A DNA stretch of 64,000 nucleotides, taken from NCBI GenBank assembly GCA_944389025.1, contig CALXKU010000006.1, positions 1-64,000 of the forward strand, written 5' to 3'. The notes beneath the pieces were generated by a model that was not told the DNA's origin, did no database searches, and saw only the letters and a list, made by a program, of their open reading frames with translations. Position 1 is the first letter of the stretch; every line of letters begins with the position of its first letter. Origin of the DNA: an uncultured Spirochaetaceae bacterium. Lineage in GTDB: Bacteria; Spirochaetota; Spirochaetia; Sphaerochaetales; Sphaerochaetaceae. This document shows, piece after piece, positions 1 to 64,000 of this stretch. The position numbers and the translations under genes are program-made.

Positions 1-46
1 CATGGGCGGATTTGATTTCCCATTCATCCCCATTATGGATTGATGA

Positions 47-382
47 CTATTTACCCACCAGAAATAGCGAATAACCAGTTTTTCCATTATTATAAATGGA
101 ACGTGTATCATAATAATTATAGTCACTGGAAAATAGTTTAGGATCAATGGATTCACAGTAGTTAACAAAATCAGTCCATGATTGTTCTGTTAATTTATAA
201 ATCCTATCATAATGGGGTGATGGTATTGGAAGATTCTCCTCTGAGTCTATCTTCTCCTTTAAATAACCAACTTCATTTTCTAACGCGGTAATTCTTGCTT
301 CTAAATCCTCTGAATACTCTCCACAGCTTGCTGAGAAAACTATAAGCACCAGACACATTAGGAAAATAAATGCTTTTTTCAT
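47..382 (-). CDS. small putative lipoprotein
   Basis: Predicted 111-residue exported lipoprotein of unknown function. The N-terminus MKKAFIFLMCLVLIVFSASC is a signal peptide with a relaxed lipobox ending in Cys20. It is followed by a short heptad-like stretch (LEARITALENEVGYLKEK) that could form a coiled coil, then a Tyr/Asn-rich tail. The start at 382 is chosen because AGGAGG lies five to six bases upstream; the longer open frame to 457 adds a non-signal-like 25 residues. No family is recognised. It lies alone, downstream of the two micro-ORF elements on the same strand. Confidence 0.7.
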   Translation of the reverse strand: MKKAFIFLMCLVLIVFSASCGEYSEDLEARITALENEVGYLKEKIDSEENLPIPSPHYDRIYKLTEQSWTDFVNYCESIDPKLFSSDYNYYDTRSIYNNGKTGYSLFLVGK

Positions 383-595
383 AAATTCCTCCAAGAGGTT
401 TACCTCAAAAACGGAATAACGACAACTACGACACATGAATATATCTATTGAATTCATTGTATTACAATAATTTATTTTGTCAAACTAAACTCTGAATAGA
501 AGTTTTATAATTCTGAAAGTAATTTAACTATAGTTTTGTACTTGACTTCTTGCTTACATTGACGAGAAAAAACGAATAGGTTAAGATATTGATAG

Positions 596-892
596 AAAGA
601 AGCACTGCCGATAGATGGTTGGCTTCTGAGTCCGCTATTTCAAGACGGACACTTATGATATAGTAATCCGCCCCTTAATGCTTGCCAGAGCCGGGGCGGT
701 TATTTATGAACAGGAGAATCGCTGTCACAAGGGAGAGAACCTTAGAGGCTAAGTCTACGAGTTTCAGGATTATATCCAAAACCATATAAGCTCCTTATAG
801 ATTAAGAATCCATGAAGCCTATACAGGCTCCAGTATGTAACAACTGGAAGCCAACCGTCCACCGTTTTTCAAGCAGTGCCGTAAGAAGTATA
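596..892 (-). ncRNA. structured RNA element A carrying a micro-ORF (candidate type I toxin mRNA)
   Basis: Minus-strand unit with a -10 box TATACT (892-887) and a predicted 5' end near 880 starting GGCACTGC. The 5' arm GGTTGGCTTC is perfectly complementary to GAAGCCAACC near the 3' end, and terminal GGCACTGC pairs with GCAGTGCT at 608-601. Between the ends lie an SD-led ORF, a GC hairpin (CCGCCCC/GGGGCGG, about 669-697) overlapping the stop codon, and a second hairpin GTCCG/CGGAC (about 629-649). A pyrimidine-rich CTTCTTTC follows the last pairing. The closed-end fold resembles hok- or AapA-type toxin mRNAs by architecture only. No antisense promoter was clearly identified. Confidence 0.55.
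675..785 (-). CDS. 36-residue hydrophobic peptide (candidate type I toxin A)
   Basis: Micro-ORF inside RNA element A. The peptide starts MVLDIILKLVDLASKVLSLV, continues with a hydrophobic TAILLFI segment and ends in a polar basic tail (NNRPGSGKH). This is consistent with a single membrane-spanning or amphipathic helix. AAGGAG sits five to six bases before the ATG. The SD lies in a small palindrome (ATAAG-GAG-CTTAT), so it could be hidden in a local hairpin. The stop codon falls inside the GC-rich terminal hairpin. It shares layout but not sequence with the peptide of element B. Toxicity is inference from size, hydrophobicity and RNA context. Confidence 0.5.
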   Translation of the reverse strand: MVLDIILKLVDLASKVLSLVTAILLFINNRPGSGKH

Positions 893-970
893 TAAGAAAT
901 AATCTATCAAGGAAGGTTTTAGACATGAGAAGTCTTCTTGACGATGTTGAAAATTCTGAGATACTATGAA

Positions 971-1245
971 TATAGAAAGAGGCACTGCCGATGAACGGTA
1001 GCCTTGCAAAAGTTTAGAACGAAAACCGTCCTAGCTCGCTACAGCTAATGGGCGGTTTATCTTTTGAAAGTAGCTATTAGAAGTCCTAAGACCGTGAATA
1101 CGATCATAAGAACATAATAGGTCTCTGAATCCATAGACATCACCTCCTTTTCCGTTTTTTTTGACGAATCGGGAAGCAACGCCTCCCGATATCCGAAAAT
1201 CGAAAATAGGAGGCTACCGTCCACCGTTTCAAGCAGTGCCTTGGG
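971..1245 (-). ncRNA. structured RNA element B carrying a micro-ORF (candidate type I toxin mRNA)
   Basis: Second tandem copy of the element, same strand as A. It has -10 TATACT preceded by a possible -35 TTGCTA at 18 bp, and a predicted 5' end at about 1240 (GGCACTGCTTGAAACGGTGG). The end helices are GGCACTGC with GCAGTGCC (988-981) and ACGGTAGCCT with AGGCTACCGT, both perfect. In the leader a hairpin ATCGGGA/TCCCGAT precedes an A-run and the SD. The leader also has CCTCCT, complementary to the SD AGGAGG and overlapping the arm that pairs with the 3' end, so two alternative folds compete. After the ORF comes a hairpin AACCGCCC/GGACGGTT. Only the framework is conserved with A. Confidence 0.6.
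1057..1134 (-). CDS. 25-residue hydrophobic peptide (candidate type I toxin B)
   Basis: Micro-ORF in element B. The peptide begins MDSETYY, has the hydrophobic core VLMIVFTVLGLLIA and ends TFKR, which is the classic layout of a single-helix membrane peptide with a basic C-terminus. The SD is AAAAGGAGGTGAT, eight bases before ATG and an almost complete match to the 16S rRNA 3' end, which is unusually strong for this window. Such strong SDs are typical of toxin mRNAs whose translation is blocked by folding. Function is inferred from architecture; no family name can be assigned. Confidence 0.55.
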   Translation of the reverse strand: MDSETYYVLMIVFTVLGLLIATFKR

Positions 1246-1315
1246 CAGTATATAAGAAAATGGAATGGTTTAGCAAGAAAAACGAAAAGGATAGACTTAG
1301 ATGTGTAGCGACTGA

Positions 1316-1501
1316 ATAAATTATTTCCCTATTACGATTTCTTTATCCCTTCTGTTTCATATGATCGATCATAACGAAGGTCGATTATTTTCCATTTATA
1401 CACCCTTAGATAGAGAAGATTTTCTTCCAGTTTTTAAATTTAAAAGCACTATTGGTGTAGGATATCAGTATATAGAAGTAAAAATAATATTCGTTAGATA
1501 A
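1316..1501 (+). pseudogene. possible remnant of an outer-membrane barrel gene
   Basis: An open frame of 61 codons without a convincing start (internal ATG at 1361, no SD). The translation ends FKSTIGVGYQYIEVKIIFVR, an alternating polar/hydrophobic pattern of the kind that closes outer-membrane beta-barrels. It follows element B and precedes the DUF6884 gene. It may be a decayed 3' end of a lost gene or chance. The remaining stretch 1502-1679 is AT-rich with no other feature seen. Confidence 0.25.
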
Positions 1502-1679
1502 TTACAAAATCTTATATAAAAATAATCTACTAGTCCTAAATAGCATAAAAACACCGTAAATCTTTACAGGAAAAAAAAAATACACTATTCTTAACTATTG
1601 GATATATTTTCCTGTATTTTGTGCAGATTTTTATAAGGAAAACGAGTAGTCGATATAACAGAAGTAAGGAGCGGGGTAG

Positions 1680-2102
1680 ATGAATAATGTCGTTTTAATT
1701 GGCTGTGGTAATCAGAAATTGAATGATGGTAAAACGCATAGAGCGGAAGAACTTTATACCAGTGGGTATTTCAAACTCAAGATGAAGTACGCTAAGACAT
1801 TCAACTGTCCTATCAGGATTCTCTCTGCAAAACATCATGTACTGAACTTGGATAAGGAAATTGAATACTACGATAAAACCTTAAAGAAAATGAAGAAAAA
1901 CGAGAAGGTAGAATGGGCTAAGGAAGTGAAAACAGAGCTCGGTTCCGAATTTGATTTAGCAAATACGAATTTCATCGTTCTAGCAGGAAAAGATTATTAC
2001 AAATATCTCGATAAGGATTTGAATCTAGATCTCGTATTTAAAGATGTTGGAGGAATCGGTAAGCAGATGGCCTTCATGAAAAAAGCAATAGAGAATGCAT
2101 AA
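1680..2102 (+). CDS. DUF6884 family protein
   Basis: 140-residue cytosolic protein. The N-terminal motif VVLIGCGNQKL, then HRAEELYTSGYFKLKMKYA, ILSAKHHVL and the Asp-rich IEYYDKTLKKM form the pattern I associate with the DUF6884 family, small proteins of unknown biochemical role often seen in mobile or phage-linked regions. The start has AAGGAG eight bases upstream. The end overlaps the longest possible frame of the next gene but not its chosen start. Located in the accessory region beside toxin-like elements and a frameshifted lipoprotein. Family assignment is from memory of the motif and unverified. Confidence 0.6.
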   Translation: MNNVVLIGCGNQKLNDGKTHRAEELYTSGYFKLKMKYAKTFNCPIRILSAKHHVLNLDKEIEYYDKTLKKMKKNEKVEWAKEVKTELGSEFDLANTNFIVLAGKDYYKYLDKDLNLDLVFKDVGGIGKQMAFMKKAIENA

Positions 2103-2118
2103 GGGAAAGGGTAGTAGA

Positions 2119-4458
2119 ATGAAAAAGCATGTATCTCCATTATTCAAAGTCATAGGATTATTCCTTGTTCTTTTACTTGTCGTACTGTCATGTAAGCCAG
2201 ATCCTGTTGATACGACACAGTTCTATGACACACCGACAGCTAAGGGAAGAATTATTCTCCCAGAAGGATCAGAACTCTCCTATTCTGATATCTATGTAAA
2301 GGTGGAGGAGACAGGGAATCAGTATCAGGTATCAAGTGATGGAAGCTGGGCTATCTCGGGACTAGAAGAGGGAGTCTCCTATACTCTCTATTTCCAGAAT
2401 GAGCCATTTATCGACATCTCCTCACGAAGTATTACTCCTAGGAATGGGGAACATCACCATTATGGAGGGAGAAAGGATGATGTTCATGCTTCCACAGGAC
2501 AGGGAACGGATAACGGAATCGTGCAGATAAAGAGATCAGCTAGCGTGAAAGGAAGTGTGACGACATCTGATGGTTCATCACTGCTTGGCATAGACATCTA
2601 TGTTCCCGGAACATCATATATGGCAAAGAGCGATGAGGATGGAACATTCACTATAACGGGTCTTCCAGACGGAGAGTACAGGATAGTAGCCGAGAAGTAC
2701 GGTTATATAACAGCATATTCAGAACCTTTTACTGTTTTAACAAATGAAAGTGATGAGACTGTCATAGAGTTAAGCAGTACTCTATCCCTTGTTCCAGGAA
2801 CGGGAACAATACAGGGATCGATAACATATGAGGGAAGTACATCCAGTACATATCGTCCAGCAACGGTATATATACAGAAGGAAGATGACGCTTCTGTGAA
2901 TGTAACGGTAGGAAGTGATGAGACTGGAAGATACACAGCAGGAGATCTGATACCCGGATTATATACGATAACGGTTAATCCAGATGGAGCATATACACCA
3001 TCGAAGGTAGAGGGTGTATCTGTAGACGCAGCAAAGACGACGATAGTTGACCCGATAGTACTTGTAGCCAACGGAGGAACATTCAAAGGTAGTGTATCCA
3101 CATATGATGGAAAAGGTGTGACGGGAGCAACCGTACTATTAACATCGAATGCGGGAACGGAGTCATATTTCACAGGTGTTGCAAGTGATGGAATCTTCAC
3201 GATTTCTAATATAGTACCGGGAAATTACACGTATACGATCAGCATGGATGGTTATTCACCATATACAGGGAGTGCGATGATCTCAGCCGCGACCGTATAT
3301 GAGATTACAGCAGAGCTTCAAGGAGGACTTGGCGCGGTAAGTGGTAAGATCTTCCTAGAAGGGGTAGATGTATATTCAGGAATAACAGTAACCTTAGTAA
3401 ATCTAAAGGATTCAAGTATCACTTATACGGAAACTACTAGAGATGATGGTTCATTTGATATTACTGGTATAGAAAGAGCTGGGGAGTATCAGGTGAGAGT
3501 GAGCTGTGCTGGATATGTTTCCAACAACTCTAAAACGGTATCAGTAAAAATAGGCCAAGTTGCTACAGTAAAAGATATAACTCTATACAGTGTACATGCG
3601 AAAGTAAGAGGAACAATACTTCTTGAAGGAGCTGCAAGTCATGAGGGAACGTTATTACTCCTTAGAAATGATACTAACCAGTACACATCGACTACTGCAG
3701 CCGATGGCTCATTCATAATAACAGGGGTAGTTCCTGGAACATATACTCTTCTTGCCTCCAAGAGTGGATACAATTCAAAGGAGAGTATCGAGTTCTCTGT
3801 TGAACCTTCTTCTGATAAGACAATAGATTCCATGGCGCTAGAGATAGGAGTAAGGTCCATAACCGGATCTGTAGAGCTTGAACTTACTGATGATTATTCA
3901 GGAGTACTTGTAACGGCAACGAATCTTGAGGACAGCTCAAACATAACATCCGCTATAACAAACAGTGCAGGAACATTCTCCCTTGCAGGTCTTGTTCCTG
4001 GAGAGTATCTGATTTCAATCAGTAAGCCGGGCTATAGGACGATGACACTGGAAACTGTGAATGTCATAGAATCCCAGCCAATCACCTTAGATAAGGTGAG
4101 AATGGAGATAGAGAGGGGAGAGATAACAGGAATAGCGAAGCTGGAAGGAAGGACGGATTACTCAGGAATAAAGGTTGAACTGATAGGAACAGAGTATGTC
4201 ACGGAGACTGATGAGGGTGGCAGTTATTCATTCTCCGTTCCATCAGGAAACTATGCTGGAATACGATTCTCAAAAGAGGATTTCTCCTCATCAAGTGTTT
4301 CTGGAAACCTGATCGTTCTTACGAACCAGACCTACAACGTTGAGGACATGGAACTTAAAGCCCTAAAAACAAGTGTGAAGGGTAGGATAGATGTTCTCGC
4401 AACGGAAGATGAGAGTGGTGGTATCATTAGGAACGGAATTTACAATGGTTACCGATGA
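2119..4458 (+). CDS. repeat lipoprotein, 5' part of a frameshifted gene
   Basis: N-terminal part of a large surface or periplasmic lipoprotein. The start at 2119 is preferred over 2095 because GGGAAAGGG precedes it and it gives MKKHVSPLFKVIGLFLVLLLVVLSC, a signal peptide with lipobox VLSC. After residue 45 come at least eight approximately 90-residue beta-sandwich repeats with the pattern G-x-V-x-L-x-G-x...YSGI-V-V...T-x-x-DGSF-x-I-x-G-L-x-PGEY, as in carboxypeptidase-regulatory-like (CarboxypepD_reg/DUF4480-like) domains. The reading frame breaks at about 4405-4430 inside another such repeat: the pattern DESG-VVVSLGTEF resumes in the +1 frame. The tail RNGIYNGYR is out-of-frame read-through. 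Confidence 0.7.
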   Translation: MKKHVSPLFKVIGLFLVLLLVVLSCKPDPVDTTQFYDTPTAKGRIILPEGSELSYSDIYVKVEETGNQYQVSSDGSWAISGLEEGVSYTLYFQNEPFIDISSRSITPRNGEHHHYGGRKDDVHASTGQGTDNGIVQIKRSASVKGSVTTSDGSSLLGIDIYVPGTSYMAKSDEDGTFTITGLPDGEYRIVAEKYGYITAYSEPFTVLTNESDETVIELSSTLSLVPGTGTIQGSITYEGSTSSTYRPATVYIQKEDDASVNVTVGSDETGRYTAGDLIPGLYTITVNPDGAYTPSKVEGVSVDAAKTTIVDPIVLVANGGTFKGSVSTYDGKGVTGATVLLTSNAGTESYFTGVASDGIFTISNIVPGNYTYTISMDGYSPYTGSAMISAATVYEITAELQGGLGAVSGKIFLEGVDVYSGITVTLVNLKDSSITYTETTRDDGSFDITGIERAGEYQVRVSCAGYVSNNSKTVSVKIGQVATVKDITLYSVHAKVRGTILLEGAASHEGTLLLLRNDTNQYTSTTAADGSFIITGVVPGTYTLLASKSGYNSKESIEFSVEPSSDKTIDSMALEIGVRSITGSVELELTDDYSGVLVTATNLEDSSNITSAITNSAGTFSLAGLVPGEYLISISKPGYRTMTLETVNVIESQPITLDKVRMEIERGEITGIAKLEGRTDYSGIKVELIGTEYVTETDEGGSYSFSVPSGNYAGIRFSKEDFSSSSVSGNLIVLTNQTYNVEDMELKALKTSVKGRIDVLATEDESGGIIRNGIYNGYR

Positions 4459-6616
4459 GACTGGTAATTTTGAATTTAACCATGTTCCACTTGGCTCATA
4501 CCGCTTGGAAGCGGAGAGGAAGAATACACCTCTTGTAACAAAGGAATTCACATTGCCTCCATGTCCCGTAATGGATCTGGAGACGATCACGTTAATACCG
4601 AACTCTGCTTCGATATATGGAAATGCCTCCCTCGATGGAAAGACGGATCATTCCAATATAAGGGTGACGGCTGTTCCTGATGATTCCACCCTCCCAACTC
4701 AAACTACCGTAACCGATGCAGGAGGTGCTTTCTACCTTGGCAACGTCGTAGCCTACGAAGATTATACTGTTAAGTTTGAAAAAGAAGGATGGGATACGGT
4801 AGAGTTTACAGTATCTGAATTAAAGCCACTTGAAGAGAGGAATATAACAGAAGAAAATCCTGTAAATCTTGTTGATACTACAGCTCCTGTATTGGAAAGC
4901 GTGGTAATCAATGATGGGGCGAACACAGCGGTAAATAGAAATGTAAGAATCACATTGAAAGTAAGTGATGCAGGAAGCGGAGTAAGCAAGATGCAGTACT
5001 GCTTTGATAACAGGTTTGATGAGACGGTGACGATGAGGGATTATATGGGAACCTTCAATGTGAATATGCCTCAGAATAATGGAGAAAAAACAATCTATGT
5101 TACTGTTTACGATGGATCAGGAAATGCTTCCGAGGTAATGAAAGCTTCTGTGACTCTTGTTGATCAGAAAACAGAGGTATCAAGTGTTCTAAAAGGGGAA
5201 GATCTGACATGGACAAAGGATAAATCACCATATCTCGTCACAGGTTCTGTATATGTAAGCAAAGGTGATACTTTGACCATAGAGCCTGGGGTGGATGTTC
5301 AGTTTGCAGGACAATATGAAATCTATGTTGATGGGGTTATTATTGCGGAAGGAACGGAAACAGAACATATTAATTTTTATGGTATAGATGATGGATATGA
5401 CACATGGGAAGGGATAAATATTCAGAATAGTGATTTGAGATCCCATTTGAATTATGTGGATATCTACGATGCTAATATTGGACTTTTGCGCAATGGTGTA
5501 GTAGAGAACTCTACAATAAAAGCTACATCTGCTATATCTGATAATTTTTATGGTTATTTATTTAACGTAGAAATTGAAGGTAATGTTCATATTAACAGTG
5601 CATTCTTAAATAATGTTCATATTACAGGAGATTCTGTTGGTTTATATAGCACAGAAACCAATAACGTGGTTATTGATGGAGAGAAGATTTATATCGATAA
5701 TAGTTTCTGTTTTAATACATTGTTTAATGGTCTCGTTACTTTTGGAAACATAAGTAATTTTTCATATTGTACATTCAATGGCAATTTTGATGATCCTTCT
5801 GCTAGTTTTTATATACGTTATAGTTCTTTCTATAATACATCCTCAATATCTGTAGGAGGGGTTTCTTCTTTTATCGAATATTCCAATCTGAGTAACGTTG
5901 AAAAAATTATTGTAAAGGCAACAGACTATAATAAAATAAATCTTAACTTACGAAACAACTTCTGGGGCTATGATAAGACTCGTGAAATGGATGAAAACAC
6001 GAATGGAAATGTATCTTTTATAGAGGATTTCTATGATGGAAATTTTGAATTAGCCAGAGTAGATTATTCCAATTATTACAGGAAACCATTAGAGAACGTG
6101 GGCTATCAAGGAGACAACTTCATCCCAGCAGATATTCCAAACAGAATATACGAGGTCGGAGACATTGGCGAATTGGGAGGAACTATTCTCTATTATGATG
6201 AAGATAATCAGTTTGCTGATTGGGATTATATAGAAGGAATAACTCTTGCTATTGAGTTGCCGTTTGGTTATTACCGGGATTCTCCTAATGGGATAAATCA
6301 AATGGTTGGAACATCTGCTGAGATTGGAGCAGGAAAAGCCAATACTGAGAAGCTTGTGGAAGCTATGGGAGAGAGAGCCTACTTGGAGGAATCTGGAGAT
6401 AAGAAAGGCATATATGCTGCTAAGATTGCCTCTATGATGGGTGCAGAAGGAGCAGAATGGTATCTACCAAGCTCTGAAGAATTTGAATTGATTGAAGGTT
6501 ATTATGGGTGGACTAGTACAGAAAGTGGTACGACTCAGGCATATGAAAAAAGTCATATTATTATGAATAGTGCAAGGGCAGATAAAAAAACTATCAATTT
6601 AATTCACTATTTCTAA
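4391..6616 (+). CDS. repeat lipoprotein, 3' part of the frameshifted gene (Ig-like, DUF1566/Lcl-like C-terminus)
   Basis: Continuation of the preceding gene after a one-base gain or two-base loss. The nominal ATG at 4391 has no SD; real homology resumes around VVVSLGTEFTMVTDETGNFEF. In order: the rest of a carboxypeptidase-regulatory-like repeat, one more repeat, an Ig-like segment (APVLESVVINDGANTAVNRN), a right-handed beta-helix-like part rich in Asn and aromatic residues (roughly residues 260-540), and a C-terminal domain with GAEWYLPSSEEFELIEGYYG typical of DUF1566/Lcl domains. It could be a true pseudogene, a phase-variable or programmed shift, or an assembly error. Confidence 0.65.
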   Translation: MFSQRKMRVVVSLGTEFTMVTDETGNFEFNHVPLGSYRLEAERKNTPLVTKEFTLPPCPVMDLETITLIPNSASIYGNASLDGKTDHSNIRVTAVPDDSTLPTQTTVTDAGGAFYLGNVVAYEDYTVKFEKEGWDTVEFTVSELKPLEERNITEENPVNLVDTTAPVLESVVINDGANTAVNRNVRITLKVSDAGSGVSKMQYCFDNRFDETVTMRDYMGTFNVNMPQNNGEKTIYVTVYDGSGNASEVMKASVTLVDQKTEVSSVLKGEDLTWTKDKSPYLVTGSVYVSKGDTLTIEPGVDVQFAGQYEIYVDGVIIAEGTETEHINFYGIDDGYDTWEGINIQNSDLRSHLNYVDIYDANIGLLRNGVVENSTIKATSAISDNFYGYLFNVEIEGNVHINSAFLNNVHITGDSVGLYSTETNNVVIDGEKIYIDNSFCFNTLFNGLVTFGNISNFSYCTFNGNFDDPSASFYIRYSSFYNTSSISVGGVSSFIEYSNLSNVEKIIVKATDYNKINLNLRNNFWGYDKTREMDENTNGNVSFIEDFYDGNFELARVDYSNYYRKPLENVGYQGDNFIPADIPNRIYEVGDIGELGGTILYYDEDNQFADWDYIEGITLAIELPFGYYRDSPNGINQMVGTSAEIGAGKANTEKLVEAMGERAYLEESGDKKGIYAAKIASMMGAEGAEWYLPSSEEFELIEGYYGWTSTESGTTQAYEKSHIIMNSARADKKTINLIHYF

Positions 6617-6631
6617 ATACAGGAGGAAATT

Positions 6632-7174
6632 ATGAAGTTTTATGCAGTTGATTTAAGAAAGGAGAATTTAACTTCTGTTCCTGCTGATAAGCCCGGGTAT
6701 TATAAGTGGTGGGCGAAGAGGGAGGATTTAGAGGTACTTTTAAAGGCTTTGAATGTCGATTTTGATAACGTTTCAGATGTTATTGAAACTGATGGAGAGT
6801 GGTATTGTATTTATGTTGGAGTTGCCATAAAAGAATCTATTAGGAATAGGTTGAAATGGCATATCATGCAGGAGAATACAGAATCTGCTGTTAAGAGTTC
6901 TGCTCTTTCTACATTCAGGGCTTCCATCTCAAGCCTTGTTGCAGGAGATCAGAGGGATACTGCTGCTACCAATGAGTTTATAGATCGCTTAATGGTTGAA
7001 TATTATACTGTAGATCTTCCTATCAAATCGGATGAAGCTCAGAAAGAGATAGAAGAAAAGGAGAAGGAAAAGATGGAGAGTAATCTAAGGATTCTCAACA
7101 TAAAGCAGAACTACTATGAGGGTGTAAAAGAGATAGTAAGGAAACTGAAGAAGAAAAGGAAAGAAAGTAAATAA
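6632..7174 (+). CDS. GIY-YIG-like nuclease-fold protein
   Basis: 180-residue soluble protein. PGYYKWWA near residue 22 and WYCIYVGVA near residue 69 correspond to the GIY and YIG halves of the GIY-YIG nuclease core. SIRNRLKWHI supplies the conserved Arg and NEFIDRLMVEYY a conserved Glu. The C-terminus is a highly charged Lys/Glu helix. CAGGAGGAAATT gives a strong SD, and the gene begins 16 bases after the lipoprotein, so the two are probably co-transcribed up to the terminator at 7188. The substrate is unknown; the wide spacing between GYY and YVG differs from UvrC or homing endonucleases. The nuclease role is inference. Confidence 0.55.
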   Translation: MKFYAVDLRKENLTSVPADKPGYYKWWAKREDLEVLLKALNVDFDNVSDVIETDGEWYCIYVGVAIKESIRNRLKWHIMQENTESAVKSSALSTFRASISSLVAGDQRDTAATNEFIDRLMVEYYTVDLPIKSDEAQKEIEEKEKEKMESNLRILNIKQNYYEGVKEIVRKLKKKRKESK

Positions 7175-7187
7175 TCTTTAGTACTAT

Positions 7188-7221
7188 AGCCTGATTCTTA
7201 AATGGGAGTCAGGCTTTTTAT
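7188..7221. terminator. bidirectional intrinsic terminator
   Basis: A ten-pair stem AGCCTGATTC/GAGTCAGGCT with an eight-base loop, followed by TTTTTATTT on the plus strand and with A/T-rich flank on the other. It lies between the GIY-YIG-like gene and the convergent fic remnant. Confidence 0.75.
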
Positions 7222-7493
7222 TTCAGTTTTATGCTATACCAGGTTCCCTTATTCAGGCCATGTTTTTCTACAAGGTTTTTTGCTATGAGGCGGTTCAATA
7301 TGAGTTTTACTGAGCTTTGGGGGATTGTCTGTATCTCTTCTGCAATTCTTTTCGCATTTACTCCATCCAGTTTCTTTACTGCTTGAAGAACTCTTTTTTC
7401 ATCAGCATTAAGAGTGTTATTTGATGAGTATTCTTCTATTTTCTCTTTTAATCTTTTTGTTTGAATTCTTATAAGGGAAGTGAAGAAAGCCAT
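7218..7493 (-). pseudogene. C-terminal winged-helix part of a frameshifted fic gene
   Basis: 91-codon frame continuing the Fic protein encoded just upstream. FFTSLIRIQTKRLKEKI matches the segment that follows PWL in Fic proteins, and the remainder (ADEKRVLQAVKKLDGVNAKR...SVKLILNRLIAKNLVEK) is a winged helix-turn-helix, the usual C-terminal domain of this Fic class. Restoring one T in the run CTTTCTTC near 7483 joins both frames as DYLPWLFFTSLI. The nominal start ATG lies inside the original ORF and has no SD, so independent translation is unlikely. Confidence 0.65.
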
Positions 7494-8113
7494 GGAAGAT
7501 AATCATATCTGTCATTTGAAAATGACATCTGTGTCCTTCTAAGTGCAGTATAGTAATACGATTTTCCCTCTTCAACTATCTTTTCCAGTGAATAGTATTC
7601 GATGAAATCATAGCCGTGTTTTAGAAGAAGTAGATTTGTAATTAATCTAGATAATCTTCCATTTCCATCTTGGAATGGATGGATTGCAAGGAAATGTACG
7701 ATAAATACTCCTATCGAAATGATCGGGCTGAATGCTGTGTTAGAGAGAGCGTCGTTCGTCTCCTGAATAAGATCATGCATTAAAATAGGTGTTTCAAAAG
7801 GGGAGGCGGTTCTGAATATGATTCCTATTTCCTTGCCTGTACTATCGAAAGAGGCGACAGCGTTATCGACATTCTTATATTCACCTCTATGCCGTTCATC
7901 CTTTGATACATTAGATAGAAGCATAGAATGAAGCTGCTTTATGTAATTCTCGCTTAAAGGTATTGCAGTACAGTTATCGTATATCGTTCTGAGGGTATTC
8001 TGATATTTGTCGATAAATAACGATATATTGCGATAATTAATGATAAGTGTATTTCTTCTATATGTACCAGATAAATGGGGCAAAGCTGTGGCATTTTCAT
8101 ATGATCTGAATAC
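7469..8113 (-). pseudogene. Fic (AMP-transferase) domain protein, truncated and frameshifted
   Basis: Encodes the Fic core: signature HPFQDGNGRLSR (HPFxxGNGR, catalytic His) and, before it, the GEYK region and a family-typical LHSMLL helix. Fic enzymes usually transfer AMP to hydroxyl side chains of target proteins. The frame is open to 8113 but no ATG or SD exists; a TTG at 8083 is the only start, and two stop codons lie just upstream. The usual N-terminal portion, including an inhibitory [ST]xxxE[GN] helix, is missing. The 3' side shifts frame after DYLPW (see 7218-7493). Most likely a decayed gene. Confidence 0.65.
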
Positions 8114-8269
8114 TTATTATGAAGCTAAGGTAGAAGTTTAATTAAACAATTTTTCTAAAATGAGGGCTTATCGTGTGGTGGTGTCCTTTTTTTGATGTAA
8201 GGATTCTTTTATATTTTAAGAAAATAAGATTTGCATTTTTCACTTTGTTAATTTATTTTAAAAAATGTA

Positions 8270-8299
8270 TTGACCAAGAGAAAACAATTTTGGTAGATT
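8270..8299 (+). promoter_or_regulatory. promoter of tRNA-Val
   Basis: -35 TTGACC and -10 TAGATT separated by 18 bases, placing a start site a few bases before the tRNA. Confidence 0.6.
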
Positions 8300-8311
8300 A
8301 TCCAACGTTGC

Positions 8312-8383
8312 GGAGGATTAGCTCAGCGGGAGAGCGCCTGCCTTACAAGCAGGATGTCACAAGTTCAATCCTTGTATCCTCCA
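8312..8383 (+). tRNA. tRNA-Val (anticodon TAC)
   Basis: A complete 72-base cloverleaf: acceptor GGAGGAT/ATCCTCC, D-arm GCTC/GAGC, anticodon stem CCTGC/GCAGG with loop CTTACAA (anticodon TAC, reads GTA), T-arm ACAAG/CTTGT with loop TTCAATC, discriminator A. The terminal CCA is not encoded. Spacing of the arms is standard. Confidence 0.95.
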
Positions 8384-8387
8384 TCTT

Positions 8388-8414
8388 GGTCAGTCTTGAG
8401 GCTGACCTTTTTTA
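8388..8414 (+). terminator. intrinsic terminator after tRNA-Val
   Basis: Stem GGTCAG/CTGACC with an eight-base loop followed by six Ts, immediately downstream of the tRNA and 18 bases before the next CDS. Confidence 0.8.
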
Positions 8415-8431
8415 TTTCCTGGAGTTCATAC

Positions 8432-9229
8432 ATGATCGATTTAAGCTATCTCGTAATCTGTTTCTTCATCTACTCTGTTCTCGGCTATCTTTCAGAGGTC
8501 GTGTTCTGTTCAGTCCCGAAAAAGCATTTCGTAAACCGCGGTTTTCTCTATGGACCTTACTGCCCGATATACGGATTTGGTGCTCTGGTTGTTCTTATAT
8601 TCCTTGAGCCGCTAAAAGCGCACTGGTATCTTGTATTTCTTTTCGCCGTTGTTCTGACAAGTGCTATAGAGTATGTAACATCATGGCTTCTAGAGAAGCT
8701 TTTTAACATGAAGCTCTGGGATTACAGCAATCATAAAATAAATATTAATGGCAGGGTATGTGGACTTAACAGTTTTCTTTTCGGTCTGATGGGACTTTTC
8801 GTAACATACGTTGTCCATCCATTTGTCTCTGATGTTATAAGGGCAATACCTGTTGAATATCGTTCGGCCATTTCAGATCTTATTCTCATTGCTTTCTCAA
8901 TTGATGCCACCGTAACAGTAATTAATCTCAAGAGTTTCCAGCATGGTCTCATGGAGATCAAGGAAAAGGCGGAGTATATACGCTCTCTTGATAGCGATGA
9001 TCTAAAAGAGCTGCTTAGCAAAGAGCTTGAGAAGACGAAGGAGAGAAGGGAGAGTATTTATGCCCACTTCCTTAACAGCAACCCGACCCTCTCTGCGCGC
9101 AGTGCCGAGATAAGACAGGAAATCAACGATTATAAGCTTTATCTTGAAAAAAGGGCTGAAATCAGAAGAGAATACAAGAAGGCTCTGAAAGAGAACAGGG
9201 TCGAGTACGAGAAAAAGAGGAATAAATGA
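8432..9229 (+). CDS. CmpB-like putative ABC transporter permease family membrane protein
   Basis: 265-residue inner-membrane protein. The start MIDLSYLVICFFIYSVLGYL at 8432 is preferred because GGAG lies about nine bases upstream; the longer frame overlaps the tRNA. About five hydrophobic helices fill residues 1-165 and include the family hallmarks SVLGYLSEVVFC, NRGFLYGPYCPIYGFGA, WDYS and NINGRVCG. The C-terminal 90 residues are a charged cytosolic coiled coil. It matches the putative ABC-transporter type IV/CmpB family (PF06541), whose transport role is not proven. It overlaps yggS by four bases (ATGA), indicating translational coupling. Confidence 0.8.
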   Translation: MIDLSYLVICFFIYSVLGYLSEVVFCSVPKKHFVNRGFLYGPYCPIYGFGALVVLIFLEPLKAHWYLVFLFAVVLTSAIEYVTSWLLEKLFNMKLWDYSNHKININGRVCGLNSFLFGLMGLFVTYVVHPFVSDVIRAIPVEYRSAISDLILIAFSIDATVTVINLKSFQHGLMEIKEKAEYIRSLDSDDLKELLSKELEKTKERRESIYAHFLNSNPTLSARSAEIRQEINDYKLYLEKRAEIRREYKKALKENRVEYEKKRNK

Positions 9230-9873
9230 GTTCTTATACTGAGATAAGAAATAAGATAGATTCTTCCGTATTCCTTCTGCCTGTATCAAAAACGAAGAGT
9301 TATGATGCGATAATGAGTGTCTACTCAGAAGGGGCAAGGGTATTCGGAGAGAACAGGGTTCAGGAGGTTGAGAGGAAATTTCCGGCCCCTGGAGAGCGTC
9401 CTGAGGGCATGAAAGTCTATCTTATAGGGCAGCTCCAGAGGAATAAGGTCAAGAAAGCTGTGAGCCTTTTCGATCGCATAGAGAGTGTTGATTCCATTGC
9501 ACTTCTAGAGGCCATAGATATGAGGTCCGCCGAGCTTAATAAGACCATGGATGTTCTTCTTGAATACAACAGTAGCGGAGAAGATGCAAAGAGTGGCTTC
9601 AGAAACGAGGAGGATCTTGTTTCAGCCCTTTCAAAATCGCTTGAGATGAAGAATGTGCGTGTGCTCGGTCTGATGACAGTAGGCCCTTTAACTGATGATG
9701 AGGATGAAATAAGAAAGGCTTTCAGGAGGACGAGGGAACTTTTTGATCGGTGCAGGGAAATATCTAGTCTTACTGTACTATCCATGGGAATGAGTGCGGA
9801 TTATGAAATTGCGATCTCGGAGGGCTCCACGGAGGTCAGGATAGGAAGTGCTATTTTCGGGGAGAGGAAATGA
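9226..9873 (+). CDS. yggS: YggS-family PLP homeostasis protein
   Basis: 215-residue cytosolic protein that binds pyridoxal 5'-phosphate and helps balance B6 vitamers and amino acid pools. The PLP lysine lies in LPVSKTKS (about residue 22-24), followed by family motifs GENRVQE, LIGQLQRNK (usually IGxLQxNK), GLMT and the C-terminal phosphate-binding SMGMSADYEIAI...STEVRIGSAIFG. Slightly shorter than the usual 225-235 residues, mainly at the N-terminus. Overlaps its neighbours on both sides by four bases. Confidence 0.9.
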   Translation: MSSYTEIRNKIDSSVFLLPVSKTKSYDAIMSVYSEGARVFGENRVQEVERKFPAPGERPEGMKVYLIGQLQRNKVKKAVSLFDRIESVDSIALLEAIDMRSAELNKTMDVLLEYNSSGEDAKSGFRNEEDLVSALSKSLEMKNVRVLGLMTVGPLTDDEDEIRKAFRRTRELFDRCREISSLTVLSMGMSADYEIAISEGSTEVRIGSAIFGERK

Positions 9874-10193
9874 GGAGAGCAATTTCGATCCTTTTGATAT
9901 TCCTTCTCTCTTTTTCACTTTTTGCTGAACCCATCGAGTTTGAGTATGAGCCCTATGAGGAGGATGAGTTTCCCGTCTGGCTGAGCGAGATAAGAAGGGC
10001 TGAGAGTATTTTTTTCGGTTCCATGGTGATAACCTTTCCCCTTACCATGGCAGGCTATTCCATCGCTTCCAGCCTTGGAGCGGATATCACGGATGATCAG
10101 TTCTCCCTTTTCTGGCAACAGATCGGAATAGCCTCCTGCGCCTCTCTTTTAATCGCAGGGGTTGACTGGCTGATAGGGTACCTCAGTGATTAA
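9870..10193 (+). CDS. small exported/membrane protein
   Basis: 107 residues, family not recognised. A Sec-type signal MRRAISILLIFLLSFSLFAE is followed by an acidic stretch (EFEYEPYEEDE) and two hydrophobic segments (about residues 47-68 and 85-103), so it is probably anchored in the inner membrane. The ATGA overlap with yggS and the eight-base overlap with the next pseudouridine synthase gene place it in the same operon. Confidence 0.65.
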   Translation: MRRAISILLIFLLSFSLFAEPIEFEYEPYEEDEFPVWLSEIRRAESIFFGSMVITFPLTMAGYSIASSLGADITDDQFSLFWQQIGIASCASLLIAGVDWLIGYLSD

Positions 10194-11106
10194 GGAGAAA
10201 AGCATAAGCCTAATATCAGAGATTACTGGGCGCTTGGATAAGGCTGCAGTATCCCAGTCCGATTTGAAAAGAAGTGTTTTCGACCGCAGTGATACGCTCA
10301 TATTCCTAAATGGCTCAAAGGCGAAGAAAAGCAGTAAGGTAAGATGCGGCGACAGAATCGAGATAAGATACACGGTCGATGTTTTCGAAGGGCTTAAGAA
10401 GGAAGATATTCCCCTTGATGTCATCTATGAGGATGATGACATGCTTGTTATCAATAAAGCCCAAGGCCTTGTAGTTCACCCAGGATGTGGAGTGAATGAA
10501 GGGACGCTTGCAAATGCGCTCTATTTCAGATACGGTGATGGTTTCCTTTCTGAGATGGATGAAATTCGCCCCGGCATAGTCCACCGTCTTGATAAGGATA
10601 CAAGCGGTGTCATGGTGGCTGCTAAGAACGATTACTCGCTCACTGTTCTTTCAGAGCAGTTCAAGGAGAGGGAGACGAAGAAATGGTATCTCGCAATCGC
10701 GAAAGGGTGCTTTAAGGAAAAAAGCGGAATCATTGAGAAGAATATCGCAAGGGATGAGAGAAACAGGAAGCTTTTCACTGTTACCGATAACGCTATGAAA
10801 GGAAAGAGTGCCAAGACCGAGTACCGCGTACTCAAACAGTATGAGAGCTCAGCCCTTCTTCTTATAAGACTCTATACTGGACGAACCCATCAGATAAGGG
10901 TGCATCTTAAAAGCATAGGACACCCGATAGTTGGGGACAGTCTGTATTCAAAGGATGAGGGCATTAGCCTAATGCTTCATTCCTACCGTCTTCTTCTGAA
11001 GCATCCGAGAAGCGGAGAGGAGATGGATTTCAAAGCACCTCTTCCCCAAAGGTTCTCACTCTATCTCGATGATGATGTGAGCATTCTTTTAAGAGACTGT
11101 ACGTAG
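10186..11106 (+). CDS. rluD: RluA/RluD-family 23S rRNA pseudouridine synthase
   Basis: 306 residues that should isomerise uridines to pseudouridine in 23S rRNA. Residues 1-70 form an S4 RNA-binding domain (RLDKAAV...SRSTVFD-like, KVRCGDRIEI). The catalytic domain follows with LDVIYEDDDMLVINKAQGLVVHPG, the catalytic Asp motif GIVHRLDKDTSG, and GRTHQIRVHLKSIGHPIVGDSLY. Overlaps the upstream membrane-protein gene by eight bases. Exact target uridines cannot be told from sequence. Confidence 0.9.
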   Translation: MIKEKSISLISEITGRLDKAAVSQSDLKRSVFDRSDTLIFLNGSKAKKSSKVRCGDRIEIRYTVDVFEGLKKEDIPLDVIYEDDDMLVINKAQGLVVHPGCGVNEGTLANALYFRYGDGFLSEMDEIRPGIVHRLDKDTSGVMVAAKNDYSLTVLSEQFKERETKKWYLAIAKGCFKEKSGIIEKNIARDERNRKLFTVTDNAMKGKSAKTEYRVLKQYESSALLLIRLYTGRTHQIRVHLKSIGHPIVGDSLYSKDEGISLMLHSYRLLLKHPRSGEEMDFKAPLPQRFSLYLDDDVSILLRDCT

Positions 11107-11118
11107 CGGATATTTCAT

Positions 11119-11706
11119 TCAGTCAAGGTTCATAAGGATGTTTGCCTCAAGGATGTCCTGGTTGAACATTTTCTCTATCCGTATCTTGCTCAGTGGCCCA
11201 TGCCCTGGAAATATCAGGGTGTTGTCCGGATAGTCCATCAGCTTTTCTTTGATACCCTCTATTAAAAGCTCTTTTTCTACAAGTGCCCGTGTCTGGCTTA
11301 TGAATCCAGATTGAAGAGTATCTCCTGTAAAGATTGCAGAACCTGTCCTGTAACAGATCGAATCAAGGCTGTGGCCTGGAACATGTAGGCATTCAAATTC
11401 AAGACCAGCCTCCCTGATTATCATTTTATCCTCAACCTTTCTGGTCCTCATTCCTCCGATCTCTTCGAAATAGGCATAAAGGGTAGGATTATAGATCTTG
11501 TAAATCGTTCCAAGACTTTTGATGTGCGCCTCATGTGAATGCGTAATTAAAAGCGCTTTCAATGTAAAATGGTTCTTCTCGATAATCTCAATCATGTTGC
11601 CATCAAGATCGGGAGCGTCGATCATGACAGCTTCTCTAGTCTCGTCATTGACTATCAGGTACTGATTGATAAGATGTCCACTTACGAAATGCGAATAGAT
11701 TCTCAT
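11119..11706 (-). CDS. metallo-beta-lactamase-fold hydrolase with altered metal motif
   Basis: 195 residues, glyoxalase II-like MBL fold. Visible motifs: THSHEAH (residues 55-61), PGHSLDS (His112), TGDTL (Asp129) and PGHGPLS near the C-terminus. The canonical HxHxDH is HSHEAH here: the Asp that binds the second metal is Ala60, which suggests a single-metal or altered active site. It starts within the upstream pentapeptide gene (ATGA overlap) and is translationally coupled to it. The substrate is unknown. The 3' end faces the rluD-type gene with a 12-base gap. Confidence 0.8.
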   Translation of the reverse strand: MRIYSHFVSGHLINQYLIVNDETREAVMIDAPDLDGNMIEIIEKNHFTLKALLITHSHEAHIKSLGTIYKIYNPTLYAYFEEIGGMRTRKVEDKMIIREAGLEFECLHVPGHSLDSICYRTGSAIFTGDTLQSGFISQTRALVEKELLIEGIKEKLMDYPDNTLIFPGHGPLSKIRIEKMFNQDILEANILMNLD

Positions 11707-12296
11707 ATGCCTGAATTCCTGAAAAAGGCCTCCTCAGGGTTCGAATATCTGAACGAGACGGATCTCAGGAGCGCCTGACGGAACGAACAGCGTTTCAGGT
11801 TCGTATCCTCGAACGACGTGTTTATGATTTTCGAGAGCGAGAAGTTGGAGAAATAGAGGTCTGTGCTGTTAAACGAACTTTCATAGCAGTCTATTCCCAT
11901 AAAAGAGGAGAGGATGAGGTTTGAACCTGAGAAATCTGAACGGATTATCATGGCCCCTGAGAACACATTGTATCTCCCCTCCGTGTCACGAAGTGTGCAA
12001 TTCTCGAAAACGGCATAATCAAAGAAGGTCGATAAGAATCTTGATCCTGAGAAATCGCAGTTCGAGAACTTGCAGAATGAGAAATTCGAAAAGCCGATGA
12101 AACAGGATGAGAAATCCTCATCTTCGAACTCAGCGTTCACAAGAGAGATGTTCTCAAGCCTCCTCTCTTCTTTTACCCTGCTTAGAAGTCGGTTTCTCAC
12201 CGCCTCCTTATCCAAGCTATGGTGATAGCAGTAAGGGCTGTCTGGAAGGGCGTATGTATGGCAGTCTTTGACGCAACATCTATCAAATGAGAACAT
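11703..12296 (-). CDS. pentapeptide-repeat protein with Cys-rich N-terminus
   Basis: 197 residues. The N-terminal 26 residues carry a possible zinc site (Cys8, Cys12, Cys23, His25/26), followed by a charged helix. Residues 55-190 are about 25 degenerate pentapeptide repeats of the A(D/N)(L/F)XX type, here F-rich (SNFSFCKFSNCDFSGSRF), predicted to form a right-handed quadrilateral beta-helix. Function unknown; some members mimic DNA or bind other proteins. Promoter TTAACA-17-TACAAT ends six bases before the ATG and there is no SD, so the mRNA is probably leaderless. First gene of a two-gene unit with the MBL protein. Confidence 0.8.
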   Translation of the reverse strand: MFSFDRCCVKDCHTYALPDSPYCYHHSLDKEAVRNRLLSRVKEERRLENISLVNAEFEDEDFSSCFIGFSNFSFCKFSNCDFSGSRFLSTFFDYAVFENCTLRDTEGRYNVFSGAMIIRSDFSGSNLILSSFMGIDCYESSFNSTDLYFSNFSLSKIINTSFEDTNLKRCSFRQALLRSVSFRYSNPEEAFFRNSGI

Positions 12297-12302
12297 ATGA
12301 GC

Positions 12303-12352
12303 ATTGTAACCATTTTCATCACTGTTGTTAAGCTTTGACTTTGTGTTAATAT
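12303..12352. promoter_or_regulatory. divergent promoter pair with overlapping -35 boxes
   Basis: Minus promoter: -35 TTAACA (12331-12326), 17-base spacer, -10 TACAAT (12308-12303), ATG six bases further. Plus promoter for rsgA: -35 TTGTTA (12325-12330), 16-base spacer, -10 TAATAT (12347-12352), ATG six bases further. The -35 hexamers share TGTTA, so both cannot be bound at once. Neither gene has an SD. Confidence 0.6.
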
Positions 12353-12358
12353 GGCATC

Positions 12359-13264
12359 ATGATAGCTCAGATCAGGCGCAGCATTAACAACACCTATGAG
12401 GCTTTCTGCGAGGATGGGAGGCCATATCGTCTAAAGATCAAGGGGAAGGTTCTCAGCGTACCACGCTGGGAATATAATCCGATTGCGGTAGGCGACTATG
12501 TTGAATTCTGCCCCCATAGTGATTCTGAGGGGCTCATAACCGGCAGACTTGAAAGGAAAAGTAGTTTCACACGCTTTTTGAACAAGGTCTCCCTCAATCA
12601 GACGATTGCAGTCAACATGGATCAGGCTCTCATCGTTTCATCAGTAAAATCTCCTGCATTCCATCCCCGTTTCATAGACAGGGCGATCGCATCCCTCTCC
12701 GGTTGCGATATCATGATAGCTATTAATAAGACGGATCTTGGAATGGATGAGGAGGAAAGGGAGGTAGAGCTTTATGAGAGCCTTGGATATAAGACTTTGC
12801 TTATCAGTGTTAAGCAAGGGGATATCAGCGCTCTTCTTCCACTTCTTAAAGGAAAACTTACTGCGCTCATCGGGCCTAGCGGTGTTGGAAAGTCAAGTCT
12901 TGTAAATCTCATTACAGGCTCATCTCAGAGGGTGGGGGATATCAGTGACAAGTACAACAGGGGCAAACATACTACAAATCATGCGCTCTTTCTTGAAAAA
13001 GATGATATCAGGCTCATCGATACTCCGGGAATCAGGGAGATAATCCCTCCTCTTGAAGAGCCTGTCATGCTGCGTGATGCTTTTCCTGAGCTCAGGGCGA
13101 TTGATTGCAGGTATTCTAACTGCCTTCATGATGGGGAGGAAGGGTGCCTTGTTTCATCCCTCGTCGAATCTGGTGTGATTGATGAAGGTAGATATGAGGG
13201 CTATCTTTCGATGCTCCATGATTTGAGAGGCATCCACGAGAGGATGATCAGAAATAAATGGTAA
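12359..13264 (+). CDS. rsgA: ribosome small-subunit-dependent GTPase A
   Basis: 301 residues; a circularly permuted GTPase that helps late 30S maturation. N-terminal OB fold (residues 1-70), then the permuted motifs G4 AINKTDL, G5 LISVKQG, G1 GPSGVGKSS, a TTNHALF switch and G3 DTPGIRE. The C-terminal zinc-binding region has CRYSNCLHDGEEGC. The mRNA is predicted leaderless because a TAATAT -10 ends six bases before ATG. The last seven bases overlap mutS2. Confidence 0.92.
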   Translation: MIAQIRRSINNTYEAFCEDGRPYRLKIKGKVLSVPRWEYNPIAVGDYVEFCPHSDSEGLITGRLERKSSFTRFLNKVSLNQTIAVNMDQALIVSSVKSPAFHPRFIDRAIASLSGCDIMIAINKTDLGMDEEEREVELYESLGYKTLLISVKQGDISALLPLLKGKLTALIGPSGVGKSSLVNLITGSSQRVGDISDKYNRGKHTTNHALFLEKDDIRLIDTPGIREIIPPLEEPVMLRDAFPELRAIDCRYSNCLHDGEEGCLVSSLVESGVIDEGRYEGYLSMLHDLRGIHERMIRNKW

Positions 13265-15546
13265 GTGAGAATAAGAAAGGATTTGAGGATATTGAGCTTG
13301 ATCTCGTGCTTGAGATGGTGCGCCGCTATTCTCTTTTTTCTGAAAGCGGGGAGTATATAAACTCCGATGCGTTTACATGTGATGAGAATCTTCTCTCATC
13401 AAGGTATGAGAAAATAGATTCCTACATGGCATTGCTCTCTGGAGAGAGGGATCTGGATCACTTTCCTTCAATTGCCCATGTTTTTCAGTTCGTAAGCAAA
13501 AGCCATCAGGATATCGATAGCCGTGATGTATATCTTATTGGGGAATTCATCGCCTCATATGTGAAGATGATGATCTTCCTTGGCAGGGAGGATGATGCGG
13601 ATGATGCTCTCTTAGCTCTCAGGGATGATATCCTCTCATCACTGGATATGGAGGGAAATGTTTTTGAGGATCATAAGAGACTCATACCGCTAAGAAGAAA
13701 TCTTGAGAGCGCTAAGGCGAGAAGACAGAGTTATGCTTTCTCGTTCATGAGGGACAATCAGGCTCTCATCCAGGGAGATAACCCTTTATTCAGGAATCAG
13801 AGAATCGTTATTCCCGTGAAAGCTGCGGAGAAAAGCAGAATCAGCGGATATCTTCAGGGCTCCTCCTCATCTGGACAGACACTCTATATGGAACCACTTG
13901 AGCTTATCTCATACAACAACGATGTCGTTCTTGCCGAGGAGAGAATCAAGGATGAGATAAGAGAGATAAAGCATGAGCTTGCAAATAGGACAAGAGAAAG
14001 GATTTGGGATATTAAGAGGATGAGAGATGAGGCGATGGATTTCGATTTTCATTACTCATTCGCGCTCTGGAATACCAAAGTCGGTGCAAAGCATATCAGG
14101 CGTGCGAACAGGATACGATTGATAGATGCGTCGCACCCGCTTTTAAAAAAAGCTGTTCCAATTTCAATCCGAATTGATGAGAACATTAAATGCGTGGTCT
14201 TTTCCGGTGCTAATGCCGGAGGAAAGACGGTCACCATGAAGACTATAGCACTCTTTGCAGCTCTTAATCAGATATCTACATTCATACCTGCAAAGGAAGA
14301 ATCGGAGCTTCCCTTGTTCTCCTCGATTCTCACGGATATCGGGGACGGACAGAGCATACTCTCGGATGAGTCGACATTCTCATCACACCTTGCGAATATA
14401 GCTCGGATAATAAGAACGACGGATGAAAAAAGCCTTATTCTCCTTGATGAGCTTGGAAGCGGGACCGATCCTGAGGAGGGCTCAGCTCTTGCCCTCTCCG
14501 TACTTGATTATCTAAAAGACAGGGCACGGCTGACACTCTCTTCCTCACATTATTCACGTGTGAAAACGCATGCATACACATCGGATGGTATGATGAATGC
14601 ATCAATGGCATTCAGTGATGATACGGGAATGCCACTATACAAGGTCATAGAGAACATTCCAGGGGACAGCCACGCAATCGATGCTGCAAAGAGAATGAGG
14701 CTGCCAAAGGAGATAACAGACAATGCGAGACTGATCCTTTCTGACCGCAATGAGAGTGCGGCATCCCTCATTTCATCACTTATCAAGAAGAGTAGGACGC
14801 TCGATAGGAAAATCTCCGATGCTGAGAGAATGAGGAGAGAGGCAGAGAAAAGGGAGAGTGAACTTGAAGCAGAGCTGGAGAAGGAGAGGCGAAAGGTTCA
14901 TGAGCTTGAAAAGAGCGGTTTGAGTGATATCAGCACATTTTTAAGGGATGCAAGAAAAACACTTGAGAATCTCATAAGCGATATACAGACTGGAAAGCTC
15001 GATAAGGCAAAGATCAAAAAAGCTAAGGATTTCATGCAGAACGTTCAGAGAAAGGAAGCAGATGTCAGATCTCGTGTAGCTAAGAGCGAAGAGGAGGAAG
15101 AGGAGGATATGACCTTCAATCCTGGAGAGAGCGTGCTTTGTGGTAAGAGCCGTATAAAAGGCCAGATCCTGGAAAAGAGCGGAAAAAGCTACCTTGTTCT
15201 CCTTTCAAGTGGCCTCAAGCTAAGGCTTAAAGCCGCGGATCTTGAGAGTTTTGATCAAAAGAAGGAGATAAGCCTCCCATCTTTTTCAAAATCAAGCAGA
15301 AAGGCCGAATACGAGATGGATATCAGAGGTCTGAGCGGGGATATGGCCATTGAACGTCTTGAGGACCAGATGGAGGCTGCAATTCTCTCTTCTCTTAAAA
15401 GCTTTTCCATCATACATGGTCTTGGGGACGGTATTCTCATGCACCGCGTGCACGACTACCTGAAAACGAGAAGCGAAGTGGAATCATACTATTTCGCCAG
15501 ACCGGAGGATGGAGGCATGGGTAAGACGTATGTCAAACTCCGCTAG
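13258..15546 (+). CDS. mutS2: MutS2 family ATPase with Smr domain
   Basis: 762 residues. It has a MutS core and clamp region, Walker A GANAGGKTVTMKT near residue 320, and Walker B LILLDELGSGTDPEEG with signature STFSSHLANI just before. A long charged coiled coil follows (about residues 500-620), then a C-terminal Smr nuclease-type domain with DIRGLSGDMAIERLE and HGLGDG. No mismatch-recognition domain I, as expected for MutS2. Family roles include suppression of recombination or rescue of collided ribosomes by Smr activity. Overlaps rsgA by seven bases. Confidence 0.92.
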   Translation: MVSENKKGFEDIELDLVLEMVRRYSLFSESGEYINSDAFTCDENLLSSRYEKIDSYMALLSGERDLDHFPSIAHVFQFVSKSHQDIDSRDVYLIGEFIASYVKMMIFLGREDDADDALLALRDDILSSLDMEGNVFEDHKRLIPLRRNLESAKARRQSYAFSFMRDNQALIQGDNPLFRNQRIVIPVKAAEKSRISGYLQGSSSSGQTLYMEPLELISYNNDVVLAEERIKDEIREIKHELANRTRERIWDIKRMRDEAMDFDFHYSFALWNTKVGAKHIRRANRIRLIDASHPLLKKAVPISIRIDENIKCVVFSGANAGGKTVTMKTIALFAALNQISTFIPAKEESELPLFSSILTDIGDGQSILSDESTFSSHLANIARIIRTTDEKSLILLDELGSGTDPEEGSALALSVLDYLKDRARLTLSSSHYSRVKTHAYTSDGMMNASMAFSDDTGMPLYKVIENIPGDSHAIDAAKRMRLPKEITDNARLILSDRNESAASLISSLIKKSRTLDRKISDAERMRREAEKRESELEAELEKERRKVHELEKSGLSDISTFLRDARKTLENLISDIQTGKLDKAKIKKAKDFMQNVQRKEADVRSRVAKSEEEEEEDMTFNPGESVLCGKSRIKGQILEKSGKSYLVLLSSGLKLRLKAADLESFDQKKEISLPSFSKSSRKAEYEMDIRGLSGDMAIERLEDQMEAAILSSLKSFSIIHGLGDGILMHRVHDYLKTRSEVESYYFARPEDGGMGKTYVKLR

Positions 15547-15557
15547 GAAAATTTTTC

Positions 15558-15588
15558 TTTACAAAATCCGAAAACCATGCGATAAAAT
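15558..15588 (+). promoter_or_regulatory. promoter of the udp leader
   Basis: -35 TTTACA followed after 17-19 bases by GATAAA/TAAAAT as -10. The start site would be near 15594, where the leader helix begins. Confidence 0.5.
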
Positions 15589-15592
15589 AACT

Positions 15593-15787
15593 AGATAGGA
15601 AAAGGAAATCCGCTTTCAGGGACTGGCTGGAAAGAAAAACGCCAGAAAAGAACAATCCTTTGAAGATAACCTGTATGAGTAATAGACAGGAAAAGAAAAG
15701 TACATCCTATCTTATCAGGCTTAGTATTAAGCCATGAGAGCAGAGGAGAAGCTCGGAGAGCTAATAAAAACTCCTCTGTTTTTTTAT
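15593..15787 (+). ncRNA. structured 5' leader with intrinsic terminator (candidate riboswitch or attenuator, class unknown)
   Basis: About 190 bases between promoter and udp. A closing helix AGATAGGA/TCCTATCT (15593-15600 with 15705-15712) encloses a multibranch fold: AAAGGA/TCCTTT, inside it CTGGC/GCCAG, and a separate hairpin CCTGT/ACAGG. Downstream lie hairpin GGCTTA/TAAGCC (about 15718-15733) and a terminator CAGAGGAG/CTCCTCTG (15741-15778) with seven Ts ending about 20 bases before the start codon. The placement implies transcription control of udp. The sequence does not match consensus cores of purine, TPP, FMN, lysine, glycine, ZTP, ykkC or cobalamin riboswitches that I could check by eye. 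Confidence 0.6.
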
Positions 15788-15804
15788 GTTCTTAGGAGTT
15801 GTTT

Positions 15805-16587
15805 ATGTCAGATTATATGAATGGAACCGGTATACAGTATCACCTTCACGTAAAAAAGGGGGACGTCGGACGTTATGTCATCCTCCCGGGAGATCCAAAG
15901 AGGGTTGCATTGATTGCAAAGTATCTTGATGATGCGAAGATGATTGCGGATAGCAGGGAGTTTATCACCTATACAGGCACACTTCTTGGAGAGAAGGTCA
16001 GCGTTACAAGCACCGGTATCGGTGGTCCAAGTGCCGCTATCGCGGTTGAAGAGCTTTTCAAGGTCGGAGCCGATACGTTCATCCGCATGGGGACGTGTGG
16101 CGGAATCAAGCTTTCAGTCATGGGAGGGGATGTGGTAATCGCAACAGGTGCCGTCAGGGCCGAGGGAACAAGCAGGGAGTATGCTCCGATTGAGTTCCCT
16201 GCGGTTGCGGATTTCTCCGTAGTTGACGCCATGAGAAAAGCGGCTAAGAAGCTTGGTCTTAAAAGTCATACGGGTATTGTGCAGTGCAAGGATAGTTTTT
16301 ATGGACAGCATGAGCCGGAGCTTATGCCTGTCAGTTACGATCTTATGAATAAATGGGAAGCCTGGAAGAAGCTGGGCGTGCTATGCAGCGAGATGGAGAG
16401 CTCTACGATCTTCACTGTCGCCTCATATCTTGGAGCCAGAGCCGGTTCCCTTTTCTTCGTAGTCGGTAACCAGGAGAGGGAGAAGCTCGGAATGGATAAT
16501 CCGAAATATCATGATACTGATAGTGCGATCCGCCTCGCAGTCGAGTCTGTAAAGGAGCTGATTATCTCTGATAGAGCTCTTTCTTAA
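15805..16587 (+). CDS. udp: uridine phosphorylase (nucleoside phosphorylase family)
   Basis: 260 residues. Catalyses phosphorolysis of uridine to uracil and ribose 1-phosphate for pyrimidine salvage. Motifs: [14 protein letters not shown] (phosphate binding), [38 protein letters not shown] and the ribose-binding [13 protein letters not shown]. The ATG at 15805 has AGGAG seven bases upstream; the TTG at 15799 is not needed. It lies behind a terminator-bearing leader. Substrate choice between uridine and related nucleosides is inferred from the QxxxxY/R-type uridine phosphorylase motifs. Confidence 0.88.
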
Positions 16588-16873
16588 GACCAAGGTAATA
16601 GCTTTTTCTCTCTTCTAAAAGGTCTTTGAGCTCTTTAGTGCCATCTGCTTCTGCATCGGCAGATATATCGAAGAGCTCAAGGCCCGTTTCCTCATAATCT
16701 TTCTGAAGTTCCGCAGAGCCGAATGTTCCCATGTCAAGTGAGAACCTTATTTTAGTTGCGTCACGAACCATGTCCTCACTTTCTAAAAGCATGATTCTCC
16801 CACTGAGCATGTTCTCTATCTTTATAATCCCTCTAACCCTGTCTTTTCTCAGAAAAATACCGTTTCTATCCAT
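16562..16873 (-). CDS. degenerate GIY-YIG-domain protein
   Basis: 103 residues from the ATG at 16873, chosen because TATAAT (16888-16883, with TTGATG 18 bases upstream) ends nine bases before it and there is no SD; the longer frame to 16912 would overlap this promoter. The pattern [21 protein letters not shown]...[21 protein letters not shown]...[12 protein letters not shown] follows the GIY-YIG catalytic-domain family (GIYKIxNxxNGKxYIGxS...LQxDxxxxGxxxF). However, both key Tyr positions are lost (GII, IMLL), so it is probably catalytically inactive. Its 3' end overlaps udp by 26 bases tail to tail. Confidence 0.6.
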
Positions 16874-17039
16874 GATTTTCGGATTATAGCAGACAGTTAA
16901 GTTTGACATCAATGAAATGTTCAGTAAATGGTGAAAGCCATTAGCTTCTTAGAGTCATGATTATTCCTTTCTTTTGGTAAACAGTTTTTAAACAAAAATG
17001 TGTATCTGTTCAATTTTCATGTGTTTTCTGTTTCTTTCT

Positions 17040-17068
17040 TTGCTAAATGCTTCAAAAACTGTTATATT
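17040..17068 (+). promoter_or_regulatory. promoter of the V-ATPase operon
   Basis: -35 TTGCTA, 17-base spacer, -10 TATATT, about 32 bases before the first ATG. The 166-base region upstream (16874-17039) is AT-rich with no other clear feature. Confidence 0.6.
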
Positions 17069-17100
17069 TTCTCATATCAGAAAATTAAAGGTGGTTCGTT

Positions 17101-17685
17101 ATGGAAATTCAGATTCAGGATTTGATCACCTCCATCAAGACGGATGGTATTGAGAAGGCGAAAGCGGAGGCAGCCGAGATAATCTCGAAGGCGAAGGCCG
17201 AGGCTGAGGCGATCATAAGAGATGCCAATCAGGAAAGAGAGAAAATACTTTCAAATGCGAGAAGGGAGATTGAGACGGAGAGCAGGAGTGCCGAGGAAAA
17301 GCTCAGGCAGGCTGCGCGTGATGCATCCCTTACTTTCAAAAAGAGTGTTGATGATGAGATTGCGAAAATCATGAAAGAGGCCGTGGACACTTCCCTTGAT
17401 AGCGATTGTCTTTCCCGCCTTATAGAGAGTGTCGTCTCATCCTCCTTTGTGGCTGACGCAGAGATAACGATAAGCGAGAGTGATAAGGATAAGGTTGCAT
17501 CAGACCTGATTAACGCCCTTTCCCAAAAGCTTAAGAAGGGACTTACTCTTAAAACGAGCTCCTCGCTCAGCGGAGGGTTCATTGTTAAAGCTTCCGATGG
17601 TTCAGGTTATTTCGATCTCAGCGATGATGAGATTGCAAAACTTCTGTACCCCTATCTGTCAGAGAATCTGAGAAAGCTTTTGTAG
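17101..17685 (+). CDS. atpE: V-type ATP synthase subunit E
   Basis: 194 residues; peripheral stalk subunit linking the V1 head to subunit I. The first 100 residues are a long Ala/Glu/Lys coiled coil (KAEAAEIISKAKAEAEAIIRDANQ), followed by a globular head ending GGFIVKASDGSGYFDLSDDEI, which matches the subunit E C-terminus. SD AAAGGTGG before the start. First gene of the V-ATPase operon. Confidence 0.85.
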   Translation: MEIQIQDLITSIKTDGIEKAKAEAAEIISKAKAEAEAIIRDANQEREKILSNARREIETESRSAEEKLRQAARDASLTFKKSVDDEIAKIMKEAVDTSLDSDCLSRLIESVVSSSFVADAEITISESDKDKVASDLINALSQKLKKGLTLKTSSSLSGGFIVKASDGSGYFDLSDDEIAKLLYPYLSENLRKLL

Positions 17686-17694
17686 GAGGGAATT

Positions 17695-18222
17695 TTGGCT
17701 AATTACTACTATCTGGTCTCAAGTCTACCAATGCTCAGCCTGGACCAAGATCTGCCAATGCCTTATTCTTCTTTCCTTTCGATGTGCAAGTCTTCAATGA
17801 GTCCATCAGATTTCGAGGAGATTTCAAAAGCCAAGCTTAGTCCTGAGAAAGGTGCTAAGAATCATCTCATGAGAAAATGGGAGGATTATCTTACTTCTGT
17901 CTCGTCGACGCTTAAGGAGGAGAGAAGCCGTAAGCTTGGATGGGCGTTTGAAAAGGGTGAATATGTGGCTGATCAGGCTCTCAAGCAAAGGATTCATGAA
18001 GCAGTATTCAATAAGAATCCTCTTGATGGAGAGATGGAGATATTAGCCCTTTATTTCGATTTTCTTGATGAAAATACCCCGTTTGACGGATTTTCTCTTG
18101 AGGCTTTGATGATTTATGCGCTTAAGATGCAGATCATCGAGAGGGTGAGGGCGTTCAGCCAGGAGAAGGGTAGAGCGGAGTTCAGAACGCTCTATGGAAG
18201 GATACAGGAACAATTCAGTTAA
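17695..18222 (+). CDS. DUF2764 family protein of the V-ATPase operon
   Basis: 175 residues, starting at TTG (GGAGGG lies upstream). The N-terminus ANYYYLVSSLPMLSLDQDLPM is the DUF2764 hallmark; the rest is helical and charged. This family occurs inside V-ATPase operons of spirochaetes and Bacteroidetes-like bacteria in the position where other V-ATPases carry subunit C and F genes. Since no C or F gene is visible here, it may fill a central-stalk role; that is inference from context. It ends nine bases after the earliest possible subunit A codon in the longer frame, but before its chosen start. Confidence 0.8.
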   Translation: MANYYYLVSSLPMLSLDQDLPMPYSSFLSMCKSSMSPSDFEEISKAKLSPEKGAKNHLMRKWEDYLTSVSSTLKEERSRKLGWAFEKGEYVADQALKQRIHEAVFNKNPLDGEMEILALYFDFLDENTPFDGFSLEALMIYALKMQIIERVRAFSQEKGRAEFRTLYGRIQEQFS

Positions 18223-18235
18223 AAGGATGGTTGAT

Positions 18236-19960
18236 ATGTCAGTAAAGACAGGTCACGTTGTCGGAGTCAATGGAAACCTCGTCAACGTAAAATTCGATGA
18301 CAGCGTAATAAAGAACGAGGTCGGTTACATAATTCTTGATAACACAAGACTCAAAGGTGAGGTCATCAGAATCATGAATGGAGTCGCATCCCTTCAGGTG
18401 TATGAGATGACCGAAGGCATAAAGGTCGGAGACAGGGTTGAGTTCTCTGGTGAGCTTCTTTCCGTAGAGCTTGGTCCTGGACTTCTTACACAGGTCTTTG
18501 ACGGATTGCAGAATCCTCTTCCGGAACTGGCAGAGAAGTGCGGCTTCTTCCTTCAGAGAGGGGTTTATCTTGATCCTATTCCAAATATCGAATGGGAGTT
18601 CACACCTTCCTTGAAAGTTGGTGAGAGTGTTGTCGCAGGTGATTCCTTCGGCTCAGTACCCGAGGGCATATTCACCCATAGGATAATGGTACCGTTCTCA
18701 CTTCAGGGTGAGTGGAAGATTAAGAGCATAAAGGAAAAGGGAAAGTATAAGAGCCATGACACGATCTGTCAGATCGAGAATGATAAGGGGGAAGTGAAGG
18801 ACCTTTCCATGATAATCACCCAGCCTGTTAAGAGGGCGATCAAGGGCTATGAGGAGCGTCTTCGCCCAGATGAGCCGATGGTGACGAAAATCCGTATCAT
18901 AGATACATTCCTTCCTGTTGCAAAGGGTGGAACATATTGTACTCCTGGGCCGTTCGGTGCGGGAAAGACCGTTCTACAGCACCTGACAAGCCGGAATGCC
19001 GATGTTGATATCGTAATCATAGCAGCCTGCGGAGAGAGGGCTGGTGAGGTCGTTGAGATTCTCAAGGAGTTCCCAGAGCTTATGGATCCGAAGACAGGAC
19101 GGAGCCTCATGGAGAGGACTATAATAATCTGCAACACCTCGAGCATGCCTGTTGCCGCTAGAGAGGCATCCGTATATACCGCTGTAACCATGGCCGAGTA
19201 CTACAGGAACATGGGGCTTGATGTTCTGCTTCTTGCAGACAGTACATCGCGCTGGGCTCAGGCTATGAGGGAGATGAGCGGACGCCTTGAAGAGATTCCC
19301 GGTGATGAAGCCTTCCCCGCTTATCTTGAAAGCCGTATTGCGGAGTTCTATGAGAGGGCAGGAAAGGTAAGGCTTAAAGATGGCTCTACAGGATCTGTAA
19401 CTATAGGAGGAACGGTATCTCCAGCAGGAGGAAACTTCGAGGAGCCTGTAACTCAGGCGACACTCAAGGTTGTTGGAGCTTTCCATGGACTTTCTAGGGA
19501 GCGTAGTGATGCGCGAAAATATCCAGCTATCGATCCACTCGACAGCTGGAGCAACTACAAGGGAATAATCCCGAAAGAGAAGGTGGAGAAGATATATTCC
19601 TACATCCGAAAAAGTAACGAGGTCTCTCAGATGATGAAGGTCGTTGGAGAGGAGGGAACGAGTCTCGATGATTACATCTCCTATCAGAAGGGTGAGCTGA
19701 TCGACTACGTCTACCTTCAGCAGAATTCATTCGATCCTGTTGATTTCTCAGCTCCTGTTGAAAGGCAGAACGAGTGTTTCGACATCCTTTCAGATATCGT
19801 ACTTTCTCAATACGATCTGAAGGATAAGAAAGAGGTAAGGCAGTTCTTTAACGAGATCAGGCAGCTCTTTTTGGATTTCAACGCCACCCCATCGGATAGT
19901 GCGGAGTACGAAGAGAGAAAGAAGAGCCTGCTTGGAAAGGTTGCTGAGAAAAAGAGGTGA
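18236..19960 (+). CDS. atpA: V-type ATP synthase catalytic subunit A
   Basis: 574 residues; the nucleotide-hydrolysing subunit of the V1 ring. Start MSVKTGHVVGVNG at 18236; earlier Met codons sit on or before the SD AAAAGGA. Walker A is GPFGAGKTV, and the A-subunit-specific bulge region EWEFTPSLKVGESVVAGDSFGSV is present. Other motifs include the catalytic GERAGE and the SRWAQAMREMSGRLEEIPGDEAFPAYL segment. Length and order match bacterial A subunits. Operon position between DUF2764 and subunit B. Confidence 0.95.
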   Translation: MSVKTGHVVGVNGNLVNVKFDDSVIKNEVGYIILDNTRLKGEVIRIMNGVASLQVYEMTEGIKVGDRVEFSGELLSVELGPGLLTQVFDGLQNPLPELAEKCGFFLQRGVYLDPIPNIEWEFTPSLKVGESVVAGDSFGSVPEGIFTHRIMVPFSLQGEWKIKSIKEKGKYKSHDTICQIENDKGEVKDLSMIITQPVKRAIKGYEERLRPDEPMVTKIRIIDTFLPVAKGGTYCTPGPFGAGKTVLQHLTSRNADVDIVIIAACGERAGEVVEILKEFPELMDPKTGRSLMERTIIICNTSSMPVAAREASVYTAVTMAEYYRNMGLDVLLLADSTSRWAQAMREMSGRLEEIPGDEAFPAYLESRIAEFYERAGKVRLKDGSTGSVTIGGTVSPAGGNFEEPVTQATLKVVGAFHGLSRERSDARKYPAIDPLDSWSNYKGIIPKEKVEKIYSYIRKSNEVSQMMKVVGEEGTSLDDYISYQKGELIDYVYLQQNSFDPVDFSAPVERQNECFDILSDIVLSQYDLKDKKEVRQFFNEIRQLFLDFNATPSDSAEYEERKKSLLGKVAEKKR

Positions 19961-19963
19961 GAC

Positions 19964-21256
19964 ATGCAGAAGGTATATACGAAAATAGAGTCGATAGTTG
20001 GAAACGTTATCACCGTAAGGGCCGATGGGGTCAGGAACAGCGATCTGGCTGAAATATCGACCTCTTCCGGAGTGGGACTTGCTAGGGTTATCAAGCTCGA
20101 TAACGATCTTGTAAGCCTCGAGGTGTTCTCGGGAGCACAGGGGGTAAGCACCGGAGACAGGGTTCGCTTCCTCGGTTATCCGATGAGAGTCAGTTTCTCA
20201 GATAATCTTCTTGGTCGTATTTTTGACGGGGCAGGAAGGCCAAGGGACAATGGTCCAGAGCTAACTGAGAACATGATTGCAATCGGAGGCCCATCTGTAA
20301 ACCCGTCAAAGAGAATCATGGCACGCAACATGATACGTACCGGAATTCCGATGATCGACATGTTCAATTCACTTGTCGAGTCGCAGAAACTCCCGATATT
20401 CAGCGTTTCAGGAGAGCCTTATAACCAGCTGCTTGCCCGTATTGCCATGCAGGCAGAGGTCGATATCATAATTCTTGGAGGAATGGGACTTAAGTATGAT
20501 GACTATCTCTATTTCAGGGATACACTCGATAAATCCGGTTCGCTAAGTCATACGATCATGTTCATTCACACTGCAAGCGATCCTACAGTTGAGTGCACCC
20601 TTGTTCCGGATCTTTCTCTTGCGGTTGCGGAGCAGTTTGCACTTCAGGGTAAGAAGGTTCTCTGTCTTCTGACAGATATGACCAACTTCTGCGATGCTCT
20701 GAAAGAGACAGCGATTACGATGGAACAGGTACCGTCCAACCGTGGTTACCCGGGAGACCTCTATAGTGCGCTCGCAAGCCGTTATGAGAAGGCCGTCGAC
20801 TTTGAAGGGGCAGGTTCTGTCACCATTCTTGCTGTCACAACGATGCCAGGAGATGATGTCACACATCCTGTTCCAGATAATACCGGATACATAACAGAGG
20901 GACAGTACTACCTTAAGAACGGCTGGATAGAGCCATTTGGATCTCTTTCCCGCCTTAAACAGAATGTTAATAAGGATACAAGGGATGATCACAGGGCGCT
21001 TATGGATGGAATGATCAAACTCTATGCCTCTTACAAGGAGAGCCTTGAGAAGAAGAGTATGGGATTCATGATGAGCGACTGGGATGAGAAGCTGCTCAAA
21101 TACGGTGCTCTTTTCGAATCCCGTCTTATGGATCTTTCCGTTAATATTCCGCTAGAAGAGGCCCTTGATGAGGGCTGGAAGATTCTTGCAGAGTGTTTTG
21201 AGCCGAATGAGACCCTTCTTAGGAGCGATCTCATCGAAAAGTACTGGCCTAGGTAA
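19964..21256 (+). CDS. atpB: V-type ATP synthase subunit B
   Basis: 430 residues; the non-catalytic partner of subunit A in V1. The P-loop is replaced by [16 protein letters not shown], as usual for B subunits; further hallmarks are [27 protein letters not shown] and [17 protein letters not shown]. Starts three bases after the subunit A stop with an AGAAAAAGAGGTGAG SD region. Confidence 0.95.
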
Positions 21257-21268
21257 AGGAGGTTTCCT

Positions 21269-21880
21269 TTGGCTGTAAAATTGACGAAGAACGAGCAGAA
21301 GAAGCAGAAGGACAGTCTCAAGCAGTTTCAGCGCTATCTTCCGACCCTTCAGCTCAAGAAATCACAGCTTCAGTCGGTAATCCGCTCTGTTGAAGCTGAG
21401 ATGGAGGAGATGAAAAGGAAGCAGGAAGAGGCTATAAGCGGTCTTGATTCTTGGATAGCCGTCTATGGCGAGAATGCTCTCTTCAGCTTGGATAAATCGA
21501 TAGATACTCTCATTAAGGTGAAAGAGGTGAGAAGGAAATTCACCAATGTCGCAGGAGTGACGGTTCCCGTCTTCGACTCCCTCTCTTTCGAAGATATAAG
21601 GTATTCTCTGGATGAATATCCCTTATGGGTGGACGGTGCTCTTCTGTCTTTGAGGGACATAGCCAAGTATGATGCGCTGCTTAGTACGCTAAGGGAGGAG
21701 AAGGAACTTCTTGAAAAGGAGCTCAGGACGACAAGTCAGAGGGTTAATCTCTTTGAGAAGGTGAAAATTCCTGAGGCGAAGGAGAACATAAGGGTGATCG
21801 GCATATATCTGCAGGATCAGCAGACTCAGGCGGTTGTTCGCGGTAAGATAGCGAAAAAGAAGCTTACCAAGGCAGGTTGA
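21269..21880 (+). CDS. atpD: V-type ATP synthase subunit D
   Basis: 203 residues; the central rotor shaft of V1. Starts at TTG with SD AAAGGAGG. The N-terminal helix with KLTKNEQKKQKDSLKQFQRYLPTLQLKKSQL and a matching C-terminal helix LRTTSQRVNLFEKVKIPEAKENIRVI form the antiparallel coiled coil typical of subunit D (V-ATPase D superfamily). 12 bases after subunit B and one base before subunit I. Confidence 0.92.
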   Translation: MAVKLTKNEQKKQKDSLKQFQRYLPTLQLKKSQLQSVIRSVEAEMEEMKRKQEEAISGLDSWIAVYGENALFSLDKSIDTLIKVKEVRRKFTNVAGVTVPVFDSLSFEDIRYSLDEYPLWVDGALLSLRDIAKYDALLSTLREEKELLEKELRTTSQRVNLFEKVKIPEAKENIRVIGIYLQDQQTQAVVRGKIAKKKLTKAG

Positions 21881-21881
21881 T

Positions 21882-23696
21882 ATGATAGAGACGATGAAAA
21901 AGGTGACTGTTTTCTCCATTAAGGAGAGAAGGGAGGCCGTGACTGAGGCTCTCAGGGCAATCGGTGTCATGCATATCGAATCAATGGTCTTGAAAAGCGA
22001 AGGGGCAGTTAGAGAAGAGGAAAAGAAAGCCGAGCTGGAAAAGGTTCTCTCTGAGCTTGAAGAGGTCAGGAACAAAAAGGAAAAAACAGCTCAGAAGTCT
22101 CTCTGCACTGATTTTGAGGAGACTAACAGAGCACTTCTCTCTCTTTCTGATGAGAAGAGGGCTCTTTTGGATGAGAATTCACGCCTTCTTCTTGAGAAGG
22201 AGCGGCTTGAGGCTTTTGGAAATCTTGAACCTTCACTTGTCAGGGAACTTGAAGAGGAGGGGATTGAGCTTCACTTTTACAGCATAGCCGACAAGGATTA
22301 TAGGACGATAAGGGAGAGTGACGAGTTCACAACAATCCTTTTAAAGAGTGGAAAGCAGTCGATCATAATGAGCGTGAATTCAGAAATCCACGGTCATGGT
22401 GCCATCGAGTTTTCTCTTGGAAACATGAGTCTTGAGAGTGTTTCGAAGAAAATCGATTTGAACAGCATCCGCCTTGGCGATATCCGGAAGACTTTTTCCT
22501 CCTACCTTCCGTATGAGAACGAATGGAGAAAAAGGATACGTGAGAGGGAGGATAATATCCGCTTTGAGAATGTCAAAAGCTCTGCCTTAGAGGATGGAGA
22601 GGTGCTGTTTATCACCGGATATATTCCTGAGAAGTTCATCTCCTCTTTCAAGGATGCAGCATCATCCTCCGGCCTGGCTTATCTGATTGATGACATCTCA
22701 GATGAGGACAATCCTCCGACCCTTGTGAGATATCCGGGGTTCGTAAGGATTATCAAGCCGGTATTCGATATCCTTGGTGTCGTTCCCGGATACAGGGAGT
22801 ATGACATATCGACATATTTCCTCCTCTTTTTCTCGCTATTTTTCGCGATGATAATTGGAGATGCGGGATATGGTCTTGTCTTCCTCCTCGCAGCGATTGC
22901 AATGCATGTGAAAAATAAGAAGGCAAGTGATATAAACATACTTCTTTATGTGCTGAGCTTCACTACCATGCTTTGGGGTGTTCTTACCGGTACTTATTTC
23001 GGCTCTGAGGCGATTCTGGTGAAATTTTCGTTCCTCCAGAAGCTCGTTGTACCTGCTATAACCAACTTCCCTGAGGTAATGGGAGTAGATGCAGATTGGG
23101 CGCAGAACATGCTTATGAAGTTCTGCTTCATCCTTGGTGCGGTTCAGCTCTCTCTTGCATGTGTGCTGAATATCATTCATAAGATACCGAAAAAAGATCT
23201 CTCATGGCTTGCAGACCTCGGATGGCTGATAGATATCGTGTTGCTCTATATGCTTGTTCTTTATCTGGTAATAGGGGCAAGCTGTCCATTTACTTTGGTT
23301 ATTGCTGGCGTTGCGACAGGTTTCGTTCTCGTGTGCTGCTTCTCAGCACAAGGTCCTGGAATCCCGTTCGTGAAAGGTCTCGTTTCCGGGCTTGGAGGCT
23401 TCTTTACAACATTCCTTAATACCGTCTCATGCATGTCTAACATCATGAGCTACATAAGGCTTTTCGCAGTCGGTATGGCAAGCCTTGCAATAGCCCAGAG
23501 TTTCAATGACATGGGTGCGGGATTCATGCCACTTGGCTTGCTTGTGATAATCCTTGGCCATGTGCTTAACATCGTTATGGGACTTTTGTCGGTCATAGTC
23601 CATGGCGTAAGACTCAACTTACTCGAATTCTCCGGTCAGCTCGGAATCGAATGGTCCGGATACGAATATGACCCTTTTAAGAAGGTTGAAATATAA
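21882..23696 (+). CDS. atpI: V-type ATP synthase subunit I
   Basis: 604 residues; the stator and ion half-channel subunit (a-subunit homologue). Residues 1-300 are a cytosolic coiled-coil arm; about seven to eight transmembrane helices fill the remainder (FLLFFSLFFAMIIGDAGYGLVF, FTTMLWGVLTGTYFG, and the C-terminal half). The channel Arg lies in SNIMSYIRLFAVGMASLAIAQ, followed by VHGVRLNLLEFSGQLG. Slightly short in the arm compared with archaeal homologues. Confidence 0.93.
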   Translation: MIETMKKVTVFSIKERREAVTEALRAIGVMHIESMVLKSEGAVREEEKKAELEKVLSELEEVRNKKEKTAQKSLCTDFEETNRALLSLSDEKRALLDENSRLLLEKERLEAFGNLEPSLVRELEEEGIELHFYSIADKDYRTIRESDEFTTILLKSGKQSIIMSVNSEIHGHGAIEFSLGNMSLESVSKKIDLNSIRLGDIRKTFSSYLPYENEWRKRIREREDNIRFENVKSSALEDGEVLFITGYIPEKFISSFKDAASSSGLAYLIDDISDEDNPPTLVRYPGFVRIIKPVFDILGVVPGYREYDISTYFLLFFSLFFAMIIGDAGYGLVFLLAAIAMHVKNKKASDINILLYVLSFTTMLWGVLTGTYFGSEAILVKFSFLQKLVVPAITNFPEVMGVDADWAQNMLMKFCFILGAVQLSLACVLNIIHKIPKKDLSWLADLGWLIDIVLLYMLVLYLVIGASCPFTLVIAGVATGFVLVCCFSAQGPGIPFVKGLVSGLGGFFTTFLNTVSCMSNIMSYIRLFAVGMASLAIAQSFNDMGAGFMPLGLLVIILGHVLNIVMGLLSVIVHGVRLNLLEFSGQLGIEWSGYEYDPFKKVEI

Positions 23697-23721
23697 TAAT
23701 TTAGGTAGAAAGGAGTTTTAA

Positions 23722-24156
23722 ATGATTTACCTAGCTTATATCGGAATGGCATGTGCTCTTTGTTTTTCTGCTATCGGATCCGGATTTGGTGCCGGAATCG
23801 CATCCCAGGCTGCAGTTGGTGCTTGGAAGAAATGCTATGCGCAGGGTAAGCCTGCACCGTTCATTATGGTGGCTTTTGCCGGCGCACCGCTGACACAGAC
23901 AATCTACGGCTTCCTTTTAATGAACTTCATCAGAAGTGCGATTGAGAGTGGAACGAATCCGATGCTCTGTTTCTTCGTCGGACTTCTTGGCGGAACTTCT
24001 ATGGGACTCTCCGCATTCTTCCAGGGTAAGGTATCCGCATGCTCCGCAGACAGCCTTGGAGAGACTGGAAAGGGAACGGCGAACTACTTCATCGTAATCG
24101 GTCTTGTAGAGACGGTTGCACTCTTCACGCTCGTTTTCTCACTGCTTGCACTCTAA
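23722..24156 (+). CDS. atpK: V-type ATP synthase subunit K (rotor ring)
   Basis: 144 residues with four hydrophobic helices, i.e. the duplicated-hairpin form of the c-ring subunit. The ion site appears sodium-type: PLTQTIYGF (Thr58, Gln59), FFQGKV (Gln101) and LVETV (Glu130) correspond to Thr64, Gln65, Gln110 and Glu139 of the Enterococcus hirae NtpK sodium site. SD AAAGGAG before ATG. Last gene of the operon, followed by a strong terminator. Confidence 0.92.
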   Translation: MIYLAYIGMACALCFSAIGSGFGAGIASQAAVGAWKKCYAQGKPAPFIMVAFAGAPLTQTIYGFLLMNFIRSAIESGTNPMLCFFVGLLGGTSMGLSAFFQGKVSACSADSLGETGKGTANYFIVIGLVETVALFTLVFSLLAL

Positions 24157-24176
24157 GGGGTTAGCTTGGACGATAT

Positions 24177-24206
24177 GGCATCACAGTGTGTGGTGCCTTT
24201 TTTTTT
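24177..24206 (+). terminator. V-ATPase operon terminator
   Basis: Stem GGCATCAC/GTGGTGCC, five-base loop, nine Ts. Confidence 0.9.
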
Positions 24207-24276
24207 GTCATTTGCCTTTTAGTCAGGCTTTTTCATCTTCTTTCATCTTTCCGACTTTTCGTATAATATGAGTCTC

Positions 24277-24591
24277 ATGGTCAAGGATAAAAGCAGAAAG
24301 CTAATTGAGATGACTTTCCTTGATGAGAAGCTTTCCCATCTCGGAGATCTAGAAAGCATTGAAGTTGATTATAAGAGGACATTCTCTGTCGATGACAGCT
24401 ATTCCCATTTTTTTGAGGTACTATCGGGTACTGCTGTCATTGCGACGACATGGAGGGAGATGCCGGAGTCGGATGAGGTGACAGGCCTTTTCACGCTAAA
24501 GGCCGGAGAGGCTGCGCTATTTCTTCCCGGAGAGCCGTTTCTTGTCAAGCCTGGTCAGGACAGCCAGGTAAGTGAATTCGTTCTGAGGTGA
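24277..24591 (+). CDS. cupin-like hypothetical protein
   Basis: 104 residues, cytosolic. EVLSGTAVIATTWREM and LFTLKAGEAALFLPGEPFLVKPG resemble the two halves of a small beta-barrel, similar in wording to YhcH/YjgK-type cupins, but family assignment is weak. A perfect TATAAT at 24262-24267 lies against the ATG at 24268 and nine bases before the in-frame ATG at 24277; without any SD, initiation at 24277 on a leaderless transcript is most likely. It ends one base before ispG, so it heads the ispG-uvrA-lptD-phoH-pgpH-ybeY run. Confidence 0.6.
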   Translation: MVKDKSRKLIEMTFLDEKLSHLGDLESIEVDYKRTFSVDDSYSHFFEVLSGTAVIATTWREMPESDEVTGLFTLKAGEAALFLPGEPFLVKPGQDSQVSEFVLR

Positions 24592-24592
24592 T

Positions 24593-25633
24593 ATGTTCAG
24601 TAAGAAAACATGTAAGGTAAGAGACCTTTTTATTGGAGGGGATAATCCTGTCAGAGTTCAGACGATGTATGATTCGTCCATTCTGAATGCAGATATAGAT
24701 ACCATAGTTTCTAGGATTGGAAAACTGAGCGCCATGGGGTGCGATCTCATCCGTTTCAGTTTTTCAAGCCTTGAGGATGCTAATCCTTTTTCCGAGATAG
24801 CAAAGCGCAGCGTCATGCCTGTTGTCGCAGATATTCATTTTGATTATAGGCTTGCGATTAAAGCCCTTGAATGCGGTGCTGATAAAATACGTATCAATCC
24901 GGGAAACATCGGAGCGCACTGGAAGACCAAGGAGGTCGTAGCTGCGGCAAAGGATCTTGGCCGGGCTATAAGGATCGGCCTTAATTCGGGATCCCTTCCA
25001 AAAAACGAGAAGAATCTCGATAAGGCGAGCCTCATGGTTGATACCGCCTTGGAATACCTTGATGATTTCGAATCCTGGGGCTTTGATAACACTGTGGTCT
25101 CACTCAAGGCAAGCGATGTTGATGTTACTCTTGATGCAGCACGCCGTTTTGCCTCACTTTCTGACTATCCGCTTCATCTGGGCGTTACGGAGGCTGGCTC
25201 TGCAATCGTTTCATCCGTACGTTCTTCATGGGCACTAGGAAATCTTCTTGATGAGCATATTGGCGATACCATCAGGGTTTCGATAACCGGTGATATCGAG
25301 GATGAGGTTATAGCGGCAAATGAGATATTAAGGACTCTCGGCCTGAAAAAGGGTGGGGTACGCCTCGTCTCCTGTCCACGATGTGGAAGACACACGTTCG
25401 ATTCTAGGCGCATGGTGGAGATTCTTGAGCCGCGTCTTATGAGTCTCGATAAGGATATCACTGTTGCCGTAATGGGCTGTCAGGTGAACGGACCAGGGGA
25501 AGCGAAGGATGCCGACTACGCCCTTACCGGCATCGGGAGAAAAGCATTCCTATATGCAAAAGGTGAGCTGATAAAGGAAATAACCATTGATAACGCTGAA
25601 GAGGCACTTTTCGAGGCGATAGAGAATGGTTGA
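24593..25633 (+). CDS. ispG: 4-hydroxy-3-methylbut-2-enyl diphosphate synthase (flavodoxin/ferredoxin)
   Basis: 346 residues; reduces MEcPP to HMBPP in the MEP isoprenoid pathway using a 4Fe-4S cluster. N-terminal TIM barrel with NPVRVQTMYDSS, VADIHFDYRLA and IRINPGNIG; C-terminal cluster domain with SCPRCGRHTFD and VAVMGCQVNGPGEAKDADY supplying three Cys and the Glu ligand. Compact bacterial form. Overlaps uvrA by eight bases. Confidence 0.94.
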   Translation: MFSKKTCKVRDLFIGGDNPVRVQTMYDSSILNADIDTIVSRIGKLSAMGCDLIRFSFSSLEDANPFSEIAKRSVMPVVADIHFDYRLAIKALECGADKIRINPGNIGAHWKTKEVVAAAKDLGRAIRIGLNSGSLPKNEKNLDKASLMVDTALEYLDDFESWGFDNTVVSLKASDVDVTLDAARRFASLSDYPLHLGVTEAGSAIVSSVRSSWALGNLLDEHIGDTIRVSITGDIEDEVIAANEILRTLGLKKGGVRLVSCPRCGRHTFDSRRMVEILEPRLMSLDKDITVAVMGCQVNGPGEAKDADYALTGIGRKAFLYAKGELIKEITIDNAEEALFEAIENG

Positions 25634-28451
25634 CAGTAATAAGCTCGTAATAAAGGGAGCCCGCGAGCACAACCTTAAGAACATTTCCCTTACACTGCCG
25701 AAAAACAGCCTTGTCGTCCTCTCCGGTCTTTCAGGCTCTGGAAAGAGCAGTCTCGCTTTTGATACTATTTTTGCCGAAGGGCAGAGAAGGTATATGGAGA
25801 GCCTTTCAAGCTATGCAAGACAGTTTCTTGGTAGGATGGAGAAGCCCGATGTCGATATCATCGAGGGGCTTTCTCCTGCAATAGCGATCGAGCAGAAATC
25901 GACGAACAGGAATCCGCGAAGTACCGTTGGAACAGTGACCGAGGTTTATGATTATTACCGCCTATTATGGGCGAGGATCGGAAAGAAGCATTGTCCCAAG
26001 TGCGGACGGCTCATTTCCGAGATGTCCATTGATCAGATTATCGATATCATATTCTCCCATACTGAGAACGGTAAACTCATGATTTCAAGCCCTGTAGCCA
26101 GAGGAAGGAAGGGGGAATTCAAGAAGATAATCGAGGATGCTGTCAAACTCGGATATTCCAGGGCCCTGATAGATAAGCATGTCTATGATCTTGAGGAAGG
26201 CATTCCTGACTTGGATAAGAACGTAAAGCATAACATATCAATCCTTGTAGATCGCATAAGAAACAGCGGCAGCATGCGTATGAGGCTCTCTGAGGCGATT
26301 GAGAAGGCATGCCAGATGTCAGACGGGCTTGTCGAGGTGACATATGTCGATGAGGATGGTCTTGTCGAGATATACAGTGAGAAGAACTCCTGTCCGGATT
26401 GTGGAATCACAATTGCTGAGATAGAGCCGAGGCTATTTTCTTTCAACAATCCTTTTGGTGCATGTCCCGAGTGCAATGGACTAGGATTCAACAAGACATT
26501 CGATATCGATAAGCTGATTCCCGATATGAGCAAGTCCTATAACCAGGGAGCTATAGCGACCTCGGGAAACGGCAGCATTGAGAGGAGCAAATACAAGGCA
26601 TTCTTTGAGTATTACGGTTACAGTCTCGACACACCTTTTTCTGAGCTGAGCAAGGATGTTTTCAATAAGATGCTCTATGGTACGAAGGACAGGATCAGTT
26701 ACAAGGTCGAACATCGCACGAGGAGTGGACATGTAGAGTACAGTGATGAGTTCAAAGGGGTCATTAACGATCTTGAGCGCCGTATGAGGGAATCTTTTTC
26801 TATGAACATCCGAATGTGGCTCGAGTCATTCCAGAGCGTCTCAGTCTGCTCCCGCTGTCATGGCAACAGGCTACGTCCTGATGCGCTTGCTGTAACGGTC
26901 GGAGGACTTAACATAATTGAGATGACGAGGCTAAGCGTTCGTAAGAGCATCGAGTTCTTCGATAATTTGGAGCTTGATGAGACAGATGCGGAGATCGCAC
27001 GTCAGATTCTCAAGGAGATACGCAGTCGCCTGAAGTTCCTCTATGATGTCGGTCTTGGATATCTTACCCTTCATAGGGCCGCTTCAACACTCTCAGGAGG
27101 GGAGGCGCAGAGGATCAGGCTTGCAACCCAGATAGGAAGTGCTCTCACGGGAGTAATGTATGTTCTTGATGAACCATCTATCGGACTCCATCAGAGGGAT
27201 AATGAGAAGCTTATCAGGACGCTGGAGAATCTCAGAGACCTTGGAAATACTGTAATCGTTGTAGAACATGATGAGGACACTCTCCGTGCAGCAGACTATC
27301 TTGTTGATATCGGGCCGGGGGCTGGAAGCCTCGGAGGAGAGGTCGTTGCTGCTGGAACGCCGGAAGAGGTTGCCAAGGTCGAGGGCTCTGTAACTGGGCA
27401 GTATCTTGCTGGTAAACTCACCATACCTGTCCCTGAGAAAAGAAGAAAGGGAAATGGGAAGTTCATAGAGATTGACGGATGTTCGAAGAACAATCTCAAG
27501 AATATTGATGTCAGAATTCCCCTTGGGAAGATGAGTGTCATAACTGGAGTTTCAGGTAGCGGTAAGTCAACCCTCCTTAATGAGATACTTCTTCCAGCCC
27601 TCCAGGACAGGCTTGCCAAAAAGAGCGAGAAGTTTGATGGCTATAGGAGGCTCAGCGGACTTGAGAACATAGACAAGGTAATTAACATCGACCAGAGCCC
27701 GATAGGAAGAACTCCACGAAGCAACCCTGCAACTTACGTGGATCTTTTTACCCCGATAAGGAATCTCTATGCCTCGATGAGTGAGGCGAAGGCAAGAGGG
27801 TACACCGCATCCCGTTTCTCTTTCAACGTTCCCGGTGGAAGGTGTGAGAACTGCCAAGGGGATGGGCAGCTCAAGATAGAGATGCACTTTCTACCCGATG
27901 TGTTCGTCAAATGTGACGTATGTGACGGCAAGAGGTACAATAAGGAGACGCTTCAGGTTGAGTATAAGGGTAAGAATATTTCCGATGTGCTTAATCTTAC
28001 AGTGAGAGAGGCTCTTGAGCATTTTGAAGCGATTCCCCAGATAAGGAGGAAGCTGGAGACTCTCATGGATGTCGGCCTTGATTACATACAGCTTGGGCAG
28101 AGTGCTCTGACCCTCTCAGGAGGAGAAGCTCAAAGGGTTAAACTCGCACTTGAGCTTTCAAAAAAAAGTACTGGAAAGACGCTCTATATCCTTGATGAGC
28201 CAACTACGGGTCTTCACTTCGCAGATGTAAAGAAACTGCTTGAAACCCTCAACAGGCTTGTAGATCAGGGTAATACAATCATATTGATAGAGCACAACCT
28301 TGATGTAATAAAAACCTGCGACTATGTTATTGACCTCGGGCCTGAAGGGGGGGATGACGGTGGTCGTGTCGTTGCTACCGGAACCCCTGAAGAGGTTGCT
28401 ATGGTGGGGGAAAGCTATACAGGTCAGTTTCTTAAGAGGTACCTTGCTTGA
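25626..28451 (+). CDS. uvrA: excinuclease ABC subunit A
   Basis: 941 residues; damage-sensing ATPase of nucleotide excision repair. Two ABC modules: Walker A GLSGSGKSSLAF near residue 33 and GVSGSGKSTLLNE near residue 640; signatures LSGGEAQRI and LSGGEAQRV; Walker B YVLDEPSIGLHQRD and YILDEPTTGLHFAD. Zinc modules CPKCGRL, CPDCG/CPECNGLGF and CENCQGDGQ/CDVCDGKRY are present. The expected length is 930-960. Embedded between ispG and the lptD-like gene with overlaps at both ends. Confidence 0.97.
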   Translation: MVDSNKLVIKGAREHNLKNISLTLPKNSLVVLSGLSGSGKSSLAFDTIFAEGQRRYMESLSSYARQFLGRMEKPDVDIIEGLSPAIAIEQKSTNRNPRSTVGTVTEVYDYYRLLWARIGKKHCPKCGRLISEMSIDQIIDIIFSHTENGKLMISSPVARGRKGEFKKIIEDAVKLGYSRALIDKHVYDLEEGIPDLDKNVKHNISILVDRIRNSGSMRMRLSEAIEKACQMSDGLVEVTYVDEDGLVEIYSEKNSCPDCGITIAEIEPRLFSFNNPFGACPECNGLGFNKTFDIDKLIPDMSKSYNQGAIATSGNGSIERSKYKAFFEYYGYSLDTPFSELSKDVFNKMLYGTKDRISYKVEHRTRSGHVEYSDEFKGVINDLERRMRESFSMNIRMWLESFQSVSVCSRCHGNRLRPDALAVTVGGLNIIEMTRLSVRKSIEFFDNLELDETDAEIARQILKEIRSRLKFLYDVGLGYLTLHRAASTLSGGEAQRIRLATQIGSALTGVMYVLDEPSIGLHQRDNEKLIRTLENLRDLGNTVIVVEHDEDTLRAADYLVDIGPGAGSLGGEVVAAGTPEEVAKVEGSVTGQYLAGKLTIPVPEKRRKGNGKFIEIDGCSKNNLKNIDVRIPLGKMSVITGVSGSGKSTLLNEILLPALQDRLAKKSEKFDGYRRLSGLENIDKVINIDQSPIGRTPRSNPATYVDLFTPIRNLYASMSEAKARGYTASRFSFNVPGGRCENCQGDGQLKIEMHFLPDVFVKCDVCDGKRYNKETLQVEYKGKNISDVLNLTVREALEHFEAIPQIRRKLETLMDVGLDYIQLGQSALTLSGGEAQRVKLALELSKKSTGKTLYILDEPTTGLHFADVKKLLETLNRLVDQGNTIILIEHNLDVIKTCDYVIDLGPEGGDDGGRVVATGTPEEVAMVGESYTGQFLKRYLA

Positions 28452-31400
28452 AAAGAATCCTCCTTCTGATGATACTCATTCTTTTAAGCTTTAATCTCTT
28501 CGCGCTAACCTCGCATGATATCTACTATGCAGAGAGAGAGGATCTTATCAGGATGGCCTCTTTAAGGAATCTTGACACGTCCCTAAGTGACGATGAACTC
28601 AGACGGGAGCTTTACGAATATGAGGATCTTGAGGCGATAAGCATCGCCGAAGAAGGGGAGGGTACGTACTCTGTTTCCGTTTTGAACGCGGACTACCTCT
28701 CATCCACAGGAGAGATGCTTACCCTCAGGGGAAATGTCGAAATCTCTTTCTCCTATTCAGGCAATGAGACGAGGATGACAAGTGACGAGGTGATTATAGA
28801 TACTTCCTCGTCAATAATAATCGCACTTGGCAATGTTATATTCACATCCTCTGAGGAAAGCGACATACAGAATATCGAGGCGGACATCGTCTCATTCTAT
28901 TGGCAGAAGGGAAACATAGTGGTTGAGAATGCGACAACCATGAATGAGAGAAAGAACAGCGAGGATGAGACGATAGATGTTTACTCGGTAGGCGAAAGGC
29001 TGACATATTTTGAGAACGGGGCGGCAATCTATGAGGATGGATACATCGCAAGCAGTGACAAGGATCCACTTTCAAGCATAAGCGCTAGCAACATAACAAT
29101 GCTTCCTGGCTCCGATATGATAATAGAGAATGCTGTGCTGAACATCGGGCGAGTACCTCTTTTCTACCTTCCGGTCTTTTTCTACCCAGGCTCGAGAATC
29201 ACTGGAAACCCAGCTTTCGGATTCACATCCTCGAAAGGAGCCTTCCTCAATACTACATTTGAAATCTTCGGACATACGGATCTCATCGACACATCATCAT
29301 CCTCATCATTTCTTTCAATATTCTCATCTTCGGAAAATAGCGAGGACATGCTTCCTTCCGGCTCATATTATTCTCAGCCTGATGAGCTCGATGGTCTTGC
29401 ATCATGGGCGAGTGAGAGTGAGAGCCATCTTGCTGTAATGGCGGACGCATACAGTGCTGTCGGTCTTCACCTTGGCCTGGATTCCAAGATAAATCTCTTT
29501 TCAAAGACGCTCAGCTTCGATACTTTCTCAGGTGTTGCCTTGACGCTCGGTGCGAATGCGAACGGTAGCAATTTTCGTTATTACAGCCTTAATGAGCTGT
29601 CATACTCGTACAGCGGTCTTACGATCATGCTCTCTTTTCCAGTCTACTCGGATAGCAACGTGCTTCTTGATGTTGGTAACAGGAACACATCTTTCTCAAT
29701 AGAACCACTTCTATTCCAGGCACCGACATTCCCTGACAACTACACCTCATCCATTACTTCCTTCTCCCGTTATGCCGAGATAAGATATACCCTTCCTCAG
29801 AGCCTTAGAAGCGATTTGCTCTCATCATTCTCAATATCAAGGCTCAGGGCGGAAAGCCGCTATTCCTGGAACAGCCAGAGCAGGAAATACCAGTATGATT
29901 ACATAAACCTGCCAGAGCTCAGGGCAAGCGCATCCGGCTCTTTTTTCAATTTCGAATGGGAGGATAGCGTTAGCGATGATGAGGATGTGGATGAGGCTGA
30001 GCTTTTCCTCCTCTCTGATCCGCTTCTTTATGACATGTTCCATGAGGAGATTCTCAGAGAGGGGCATGTCTCATCTTCCTATTCTCTAGGCATGGGTTAC
30101 TCGATAAATCAGAGCCTTGAGAACAATATCGATTATTACAGGGGCGAGCTTGAGAGCTCAACATTCTCTTCAGATACCTCTTTCCGCCTTACGAGTGAAC
30201 TTGATGCTGGAGACTATTTCAGACTTAGAAGTGTCATAACTCCGAGTTACAGTTATGAGAGGGAAGAGGAGGACGAGCTTATATGGTCGGATGAGTTCTA
30301 CATTACGAACACGATAGAGGCAAGCATTCCTTACATCGGACTTACGTACAGCCTCACGAACAGGGCATATGAGTATGAGAGAAGTTTCAAGTCCGATGTT
30401 CTGGAGACAGAGGAGAGCTTCTGGGCTTTTGATACGGATCACGTAAGCACTCACTCGATTGCTCTTTCGAAGACTTTTTCCACTGCTATCGGAGCATTCA
30501 CACCTTCAATCTCGTACACTCTTCATCCTCTCACAGGGAGCCTGACTCCATCGCTCAGTTACCGTATCGGAGACTTCGCTGCCGCTTTCTCCTATCGCTT
30601 TAAGAATGATGAGAATGACAGCGGACGGTTCATATCCGATCTTCTCAAGCTTTCTTTTGCATATAACGGGGACAACATCGTCGCATCCAGTTCTTTCTCA
30701 TATCAGACGGATGAATATGTATCATCCGACTTTTTCCGACCTCTCGATATCTCCGCCCAGTTTTCCCTTCGTACTACCGATAAGCGTTACAGCATTACCG
30801 AGCAGCTTGAGTGGAGTGGATTCGACAGCTCGAGCGGTGAGGAAAATTTCGTATCATCGCTTAGAACTATACTCACTGTGCCTTACGTTAGTGCCTATGT
30901 CGATTTCTCAGGTCCATTCTCCGCACTGGAACTTGATACGATAAATGTGAAAGTCGATGCCCGTGATATCCTGATCAGAGCATGGAGAGGACGCATCTAC
31001 CTTTCTCTTGGTCTATCTGCATCACTTAATCTTGACATACTCAACATCGCAGCATCAAGCTTCACGATAACCCCATCGGTCATATTCTCCATTGCCGAGT
31101 TCCTTGACTTCAGACTCAGTTTCACAAGTTCCAACAACAATTTCGGCTCATATCAGGATGCTGATGGCCGCTTCAGCATCAAGGAGCTCTGGGATGACCT
31201 GATGAGGAGTTTCGATTTCATCGGAAACGGCAGGTACAACACGAATTTCAACATGTCAATGATTTCTCTTGAAGTCACGCATTACATGCAGGACTGGGCG
31301 CTGCATTGCAATTACTCGACTTCGGTTGTATTATCGAATGAGGAATACCGTTTCGTACCCGAATTCAGCATATATCTCAGCTGGAACATCTTCCCAGACC

Positions 31401-31456
31401 TCAGCATAGATGAGAACTGGGAGATGGATGGGGAGACCTGGGTAAGGAGTAACTGA
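28448..31456 (+). CDS. lptD: LptD-like outer-membrane assembly protein
   Basis: 1002 residues, TTG start overlapping the uvrA stop. The signal peptide MKRILLLMILILLSFNLFA is followed by an OstA/LptA-like beta-jellyroll (LNADYLSSTGEMLTLRGNVEISF, DEVIIDTSSSIIIALGNVIF). VPLFYLPVFFYPGSR matches the plug-to-barrel junction of LptD, and a long Ser/Tyr-rich C-terminal barrel with alternating strands follows, ending in the aromatic-rich SWNIFPDLSIDENWE. The classical role is inserting LPS into the outer membrane; whether this organism makes LPS is not shown here. Cys pairs of E. coli LptD are absent, as in many distant homologues. Confidence 0.8.
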   Translation: MKRILLLMILILLSFNLFALTSHDIYYAEREDLIRMASLRNLDTSLSDDELRRELYEYEDLEAISIAEEGEGTYSVSVLNADYLSSTGEMLTLRGNVEISFSYSGNETRMTSDEVIIDTSSSIIIALGNVIFTSSEESDIQNIEADIVSFYWQKGNIVVENATTMNERKNSEDETIDVYSVGERLTYFENGAAIYEDGYIASSDKDPLSSISASNITMLPGSDMIIENAVLNIGRVPLFYLPVFFYPGSRITGNPAFGFTSSKGAFLNTTFEIFGHTDLIDTSSSSSFLSIFSSSENSEDMLPSGSYYSQPDELDGLASWASESESHLAVMADAYSAVGLHLGLDSKINLFSKTLSFDTFSGVALTLGANANGSNFRYYSLNELSYSYSGLTIMLSFPVYSDSNVLLDVGNRNTSFSIEPLLFQAPTFPDNYTSSITSFSRYAEIRYTLPQSLRSDLLSSFSISRLRAESRYSWNSQSRKYQYDYINLPELRASASGSFFNFEWEDSVSDDEDVDEAELFLLSDPLLYDMFHEEILREGHVSSSYSLGMGYSINQSLENNIDYYRGELESSTFSSDTSFRLTSELDAGDYFRLRSVITPSYSYEREEEDELIWSDEFYITNTIEASIPYIGLTYSLTNRAYEYERSFKSDVLETEESFWAFDTDHVSTHSIALSKTFSTAIGAFTPSISYTLHPLTGSLTPSLSYRIGDFAAAFSYRFKNDENDSGRFISDLLKLSFAYNGDNIVASSSFSYQTDEYVSSDFFRPLDISAQFSLRTTDKRYSITEQLEWSGFDSSSGEENFVSSLRTILTVPYVSAYVDFSGPFSALELDTINVKVDARDILIRAWRGRIYLSLGLSASLNLDILNIAASSFTITPSVIFSIAEFLDFRLSFTSSNNNFGSYQDADGRFSIKELWDDLMRSFDFIGNGRYNTNFNMSMISLEVTHYMQDWALHCNYSTSVVLSNEEYRFVPEFSIYLSWNIFPDLSIDENWEMDGETWVRSN

Positions 31457-31458
31457 AT

Positions 31459-32394
31459 TTGACAATTTCCTACGCATTTCAAAGTCAGGAAGCCGCAGAA
31501 AGGATTCTGGGTGCCAATGACAGGAATCTCTCATACATAGAACTGCTTCTGGGCATCGAGCTCTCTTTAAAGGGAAACATCGTGCAGTCTACAGATACGT
31601 GTTCCTCTCTTGTTCCTCTTTTCAAGCGTCTTGAGAGGGAGGCTGAGAGGAAAGGCAGTCTCAGTGAGGCTGAGATACTCATGGCATACGAGGATGTAAG
31701 AAACGACTTCGAAGGTGATATTGAGCCTATCTCAATCCTGGGCAAGAGTGTATGGCCAAAAAGTGCCAAGCAGAGGGAGTACATGAGCTCTCTGAGAAAT
31801 GATGAGGTGATATTCGCATCCGGTCCTGCTGGAACGGGCAAAACTTTTATCGCTGTTGCGTATGCTCTTTCAGAGGTGATTTCGGGGAAAAAGAAGAAAA
31901 TAGTTCTTACCCGTCCCGTTGTTGAGGCAGGCGAATCCCTCGGTTTCCTTCCCGGCGATCTCATGGCAAAACTTTCTCCGTATCTTAGGCCGCTTTATGA
32001 TGCCATGGAGGTTTTCCTGCCTCTTACTCAGATAAGACGCATGGAGGATAGTGGAGAGATTGAGATAAGTCCGCTCGCTTATATGAGAGGACGGAGCATA
32101 CGTGATAGCATAGTCATCCTTGATGAGGCTCAGAATTCGAGCCGGTCCCAGATGAAGATGTTCCTCACACGCCTTGGAGAGGGAAGCAAGGCGATCATCA
32201 CAGGAGATCCGAGCCAGATAGATCTTCCAGACAGGTTCTCTTCCGGCCTGATCGAGGCCGTTGAAAAACTTTCTGGAATAAAAGGGCTCTCCATTGTAGA
32301 ATTTTCAAGTAGGGATACGCAGAGAAGCCGGATCGTCAGGGATATCGTGAAAGCTTATGAGAAGGAGGATGATGATGAGAAGCCAGAGCATTAA
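31459..32394 (+). CDS. phoH: PhoH family ATPase
   Basis: 311 residues; cytosolic P-loop ATPase related to the N-terminal half of helicases, linked in many bacteria to RNA metabolism. Walker A GPAGTGKTFIAVAYAL near residue 120, LTRPVVEAGESLGFLPGDL, Walker B DSIVILDEAQNSSRSQMKMFLTRLG and ITGDPSQIDLP. TTG start with AAGGAG nine to ten bases upstream. Next to pgpH and ybeY, a classic neighbourhood; its end overlaps pgpH. Confidence 0.93.
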   Translation: MTISYAFQSQEAAERILGANDRNLSYIELLLGIELSLKGNIVQSTDTCSSLVPLFKRLEREAERKGSLSEAEILMAYEDVRNDFEGDIEPISILGKSVWPKSAKQREYMSSLRNDEVIFASGPAGTGKTFIAVAYALSEVISGKKKKIVLTRPVVEAGESLGFLPGDLMAKLSPYLRPLYDAMEVFLPLTQIRRMEDSGEIEISPLAYMRGRSIRDSIVILDEAQNSSRSQMKMFLTRLGEGSKAIITGDPSQIDLPDRFSSGLIEAVEKLSGIKGLSIVEFSSRDTQRSRIVRDIVKAYEKEDDDEKPEH

Positions 32395-34573
32395 GGACTT
32401 TGTGGGCTATTTTTCCGCAGCTCAGAAAGCCGCATGCGTCATTCTTTTCTTCCTTTCCATTCTTTTGGGAGTTACAATCCCTGTTCTTCTGCCAAACTCT
32501 TCAATGCGCCATATCGAGCTTAGCCGCGATTACAGGGCAGGGGAGCTGAGCGATGAGGATGTGTATTCCCCTGTGACTTTCAGCTTCATAGATGAGGTTG
32601 CAACTGAGGCTGTAAGAGAGGAGGCAATGGCTACGGTGCTTCCTTACTATTCTTACGACATGCTTTCTTCGATTTCAACGATGAATCTTACGAGAAACTA
32701 TGCGGACGCATTAAGTATTGACAGCCCTACAAGCCCGTATGCCGTTTTAAGAGAGGCTGGAATTCTTGAGACGAACCTGACGAACAGGATACTAAATCTT
32801 GAGGAGAAGGATAGGAACATAATAGCAGCACTGCTTCGCGATGTCATATCCAAAGTGCTCGGTAAAGGAATCTTCAGCCAGGCTGAAATCGATGAGTCCA
32901 TGGCTTCAGGCTATGATGAGATAATGGCAGAGAGCATAAATGATTCTTTTGTCATAAGGGAAGGAAAGACTGATGCATCTTCCGTGCTTACGGATGAGAA
33001 CATCTACGAGTACCTTATAAATTACGGTTTTGACAACTACAGGGAAATAGGGGATGAGAACCTCATACTCGTTGCCGAGACGATAAGGATGCTAATAAGG
33101 CCTAACGTGCATTATGATTCTCTTGAGACGGAGAACAGGAGGAATGAGACTGCAATCTCAACACCACCGGTGTCCATCCGTCTGGAAGAGGGGGACCTTA
33201 TCATTGCTCGTGACTCGATAATTACTGAACAGGCGCTGAGAATCATAGATCAGATAAACGGTATGAGGATCAGCATGCCATTTGCAATGTATTTTTCAAA
33301 TGCACTCTTTTTGCTTTTGATCCTCTTTTTCGCGACAATATTCTTCATTTCCTGCATACAGTACAAATACAGGATTCCGCTTTATCTGATTCTTTTCTTC
33401 TCTGGAATCATAATCATATTGATTTTGAGCTTCTTCTACATGCGCCTTGCCCTCTCATCTAAGAGAACCATCACGCTTGATCCTCTTTTGCCATTTCTCT
33501 TCCTTCCAGTCCTTTTCACATGCATTACGAACAAGAGGAGAATTGGATTCGCAGTAGGATTCGTTACTGCGGGATTCGCTGTTCTTTTTCCGACTTCGAA
33601 CAAGTTCTCGTTCTTTCATCTTCTGGTCGTGATCGAGGCCTCGGTGCTTTTCGTGCATAAGGGAACTAACAGGATCGATGTCATCTATGAGGCGTTATAC
33701 TCCGCGATAGTCGCATCTGTTGCAACCCTTATCTTCTCCCTTATAAACGGTTACAGCTATGAGGTGCTTGCTGGAAATACGATTATCATAATTCTCAACG
33801 TGATCTGCACCTATGTTGCAGTCTCTGTGATTCTTCCGATTCTGGAGAAGATTTTCAATCTTCCAACACAGTTCCGCCTTCACGAGCTCTCCTATACGGA
33901 TTCACCAACCTTGAACAGGCTCAGCCAGGTTGCACAGGGTACTTTCAACCATGTTCGCAACGTCTCTGATATGTCATATGCTGCTGCAAAAGCAATAGGT
34001 GCTGATGCCGAACTTACGAGGGTTGGAGCACTTTACCACGATATCGGAAAGGCCGAACACCCGGAGTATTTCATCGAGAACCAGAGCGGGAAAGGGAATG
34101 CACATGATGAGCTTAACAACAACCTTTCCGCGGCTATCATAAAGAGTCATGTAAAGCTTGGTGTTGAAAAGGGCAGGGAGATCGGACTTCCACAGGAGGT
34201 CCTTGACATCATAAGCCAGCATCATGGAAATGATATCATCACATATTTCTACAATGAGGCAAAGAAGAACAATCCCGATGGTGCCCGTTTCGTGCATGAG
34301 GAGGATTTCAGATACAACAGTGATATCCCACAGACACCTGAGGCCGCAATTGTAATGCTTGCAGACTGTGTCGAGGCTGCGAGCCGTACTCTGAAGAATC
34401 CGAACACGCAGAAATATGACAGGCTGATAATGAGCATCATGATCAGTAAGATAAACCATAATCAGCTATCGGACAGTAAGCTGACACTTACCGATCTTGT
34501 GACGATAAAGGATACGTTCATCCGTTCACTCATCGGCAGGGATCATCAGAGAATAGAATACGATAAGGACTAA
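32375..34573 (+). CDS. pgpH: 7TM-HD phosphohydrolase (PgpH type, c-di-AMP phosphodiesterase family)
   Basis: 732 residues from the third of three consecutive ATG codons, six bases after AGGAGG. One N-terminal transmembrane helix (IFFLSILLGVTIPVLL-like), a roughly 250-residue extracytoplasmic 7TMR-HDED domain, six to seven clustered helices (about residues 300-475), then a cytosolic HD domain with NHVRNVSDM, ALYHDIGKAEHPEYF, SHVKLGVEKGREIGLPQ and ISQHHG. Family members degrade cyclic di-AMP, so it may link osmotic or wall state to c-di-AMP; this is by homology. Overlaps phoH by 20 bases. Confidence 0.9.
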   Translation: MRSQSIKDFVGYFSAAQKAACVILFFLSILLGVTIPVLLPNSSMRHIELSRDYRAGELSDEDVYSPVTFSFIDEVATEAVREEAMATVLPYYSYDMLSSISTMNLTRNYADALSIDSPTSPYAVLREAGILETNLTNRILNLEEKDRNIIAALLRDVISKVLGKGIFSQAEIDESMASGYDEIMAESINDSFVIREGKTDASSVLTDENIYEYLINYGFDNYREIGDENLILVAETIRMLIRPNVHYDSLETENRRNETAISTPPVSIRLEEGDLIIARDSIITEQALRIIDQINGMRISMPFAMYFSNALFLLLILFFATIFFISCIQYKYRIPLYLILFFSGIIIILILSFFYMRLALSSKRTITLDPLLPFLFLPVLFTCITNKRRIGFAVGFVTAGFAVLFPTSNKFSFFHLLVVIEASVLFVHKGTNRIDVIYEALYSAIVASVATLIFSLINGYSYEVLAGNTIIIILNVICTYVAVSVILPILEKIFNLPTQFRLHELSYTDSPTLNRLSQVAQGTFNHVRNVSDMSYAAAKAIGADAELTRVGALYHDIGKAEHPEYFIENQSGKGNAHDELNNNLSAAIIKSHVKLGVEKGREIGLPQEVLDIISQHHGNDIITYFYNEAKKNNPDGARFVHEEDFRYNSDIPQTPEAAIVMLADCVEAASRTLKNPNTQKYDRLIMSIMISKINHNQLSDSKLTLTDLVTIKDTFIRSLIGRDHQRIEYDKD

Positions 34574-34575
34574 AA

Positions 34576-35022
34576 ATGTACGACTTATATTTTCAGGAAG
34601 ATATGAAGGCACCACTGGATGAGAAAGAGATTAGGGCTAGACTCGATTCTTTTTTAAGCGAGCTAGGTGTAACATCCGATTTCTCAATCTCTTTTGTAAG
34701 TGATGATGAGATAAGGAATCTCAATAGGGAATACAGGGCTAAAGATGAGCCGACGGATGTCCTTACATTCCGTCTAAAAGACGACGATACGTTCCCCGAT
34801 GTCGGAGAGGTTGACGAGATGGGTGATATCTTCATAAGCCTTGATGCAGTATCCCGTAACGCCTCAGAGTTTTCTGTTCCGTTTTCTGAGGAGCTTACCC
34901 GTGTGATGCTTCATGGCCTGCTGCATCTGCTTGGCTACGATCACGAAAGCAATGATTTCAAGAGTGAGGTAATGCTACAAAAGCAGGAGGATATCATTCT
35001 TCGCCTAGGCTACAGGAGCTGA
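34576..35022 (+). CDS. ybeY: endoribonuclease YbeY (rRNA maturation)
   Basis: 148 residues; a zinc-dependent RNase for 16S rRNA 3' end processing and 70S quality control. The zinc motif HGLLHLLGYDHE (HxxxHxxxxxH) is intact. Upstream PTDVLTFRLKDDD and GDIFISLD are family-typical. Starts two bases after pgpH; last gene in the run. Confidence 0.93.
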   Translation: MYDLYFQEDMKAPLDEKEIRARLDSFLSELGVTSDFSISFVSDDEIRNLNREYRAKDEPTDVLTFRLKDDDTFPDVGEVDEMGDIFISLDAVSRNASEFSVPFSEELTRVMLHGLLHLLGYDHESNDFKSEVMLQKQEDIILRLGYRS

Positions 35023-35038
35023 GTTCTTATTATAATAA

Positions 35039-36145
<1,107 letters not shown>

Positions 36146-36185
36146 TTCACCTTTTACCTCGTAATCCGGCTTATGCCCGGAGTGG

Positions 36186-36212
36186 GCCTGCCGTCTGGCA
36201 GGCTTTATTTTT
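36186..36212 (+). terminator. intrinsic terminator between gap and pgk
   Basis: Stem GCCTGCC/GGCAGGC with four-base loop, then TTTATTTTT. As pgk starts 17 bases later with no clear separate promoter, it may be a partial terminator setting the gap:pgk ratio (inference). Confidence 0.75.
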
Positions 36213-36229
36213 AACTTAGGAAGTGCAAT

Positions 36230-37408
36230 ATGAAGTTGAATACTATTAACGAAGCTGATCTTAAAGGAAAGAGAGTTCTTATCCGCGTTGATTTCAACGT
36301 ACCTCTCAAAGATGGTAAGGTTACTGATAACACGAGAATCAAGGCAGCTCTTCCAACTGTGAAGTACATTCTTGATCAGGGTGCATCACTTGTAGTAATG
36401 AGCCATTTCGGACGCCCAAAGGGACAGAAGAATCCAGATTTCTCAATGGCACCGATTGCAAAGGAGTTCGAGGCCCTTCTTGGAAGACCTGTTAAGCTTG
36501 CTCCGGATGTAATTGGAGCTGAGGTTGAGAAGGAAGTCAAGGCTCTCAAGCCGGGTGAGGTCCTTCTACTTGAGAACGTAAGGTTCTATAAGGAGGAAGA
36601 GGCTAACGATCCTGAGTTTGCAAAGACACTTGCAAGCTATGGCGATATCTACTGCAACGATGCTTTCGGTACAGCACACAGGGCTCACGCCTCAACAGAG
36701 GGTGTATCTCACTATCTTCCATCCTATGCAGGTTTCCTCATTGAGAAGGAAGTCAAGTTCATGGCTCCACTTCTTGAAAATCCTGAGCAGCCGTTCGTTG
36801 CTGTTATCGGAGGAAGCAAGGTATCAAGTAAGATCACTGTTCTTGAGTCACTCGTAAAGACATGCTCAACTGTCGTTATCGGCGGTGGAATGGCTTATAC
36901 CTTCCTCAAGGTAGAGGGACATGAGATTGGAAAGAGCCTCTTCGAGCCTGACTATCAGGATACTGCGAAAGCATTCCTTGCAAAGGCAGCAGAGAAGGGT
37001 GTAAAGGTTATTCTTCCTGTGGATCACGTATGTGCAGCAGAGTTCAATGAGAACGCAACACCGGTTGCAGTTGACTCTGTTGATATCCCTGCTGACCTCA
37101 TGGGAATGGACATCGGACCTAAGACAGTTGCACTCATTGTTGACGAGATCAAGAAAGCTAAAAGCGTCGTGTGGAACGGACCTATGGGCGTTTTCGAGTT
37201 CGAAGCATTTAGTAAGGGAACAGGAGAGGTTGCAAAGGCTCTTGCCGACAGCGATGCTACAAGCGTAGTTGGCGGTGGTGACAGCGTTGCAGCTATCAAT
37301 AAGTTCGGTCTCGCAGACAAGATTAGCCATGTTTCAACAGGTGGTGGCGCATCACTCGAGTTCCTTGAGGGTAAGACGCTTCCTGGAATCAAGGCTCTGG
37401 AGAAATAA
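36230..37408 (+). CDS. pgk: phosphoglycerate kinase
   Basis: 392 residues; transfers phosphate from 1,3-bisphosphoglycerate to ADP. Substrate motif [17 protein letters not shown] and SHFGRPKG, hinge region and C-terminal nucleotide motif [14 protein letters not shown] and [14 protein letters not shown]. Typical length for bacterial enzymes. One base separates its stop from the tpi start codon. Confidence 0.97.
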
Positions 37409-37409
37409 G

Positions 37410-38168
37410 ATGAGAAAAGCTTACATCGCAGGAAACTGGAAGATGAATATGGCTCCAAGTGAGGGTCGCGCTTATGCCGCGGCCCTTCTTGAGGCTGTCA
37501 AGAAGAGTGGGGCGGATGTCAAGATGATGGTCGCTCCACCGTTCGTAACGATTCCAGCGGTTCTTGAGGTTCTCAAGGACAGTCCGATCATCGTTGCAGC
37601 TCAAAACATGGCTGACCATGATAAGGGTGCTTACACTGGTGAGGTATCTCCTCTCTTTCTCAAGGATCTCGGGGTTAACACTGTCATCCTTGGACACAGT
37701 GAGAGAAGGCAGTACTACGGAGAGACGAATGAGATAATCAATGCTAAGATCCATCTTGCTCTTTCCCATTCAATGGATGTCATTTACTGCATCGGAGAAA
37801 CACTTGAGGAAAGGGAGAATGGAAAACTTGAGGAAGTTCTCTCTGCCCAGCTCAGCGTAGGACTTAAGGATGTTAAGGCTGAGGACATGAGCCATATCGT
37901 GATCGCATACGAGCCGGTATGGGCTATCGGTACTGGAAAGACGGCGACACCGGAGGATGCTGATGAGGCTCACCTCTTCATAAGGAACACGGTCGCATCT
38001 TTATTCTCAAAAGATATTGCAGAAAACCTCATTATACAGTATGGTGGTTCTGTTAAGGCTAACAACGTAAAAGCATTGATGGCCAAGGAGAATATCGATG
38101 GTGCACTGGTTGGAGGTGCAAGTCTCAAAGTCGATGATTTCCTTCCCATCCTTACTTTTGACAAATAA
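37410..38168 (+). CDS. tpiA: triose-phosphate isomerase
   Basis: 252 residues from the ATG directly after pgk. Interconverts dihydroxyacetone phosphate and glyceraldehyde 3-phosphate. N-terminal AGNWKMN (Lys), GHSERRQYYGE (His), and the catalytic loop AYEPVWAIGTGKTATPE with Glu; phosphate-binding QYGGSVKANN and GALVGGASL. In one unit with pgk and secG. Confidence 0.97.
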   Translation: MRKAYIAGNWKMNMAPSEGRAYAAALLEAVKKSGADVKMMVAPPFVTIPAVLEVLKDSPIIVAAQNMADHDKGAYTGEVSPLFLKDLGVNTVILGHSERRQYYGETNEIINAKIHLALSHSMDVIYCIGETLEERENGKLEEVLSAQLSVGLKDVKAEDMSHIVIAYEPVWAIGTGKTATPEDADEAHLFIRNTVASLFSKDIAENLIIQYGGSVKANNVKALMAKENIDGALVGGASLKVDDFLPILTFDK

Positions 38169-38186
38169 TTTCCGGAGAAAAAGAGA

Positions 38187-38543
38187 ATGGGTATTTTGAG
38201 TATCATCCTATTGGTTATTTTCATCATCGCTGCATTGTTGCTTATTTTCCTTGTGGCAATCCAGGATGAGAAGAGCACTGGACTTGGTGGAATCTTCGGC
38301 GGTTCAAGCGAATCTGCATTCGGCGGTTCTTCTTCCACGTTCCTTACGAAGGCTACTTCGATATTAGCGGTGGCGTTCATGGTGCTTGCTCTTCTTGTTG
38401 CTCTTTGCAACAGAGGAAGCGGGGACAACGTGGTTGCATTTGCAGAGCAGAGTCAGACTGAAGCTGGAACTACATGGCTTGAGAGCGATAGCGTAAGTAC
38501 TGAAACGGTCGCTCCCGCAGAAGTTTCTGAATCAGCCAATTAA
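38187..38543 (+). CDS. secG: preprotein translocase subunit SecG
   Basis: 118 residues with two membrane helices (residues 3-23 and 55-75) joined by a Gly/Ser-rich loop GGIFGGSSESAFGGSSSTF, typical of SecG. The C-terminal 40 residues are an acidic tail not found in short SecG proteins. Stabilises the SecYEG channel. The tpi-secG adjacency is common in many phyla. Confidence 0.9.
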   Translation: MGILSIILLVIFIIAALLLIFLVAIQDEKSTGLGGIFGGSSESAFGGSSSTFLTKATSILAVAFMVLALLVALCNRGSGDNVVAFAEQSQTEAGTTWLESDSVSTETVAPAEVSESAN

Positions 38544-38556
38544 GTTCAGAAAGATT

Positions 38557-38602
38557 TAAGCCGACCTTGATTATCTCCCGAGGTCGGCTTATTCTTTATT
38601 TT
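38557..38602 (+). terminator. terminator after secG
   Basis: Ten-pair stem AAGCCGACCT/AGGTCGGCTT followed by ATTCTTTATTTT; ends the glycolytic unit. Confidence 0.8.
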
Positions 38603-38614
38603 AAGGAGAGAAAT

Positions 38615-39034
38615 TTGAATATTGCAATCTTATACGGTGGTCCTTCAAGCTCTTCACAGAAGCTAGAGAACATATCGAAGTCCCTTGCAAAAGGTCTTGA
38701 GGAACAGGGACATATGGTACGTCTTCTCAATGCCTATGTGGATACTGACCAGCGTTTAACATATTATGATTTCATAATTGTCGGATCAGAGCCCCAAGGC
38801 TTTCTTAGTGCGAAAATACCTAGCCAGGTTTCAAAGTTCCTTAGGGAGGTTCCAGGGGCCGCAGGAAAGAGAAGCTTATGCTTCATCTCTGGTGGACTCA
38901 GGGCAAATGGTGCGCTGCAGAACCTGATGAAGATAATGGAAGGGGAAGGGATGTTCCTGACTCTTAGTGAGATTATCAGCAAGGATAGCGATGCCTATTT
39001 GAGGGGCAAGCATTTAAAACTTGAGAGGAAATAG
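38615..39034 (+). CDS. flavodoxin-like fold protein
   Basis: 139 residues from TTG at 38615 with SD AAGGAG; the longer frame would lie in the terminator. NIAILYGGPSSSSQKLENISKSLAKGLEEQGH is a beta-alpha start with a phosphate-loop-like Ser cluster; YYDFIIVGSEPQGFLSAKIP and KRSLCFISGG follow the flavodoxin-like pattern. Cofactor binding is not certain since the loop is atypical. It abuts the next gene (stop and ATG adjacent), so it is co-transcribed with the chaperone gene. Confidence 0.6.
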   Translation: MNIAILYGGPSSSSQKLENISKSLAKGLEEQGHMVRLLNAYVDTDQRLTYYDFIIVGSEPQGFLSAKIPSQVSKFLREVPGAAGKRSLCFISGGLRANGALQNLMKIMEGEGMFLTLSEIISKDSDAYLRGKHLKLERK

Positions 39035-40087
39035 ATGAATAGAAAGAGAGTTTTTCTTTGTGCAATACTTATTTTCTGTGCCATAGTGAGTGCTTTTTCC
39101 GCACCTCTTACAGGCTCAACCCTTGTTGGCACTCCGGCGGCGACAGTTAATCTTATCAGAAACCGTGCAATCACGAATGCTGAGGTTGATGAGGCGTTGA
39201 GCGAATACCAGGAGGCTGGCATTCCTGCAGACAGGACTCAGGTACTCAATATCATGATCAATGATGAAGTTTTTCTTCAGGGTGCAGAGAGGGACGGTGT
39301 CGTAATCACGGATCAGATGCTTGAGCAGGTAATGAGTCAGCAGAGAGCGGCAATTGAGAGCCAGGTCGGACAGAGCCTTACGGATGAGCAGTATGAGGAG
39401 ATTGTTCTCTCCCAGACAGGGATGAGCTATGACGAGTTCAGGGAAAATGCCCGTGAGCAGCTTCTTGTGAACCAGTATCTTTCTCAGGTTAAGGGTGCTG
39501 AAATTCAGAAAAAGGCTTCTGAGCTCCAGATCAGTGATAGCGATATCGATACCTTCTATAGAAGGAACAGGCAGTCCTTCTATAGTCCTGAAAACGTTAG
39601 ACTTGCACATATCTTTATTCCGTATTCAGAGTCTGAAGAGGAGAATGAGGCTAATGCAGCCCTTCTTTTCAGTGTTGCAGAGGATATTGCTAACGGAGAA
39701 ATCACATTCGAACAGGCAGTGCAGGATTACAGCCAGGATGAGAGCTCGAAGAGCATCGGTGGGGATATCGGCTGGCTAACCATGGATAACGAAACGGCAA
39801 GAGCAGGACTCGGGGATGCGTTTGTCGATACTGTTGTCATGATGAGAGCTGGCGAGGTCTCAGGTCTTCTTGAGTCCAACATGGGTTATCATATTGTTAA
39901 GGTTTCCGTACACAATGATGGAAAAATTCTTTCACTAAATGACAGGATCAGTCCGGAGGATACTCTGACTCTTAAGGAGTATATCAGGCAGATTCTCACA
40001 CAGCAGGAAGCTAACAATATTATGACTGAGGCTCTTAATGAGATGATTAGTGAGCTTAGAAATGAAGCGAGAGTGAGGATCTACTGA
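39035..40087 (+). CDS. periplasmic peptidyl-prolyl isomerase/chaperone, SurA/PpiC type
   Basis: 350 residues. Signal peptide MNRKRVFLCAILIFCAIVSAFSA, then a SurA-like N-terminal helical domain (AVNLIRNRAITNAEVDEAL, INDEVFLQGAERDG), one parvulin PpiC domain (about residues 183-285: VRLAHIFIPYSE...FEQAVQDYSQDESSKSIGGDIGWLT...VSGLLESNMGYHIVKV) and a short C-terminal helix. Expected to aid outer-membrane protein folding in the periplasm. Overlaps nusB by one base. Confidence 0.88.
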   Translation: MNRKRVFLCAILIFCAIVSAFSAPLTGSTLVGTPAATVNLIRNRAITNAEVDEALSEYQEAGIPADRTQVLNIMINDEVFLQGAERDGVVITDQMLEQVMSQQRAAIESQVGQSLTDEQYEEIVLSQTGMSYDEFRENAREQLLVNQYLSQVKGAEIQKKASELQISDSDIDTFYRRNRQSFYSPENVRLAHIFIPYSESEEENEANAALLFSVAEDIANGEITFEQAVQDYSQDESSKSIGGDIGWLTMDNETARAGLGDAFVDTVVMMRAGEVSGLLESNMGYHIVKVSVHNDGKILSLNDRISPEDTLTLKEYIRQILTQQEANNIMTEALNEMISELRNEARVRIY

Positions 40088-40515
40088 TGCTTAGCGGTAG
40101 AAGTCTAGCGCGGCAGATTGCCGTTTCAACACTTTACAGTCTTGATTTCAACAATGAGCTGGATAAGGAGCATGATCTCACAGTCTTCCCTGGAATGAGT
40201 GAAGAGGAGATGGGTGCTCTAGGGGATGATGTTGTCATCTTCGCACGCTATCTCATCCGGGGAACACTTGAGAATCTTGAACATCTTGATAAGCTCATAA
40301 GCACATATTCGATTAACAGACCAATAGAGAAAATCAATATTGTGGATCGCAACATCCTGAGAATCTCCTTCTTTCAGATTGAGAACCTCAAGGATACTCA
40401 TCCGACAATAATCATTGATCAGGCGGTCAAGCTCTCTCAAAGCCTTTCCAATGATGTCTCATATCGTTTTATTAATGGTATTCTTGATACTTTCGTAAAG
40501 GATTTCTCAGCATGA
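40087..40515 (+). CDS. nusB: transcription antitermination factor NusB
   Basis: 142 residues, all-helical. N-terminal GRSLARQIAVSTLYSLDFNN is the RNA-binding Arg-rich motif, and IVDRNILRISFFQI and TIIIDQAVKLSQSLSNDVSYRFINGILD are the family signature. Acts with NusE/S10 at boxA of rRNA operons. Overlaps its neighbours by one and four bases. Confidence 0.9.
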   Translation: MLSGRSLARQIAVSTLYSLDFNNELDKEHDLTVFPGMSEEEMGALGDDVVIFARYLIRGTLENLEHLDKLISTYSINRPIEKINIVDRNILRISFFQIENLKDTHPTIIIDQAVKLSQSLSNDVSYRFINGILDTFVKDFSA

Positions 40516-41264
40516 TTCAGTTGAAGAACAGAAAGGAAATAGAGGGGATAAGGAGAAGCGGACAACTTCTTGCAGACCTCTTCAGGCATCTTGATGAGAA
40601 GATTGCTGAAGGTATGAGCACTTATGATGTTGATAAGATCTGTGATGATTTCATACGTCGTCATCATGCCATCGCTTCATGCCTCGGTTACATGGGCTAT
40701 CCGAATGCCACCTGCATATCTGTAAACGACACGGTGATTCATGGCATTCCTTCAAAGAAGATTATCTTGAAGGAAGGTGATCTTGTTTCTGTCGATATCA
40801 CGCTGGATCTCGACGGCTATGTTTCGGACAGCACCCATACATATGAGATCGGCAAGGTCAGTGATGCTGTGCATCAGCTTAATACAGTAACAGAGAAAGC
40901 ACTATACAACGCTATTGATGCTGCAGGGAAAAAGGGTGCCCGCCTTCATGATATCGCGGCAGCTGTAGAAGCCACATGCAAGCCATACGGCTATGGCATC
41001 GTACGCGATTACTGTGGTCATGGCGTTGGCTTCTCAATTCATGAGGACCCTCCAGTGTTTAACTACGTATCTGTTCGAAATCCAAATGTTAAGCTTCGAG
41101 AGGGACTTGTTATAGCGATTGAACCGATGATAAACATGGGTTCATGGAAGATCATGGATTTGGATGACGGCTGGACCGTTAAAACTGTTGACGGTTCTGT
41201 AGCCTGTCACTGGGAGCACACTGTTGCTATCACCGAGAATGGTGCTGAGATCATGACGATTTAA
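40512..41264 (+). CDS. map: methionine aminopeptidase, type I
   Basis: 250 residues. Removes the initiator Met from new proteins. Metal ligands are visible in VSVDITLDLDGYVSDSTHT (two Asp), GHGVGFSIHEDP (His), IAIEPM (Glu) and HWEHTVAI (Glu). No N-terminal SH3 extension. Starts inside the nusB end (ATGA overlap). Confidence 0.95.
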   Translation: MIQLKNRKEIEGIRRSGQLLADLFRHLDEKIAEGMSTYDVDKICDDFIRRHHAIASCLGYMGYPNATCISVNDTVIHGIPSKKIILKEGDLVSVDITLDLDGYVSDSTHTYEIGKVSDAVHQLNTVTEKALYNAIDAAGKKGARLHDIAAAVEATCKPYGYGIVRDYCGHGVGFSIHEDPPVFNYVSVRNPNVKLREGLVIAIEPMINMGSWKIMDLDDGWTVKTVDGSVACHWEHTVAITENGAEIMTI

Positions 41265-41273
41265 GGAGGCTGT

Positions 41274-41891
41274 ATGAGCAAGGAATTCATTACCTGCGAC
41301 ATGATTAGGGATGCTGCGCTGAAACTCGTTTACAGGATGCATCACGAGGATGGTTTTGTTCCAGACATCATTTATGATTCCCTTAGAGGGGGAGCATACA
41401 TGGCGAACGTCATGAGCGAGTATTACAAGCTTATCGCTATGAAGGAAGGAAAGACTCCTGTTTTCTATGCAGCTGTTGTTGCTCGCAGTTATGGTGATGT
41501 GAGAGAGCACTCCAACCATGTTGATATTGATGGCTGGACTGTCAGTCCAAAGGCTTTGAAGCCCGGTATGAAAGTTCTTATCGTTGATGATATTTTCGAT
41601 ACTGGAATGACCGTGAACGCACTTGTTAAGACCGTCATGGATGCGGGAATTCCAAGAGAGGATATCAAGGTTGCTGTATACGACTACAAGGTCAAACTCT
41701 ATGGGGACCAGGCACGCCTTCCCGTGCAGCCGGATTACTGGTGTCGTAAGCATGTGCTTAACAGCGAAGCGGACTCAAGGTGGATACATTACACATGCCA
41801 TGAGTTCATAGGACTTGAGCACGATGAGATTGATGAGGTTTATCAGGATGAGGAGGTTAGGAATATCCTCCATGAGATTCTGGAGAACTGA
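41274..41891 (+). CDS. phosphoribosyltransferase (type I, purine-like)
   Basis: 205 residues. PRPP-binding motif KVLIVDDIFDTGMT with the two acidic residues, plus DIIYDSLRGGAYMANVMS near the N-terminus. Likely converts a purine base and PRPP to the nucleotide in salvage, resembling xanthine/hypoxanthine enzymes, but base specificity cannot be read off. The C-terminal 60 residues (PDYWCRKHVL...WIHYTCHEFIGLEH) extend the core. SD AAGGAGG. Confidence 0.82.
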   Translation: MSKEFITCDMIRDAALKLVYRMHHEDGFVPDIIYDSLRGGAYMANVMSEYYKLIAMKEGKTPVFYAAVVARSYGDVREHSNHVDIDGWTVSPKALKPGMKVLIVDDIFDTGMTVNALVKTVMDAGIPREDIKVAVYDYKVKLYGDQARLPVQPDYWCRKHVLNSEADSRWIHYTCHEFIGLEHDEIDEVYQDEEVRNILHEILEN

Positions 41892-41892
41892 T

Positions 41893-41918
41893 AAATGGCC
41901 GATCCGGCCATTTTTTAA
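41893..41918 (+). terminator. terminator after the phosphoribosyltransferase gene
   Basis: Stem ATGGCCG/CGGCCAT with a two- to three-base loop followed by TTTTTTAAT. Confidence 0.8.
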
Positions 41919-41933
41919 TATGTTAAGAGGTAT

Positions 41934-42356
41934 ATGTCTTTAGCACGTTTACTTGCAAAGTGTGATTTCATCATTTATTGCATCTTTGGTGCAATGGCAA
42001 CAGCGGTGAACATGCTCAGCTATGAATTGCTCTACTCGGTACTTGGAATTCCGAATGTAATATCTGTTGCACTCTCTTGGTTCTTTGCTGTCACTTTCGC
42101 ATTCTTTACGAACAAGTATATAGTCTTTAAAGCTAAAGATGAAAAAGAAAGGAGATTCAATTTCTTTACCGAGCTCGGTTATTTCTATCTGATGAGACTA
42201 TTAAGTGGAATTCTGGATGTGGTCATAATGTACGTTGCAGTTGATATCCTTTCTTATAACCACACCCTTTGGAAATTCATTTCAAATCTTGCAGTAGGTC
42301 TTTGTAACTACCTTGCTGGCAAGTTCTTCATATTCTCTAAGAAAAAAGAGTGTTAA
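41934..42356 (+). CDS. GtrA-like membrane protein
   Basis: 140 residues with four transmembrane helices (about residues 12-32, 38-58, 75-97, 108-130). ALSWFFAVTFAFFTNKYIVFK and NYLAGKFFIFSKK are GtrA/PF04138 hallmarks. Family members assist lipid-linked sugar flipping or polysaccharide modification. SD AAGAGG. Overlaps the convergent gene by four bases at its stop codon. Confidence 0.85.
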   Translation: MSLARLLAKCDFIIYCIFGAMATAVNMLSYELLYSVLGIPNVISVALSWFFAVTFAFFTNKYIVFKAKDEKERRFNFFTELGYFYLMRLLSGILDVVIMYVAVDILSYNHTLWKFISNLAVGLCNYLAGKFFIFSKKKEC

Positions 42357-42940
42357 TTTAGAGGGACATATATCGTCGTTCCGCACTTTGGACATGTGAC
42401 GTATATTCCGTCCTTTCCGGAGCTTGGATATTTTGATCCGGATATTACACTGACATCATCCCCCTCAAAGCGGAGTATGGATGATGGATCCAGTTCTGTG
42501 AAATCAACATCAAGACGCCTGAGCATCGCTCTCTCCTCTCCTGAGATTCTACCGCTAATGTAGACATCATCCGCATCAATCTCATCCAGGAAATCATAAT
42601 CGACAGGACTGTTCACGATAAGAACATCTGGATCATCCACTGAGAATGAAAGCGAGAATCTCTGCTCATCAAGCTCATCCCTGGTTGCATTAAGCAGTAC
42701 GACGATATAATCCCCGTGCCCATATTCAATTGAAGTGATGTGATCAGAATATCTCTCGACTTTCACCTCCCCATCAAGGGCGGATTTGAAATAGACGGAA
42801 TCATCGACGATGAATTCGTCATTATCGGAATTGAAGAGGCTGTATACCTCCTCTCCAGAGCTTGGAACAACAAGATCGAATGCCATCAAAGATGATATGG
42901 CAATAATGCAAAATGCAAAAGTCAGAACAAGCTTACGCAT
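42353..42940 (-). CDS. exported protein with C-terminal CxxC
   Basis: 195 residues. Signal peptide MRKLVLTFAFCIIAISSLMA; the start at 42940 keeps proper spacing to AGGAG, whereas ATG 42946 is one base from it. The mature part is beta-rich with VEVERY/ISGRISGEE-like strands, similar in feel to toastrack or DUF4097-like folds but not assignable. The tail VTCPKCGTTIYVPLN is a lone CxxC knuckle, odd for an exported protein. Function unknown. Confidence 0.65.
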   Translation of the reverse strand: MRKLVLTFAFCIIAISSLMAFDLVVPSSGEEVYSLFNSDNDEFIVDDSVYFKSALDGEVKVERYSDHITSIEYGHGDYIVVLLNATRDELDEQRFSLSFSVDDPDVLIVNSPVDYDFLDEIDADDVYISGRISGEERAMLRRLDVDFTELDPSSILRFEGDDVSVISGSKYPSSGKDGIYVTCPKCGTTIYVPLN

Positions 42941-43010
42941 TTTCATCTCCTATTAATTCAACATTAACAGATGGGTAGGGGGAAGTCAACTTTCAGCTCC
43001 CGTAGCGCTG

Positions 43011-43121
43011 TTAATCTTTTAGGCAGCATACGGGTACTTCTAATATTACATCTTCTCTTTTTGAAAAATCTATTTTATAGTTAAAGTTATTTATGCTCTT
43101 TCCATAATCCTTTATAAAAAA
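43011..43121 (-). pseudogene. short C-terminal gene remnant
   Basis: A 36-codon open frame without start codon, translation ending KREDVILEVPVCCLKD. It lies directly downstream, on the minus strand, of the 23-bp repeat array. Codon content looks coding, but the parent family is not recognised. An out-of-frame ATG after AAAGGA (about 43103) starts MERA and stops at once, which may be the 5' scar of the same lost gene. Confidence 0.25.
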
Positions 43122-43138
43122 TTATCGCAATTAGTCAA

Positions 43139-43322
43139 TTTGGCAGATTTTCAATGTACTATTTGGCAAATTTTCAATGTACTATTTGGCAAATTTTCAA
43201 TGTACTATTTGGCAAATTTTCAATGTACTATTTGGCAGATTCTCAATGTACTATTTGGCAGATTCTCAATGTACTATTTGGCAGATTCTCAATGTACTAT
43301 TTGGCAGATTCTCAATATGCAA
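43139..43322. repeat. 23-bp tandem repeat, eight copies
   Basis: Units start at 43139, 43162, 43185, 43208, 43231, 43254, 43277 and 43300. Consensus TTTGGCARATTYTCAATGTACTA (written 20+3: TTTGGCARATTYTCAATGTA, CTA). Copy 1 has GGCAGATTTTC, copies 2-4 GGCAAATTTTC, copies 5-8 GGCAGATTCTC, so variants are in blocks; copy 8 ends ATATGCAA instead of GTACTA. No spacers and no dyad symmetry, so not CRISPR. Frames that read through it are repeat artefacts. Confidence 0.95.
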
Positions 43323-43356
43323 TAAATAAAGGCAGTGCTTTAAATCAAACACTGCC
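43321..43356 (-). terminator. terminator of the lipoprotein/barrel unit
   Basis: Minus-strand stem GGCAGTGTTTGAT/ATTTAAAGCACTGCC (nine GC-rich pairs GGCAGTG(T)/(G)CACTGCC) followed by TTTATTTATT; abuts the repeat array. Confidence 0.75.
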
Positions 43357-43380
43357 TGTAAGAAATTGGAATCAGAAGTA

Positions 43381-44499
43381 TCAGTTGAACTGAGTTCTAA
43401 TAACTTCAGATTCCTCTGTAATGACGTAGAAATAATTATCGTTCTGTTTGATTCCAACGACGGTCTCGTTGTTTATATCGCTAGTATCGCGGGAATTAGT
43501 TTCTCCATCCGCCATATTTACCGTAATGATTTCAGGGCCGTACTTATAGCCGATATAAAGGTAGTCATCTATTATGGTGCTGTAGGCGACTCTTCTGTTA
43601 TCCATCGGGAATGAGCCGTAATCGCCTTTCTCGTTTCCATCGACATAAAGACTACCACTGTTATCAACAAGAACTTCCTTATCTCCAGCCTTGCCAAAGA
43701 ATGCAACAATTTCATCCTCTGGACCTCTGGCAATTGGATCATCACCTCTGTTGATCTTATCTTTTCCTTCCATCGCATATACATCGTGATAAGACTCATT
43801 CTCATCAAGGAATGCAATATATCCATCTCCGACGATGTATGGTGCAATCTCTGAAGAAGAATCAACAGTTGTCTTCTGTGCACCTGATACACTAACTTTC
43901 AGGATTTCGCCTTCGATTGTGGCAGATACAGCTGAATCAGCAAAATTATAGAATACGATATTCCTGTTGTCAGGAGTTGTATCTACAGGCTGTCTCTGCT
44001 GAACAGTATACTTGATTGAAGAAGTTCCTCCGCTCTGAGTACTCTGCATGTAGACATTGGAGATAGCGATATCAGTATCATCTCCAATATCGATCTGAGC
44101 CTCATAAATCATATCATTACTCTTATCGTTATCGGTCAGAGATGAGATTAATGCGGCTTTAAGAATTGCATCCTTATCAGTGTTCTGCTCATAGTAGAGT
44201 ACATAAATATCTTCTGCTCCGTTCACAAGCATCAGAGGATGTGCGATTGGAGAAATGATCACGCCGTATTTTACATTTGCAGTAGAGTCATAATCATAGA
44301 GAATGATGCCAAGATTTGTTCCTAGAACAAGATACTCATTTTCCCCATCGCTATAATCTCCAACATAAGAGAAGATTCTGTAATTGCTGGAAGGATTCGC
44401 ATGAAGCTTATCAAAGATAATCGAAGTATTAGAATCAGGATTGCAGGATGAGAGCAATACAATGAATACAGATAGGATAATTAACAGTAGTTTTTTCAT
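43381..44499 (-). CDS. putative lipoprotein, beta-propeller-like
   Basis: 372 residues. Signal MKKLLLIILSVFIVLLSSC with lipobox LSSC at Cys19. The mature part has recurring short strands with Tyr/Asp (YSDGENEYLVLGTNLGIILYDY, GDGYIAFLDENESYHDVYAMEG, DDYLYIGYKYGPEIITV), suggesting a beta-propeller, although no repeat is exact. SD GAGGAGAG. Eleven bases after the outer-membrane barrel gene, so co-transcribed; the two may work together at the cell surface (inference). Confidence 0.7.
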   Translation of the reverse strand: MKKLLLIILSVFIVLLSSCNPDSNTSIIFDKLHANPSSNYRIFSYVGDYSDGENEYLVLGTNLGIILYDYDSTANVKYGVIISPIAHPLMLVNGAEDIYVLYYEQNTDKDAILKAALISSLTDNDKSNDMIYEAQIDIGDDTDIAISNVYMQSTQSGGTSSIKYTVQQRQPVDTTPDNRNIVFYNFADSAVSATIEGEILKVSVSGAQKTTVDSSSEIAPYIVGDGYIAFLDENESYHDVYAMEGKDKINRGDDPIARGPEDEIVAFFGKAGDKEVLVDNSGSLYVDGNEKGDYGSFPMDNRRVAYSTIIDDYLYIGYKYGPEIITVNMADGETNSRDTSDINNETVVGIKQNDNYFYVITEESEVIRTQFN

Positions 44500-44509
44500 T
44501 ACTCTCTCC

Positions 44510-45127
44510 TCAGTGCCTGTATGCCACGCTCAGTCTTATTGGAATATATGTCTCGATTCCGCTGTACTGGCTTCTTCCATCAGTCAGATAGAACTCAGGA
44601 ATGAAATAGAGTCCTGCATGTATTCCAATTCCCCATTCATCGGTTATGTAATACATTCCTCCGAATTCGACAGTCGCAGAGAAGGTAAGCTTTGAACTGT
44701 CACGGAAACTTATGTAATTCAGTCCGATTCCAAGTGAGATTGGAAGATCGAACTTTCCAGTCTGAACAGGGAAATAGGAGACTTTCATGTTGATTGGAAC
44801 AGAGGCAGCAACATCCGTTCCTGCAACATAATTAAACTGATAACCAAGCTCGCCACCGATTGCCCAGTATGGATTAAGAAAAACCTGATAGGCAATAGAT
44901 CCGATGCCTCCAACGAGCTGGTTCATATTCTCAATTTCCGGTGTGCTCTCATCATCGGTCCCCGGCCAGAAGACAGCCTCTTTATCTTTGCCGTTATAAG
45001 TGAAGAATGGTACCGATGCTCCGACATTTATGGTGAATATCTGGCTTCCAGCATCATAGTAGGGTGAGCTGAAGGCTCCCGTAATCCCCATTACTGCAAG
45101 AAGCACAATCGTTAATGTTTTCCTCAT
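44510..45127 (-). CDS. outer-membrane beta-barrel protein
   Basis: 205 residues. Signal peptide MRKTLTIVLLAVMGITGAFS followed by about eight amphipathic strands (IFTINVGASVPFFTYNG, YWAIGGELGYQFNYVAG, INMKVSYFPVQTG, LPISLGIGLNYISF, FSATVEFGGMYYITDEWGIGIHAGLYFIPEF) and a C-terminal strand IPIRLSVAYRH ending near an aromatic. It resembles small OmpW-like barrels of spirochaetes. SD AGGAG. First gene of the unit with the lipoprotein. Confidence 0.75.
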   Translation of the reverse strand: MRKTLTIVLLAVMGITGAFSSPYYDAGSQIFTINVGASVPFFTYNGKDKEAVFWPGTDDESTPEIENMNQLVGGIGSIAYQVFLNPYWAIGGELGYQFNYVAGTDVAASVPINMKVSYFPVQTGKFDLPISLGIGLNYISFRDSSKLTFSATVEFGGMYYITDEWGIGIHAGLYFIPEFYLTDGRSQYSGIETYIPIRLSVAYRH

Positions 45128-45177
45128 TTTAACTCCTGCAAAGAGTCTACATTAATTTCCAGATATTAGCAAATGCA

Positions 45178-45206
45178 TTGAGAAAAAGCGGTAAATCAGG
45201 TAAAAG
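45178..45206 (+). promoter_or_regulatory. leaderless-type promoter of folD
   Basis: -35 TTGAGA, 17-base spacer, -10 TAAAAG, then eight bases to the folD ATG with no SD, so transcription should begin at or next to the start codon. Confidence 0.55.
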
Positions 45207-45214
45207 ATATTTCT

Positions 45215-46087
45215 ATGGAAAGATTAGGTTGCAAGAAAGTCAGGGAGCAGATTGAGAATAATCTGAAAAAAAGATGCGAACTTTTTGTAAGCAAAGGAAA
45301 TAGAGCACCATCGTTAGCGGTAATCCTAGTCGGTCATGATCCAGCTAGCGAGACATATGTGAACAACAAGAGGGAAGCATGCGAACGTCTTGGATTTTTG
45401 CATTTTGATTATAGATTTGATGAAGATGTGAAAGAAGAGGAGATTCTGGAGCTCATAATGGAGCTCAATGGACGAAGTGATGTCGATGCCATCCTAGTGC
45501 AACTTCCTCTTCCATCTCATATTGATGAGAGGAAAATCATAAACTCAATATCTGAGAAAAAGGATGTTGACGGTTTTTCTCCTTACAATGTCGGACGTCT
45601 TATGCTGGGAGAAGAATGTTTTATACCCTGTACTCCGAAAGGAATTCTTGAAATCCTGAGATATTATGATATCCCGACAGCGGGGAAGAAGGCCGTTGTC
45701 ATCGGACGAAGCAACATAGTTGGTAAGCCAATGGCACTTCTTCTCATGCAGAAAGGTATCGATGCAACCGTATCAGTACTTAATACGAAAACAAGAGATA
45801 TCTCATCGTACACTAGGGATGCAGATATCATAATCGTTGCAACAGGAGCCCCTGGAACGCTCGATTCTTCCATGTGCAGGGATGATGCTGTAATAATAGA
45901 TGTGGGGGTTAACCGTATTAGCGACTCCTCTAGGGAAAAGGGATACCGCCTTGTTGGAGATGTCGATTATGAGAGCTTTAAGAGCACATCTGCAAGGCTT
46001 ACCCCGGTTCCAGGAGGGGTAGGGCTAATGACTGTAACAATGCTCATGGAGAACACAATGCTAGCAGCAGAAAGGAGAGGAAATTGA
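45215..46087 (+). CDS. folD: methylenetetrahydrofolate dehydrogenase/cyclohydrolase
   Basis: 290 residues. Bifunctional NADP enzyme of one-carbon metabolism, converting 5,10-methylene-THF to 10-formyl-THF. Motifs: PSLAVILVGHDPASETYVNNKREACERLG (catalytic Tyr and Lys), VDAILVQLPLPSHID, KDVDGFSPYNVGRLM, and the Rossmann VVIGRSNIVGKPMALLL; C-terminal TPVPGGVGLMTVTMLMENT. Predicted leaderless. Overlaps miaB by four bases. Confidence 0.95.
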   Translation: MERLGCKKVREQIENNLKKRCELFVSKGNRAPSLAVILVGHDPASETYVNNKREACERLGFLHFDYRFDEDVKEEEILELIMELNGRSDVDAILVQLPLPSHIDERKIINSISEKKDVDGFSPYNVGRLMLGEECFIPCTPKGILEILRYYDIPTAGKKAVVIGRSNIVGKPMALLLMQKGIDATVSVLNTKTRDISSYTRDADIIIVATGAPGTLDSSMCRDDAVIIDVGVNRISDSSREKGYRLVGDVDYESFKSTSARLTPVPGGVGLMTVTMLMENTMLAAERRGN

Positions 46088-47382
46088 AATATCTTATAGA
46101 GACATACGGCTGTCAGCTTAATATGGCTGAAAGCAGTGCTATCGAGCTGATGCTGAAGGGGCAGGGAATAGAGAAGACAGAGGAAGCGGAAGATGCGGAT
46201 GTAGTCATCATAAACACATGTTCTGTGAGAAAGACTGCGGAAAATAGAATCTGGGGCCGCCTTGGCTATTTTAATTCCATAAAGAGAAAGAAGAACGGGA
46301 AACTTGATATAATAGTAACAGGTTGCATGGCAGAACGCCTCAAGGATGAGCTAAAAAAGGAAGCTCCTTTTGTTGATGCCGTAATCGGCACAAATGAGAA
46401 AGAGGAGATTCCGTCTTACGTGCTTTCTCACGAGATATGCAAAAAAGATAGCTACAGCTTCCTTTCATCCTACTATGAAGAAGGTTCCTTCTCCTCATAT
46501 GTTCCGATAATGAATGGATGCAATAATTTCTGCTCTTACTGCATAGTCCCTTACGTAAGGGGAAGAGAAGTCAGCAGAAATGTCGAGTCAATCATCGATG
46601 AGATCCGATTTCTGGAGAGCAAAGGTGTCAAGGAGATAACGCTTTTAGGACAGAATGTAAACAGCTACAAGGGAGAGTATAAGGGACAAGAAGTGGATTT
46701 CCCGACTCTTCTCGAAATAATTTACCCTTATCTTGATTCAATCGAGTTCGTAAGATTCGAATCCCCTCATCCAAAGGATTTTTCCAATCATCTTATCCGA
46801 GTAATAAGTGAAAAGGAAAGAATTTGCAGCCATATTCATCTTCCAATGCAGTCTGGATCTTCAAGGATTCTTTCTCTCATGAATCGTAAGACGACAAGAG
46901 AGCAGTTCATCGCTCTCCTAGATAAGATGAGAGGGGAAATAAAAGATCTCACATTCTCAACAGACGTTATGGTCGGCTTCCCAACCGAAAGCCTGGAGGA
47001 GTACGAGGATACGCTTTCCATGATGGAAATCATGGGATGCACCGAAGCTTTCATGTACTATTATAACCCGAGAGAGGGAACGCCCAGTGCGAAAATGGAT
47101 GGCCAGATTGAGGAGAGTGAGAAGATTAGAAGGCTGGAGTGCCTTATCAATGAACAGCTGGAAAGAGCGAAGAGAATAAAGGAAGCCCGTCTTCCATTTG
47201 TTACCAAAGTGCTTGTTCGCGGTACTACCCGTGATGATAAGTCCCGCCTTCTTGGCTATAATGAGCATAACGACATGGTGTCGTTCCTCCCTAAGAGGGA
47301 GCATGCAAAGGGTGATATGGTTCGCGTTAGGCTTACTGAGCTCAACGGTAACACGTACAGGGGAGAGGAGATAGATGTTTAA
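46084..47382 (+). CDS. miaB: tRNA-2-methylthio-N6-dimethylallyladenosine synthase
   Basis: 432 residues, TTG start with SD GGAGAGG. Radical-SAM methylthiotransferase modifying A37 of tRNAs reading UNN codons. The N-terminal UPF0004 domain binds a cluster with TYGCQLN, NTCSVRKTAE and GCMAERLKDEL; radical SAM motif GCNNFCSYCIVPYVRGRE; C-terminal TRAM domain with GYNEHNDMVSF. Middle member of the folD-miaB-sir2 unit, overlapping both neighbours. Confidence 0.94.
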   Translation: MKYLIETYGCQLNMAESSAIELMLKGQGIEKTEEAEDADVVIINTCSVRKTAENRIWGRLGYFNSIKRKKNGKLDIIVTGCMAERLKDELKKEAPFVDAVIGTNEKEEIPSYVLSHEICKKDSYSFLSSYYEEGSFSSYVPIMNGCNNFCSYCIVPYVRGREVSRNVESIIDEIRFLESKGVKEITLLGQNVNSYKGEYKGQEVDFPTLLEIIYPYLDSIEFVRFESPHPKDFSNHLIRVISEKERICSHIHLPMQSGSSRILSLMNRKTTREQFIALLDKMRGEIKDLTFSTDVMVGFPTESLEEYEDTLSMMEIMGCTEAFMYYYNPREGTPSAKMDGQIEESEKIRRLECLINEQLERAKRIKEARLPFVTKVLVRGTTRDDKSRLLGYNEHNDMVSFLPKREHAKGDMVRVRLTELNGNTYRGEEIDV

Positions 47383-48124
47383 CGAGTTTTTCACTCTTTT
47401 GAAGAATTCTAGACGGCAGGTAGTCTTAACAGGTGCTGGGGTTTCAACACTTTCAGGCATCCCCGATTTCAGAAGTTCAGACGGGCTATACAGCAAAGAG
47501 TTCGGGCACATGAGAGTTGAGGAGATTCTCGATATTGACTTCTTCAAGGCGCATCCGGAGATTTTCTATTCATGGGCGAAAGATAACTGGTACAACATAG
47601 ATAATGTCAAGCCGAACATAATACATGAGACGCTGAAAAAAGCTGAGGATAAGGGATACCTTAGTGAGGGCATATTCACACAGAATATAGATTTCCTTCA
47701 CGAGAGGGCAGGCAGCAGAAAGGTTTACCCTCTGCATGGCACCCTTGAGAGGGCCTATTGCATCTCCTGTCATAGCTATCATGAGTATGACGAGATTTCA
47801 AAGATTGTTCATGAGGATAAGATCCCTCGCTGTGACAGGTGCGGCGGCCTTATAAAACCGGATATCATCTTTTATGGTGAGAATCTTGATATGAGCATAC
47901 TCCAAAGAGCGGAAAACGCTTTCTATAATGCGGATCTTGTTCTAGTACTTGGTTCTTCTCTTGTTGTAAATCCAGCAGCATCCCTTCCTTACATTGCTGC
48001 AAGGAAGGGCAGTAACATAGTAATAGTCAACCGGGATGATACCTACCTTGATCCTTATGCTGCTTTAAGGTACAGGGATCTTAAGAGTTTCTTCATAGCC
48101 TTTGCATCTTTCCTTGACGCTTGA
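47375..48124 (+). CDS. Sir2-family NAD-dependent deacylase
   Basis: 249 residues. NAD-binding GAGVSTLSGIPDFRSSDGLY, QNIDFLHERAGS, catalytic His in PLHGTLERAYCISC, zinc ligands CISC and CDRCGG, and LVLGSSLVVNPAASLP near the C-terminus. Class-U/III sirtuin-like length. Likely removes acyl groups from lysine. Overlaps miaB by eight bases; its stop is embedded in the -35 box of the tmRNA promoter. Confidence 0.9.
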   Translation: MFNEFFTLLKNSRRQVVLTGAGVSTLSGIPDFRSSDGLYSKEFGHMRVEEILDIDFFKAHPEIFYSWAKDNWYNIDNVKPNIIHETLKKAEDKGYLSEGIFTQNIDFLHERAGSRKVYPLHGTLERAYCISCHSYHEYDEISKIVHEDKIPRCDRCGGLIKPDIIFYGENLDMSILQRAENAFYNADLVLVLGSSLVVNPAASLPYIAARKGSNIVIVNRDDTYLDPYAALRYRDLKSFFIAFASFLDA

Positions 48125-48149
48125 CTGATGAAATTTCTTTAATTATATT
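48121..48149 (+). promoter_or_regulatory. promoter of tmRNA
   Basis: -35 TTGACT, 17-base spacer, -10 TATATT; mature tmRNA begins 16 bases after the -10. Confidence 0.75.
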
Positions 48150-48164
48150 AAGTATAGCCAAAGC

Positions 48165-48531
48165 GGGGGTGTTTTGGTTTCGACTTGCTTTACCAGGTCG
48201 GAGACTGCGGGCCAAGAGCTGACTTGTAAAACCGGCACAAAAAAATAACTGCAAAGAAAGAAGAAGACGACAACGTCGAAACTCTTGCATTTGCTGCTTA
48301 ATTAAACGCAGCATGGCTTCTCCTGACACAGCTCTGAGGCTGGAAGAGGTCAACACAAACCAGGGCTTTCCTTACTGGGTGCACTCACCATTAAGGGAGA
48401 TCAAGTGGGTGCTACCTGCTCTCAACGCTGGTAATGCGGCCTAAAGGGTAGGGAAATCAGAAGCATTACTACGCTCCGTAGATGTTTTCGGATGGACTGT
48501 TAGGACGGGAGTTCGAGTCTCCCCACCTCCA
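48165..48531 (+). ncRNA. ssrA: transfer-messenger RNA
   Basis: 367 bases. 5' GGGGGTGTTTTGGTTTCGAC and 3' GACGGGAGTTCGAGTCTCCC-CACCTCCA form the tRNA-like domain: acceptor GGGGGTG pairs with CACCTCC (one G-T), T-arm loop TTCGAGT. The tag reading frame runs 48251-48301 and encodes AKKEEDDNVETLAFAA before TAA, ending in the hydrophobic Ala-Ala expected for ClpXP/FtsH-type degradation. Pseudoknot pairs follow. CCA is not fully encoded. Rescues stalled ribosomes together with SmpB, encoded nearby on the other strand. Confidence 0.95.
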
Positions 48532-48534
48532 GAG

Positions 48535-48560
48535 GGTCAGCATAGGCTGGCCTTTTTTTT
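48535..48560 (+). terminator. terminator of tmRNA
   Basis: Stem GGTCAGC/GCTGGCC with four-base loop and eight Ts. Confidence 0.85.
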
Positions 48561-48851
48561 ATTATGAAAAATACATGAAAAGAGGAAATACTATACATCT
48601 CCTTGGAATATACTTCTCTTCAAAAGAGAGAAACATAGTAGATTGGAAGGAGGAAATCTTCCTCTTTGACTGATTGACATTTTATCACCGAGAACCTCTA
48701 TTTATTCCAAACAGAACTTGATAATTGTTTTTTGTGATGCGATGAGACTCTATGATCCTTCATAAGAGTTTTTTCAGATGTCTACAAATTTATCAGAAAA
48801 ACTGTAAGAAGACCTGTAGATTATATTTAGATAATTACTCTAAATAGTATA
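48561..48851. other. AT-rich intergenic stretch
   Basis: About 290 bases with no gene, RNA or repeat that I can support. An SD-less short open frame reading MKRGNTIHLLG is not convincing. Confidence 0.5.
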
Positions 48852-49037
48852 TTAGTTTTTCAAAGCAGTAATAGGAATGACATGGACACCATCTGGTCTC
48901 GTTTCTATGGCATTAGCCATCCCTGATATTACATAAAGTTCCTTCGGAGGAATTCCATCATCTTTTTCTATTTCAGCTTTAATAAGGTTATTAGCAGCAA
49001 ATTCGGAAAGAGCTTTAAGGCATATTCGGATTTTGCC
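48852..49037 (-). pseudogene. 62-codon coding remnant downstream of smpB
   Basis: Open in the same frame as smpB directly after its stop codon, without a start codon of its own. The translation includes KALSEFAANNLIKAEIEKDD and GIPPKELYVISGMANAIETR, then PDGVHVIPITALKN and a TAA; composition and codon use look like genuine protein, the C-terminus of an unrecognised family. Most likely the 3' remnant of a deleted gene. Confidence 0.4.
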
Positions 49038-49499
49038 TTAATAATTCATTTCCTTAAGTTGACGTCTTGCGTCAATCTTCATGTCTTTTTCCTTTATGGC
49101 CTCTTTCTTATCCCTGACGTTCTTACCACGAGCAAGTGCAATTTTCATCTTCACGAGGTTCCCTTTCAGATAGATTTCCAGAGGAACAATAGTAAGTCCT
49201 TTCTCGTTCACTTTTCTCTGGAATTTCTTGATTTCCATTCTGTGAGCAAGAAGTTTTCTGTTCCTTGCAGGCTCATGGTTGAATATGTTGCCATGGCTGT
49301 AAGGCTGGACGAGGAAACCGATAAGAACAAGCTCCCCGCTCTTTATGACTATATAACTGTCGGAGAAGGAGCATTTTCCTTCCCTGATACTCTTGACTTC
49401 AGTTCCTTGAAGAGCCATACCGCATTCAAGCTCCTCAAGAATCTCATAATTGAAATATGCCTTCTTATTCTTTTGAATAAGTTTGAAGTTATCACTCAT
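49038..49499 (-). CDS. smpB: SsrA-binding protein SmpB
   Basis: 153 residues; brings tmRNA to stalled ribosomes. OB-barrel motifs KKAYFNYEILEELECGMALQGTEVKSIR, and FNHEPARNRKLLAHRMEI, VPLEIYLKGNLVKMKIALARGK, followed by a basic C-terminal helix KKEAIKEKDMKIDARRQL. Overlaps the upstream FGE-sulfatase gene by four bases, so translated from the leaderless transcript of that gene. Lies about 500 bases from ssrA on the opposite strand. Confidence 0.95.
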   Translation of the reverse strand: MSDNFKLIQKNKKAYFNYEILEELECGMALQGTEVKSIREGKCSFSDSYIVIKSGELVLIGFLVQPYSHGNIFNHEPARNRKLLAHRMEIKKFQRKVNEKGLTIVPLEIYLKGNLVKMKIALARGKNVRDKKEAIKEKDMKIDARRQLKEMNY

Positions 49500-50869
49500 C
49501 TTGCAATCCTGAAACCGACATAATCACTGCAGGTGGATTTCGATATAAGGCCGACAGTATCAGCATTTATCTCCTCTGGAGAGTTTAGATAAGATCCACC
49601 TTTTATGATGATGTCATCATTTTCCAACGAATAGCAATCATAGCCTAAAATACGGCTTAGGGGAACATATTCCGAACTTGTGAATTCCCAAACGCCTCCC
49701 ATCATCATCTGAGGTCTTGAACTATCAGCATCCGCCCAGTTAAGGGATGTCGCGTAGTTCTTATTCTGAACGGAGTAGGCGGCATAACTCCATTCAGCCT
49801 CACTGGGAAGACGGTAGCTAACTCCATCCCTTCTGCTTAACCAGTCAATGTAAGCCTGAGCGGCATAATAGCTTATATTCCTTATAGGACGAAGGCTCAC
49901 ATAGCCAATTGATAGAGAAACCCCGCTTAAATAATTCTCATCAACAAGTCCTTCTGAGATAAGATTTTCCTTATTTGAAAGAGCCCATTCAGGATTTTCA
50001 CTTACAAAGAGTGCGTATTCATATTCGCTAACAGGGCGCGATGAGATGGAGAAATCAGGTGTGCTTACCTCAATTCTCTTTTCATTTATGAGGGGGTATC
50101 TATCTCCCATGTATGAGCCCATTTCGAATGTGGCTGCTTCATATGAGATAAAACCATCTCCACTTGATGATGGTGCACTTACCTCATGAAAATAGTTGTA
50201 AGCTGCATTCTCATCGGGTGTGAAGATCGTAGCATCAAACTCAGGAGCAATTGAAAGCATTGAACATGCTTCCAAATAATCTAAATACATCTCTTTGCTT
50301 GATATATGCGCAACCGCCTTATCCCATAGAGTGCTATCTACAGACTCATTAAGGGCAATCATATCTTTTGCATATGATGAGAAAAGCGGTGGAAGCGTGG
50401 TTGGAGGGGCAAATGATGTTACTTTAGACCAAGAAGAGACGTCAGATAGGAACCTCTCATTAACCGATGCGACAAGCTCGTCACTTTTCTGATATTCAAC
50501 ATTTATATCCTCGCTCCTATGAAAGAGCAGAGTGAAGAATATTGGATGAGATATATCTATCGTATCATTTCCAATCTCGACGGAATTCTTAACATAGCTC
50601 ACGCTGTGTTCACCGGATTGGATGAAGTATCTGGAACCTTCCGTAGAGCCGAGATAGCTTCCATCCATATAGACTCCAATGCCTGTAAGATCGGATGTAA
50701 ATGAAACGTACTTTCCGCCGTTCACGATTCCAGGAAGCATGAACAGAAGAAAGAAGATTAAAATGAATGCGGCTATGATTGAAGATAATATAACAATGCC
50801 GGGGCGTAGGCCGAATATCGGCTCAAGCTTTACAGGCTCCACCTCGGGCAGCTCTCTTTTTTTTCTCAT
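49496..50869 (-). CDS. membrane-anchored FGE-sulfatase (SUMF1-like) domain protein
   Basis: 457 residues. One membrane helix (about residues 27-50, IVILSSIIAAFILIFFLLFMLPG), a PEGA-like beta segment (GIGVYMDGSYLGSTEGSRYFI), a helical middle, then a C-terminal FGE-sulfatase domain: ATFEMGSYMGDRYPLINEKR, SRPVSEYEYALFV, YRLPSEAEWSYAAY, GGVWEFTSSEY, IIKGGSYLNS and VGFRIAR. The active-site Cys pair of true formylglycine-generating enzymes is not evident, so it is probably a C-type-lectin-like binding or signalling form. A TATGTT -10 ends six bases before ATG; no SD, so predicted leaderless. Confidence 0.8.
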   Translation of the reverse strand: MRKKRELPEVEPVKLEPIFGLRPGIVILSSIIAAFILIFFLLFMLPGIVNGGKYVSFTSDLTGIGVYMDGSYLGSTEGSRYFIQSGEHSVSYVKNSVEIGNDTIDISHPIFFTLLFHRSEDINVEYQKSDELVASVNERFLSDVSSWSKVTSFAPPTTLPPLFSSYAKDMIALNESVDSTLWDKAVAHISSKEMYLDYLEACSMLSIAPEFDATIFTPDENAAYNYFHEVSAPSSSGDGFISYEAATFEMGSYMGDRYPLINEKRIEVSTPDFSISSRPVSEYEYALFVSENPEWALSNKENLISEGLVDENYLSGVSLSIGYVSLRPIRNISYYAAQAYIDWLSRRDGVSYRLPSEAEWSYAAYSVQNKNYATSLNWADADSSRPQMMMGGVWEFTSSEYVPLSRILGYDCYSLENDDIIIKGGSYLNSPEEINADTVGLISKSTCSDYVGFRIAR

Positions 50870-50875
50870 AGGCTA

Positions 50876-50927
50876 AACATAATAAGGTAAGCCGTTACTT
50901 GTCAACTTAAATCAATTGTTGTACCTT
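50876..50927. promoter_or_regulatory. divergent promoter pair with overlapping -35 boxes
   Basis: Minus promoter for the FGE-domain gene: -35 TTGACA (50905-50900), 18-base spacer, -10 TATGTT (50881-50876). Plus promoter for lepB: -35 TTGTCA (50899-50904), 17-base spacer, -10 TACCTT (50922-50927). The -35 hexamers overlap by five bases at TTGTCAA. Start codons lie six and eight bases after the -10 boxes. Confidence 0.65.
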
Positions 50928-50935
50928 CAAAACAT

Positions 50936-51934
50936 ATGGATAGGCTACTAAGCGCAATAGAAAGGCGAAGCGAAAGATATCTGACAAGAAGGAAGCAGAT
51001 AAAAGAATACAATAAGGGTAAGAAGAGGACTATAGGCAGCGAAATTCTCTCATGGCTTGATGCCCTGGTTTTTGCTGTCTTCTGGGTTATCATCATAAAC
51101 CAGTTCCTGTTCCAATTCTTTCTCATCCCTTCGCCTAGCATGGTCTCGACACTTAATGTAGGAGACAGGGTTGCGGTAATCAAGAATGCCTATGGTACTG
51201 AGCTCTATCCAGCAGGGCCTAAGATTGCAAGTGATAAAAGAAGGGTGGAGCGTGATGATATAATCACGTTCTATAATCCTGAATACGATTCAAAAGGACC
51301 TGTTTTCGATATTTTCTCTCAGATTGTATTCATGGGAACACTTTCTTTGGTGAACATAGATAAGAATCCTGATGGCTCCGTTGCTGAGAGGCTCTATGTC
51401 AAAAGGGCTGTCGGCTTTCCCGGAGATGTCATAAAGTTTGAAAACGGTAATGTCATGATTCGTCTAAACGGGGAAGGGGAGTTTATCAAGGAAGAGGTTT
51501 TCAGGGATGAGAACGGACTTTCCCGTGGCCCTCACAGGGATGTAAACATGGATGACTACATCTGGCTCAGAGCGTACGGCAATCTACTTGCATATGATGA
51601 GAGGGGGATTCTCAATTCGGCACCGACATACCTTAAAAGGGCATATGCCCAGATAGATCAGAACTCAAACATCTCCGATTTCTATGAGGTTGAGCACCAG
51701 AGAGCACTATCGGCTACGAAACTCGAGCCGATGAACATGGAAGAGAGAAGCATTCTCAACAGCTATGAGAATGGAATCTACGTGCCTGAAGACCATGTAC
51801 TGCCACTTGGAGATAACAGGGACAACTCACGCGATGGCAGATATTTCGGCCCTGTAAGCGAAAGTGATATCAACGGAAAAGTTGTTCTGAGATTCTGGCC
51901 CCTTTCAGATTTCTCCATCCTATCTGACAAATGA
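50936..51934 (+). CDS. lepB: signal peptidase I
   Basis: 332 residues; cleaves signal peptides at the outer face of the inner membrane. Cytosolic basic N-terminus, one membrane helix (about residues 41-63), catalytic Ser68 in PSPSMVSTLNVGD, catalytic Lys156 in RLYVKRAVGFPGDVI, and box E GDNRDNSRDGRYFGPV. An insertion of about 90 residues between boxes D and E makes it longer than Bacillus enzymes. Predicted leaderless. Overlaps hemW by four bases. Confidence 0.94.
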   Translation: MDRLLSAIERRSERYLTRRKQIKEYNKGKKRTIGSEILSWLDALVFAVFWVIIINQFLFQFFLIPSPSMVSTLNVGDRVAVIKNAYGTELYPAGPKIASDKRRVERDDIITFYNPEYDSKGPVFDIFSQIVFMGTLSLVNIDKNPDGSVAERLYVKRAVGFPGDVIKFENGNVMIRLNGEGEFIKEEVFRDENGLSRGPHRDVNMDDYIWLRAYGNLLAYDERGILNSAPTYLKRAYAQIDQNSNISDFYEVEHQRALSATKLEPMNMEERSILNSYENGIYVPEDHVLPLGDNRDNSRDGRYFGPVSESDINGKVVLRFWPLSDFSILSDK

Positions 51935-53043
51935 CAGGGATAGATTTTTCAAAGCCGATATCGCTATATATCCATGTGCCGTTCTGTACCAGGAAGTGCT
52001 CTTATTGCGCGTTCTATTCCCTTGCAGAGAGAAGATGGCCGATAAAGCCTGATGAGTATGCCTCAAAAATCATTGAAATCATAAGAGCACTTCCCCCCTT
52101 AAGATTCTCAACAATATACTTTGGTGGTGGAAACCCTGGACTCTTATCTGATGATGCGATTATTTCAATCATTGATGAATCTTCAAGGTATGGCAGAGCG
52201 GAGGAGATTACGCTTGAGCTTAACCCGGAAGAAGTTTCTGAAAAAAGAATTGAAATATTGAGAAATCACATTGACAGGATTTCAATAGGAATTCAATCGC
52301 TTAATGAGAAAACGCTCAGCTTTCTAGGAAGAAACAGTACGAGAGATGAGAATATAAAAGCATTAAAAATACTGAGGGATAGCGCAATCAATTTCAATGC
52401 TGACCTCATGACAGCCATTCCAGGAGCAAGCATTGATGATACTCTGAGTGATATAGATGAGCTATCATCATTCTATCCCTCGCATATCTCCTTCTATTGC
52501 CTGACATTTGAAGAGAATACGCCGCTTTATCCAATGAGAAAGCTGAGAGATGAGGAATTTGAAATCTCCTCCCTTCTTGGAGGTTGGAAAAGACTCAAAG
52601 AGCTAGGCTACGAGCATTATGAGGTATCTAATTTCGCACGCGATGGAAAATATAGCAAACATAATATCAATTACTGGAATCTTGGGCAGTATATAGGAGT
52701 AGGGCCAGCAAGTGAGAGCAGTATTGGCTGGAGAGATATCAGTTCGTATCACGAGGTTGAGGATCTTTGTGCCTGGCTTGATGGGAAGCGGGGGAAAGTT
52801 GAGAAGCTCGACCGCATAGAAGGGGCTCTTGAATATATTATGGTCAGTCTGAGGAGTAAGTGGGGAGTGAATAAAAAAGAGCTTTCAGAGCGTTTTTTAA
52901 TCGATTTTGATTCGACATTCAAAAATGCTATTGGAAAGCTCGATAAAAATAGTTATTCAGATACCGACTTTAGTTTCTCTTTGACGGAGAAAGGGTGGAT
53001 GATACTTGATTCGATCATCCTTACCCTTTCGCTGGAGCTTTAA
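51931..53043 (+). CDS. hemW: HemW-type radical SAM protein
   Basis: 370 residues. YIHVPFCTRKCSYCAFYS carries the CxxxCxxC cluster motif; FSTIYFGGGNPGLL, RISIGIQSLNEKTLSFLGR and HNINYWNLGQYIGVGPASES are HemW/HemN-like hallmarks. The one-residue change in the GGGTPS motif (here GGGNPG) is notable. HemW proteins bind haem and insert it into target enzymes; they are often mis-annotated as coproporphyrinogen dehydrogenase. Its stop codon overlaps the convergent putP end by four bases. Confidence 0.88.
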   Translation: MTGIDFSKPISLYIHVPFCTRKCSYCAFYSLAERRWPIKPDEYASKIIEIIRALPPLRFSTIYFGGGNPGLLSDDAIISIIDESSRYGRAEEITLELNPEEVSEKRIEILRNHIDRISIGIQSLNEKTLSFLGRNSTRDENIKALKILRDSAINFNADLMTAIPGASIDDTLSDIDELSSFYPSHISFYCLTFEENTPLYPMRKLRDEEFEISSLLGGWKRLKELGYEHYEVSNFARDGKYSKHNINYWNLGQYIGVGPASESSIGWRDISSYHEVEDLCAWLDGKRGKVEKLDRIEGALEYIMVSLRSKWGVNKKELSERFLIDFDSTFKNAIGKLDKNSYSDTDFSFSLTEKGWMILDSIILTLSLEL

Positions 53044-54602
53044 CACTCAAAAGTCTTAGCCTTTTCAAATTCCTCTTTAATCTCAGCAGATACATTGGGA
53101 GTCAGCAGTGATACGACAACTATGACGATGGATGAGATTATGAAAGCTGGAAGCAACTCGTAGATACCGAAAATTCCACCAAGTGGTTTAATAAGCAGAT
53201 TCCAGATGAAGACCATCGCAGCACCCGATACCATTCCCGCGATGGCACCCTCTCTTGTTGTTCTCTTCCAGAAAAGCGAGAAGAGCATAAGAGGCCCGAA
53301 TGCAGCGCCAAAACCGGCCCAAGCAAAGCTTACAATCGTGAAAATAACGCTCTCTTCATCAAGTGCGATAACCGCACCGAAGAGGGCGATAAGAATGAGT
53401 GTTATGCGACTTACTCTCATTACGCTCTTATCATCAGCATTCTTTTTGAAAATCCCCTGATAGATGTTCTTTGCAACAGCACTAGCCGCAATTAGAAGAT
53501 AACTGTCCGAACTTGAAATCGTAGCTGCGAATATTCCTGCCATGACTAATCCTGCAAAGAGCGGGTGAAGCATGGATGAGGCCATAAGGGAGAAAATGTT
53601 CTCGCTGGAGCTTGCATCGGTTAAAGCTGTCGGATAGAGTGCACGCCCGATAAGGCCGATTGTCACTGAAGCTGCAAGGGATATGAGAACCCAGATGGTT
53701 CCGATTCTCCTGCTCTTTGTAAGCTCATCGGCTTTTCTTATAGCCATGAAGCGGAGAAGAACCTGAGGTACTCCGAAATAGCCAAGACCCCATGCGAGCA
53801 TCGAGATAGCGGATAGGGCGGAGTATGGGGCAGGATCGGAAAAGAGTGCAACCCCGTTTTCAATAATTTGATTGCCAGCCTCGTCCAGAGTTGGATTTCC
53901 AAGGGAGAAGAACTCTAAAAAGCCAGGAATATTATTGATGTTCTCAAATACGGCACCAAGTCCACCGGCATTGATCGTGCCGAATACCAGGATGACTACA
54001 AGGGCAAAGACCATTACGATAGCCTGCATGAAATCCGATGCACTCTCCGCAAGGAAGCCGCCTATGAAAGTGTAAGTAAGAACAAGGACGACACCAACTA
54101 TCATCATGATGTGATAATCAAAGCCGAACATTGCTGAAAAGAGTTTTCCACAGGTCACAAAGCAGCTTGATGCGTATACGCAGAAGAAGATGAGAATAAG
54201 AAGTGAAGAGATCATCATTATGACTTTCTTCTTCTCATGGAATCGGTTGGAAAAGAAATCAGGTATCGTAATGGCGTTGTTTGCAACATGAGAATATCTT
54301 CTAAGCCTCTTAGCAACAAACAGCCAGTTGATATATGTCCCGATTAACAGACCAAGGGCAGTCCAGAACGCATCTGCCAGTCCCGTCCAGTAAGCAAGAC
54401 CGGGCAATCCCATTAATAGCCATCCGGACATGTCGCTCGCCTCCGCAGAGAATGCGGCTACCCAAGGACCTAGACTGCGCCCGCCGATATAATAATTCTC
54501 ACTATTTGCATTTGCTCTTTTCGCAAAATAGAATCCGATGAAAAGGACAACTGCAATATAGAGAACCATGGAAATAAGCATCTGTATTGAACTTGATGTC
54601 AT
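53040..54602 (-). CDS. putP: sodium/proline symporter (SSS family)
   Basis: 520 residues with about 13 transmembrane helices. ANSENYYIGGRSLGPWVAAFSAEASDMSGWLLMGLPG and TYTFIGGFLAESASDFMQAIVM match PutP, including the sodium-coordinating Ser-rich GIFAATISSSDSYLL. Takes up proline using a sodium gradient, which fits the sodium-type V-ATPase ring predicted in this window (inference). SD GAGGAGG, with a TATAAT box at 54638-54633 upstream. Confidence 0.93.
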   Translation of the reverse strand: MTSSSIQMLISMVLYIAVVLFIGFYFAKRANANSENYYIGGRSLGPWVAAFSAEASDMSGWLLMGLPGLAYWTGLADAFWTALGLLIGTYINWLFVAKRLRRYSHVANNAITIPDFFSNRFHEKKKVIMMISSLLILIFFCVYASSCFVTCGKLFSAMFGFDYHIMMIVGVVLVLTYTFIGGFLAESASDFMQAIVMVFALVVILVFGTINAGGLGAVFENINNIPGFLEFFSLGNPTLDEAGNQIIENGVALFSDPAPYSALSAISMLAWGLGYFGVPQVLLRFMAIRKADELTKSRRIGTIWVLISLAASVTIGLIGRALYPTALTDASSSENIFSLMASSMLHPLFAGLVMAGIFAATISSSDSYLLIAASAVAKNIYQGIFKKNADDKSVMRVSRITLILIALFGAVIALDEESVIFTIVSFAWAGFGAAFGPLMLFSLFWKRTTREGAIAGMVSGAAMVFIWNLLIKPLGGIFGIYELLPAFIISSIVIVVVSLLTPNVSAEIKEEFEKAKTFEC

Positions 54603-54815
54603 AGTTCCTCCTCAAGAAATTAATACAAAACTATTATATTTTCACCCAATTTACAAGAAGATTGATCGGTTGAGATGAATAAATAGGAAATTTAATCATT
54701 TTTGTGAAAAGATGATGAAAATTGTCCTTAGCGTGGTAATTCCAGTTGCTCAAACAAAAAAAACCTGGCAAATCTAAATATTGTTCCATAAGAGCAAGCT
54801 TTATCACAATTCATA

Positions 54816-54845
54816 TTGACGCTTAAAAATACATTGTGGTAAATT
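54816..54845 (+). promoter_or_regulatory. promoter of yebC
   Basis: -35 TTGACG, 18-base spacer, -10 TAAATT; ATG 42 bases further with an AGAGG SD. Confidence 0.6.
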
Positions 54846-54886
54846 TTCATAGGTTCAAGTAATTCTAACTTAATAAAGAGGTTTAT

Positions 54887-55627
54887 ATGTCAGGCCATAG
54901 CAAATGGGCAACTATTAAGCACAAGAAAGGTGCGCTTGATGCAAAGCGCGGTCAGAAATTCACGAAGCTCATCAAGGAAATCTCAGTAGCAGCAAAGATG
55001 GGTGGAGGAGATCCGGATTCAAACGCAAGGCTCAGAACAGCCATTCTTAAGGCAAGAGCTGAGAACATGCCTAAGGACAATATCGACAGGGCGATTAAGA
55101 AGGGTACCGGAGAACTCGGGCAGACAAGCTTCTATGAACTTACATATGAGGGGTATGCTCCTGGCGGAGTTGCCATCATCGTCGATACTCTTACAGATAA
55201 CAAGAACAGAACAGCAGCGGATGTCCGCTCAACACTTAGCAAGCTTGGCGGATCCCTTGGATCCACTGGATGCGTAAGTTACATGTTCCAGACGAAGGGT
55301 GTCATCACATACGATGCTTCAAAGTACAGTGAAGAGGAGATTTTCGATGCTGCCCTTGAAAACGGTGCTGAGGATGTCTCTACCGAAGATGGAATCATCG
55401 AGGTAACAACAACACCGAATGATTTCGCAACAGTTCTTGAGGCTATGCAGAAGGCTGGTTTCGAGCAGGAAAGTGCTGATATCAACAAGATTGCCGATCA
55501 GACAGTCACACTTGATAATGAGAAGGCGAACAAAGTCCTTAAGATTGTCGAGCGTCTGGAAGAGCTCGATGATGTTCAGCAGGTTTCTACAAACCTCGAG
55601 CTTCCGGAAGACTTCGAAGAGGAGTAA
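54887..55627 (+). CDS. yebC: YebC/PmpR family protein
   Basis: 246 residues. N-terminus SGHSKWATIKHKKGALDAKRGQKFTKLIKEI and YEGYAPGGVAIIVDTLTDNKNRTAADVR are diagnostic. Family members act as DNA-binding regulators or as ribosome factors that relieve stalling at proline runs; which role applies is not visible. Leads the ruvC-ruvA-ruvB-queA unit, a common arrangement. Confidence 0.95.
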   Translation: MSGHSKWATIKHKKGALDAKRGQKFTKLIKEISVAAKMGGGDPDSNARLRTAILKARAENMPKDNIDRAIKKGTGELGQTSFYELTYEGYAPGGVAIIVDTLTDNKNRTAADVRSTLSKLGGSLGSTGCVSYMFQTKGVITYDASKYSEEEIFDAALENGAEDVSTEDGIIEVTTTPNDFATVLEAMQKAGFEQESADINKIADQTVTLDNEKANKVLKIVERLEELDDVQQVSTNLELPEDFEEE

Positions 55628-55630
55628 TAA

Positions 55631-56125
55631 TTGTTTATCCTTGGAATCGATCCGGGACTTGCTACGACAGGCTGGGGCGTTGTTGAGTATACGAAACAGG
55701 GCTTCTGGCCTGTTTCTTTTGGCATAATAAAGACTGAGAGCAAGGAGAGGCTCCAGGACAGGATATTCACGCTTGCTGAGGATATCTCTACGGTTGCAAG
55801 AAAATATAAGATAGATGTCTGCTCCATGGAAGATATCTATTTCGCACGCAACATCACATCAGCTGTCCCTGTTGCGAAAGTAATTGGGGCACTCACATAT
55901 AAGCTTATGGAGATGGAAATTCCTGTGAGTTTCTTCTCCCCGCTCCAGATAAAGATGGCGGTTACAGGAACTGGCACCGCAGATAAGCATCAGATACAGG
56001 AGATGGTCCGTCTTCATCTTAAACTGGATAAGATTCCTCGCCCCGATCACGCTGCGGATGCTCTTGCAGACTGCATCTGCTACATCCAGTATAATTCCGG
56101 GGATGAGCGTCTTAGGAGGAACTGA
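55631..56125 (+). CDS. ruvC: Holliday junction resolvase RuvC
   Basis: 164 residues, TTG start three bases after yebC. Cleaves Holliday junctions. The catalytic acids are visible in FILGIDPGLATTGWG (Asp), SMEDIYFARN (Glu) and PDHAADALADCICY (two Asp). VTGTGTADKHQIQEMV is the family motif. Confidence 0.94.
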   Translation: MFILGIDPGLATTGWGVVEYTKQGFWPVSFGIIKTESKERLQDRIFTLAEDISTVARKYKIDVCSMEDIYFARNITSAVPVAKVIGALTYKLMEMEIPVSFFSPLQIKMAVTGTGTADKHQIQEMVRLHLKLDKIPRPDHAADALADCICYIQYNSGDERLRRN

Positions 56126-56126
56126 T

Positions 56127-56759
56127 TTGATTAATGCCATCCACGGCTCTTTCGCCGGTTTTTCAGAGAATAACATATACATACTCACATCAGGTGGAGT
56201 TGAGTACTCGATCGAGATAAGCCTGTTAGATCTGGAGGAGATTCTCGCTTTGAGTGAGGATGAGAGAAAAAACCTCAAAATCCTTACATATCTCGTTCAT
56301 CGTGAAGATGCAATGCTCCTTTACGGTTTTCTCCGTGAAGATGAGAGAAAATGCTTTATTGAACTTCTGACTGTGAACGGAATCGGTGCCAAGCAGGCAC
56401 TTAAGGTTCTTTCTTCCATGAAGGTCGAGGATTTTCTCATGGCACTGGATAAGAGTGATGTGAAAAAGCTTTCGAAGATTCCGGGGATGGGACCCAAAAC
56501 AGCGCAGAAGCTCATTCTTCAGCTTAGGAATGTTCTTATTCTTGAAAGCACTGAAAGTGATGAGAAAAAGGGAAGCGTGACAAGAAGTTCTTCGGAATAC
56601 CAGGATCTTATTGATGCCTTTGTCGAAATGGGGCATGACAGACGGCAGGTTAAGGAAAGAATTGAGCGCCTTTTAAATGAAAATGAGCTATCATTGTATG
56701 GTAAGAGCAGGAGTGAGAAGGAGACCTTCCTTTTCCAGACTCTCATAAAGGGTAACTGA
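56127..56759 (+). CDS. ruvA: Holliday junction DNA helicase subunit RuvA
   Basis: 210 residues from TTG at 56127, six bases after AGGAGGA; the longer frame lies within ruvC. OB-fold N-terminus, then two helix-hairpin-helix motifs ([17 protein letters not shown] and [17 protein letters not shown]) that hold the junction, and a C-terminal three-helix domain ([18 protein letters not shown]) contacting RuvB. The stop overlaps the ruvB ATG. Confidence 0.93.
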
Positions 56760-57826
56760 TGGTTGTCGATTTTGAATCAGAGATAAAGGAACTAGAGGAT
56801 TTCAAGCCAGAAAGCCTTATGAGGAGGGAGTACTCCGAAAGCGAGGACAGGCAGGAGAACATACTCCGTCCTCAGCATCTTGAGGACTTTCAGGGGCAGC
56901 AGGAGATCAAGGATAACCTTGAGATATTCATAAAAGCTGCGCTAAAAAGGGGAGAGGCGCTTGATCACACTTTCATCGTTGGCCCTCCAGGTCTTGGAAA
57001 GACCACGCTGGCAAGCATAATAGCAAATGAGATGAAATCCGACATCAGGATGACGAGTGCACCAGCCCTTGATAAACCGAAGGATCTTGCAGGAATACTC
57101 ACTAACCTCAGTGAGAATTCCATTTTCTTCATAGATGAGATTCACCGTCTGAAACCTGTAATCGAAGAGATGCTTTATATTGCGATGGAAGATTACGAGA
57201 TTGACTGGGTAATCGGTCAAGGACCGGCTGCGAGGACAATGAGAATACCTCTGCCTCACTTTACTCTGATCGGAGCCACAACGAAGGCTGGAAATGTTTC
57301 ATCACCGCTTGCATCCCGCTTTGGTATAAACCTTCATATCGATTTCTATGATGATGAGGAGCTTGCAAAGATAATTAAAAGAAGCTCACACATCCTGAAA
57401 ACGGAGATCGATGATGATGCGCTTCTTCTACTTGCCCACTGTTCGAGAGGCACACCAAGAATTGCAAACCGCCTTCTTCGAAGACTAAGGGATTTCGCCC
57501 TTGTGCTCTCCGATGGAAGAATTACGAAGAATACGGTAGAACAGGGTCTTGAACGTCTCGGAATAGATTCGAACGGCCTCGAGAAGATGGATCGCCAGAT
57601 TCTTAAAACGATAATCGAGTACTATGGTGGCGGACCTGTAGGAGCAGATACCCTCAGCATCAGCGTTGGGGAGGCGGTTGAGAGTCTTGAGGACTTTTAC
57701 GAACCGTATCTTATACAGCAGGGGTATCTAAAAAGAACACCGAGGGGCCGCTGTGTGACGCGAAAGGCTTATGAACTGCTTGATATCAAGGGAGGAAGCT
57801 ATGCTGACGAAGGACTATTATTTTAA
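56759..57826 (+). CDS. ruvB: Holliday junction DNA helicase RuvB
   Basis: 355 residues; AAA+ motor of branch migration. [22 protein letters not shown], Walker [12 protein letters not shown], Walker [12 protein letters not shown], sensor 1 LIGATTKAG, arginine finger in [16 protein letters not shown], and the C-terminal winged helix [16 protein letters not shown]. The end overlaps queA by 26 bases. Confidence 0.97.
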
Positions 57827-58841
57827 TCTTCCAGATGAGCTGATCGCCCAGTATCCGAGCTCTGAGCGAGGATGCGACCGACTCATGCTGCTTGATAGAT
57901 ACACTGGAGAATTTTCGGACCATATGGTCTCTGATTTCCCTTCGTTGCTAGATCCCGACTCTGTAATAGTCGTCAACAACAGCAAGGTTAGGAAGGCAAG
58001 AACCTTCGCCACTAGTGAGAGCGGGGGAAATGTCGAATTCCTCTTTCTATCTGAGAACAATGATGGAAGTTGGAACTGCATGGTCTCCAAAGCAAAGAGG
58101 CAGCGTGTTGGAAAGAAATACTCATTCACCCTTGACGATGGAAGGGTGTATACCTCTGCCACTATCCTATCGGATAACCCTGATGGAACGAAGAGGGTAG
58201 GTTTTGACAGGGCGATTGGAAGCGAGTTCTTCTCCCTGCTTGGTCATGTTCCTCTTCCTCCGTACATAAAGAGGGAGGATGAGTTCTCGGATGAGAAGCG
58301 TTACCAGACAGTATATGCTAAAAAAGAAGGATCAGTCGCATCTCCTACGGCGGGTCTTCATTTCACGCCCGAGCTTCTTTCCGAGATCAGGGATAGGGGT
58401 GTTGGCATATACGAGGTCACTCTTCATGTCGGCTCTGGTACTTTTCTTCCCGTAAGAACAGAGAACATAGAAGATCATCATATGCACACTGAGCATTTCG
58501 AGTTAGATGATGAAACGTTTGAAGCGCTGAACAGGGCCAAAAAAGATGGAAAGAAGATAGTCAGCATCGGCACCACAAGCCTGAGAACGCTTGAAAGCAG
58601 TGCGGATGAGTCCGGCCTTCTTAAGAGGAAGGAGGGAAATACCGATATCTTCATTCATCCGGGATATGAGTTCAAATTCGTTGACAGTCTCTTTACGAAT
58701 TTCCACACACCTGAATCAACACTTCTGATGCTTGTCTCCGCAATGGCGGGGAAAGAGAACATATTCCGCGCTTATGAGCATGCGATAAAAGAGCGCTACC
58801 GTTTCTTCAGCTATGGTGATGCGATGTTCATCAGAAGCTGA
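57801..58841 (+). CDS. queA: S-adenosylmethionine:tRNA ribosyltransferase-isomerase
   Basis: 346 residues, start at 57801 behind GGAGG inside ruvB. Transfers the ribosyl part of SAM to preQ1 in tRNA, making epoxyqueuosine. [66 protein letters not shown] and [19 protein letters not shown] are diagnostic. The end overlaps the convergent tmk by 11 bases. Confidence 0.95.
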
Positions 58842-59436
58842 GCGAGGAGAGGATTCTCTTTGTTGTCTCTTCTATAGAGAGGCTGCCATCTATAGTGATG
58901 AATTTCACATCCTCAGAGATAAGGGAAAACGCTTTCAGGTAGTTTTCCCTTATCTTTTTTAGAAGCGACTCCTTCTCATAAATTTCTTTTTCACCACCAC
59001 GCTTTTCTATCCTCTCTATGCATGTCTTGGGATCTGTATCTATGAAGATAAGGTACTCGGGGTGTGGAAAGTCATTTATCTCTGCAATCTTTTCAAGTCC
59101 GATATTGAAGCTCTGATAGGCAAGCGTGGAATAAAAATACCTGTCGCTTATCACAATCTTTCCGTTTTCGATATTCTCGATTATCCCGCAGCAGCCGTAA
59201 ATATGGTCAGCCCTGTCAGCAGCGAAAAGATGGGCAAGGGTGAGCTCTGGAACAGCAAGGTCTCCCTTGAGCACCCGCCTTATAAGCCGTCCTATATCAG
59301 AGCTTGTAGGCTCCGCGGTACTCCAGATATCGTAGCCCCTCTTTCCAAGCTCTTTTTCCAGTCTTTCCTTCTGCGTTGTCGTGCCGGCTCCGTCAAGTCC
59401 CTCAAGGACAATGAATCCCTTAATAATCTCCATCAT
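58831..59436 (-). CDS. tmk: thymidylate kinase with altered P-loop
   Basis: 201 residues. Phosphorylates dTMP to dTDP. DR motif VISDRYFYSTLAYQ, substrate region AEPTSSDIGRLIRRVL, DRADH and LID EKRGGEKEIYEK support the call. The P-loop reads GLDGAGTTTQ, with Thr19 where the family normally has Lys (GxxxxGK[ST]). No SD; the start may be either of two adjacent ATG codons. A possible TTGATG-17-TTTGTT promoter ends five bases before the ATG but is weak. Confidence 0.85.
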   Translation of the reverse strand: MMEIIKGFIVLEGLDGAGTTTQKERLEKELGKRGYDIWSTAEPTSSDIGRLIRRVLKGDLAVPELTLAHLFAADRADHIYGCCGIIENIENGKIVISDRYFYSTLAYQSFNIGLEKIAEINDFPHPEYLIFIDTDPKTCIERIEKRGGEKEIYEKESLLKKIRENYLKAFSLISEDVKFITIDGSLSIEETTKRILSSLSF

Positions 59437-59506
59437 ACGAAAACAAATCCCTAATGCTTTAATTCATCAAATAATGTATATTGATTATATTGATGCTGAG
59501 GAAAAA

Positions 59507-62500
59507 ATGAAATACCACTCGCCGATCAGAATCGTGATAATCGCGCTTTTAACATTCCTGGTTTTCGCCTTGATCTCCTTAGGCGCGGTATTCCTTTTCT
59601 CCTCATATTCTCCGACTGCTCTTCTTGTTTCTCAATTTACTGATAATCTGGCAGGAGAAGATGACATATCATTTTCTTTCTCTTCCATTGAGCGGAACAT
59701 AATGGGGAACATCACTTTAAGTAACGTATCCCTCGCGACAAGAGATCATGAGCTTTTCAGATCTGAACGGGTAAGGATCTCATCATCGTTTTTTTCAATC
59801 ATACTATCCCTGATAAAAGGAGAGGGGGAGTTCAATGTTGATTTCTTTTCTCCGGTAGTAGATATTGAAAGTGACGATATCGCAAAGCTTTCCTCTCTTT
59901 TTTCTAAAGATGGGCACTCCGGTGCTTCTGAGAATGAAGAAAGGACAAACTACTCTCTCAACCTTCACTTTCATGGACTCTATTTCTCTTTTGATGACAT
60001 CGCATTAAGTAATGCTGAGATATATTTGAAGCTTGACAGTGAAAGTATCATACGTGATGTCGAATTCCGCCTTGATAGCTTTTCCTACGATGAAGATGAG
60101 ATTAAAGTGAAACTTTCTGATGTCAGTGCAACAATCCATAAAGGTATTGAAAGCTATGAGATAAGAGCAGGACTAGAAGGAATTGAAGTTGGCTATAAGG
60201 ATTACGGACTCTCGCTTTCAGCTGTAGCGCTCTCATCAAAGCTTAATGACATATTCTCTCCCGATTTGAAAAACATCTCTCTCAGTCTTTCTCTTGGAGG
60301 AGGCAATGCATCGTATACGGATGAATTCTATACAAGGCTGTATCCCGCATCAATAAACTATGAGCAAGGACAGCTTGAAGGCTCATTCTCATTACTTGTG
60401 ACTTCTTATCATAACTATGCCATGAGTCTCTCCGACTTCTCGATTTCCTATGACCTTGATTCATCAGAGGTGAATTTCGATAGCGTCAACACGGTTTTCT
60501 ATGAGGAGGCACGACCTCTTTTAAGTCTTGATAACACACTCATAGATGCAAATCTTGAAACGAAAGAGGCTGATATCACAATAAATGAGGCAGAGAGCCA
60601 TTTCCTCTCCAGCTATCTTGATCTTTCTAGATTCGAGCTCTCCCTGTCAGCAATTTCCGCACGAATATGGAACGAGGGAAGCATGAATATCTCCATGGAT
60701 TCCTCAATCGGCATAGATAGTTCAATCTCTCTCCTTGATGGTACACGTGGAATGCTTAGCATCGATTCAGAGCTTGATAGTGTGCTTGAAAACCTCTCCG
60801 TAAGGCTCAATGATATAAACATCCCAGCTATTTCAAAGGATATGGATTTCAGCCTGAATTATTTCAGGAATGGAATTTCAATGCTCGATTTCCGCTACTC
60901 AAACGAGGCCTACCTGAATTTGAGAATAGGGGAGAATGTCTCATTCGTCGCATCGATAAATGATCTCAAACTTTACGATTTCCTTCCTCTAATTGAGCAG
61001 TATGTTCCATTCCTTGAGAACTATGTTGATGAGAATACCCACATCAATGCCTTCGCAGATGCTGCCCTTTCAAAGGATGAGAATTCCAGATTCGGATACA
61101 GCGGAGATATCAGCTATGCATCAGGACTTGAAGGAATACGATTCATGAATTTCTCTTTCAATGTCGGTTCCTCCATGAATGCTACGCTTTCTAAAGATCT
61201 GGACATTTCTTCATTTAATATAACAACTGATCTAATAAGGCTAGAGTACAGTGGAAGCCTTCATCTGGATGATTTTCTTCCAGATGGAGAGCTCATAATT
61301 GAGAATACTGGAAATGGTAACGATTATGTCACGCTTTCTGTCGATTTGAACAGAGAGAGGGAGTACGCTTTCGATTTCAGGATTCCTCTCCTTGGAAATG
61401 GCAGTCTTGGAGGAATTTTCAATTTCGAGGATTCAAGCCATCTTTTCAGCGACGCCACACTCTATACCGATTACATGAGCTATGAGTTCGCTGTCGATAT
61501 CGATTTCAACGAAAAAAGAATCAGCATCGACAATGATAACGCCTCGTTCTATCTCGAGTATGGAGATGAGATTGAGAGTCATCTTGGTTTCGACTCTTTC
61601 CCTATAAGAGGAAGGGAGGCTGATGCTTATACCAGACTAAACGGTATGATAGATTTTAATTTCGATGTCGCAAACCAGAGAATATCTTCCGAGGTGGATG
61701 ATTTCATAGTAAGAAACATATTCATACTGCCCGGTTCTCCGGATATGACATTCTCTTCCACTCTCGACAATTACGCTTTCCATCTATATGACATAACTTT
61801 TTCTTCCCCTGAGTTCCAAACATTTGAAGGGGAGGCATTATATACTTTCGAGAATTATTCCTTCGCCCTCTCTTTCTTAAGTCCTGAGGAATCTGTAGAG
61901 ATGTCGATTGTCCCTTATAGCAATTATCTTACGGGAATAGTGCTGGTAAAGAATCTAGATGCCCGGCGTCTTGGTTTTGAGGAAGGATTCCTCGATGTCT
62001 CTCTATCAGGACGTGGAGCTGATTTTGAGACACTCTCTTTCAGTGGTGATTTCCATCTGTCAAATGAAAATGAATCAAATCCTCTTGAGGCAGAGGCCGG
62101 TATTTTCATAAGTAGCAGTGAGATAAGCATCTCGGATTTCACATATAGGAGCGGGAACCTATCTCTAAAAATGGATGAGGCGAGACTTGACAGCAGGAGA
62201 GGGGAATTCAGAATACCGCTATCATTATCTTATTCTATAGTGAACAGGGACAGGGCGTACCCGATTGATCTCGATTTCACCTTAAGCGTAAACGGTCCTC
62301 CATCAGAGAACCTTTACATGCTCGTAAACGACATCATAAGCTATGGCTATCAATCACTTTCAGGCTCAATCGAACTTGAGAATCTCTTCATGGATAACAC
62401 GCTTCGTACTGGGTGCAAGTCCTCCACCTTCCGTTTTGATGATGGAAGGCTGCTCTTCTCGGGTGACCTCTTAGATGGATCTTATTCGATTGCTGATAGA

Positions 62501-64000
62501 AAGGTAGATATCCATCTAAATCTTCCTCCTGTCGCTGATCTCAGCATAAAAGGGGACTTCATGGATGATCTCCTCCTTGATATCACTATCGATGAATTCA
62601 GTCTATACAGTGCTAATCTCTTCATCGTCATGCCTGTAGTACCATTTACGGCCGACTCCATAGCAAAAGGCGAACTCACGCTTATCGGGCAACCGGGGGA
62701 CATGCATCTTTATGGAAAACTATGGTCGGAAAGAATCGATTTCGAGGTGTTCTGGCTACCGGGTGAGAAGATTAGTGCGCATGACATGAGTTTCACAGTC
62801 TGGGACAATGCGATTGAGAGTGCGACTACAAGCCTTACAACCGTTAACGAGAAAAGCGGAAAGAGAAGCTCTCATAGTGGAAGGCTCTGCTTCTATCTCA
62901 ACCCTTCAATGGGAATCGATTACTATACCGTGGATGTACATGTCGATGAGGGAAGTGAGATCGATTTCCGTCTTCCGATGAAGAAGCAGAACATAGATAT
63001 CGTCGGGCGGGTAAGCGGTGATTTCCATCTTAATCAGAGGGGAATGGAGTTCATTACACTTTCCGGGGATATGAGCATAACCGACACCCAGCTCTCATTC
63101 GGTCTTTATGAGCTTCCAGAATGGTTTGATTCAAGAATCAGGACAGCATATGATTTCAATATAAATCTCGTCCGTAACAACACATTCGTCTTTCCTCTCG
63201 GCCCCAGCCCGATTTTAAGCGCTACGGCCGATGAGAATCAGTTCCTCCATTTCTTCACCGCAGAAGATGGCGGACTCGGAGCAAGCGGAGCCATTGAGCT
63301 TAGGGCGGGGGAAATATATTACTTCCAGCGCTCTTTCTTCATTCGGGAAGGAAACATCAATTTCCGTGACACAGGACTTGGTGCCATAGATCCTGTTGTC
63401 AACCTCAGGGCATCTCTCAGAGCGTTCGACTCCGAAGGCGATCAGGTTGACATCTACCTCGTATTGAGGGAGGCAAGCCTCTCAAACTTCACACCAACAT
63501 TCGAAAGTTCTCCGGCAAAAGACCTTTCAGAGATCATGAATATTCTCGGTCAGGCCATAGTCAGCAATGATGGAAGTTCAAGCAACTGGGGCAGTGTTGT
63601 AAGCATACTCACAACAGGTGTGGATGTCCTTCAGAGGATGGGGATTATCAGCAGAGGGGATAACGGTTTACAAATGTCCATAAGAAATTCACTTAATCTT
63701 GATACTTTCAGCCTTCATACGAATATAATTGGTAATCTGGTGTATGATGCTGTTCTTTCAAGCCAGAATGCGACACGGTGGAACATTTCCCCTCTTGCAC
63801 GCTATCTGGACGGGACGGCTCTTTACATCGGAAAGTATATCACCCCTGAGCTTTATCTTGAGGCACTAGCTCATCTCAGCGCCCAGAGAAACACAGGGGA
63901 GGATAACGTTTCCTCTTTCCTCTCCAGCGATCTCTCTCTGGATGTGGAAATATCACTTGAGTGGGAAAATCCGCTATGTACGGTTACTTTCTTCACTCAG
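59507..64000 (+). CDS. tamB: TamB-like translocation and assembly protein (3' end outside window)
   Basis: At least 1498 codons, open to the window edge. Start at 59507 with GAGGAAAA before it; an in-frame ATG at 59474 lacks an SD. One N-terminal membrane helix (about residues 8-32, IVIIALLTFLVFALISLGAVF), then more than 1300 residues of amphipathic beta-strand repeats (AsmA/TamB beta-taco). The region GLGASGAIELRAGEIYYFQR...GNINFRDTGLGAIDPVVNLRA...LSEIMNILGQAI is the TamB C-terminal (DUF490) domain. It is expected to span the periplasm and help lipid or barrel-protein delivery to the outer membrane. Divergent from tmk. Confidence 0.88.
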   Translation, partial: MKYHSPIRIVIIALLTFLVFALISLGAVFLFSSYSPTALLVSQFTDNLAGEDDISFSFSSIERNIMGNITLSNVSLATRDHELFRSERVRISSSFFSIILSLIKGEGEFNVDFFSPVVDIESDDIAKLSSLFSKDGHSGASENEERTNYSLNLHFHGLYFSFDDIALSNAEIYLKLDSESIIRDVEFRLDSFSYDEDEIKVKLSDVSATIHKGIESYEIRAGLEGIEVGYKDYGLSLSAVALSSKLNDIFSPDLKNISLSLSLGGGNASYTDEFYTRLYPASINYEQGQLEGSFSLLVTSYHNYAMSLSDFSISYDLDSSEVNFDSVNTVFYEEARPLLSLDNTLIDANLETKEADITINEAESHFLSSYLDLSRFELSLSAISARIWNEGSMNISMDSSIGIDSSISLLDGTRGMLSIDSELDSVLENLSVRLNDINIPAISKDMDFSLNYFRNGISMLDFRYSNEAYLNLRIGENVSFVASINDLKLYDFLPLIEQYVPFLENYVDENTHINAFADAALSKDENSRFGYSGDISYASGLEGIRFMNFSFNVGSSMNATLSKDLDISSFNITTDLIRLEYSGSLHLDDFLPDGELIIENTGNGNDYVTLSVDLNREREYAFDFRIPLLGNGSLGGIFNFEDSSHLFSDATLYTDYMSYEFAVDIDFNEKRISIDNDNASFYLEYGDEIESHLGFDSFPIRGREADAYTRLNGMIDFNFDVANQRISSEVDDFIVRNIFILPGSPDMTFSSTLDNYAFHLYDITFSSPEFQTFEGEALYTFENYSFALSFLSPEESVEMSIVPYSNYLTGIVLVKNLDARRLGFEEGFLDVSLSGRGADFETLSFSGDFHLSNENESNPLEAEAGIFISSSEISISDFTYRSGNLSLKMDEARLDSRRGEFRIPLSLSYSIVNRDRAYPIDLDFTLSVNGPPSENLYMLVNDIISYGYQSLSGSIELENLFMDNTLRTGCKSSTFRFDDGRLLFSGDLLDGSYSIADRKVDIHLNLPPVADLSIKGDFMDDLLLDITIDEFSLYSANLFIVMPVVPFTADSIAKGELTLIGQPGDMHLYGKLWSERIDFEVFWLPGEKISAHDMSFTVWDNAIESATTSLTTVNEKSGKRSSHSGRLCFYLNPSMGIDYYTVDVHVDEGSEIDFRLPMKKQNIDIVGRVSGDFHLNQRGMEFITLSGDMSITDTQLSFGLYELPEWFDSRIRTAYDFNINLVRNNTFVFPLGPSPILSATADENQFLHFFTAEDGGLGASGAIELRAGEIYYFQRSFFIREGNINFRDTGLGAIDPVVNLRASLRAFDSEGDQVDIYLVLREASLSNFTPTFESSPAKDLSEIMNILGQAIVSNDGSSSNWGSVVSILTTGVDVLQRMGIISRGDNGLQMSIRNSLNLDTFSLHTNIIGNLVYDAVLSSQNATRWNISPLARYLDGTALYIGKYITPELYLEALAHLSAQRNTGEDNVSSFLSSDLSLDVEISLEWENPLCTVTFFTQ

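Follow-up and report, generated by a model that had tools for sequence, protein, structure and literature searches.

Transcription-terminating metabolite riboswitches, e.g. the purine riboswitch with its three-way junction, place close to the promoter a junction that is closed by a helix P1 and bears a variable arm. They combine invariant junction and loop bases with an intrinsic terminator that immediately precedes a metabolic gene. The leader described here, which precedes the uridine phosphorylase gene (udp) of a spirochaete, shares all these traits. Yet it differs from the known metabolite riboswitches in that it matches no Rfam 15 family, is limited to a single gene in five species, and has a candidate antiterminator. 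PyrR-regulated attenuators of pyr genes also resemble it, as they have a terminator before a pyrimidine gene and a conserved hairpin upstream. But these attenuators use a single binding hairpin, whereas the udp leader is a three-way junction lacking an exact PyrR consensus. We know of no established natural riboswitch for pyrimidine nucleosides, and the titles and abstracts of the open-licence literature revealed no publication linking uridine phosphorylase to a riboswitch.

Orphan candidates provide a third comparison. The yjdF motif was such a riboswitch candidate, put forward by comparative genomics before its ligands were found (PMC4793209). The udp leader is likewise a conserved structure with a fixed gene association that is described ahead of its signal, but its distribution is far narrower than that of such candidates. 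As a consequence, its covariation is weaker and, since it occurs before one gene in only five species, no second target gene hints at a ligand. Our preferred reading, which we hold with somewhat better than even confidence, is that the leader acts in cis to attenuate transcription of udp and most probably represents an orphan riboswitch of this clade. Among catalogued orphan RNA motifs, it makes a solid but narrow entry.

Architecture of the leader

The window, i.e. the whole stretch of 64,000 nucleotides that we analysed, belongs to a 2.3 Mb spirochaete genome (G000). The features of interest are:

13258 to 15546: mutS2, the upstream neighbour of the leader
15558 to 15586, + strand: likely sigma-70-type promoter (TTTACA, 17-base spacer, TGC-GATAAA), read from the sequence
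15593 to 15712, + strand: junction domain (candidate aptamer) of 120 bases, closed by P1; from the fold and the covariance model
15593/15594 to 15600 with 15705 to 15711/15712, + strand: closing helix P1, AGAUAGGA/UCCUAUCU; from the fold, invariant in five species
15613 to 15665, + strand: arm P2, made of P2a (15613-15622 with 15656-15665) and P2b (15623-15627 with 15641-15645)
15670 to 15690, + strand: arm P3 (15670-15674 with 15686-15690), with an 11-base loop and an invariant core
15691 to 15711, + strand: junction strand J3/1 and the invariant GUACAUCCUAUC; from the alignment of species
15718 to 15733, + strand: hairpin P4, GGCUUA/UAAGCC; from the fold
15735 to 15785, + strand: intrinsic terminator, with core GCAGAGGAG/CUCCUCUG and a U-run at 15779-15785; from the fold
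15805 to 16587, + strand: udp, uridine phosphorylase (TIGR01718, 325.7 bits against a cut-off of 280.3)

The original prediction, made from the letters of the window, had described a promoter, an eight-pair closing helix around a multibranch fold, and a terminator shortly before the gene, in a leader showing none of the common riboswitch classes. This description holds well. The gap of about 258 bases between mutS2 and udp houses the promoter, the junction, P4 and the terminator, with the structured leader itself at 15593-15785. The promoter boxes (TTTACA at 15558-15563 and GATAAA at 15581-15586, the latter preceded by an extended TGC) are nearly invariant in five species, all of which retain CTTTACAA and CATGCGATAAA, and the consensus promoter scan of the window did not report them. 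Transcription is predicted to start around 15592-15594, i.e. at the first base of P1. This helix, which encloses P2 and P3, has eight pairs in the window (15593-15600 with 15705-15712) and seven in three relatives. The asymmetric loop of P2 is AAAAGAACAA.

The U-run ends 19 bases from the udp start in the window, and 18-19 bases from it in all five species, taking as start the ATG at 15805, which we prefer over the TTG at 15799. Inspection of the sequence between the terminator and udp revealed no apparent promoter. Given this short gap and this lack of a second promoter, transcription of udp from the leader promoter must cross the terminator. A simple terminator scan of the window missed this terminator, probably because its loop exceeds the 8-base limit of the scan. 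We also noticed that the 3' arm of the terminator (AACUCCU) is complementary to the region of the udp ribosome-binding site (AGGAGUU; 15771-15798), with seven pairs in the window and in G067 and four to five, counted by eye, in the other species. Judging from these letters, a read-through transcript could mask the udp start if the terminator hairpin fails to refold.

The predicted folding energy of the full leader is -55.1 kcal/mol, compared with -38.3 +/- 4.2 for shuffled sequences (z -4.0), and none of 200 shuffles was as good. On its own, the 119-base junction stands out less in the window (z -2.5, with 8 of 500 shuffles as good) and the terminator tail reaches z -4.7, so that the tail supplies much of the whole-leader score there. 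The junction scores are stronger in four relatives (z -3.0 to -4.3) than in the window. The tail ranges from z -3.2 to -4.7 over the species.

The leader had no match at gathering threshold among the 4227 families of Rfam 15. A permissive search of the leader (E up to 10) gave matches at chance level only, and the junction of the four relatives matched no Rfam 15 family at E up to 1. Within the whole window, only a tmRNA (48165-48534) and a tRNA (8312-8383) reach the gathering threshold of an Rfam family.

Conservation and covariation

The helices of the original prediction recur in homologous leaders upstream of udp in the five species, and P2 covaries among them. In the alignment of the junction, 57 of 120 columns are invariant, among them the whole of P1 and the greater part of P3, along with the P3 loop (AUGAGUAAUA) and the 12-mer GUACAUCCUAUC. 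The latter is unchanged among species in which the length of the J3/1 linker differs. The closing pair of P3 alternates between U-A and U-G, and the terminator has identical core arms and a U-run in all five species. The four-fold degenerate sites of udp differ by 54-74% between pairs of these species, and only 1 of 89 is unchanged in all five. The conservation of the junction, set against the divergence at these sites, argues that the RNA is under selection.

Eight pairs of P2 show compensatory double changes among the five sequences, a number reached by 5 of 500 shuffles. Pairing in P2 is kept in 99.2% of the cells, and this falls to 31-48% once the partner strand is slid. The five-sequence alignment of P2 was fitted to the model, but P2 looks the same in a MAFFT alignment of four sequences. 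The leader shows one general trait of riboswitches: a metabolic gene is preceded, in its 5' leader, by a structured domain that is conserved and covaries. Covariation is confined to P2: there are no changes in P1 or the terminator core and hardly any in P3, so that these elements gain next to nothing from covariation. The prediction of P1 and P3 thus rests on conservation and folding.

In G010 (L066:1501-1606) the leader retains P1, P3 and the core, but its P2 arm and P4 are wholly different: P4 is swapped for another hairpin, UUAGGCCA/UUGGCCUGA, at the same position, and the AAAGAACAA and GGAAAG loops of the other four species are missing. In these four species J1/2 (UCCG) could contact the P2b loop (YGGA) through four pairs, of which a single one varies, and on one side only; G010 lacks both partners.

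Distribution

The gene udp is present in 46 of the 48 genomes of the genus. The leader was found in five of these 48 species (G000, G017, G067, G071 and G010), once per genome and always before udp. Naturally, this census must be read with the state of the genomes in mind, since many are incomplete and contig ends cut some udp flanks: upstream regions were oriented and read only where the flank sufficed. A core sequence pattern finds the same five species among 395 genomes of the class. Applied to a collection of about 85,000 species, the pattern picks out four contigs, of Candidatus Ornithospirochaeta stercorigallinarum, two uncultured Spirochaetaceae and an uncultured Spirochaetales, the window's own record being possibly left out there. 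The carriers fall in one genus (Candidatus Ornithospirochaeta and relatives).

A covariance model built from four sequences recovers the fifth leader (E 1e-9), with no other credible match in the genus or in 139 genomes of the family. The five-sequence model added nothing credible in the 395-genome class sample, and viral contigs had no leader match. Weak matches elsewhere in the genus were dropped, as by eye they resemble protein-coding sequence. A class-level match in G275 (E 2.8e-4) falls within a folD-like frame, and no leader surrounds either of two short DNA matches (L004, L005). The udp proteins of the five leader species form one clade (support 100/99), and therefore a single origin of the leader would be the simplest history. 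The majority of the remaining species in the genus carry a udp that lacks the leader, and control by the leader is therefore dispensable.

A tentative mechanism

The original prediction took the layout for that of a transcriptional riboswitch. The layout stands (promoter, closed fold, terminator, gene); a specific mechanism is not supported, as the antiterminator does no better than a composition control. In the mechanism that we envisage, transcription would begin where P1 begins, and the junction of P1, P2 and P3 would be the first part to fold. If P1 were maintained, the terminator would form and udp would not be transcribed. A signal weakening P1, or the absence of a ligand stabilising it, would free its 3' strand (UCCUAUC), which, by pairing with the terminator's purine arm, might then let transcription read through. 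When folding is computed at successive lengths, P1 stays the main state at each of them (mean pair probability 0.53-0.99), hence the default would be termination. When the 5' strand of P1 is masked, UCCU in its 3' strand pairs with AGGA in the terminator arm in all five species (0.58-0.86). We compared this strand with the 139 remaining permutations of its seven bases: on average, 59 of them pair equally well, and 22 do so when judged by the weakest species. We therefore give this pairing no weight as evidence, since the pyrimidine-purine composition explains it, and keep it as a candidate alternative structure.

We infer that the leader switches, in which direction it does so, and that its signal is a small molecule. 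A pyrimidine nucleoside, uracil or ribose-1-phosphate as ligand is a guess, based solely on the neighbouring udp. The nucleoside or ribose phosphate ligand of the original prediction (PRPP included) is not supported either, as the same neighbour alone ties it to a leader present before one gene per genome in five species. We regard as tentative, and on balance doubtful, the narrower proposal of a new riboswitch class with one origin in one spirochaete genus, which would sense a pyrimidine or ribose compound such as uridine and control the breakdown of pyrimidine nucleosides. If the leader is a riboswitch, its class is absent from Rfam and limited to a small clade. It would then show that aptamers can arise and become fixed locally for one salvage gene, and would offer a single-gene test of pyrimidine nucleoside sensing by RNA in bacteria.

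Other explanations

The invariant loop AUGAGUAAUA sits in a short stable hairpin, P3, and udp is a pyrimidine salvage gene. Hence, one might speculate that an RNA-binding regulator reads this loop and the junction and decides on termination in the manner of PyrR. We find this unlikely. The PyrR consensus ARUCCNGNGAGGYU, searched by exact matching, is absent from all five leaders, and the conserved region is a whole three-way junction, whereas the site bound by a protein is usually smaller. Were the leader protein-bound, it would flag a nucleoside salvage regulator of gut spirochaetes that has yet to be described.

With its promoter, closed fold and strong terminator, the leader is also complete in itself over about 193 bases, and its default folding favours termination, as expected of an independent small RNA lying before udp by chance. 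But the genomes hold no further copy, udp has no apparent promoter of its own after the terminator, and in G067, where an aminotransferase-like reading frame replaces mutS2 upstream, leader and udp are still together. An independent small RNA is thus decidedly unlikely.

A constitutive partial terminator in a structured but unregulated leader, serving RNA stability or expression tuning, would fit a minimum-energy fold that contains both P1 and the terminator and an antiterminator no better than chance, but it is very improbable, as the invariant single-stranded bases of junction and loop are hard to explain unless something recognises them.

Equally improbable is a leader-peptide attenuator, in which a conserved AUG AGU AAU in P3 would open a short frame (MSN[R/K]QE...). 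All five species preserve the AUG and, apart from synonymous or conservative changes, the six codons at the beginning of this frame. But length differences after P3 break it, so that it does not amount to a conserved short frame with regulatory codons, and shift the invariant GUACAUCCUAUC among frames; the peptides diverge between species and there is no good ribosome-binding site. RNA structure, not a peptide, appears to be under selection, and an orphan riboswitch remains our preferred reading. In G067 (L077:2904-3806) the frame opened by the AUG of the P3 loop runs without a stop through the terminator into udp, over 300 aa, unlike in the window, where it stops early.
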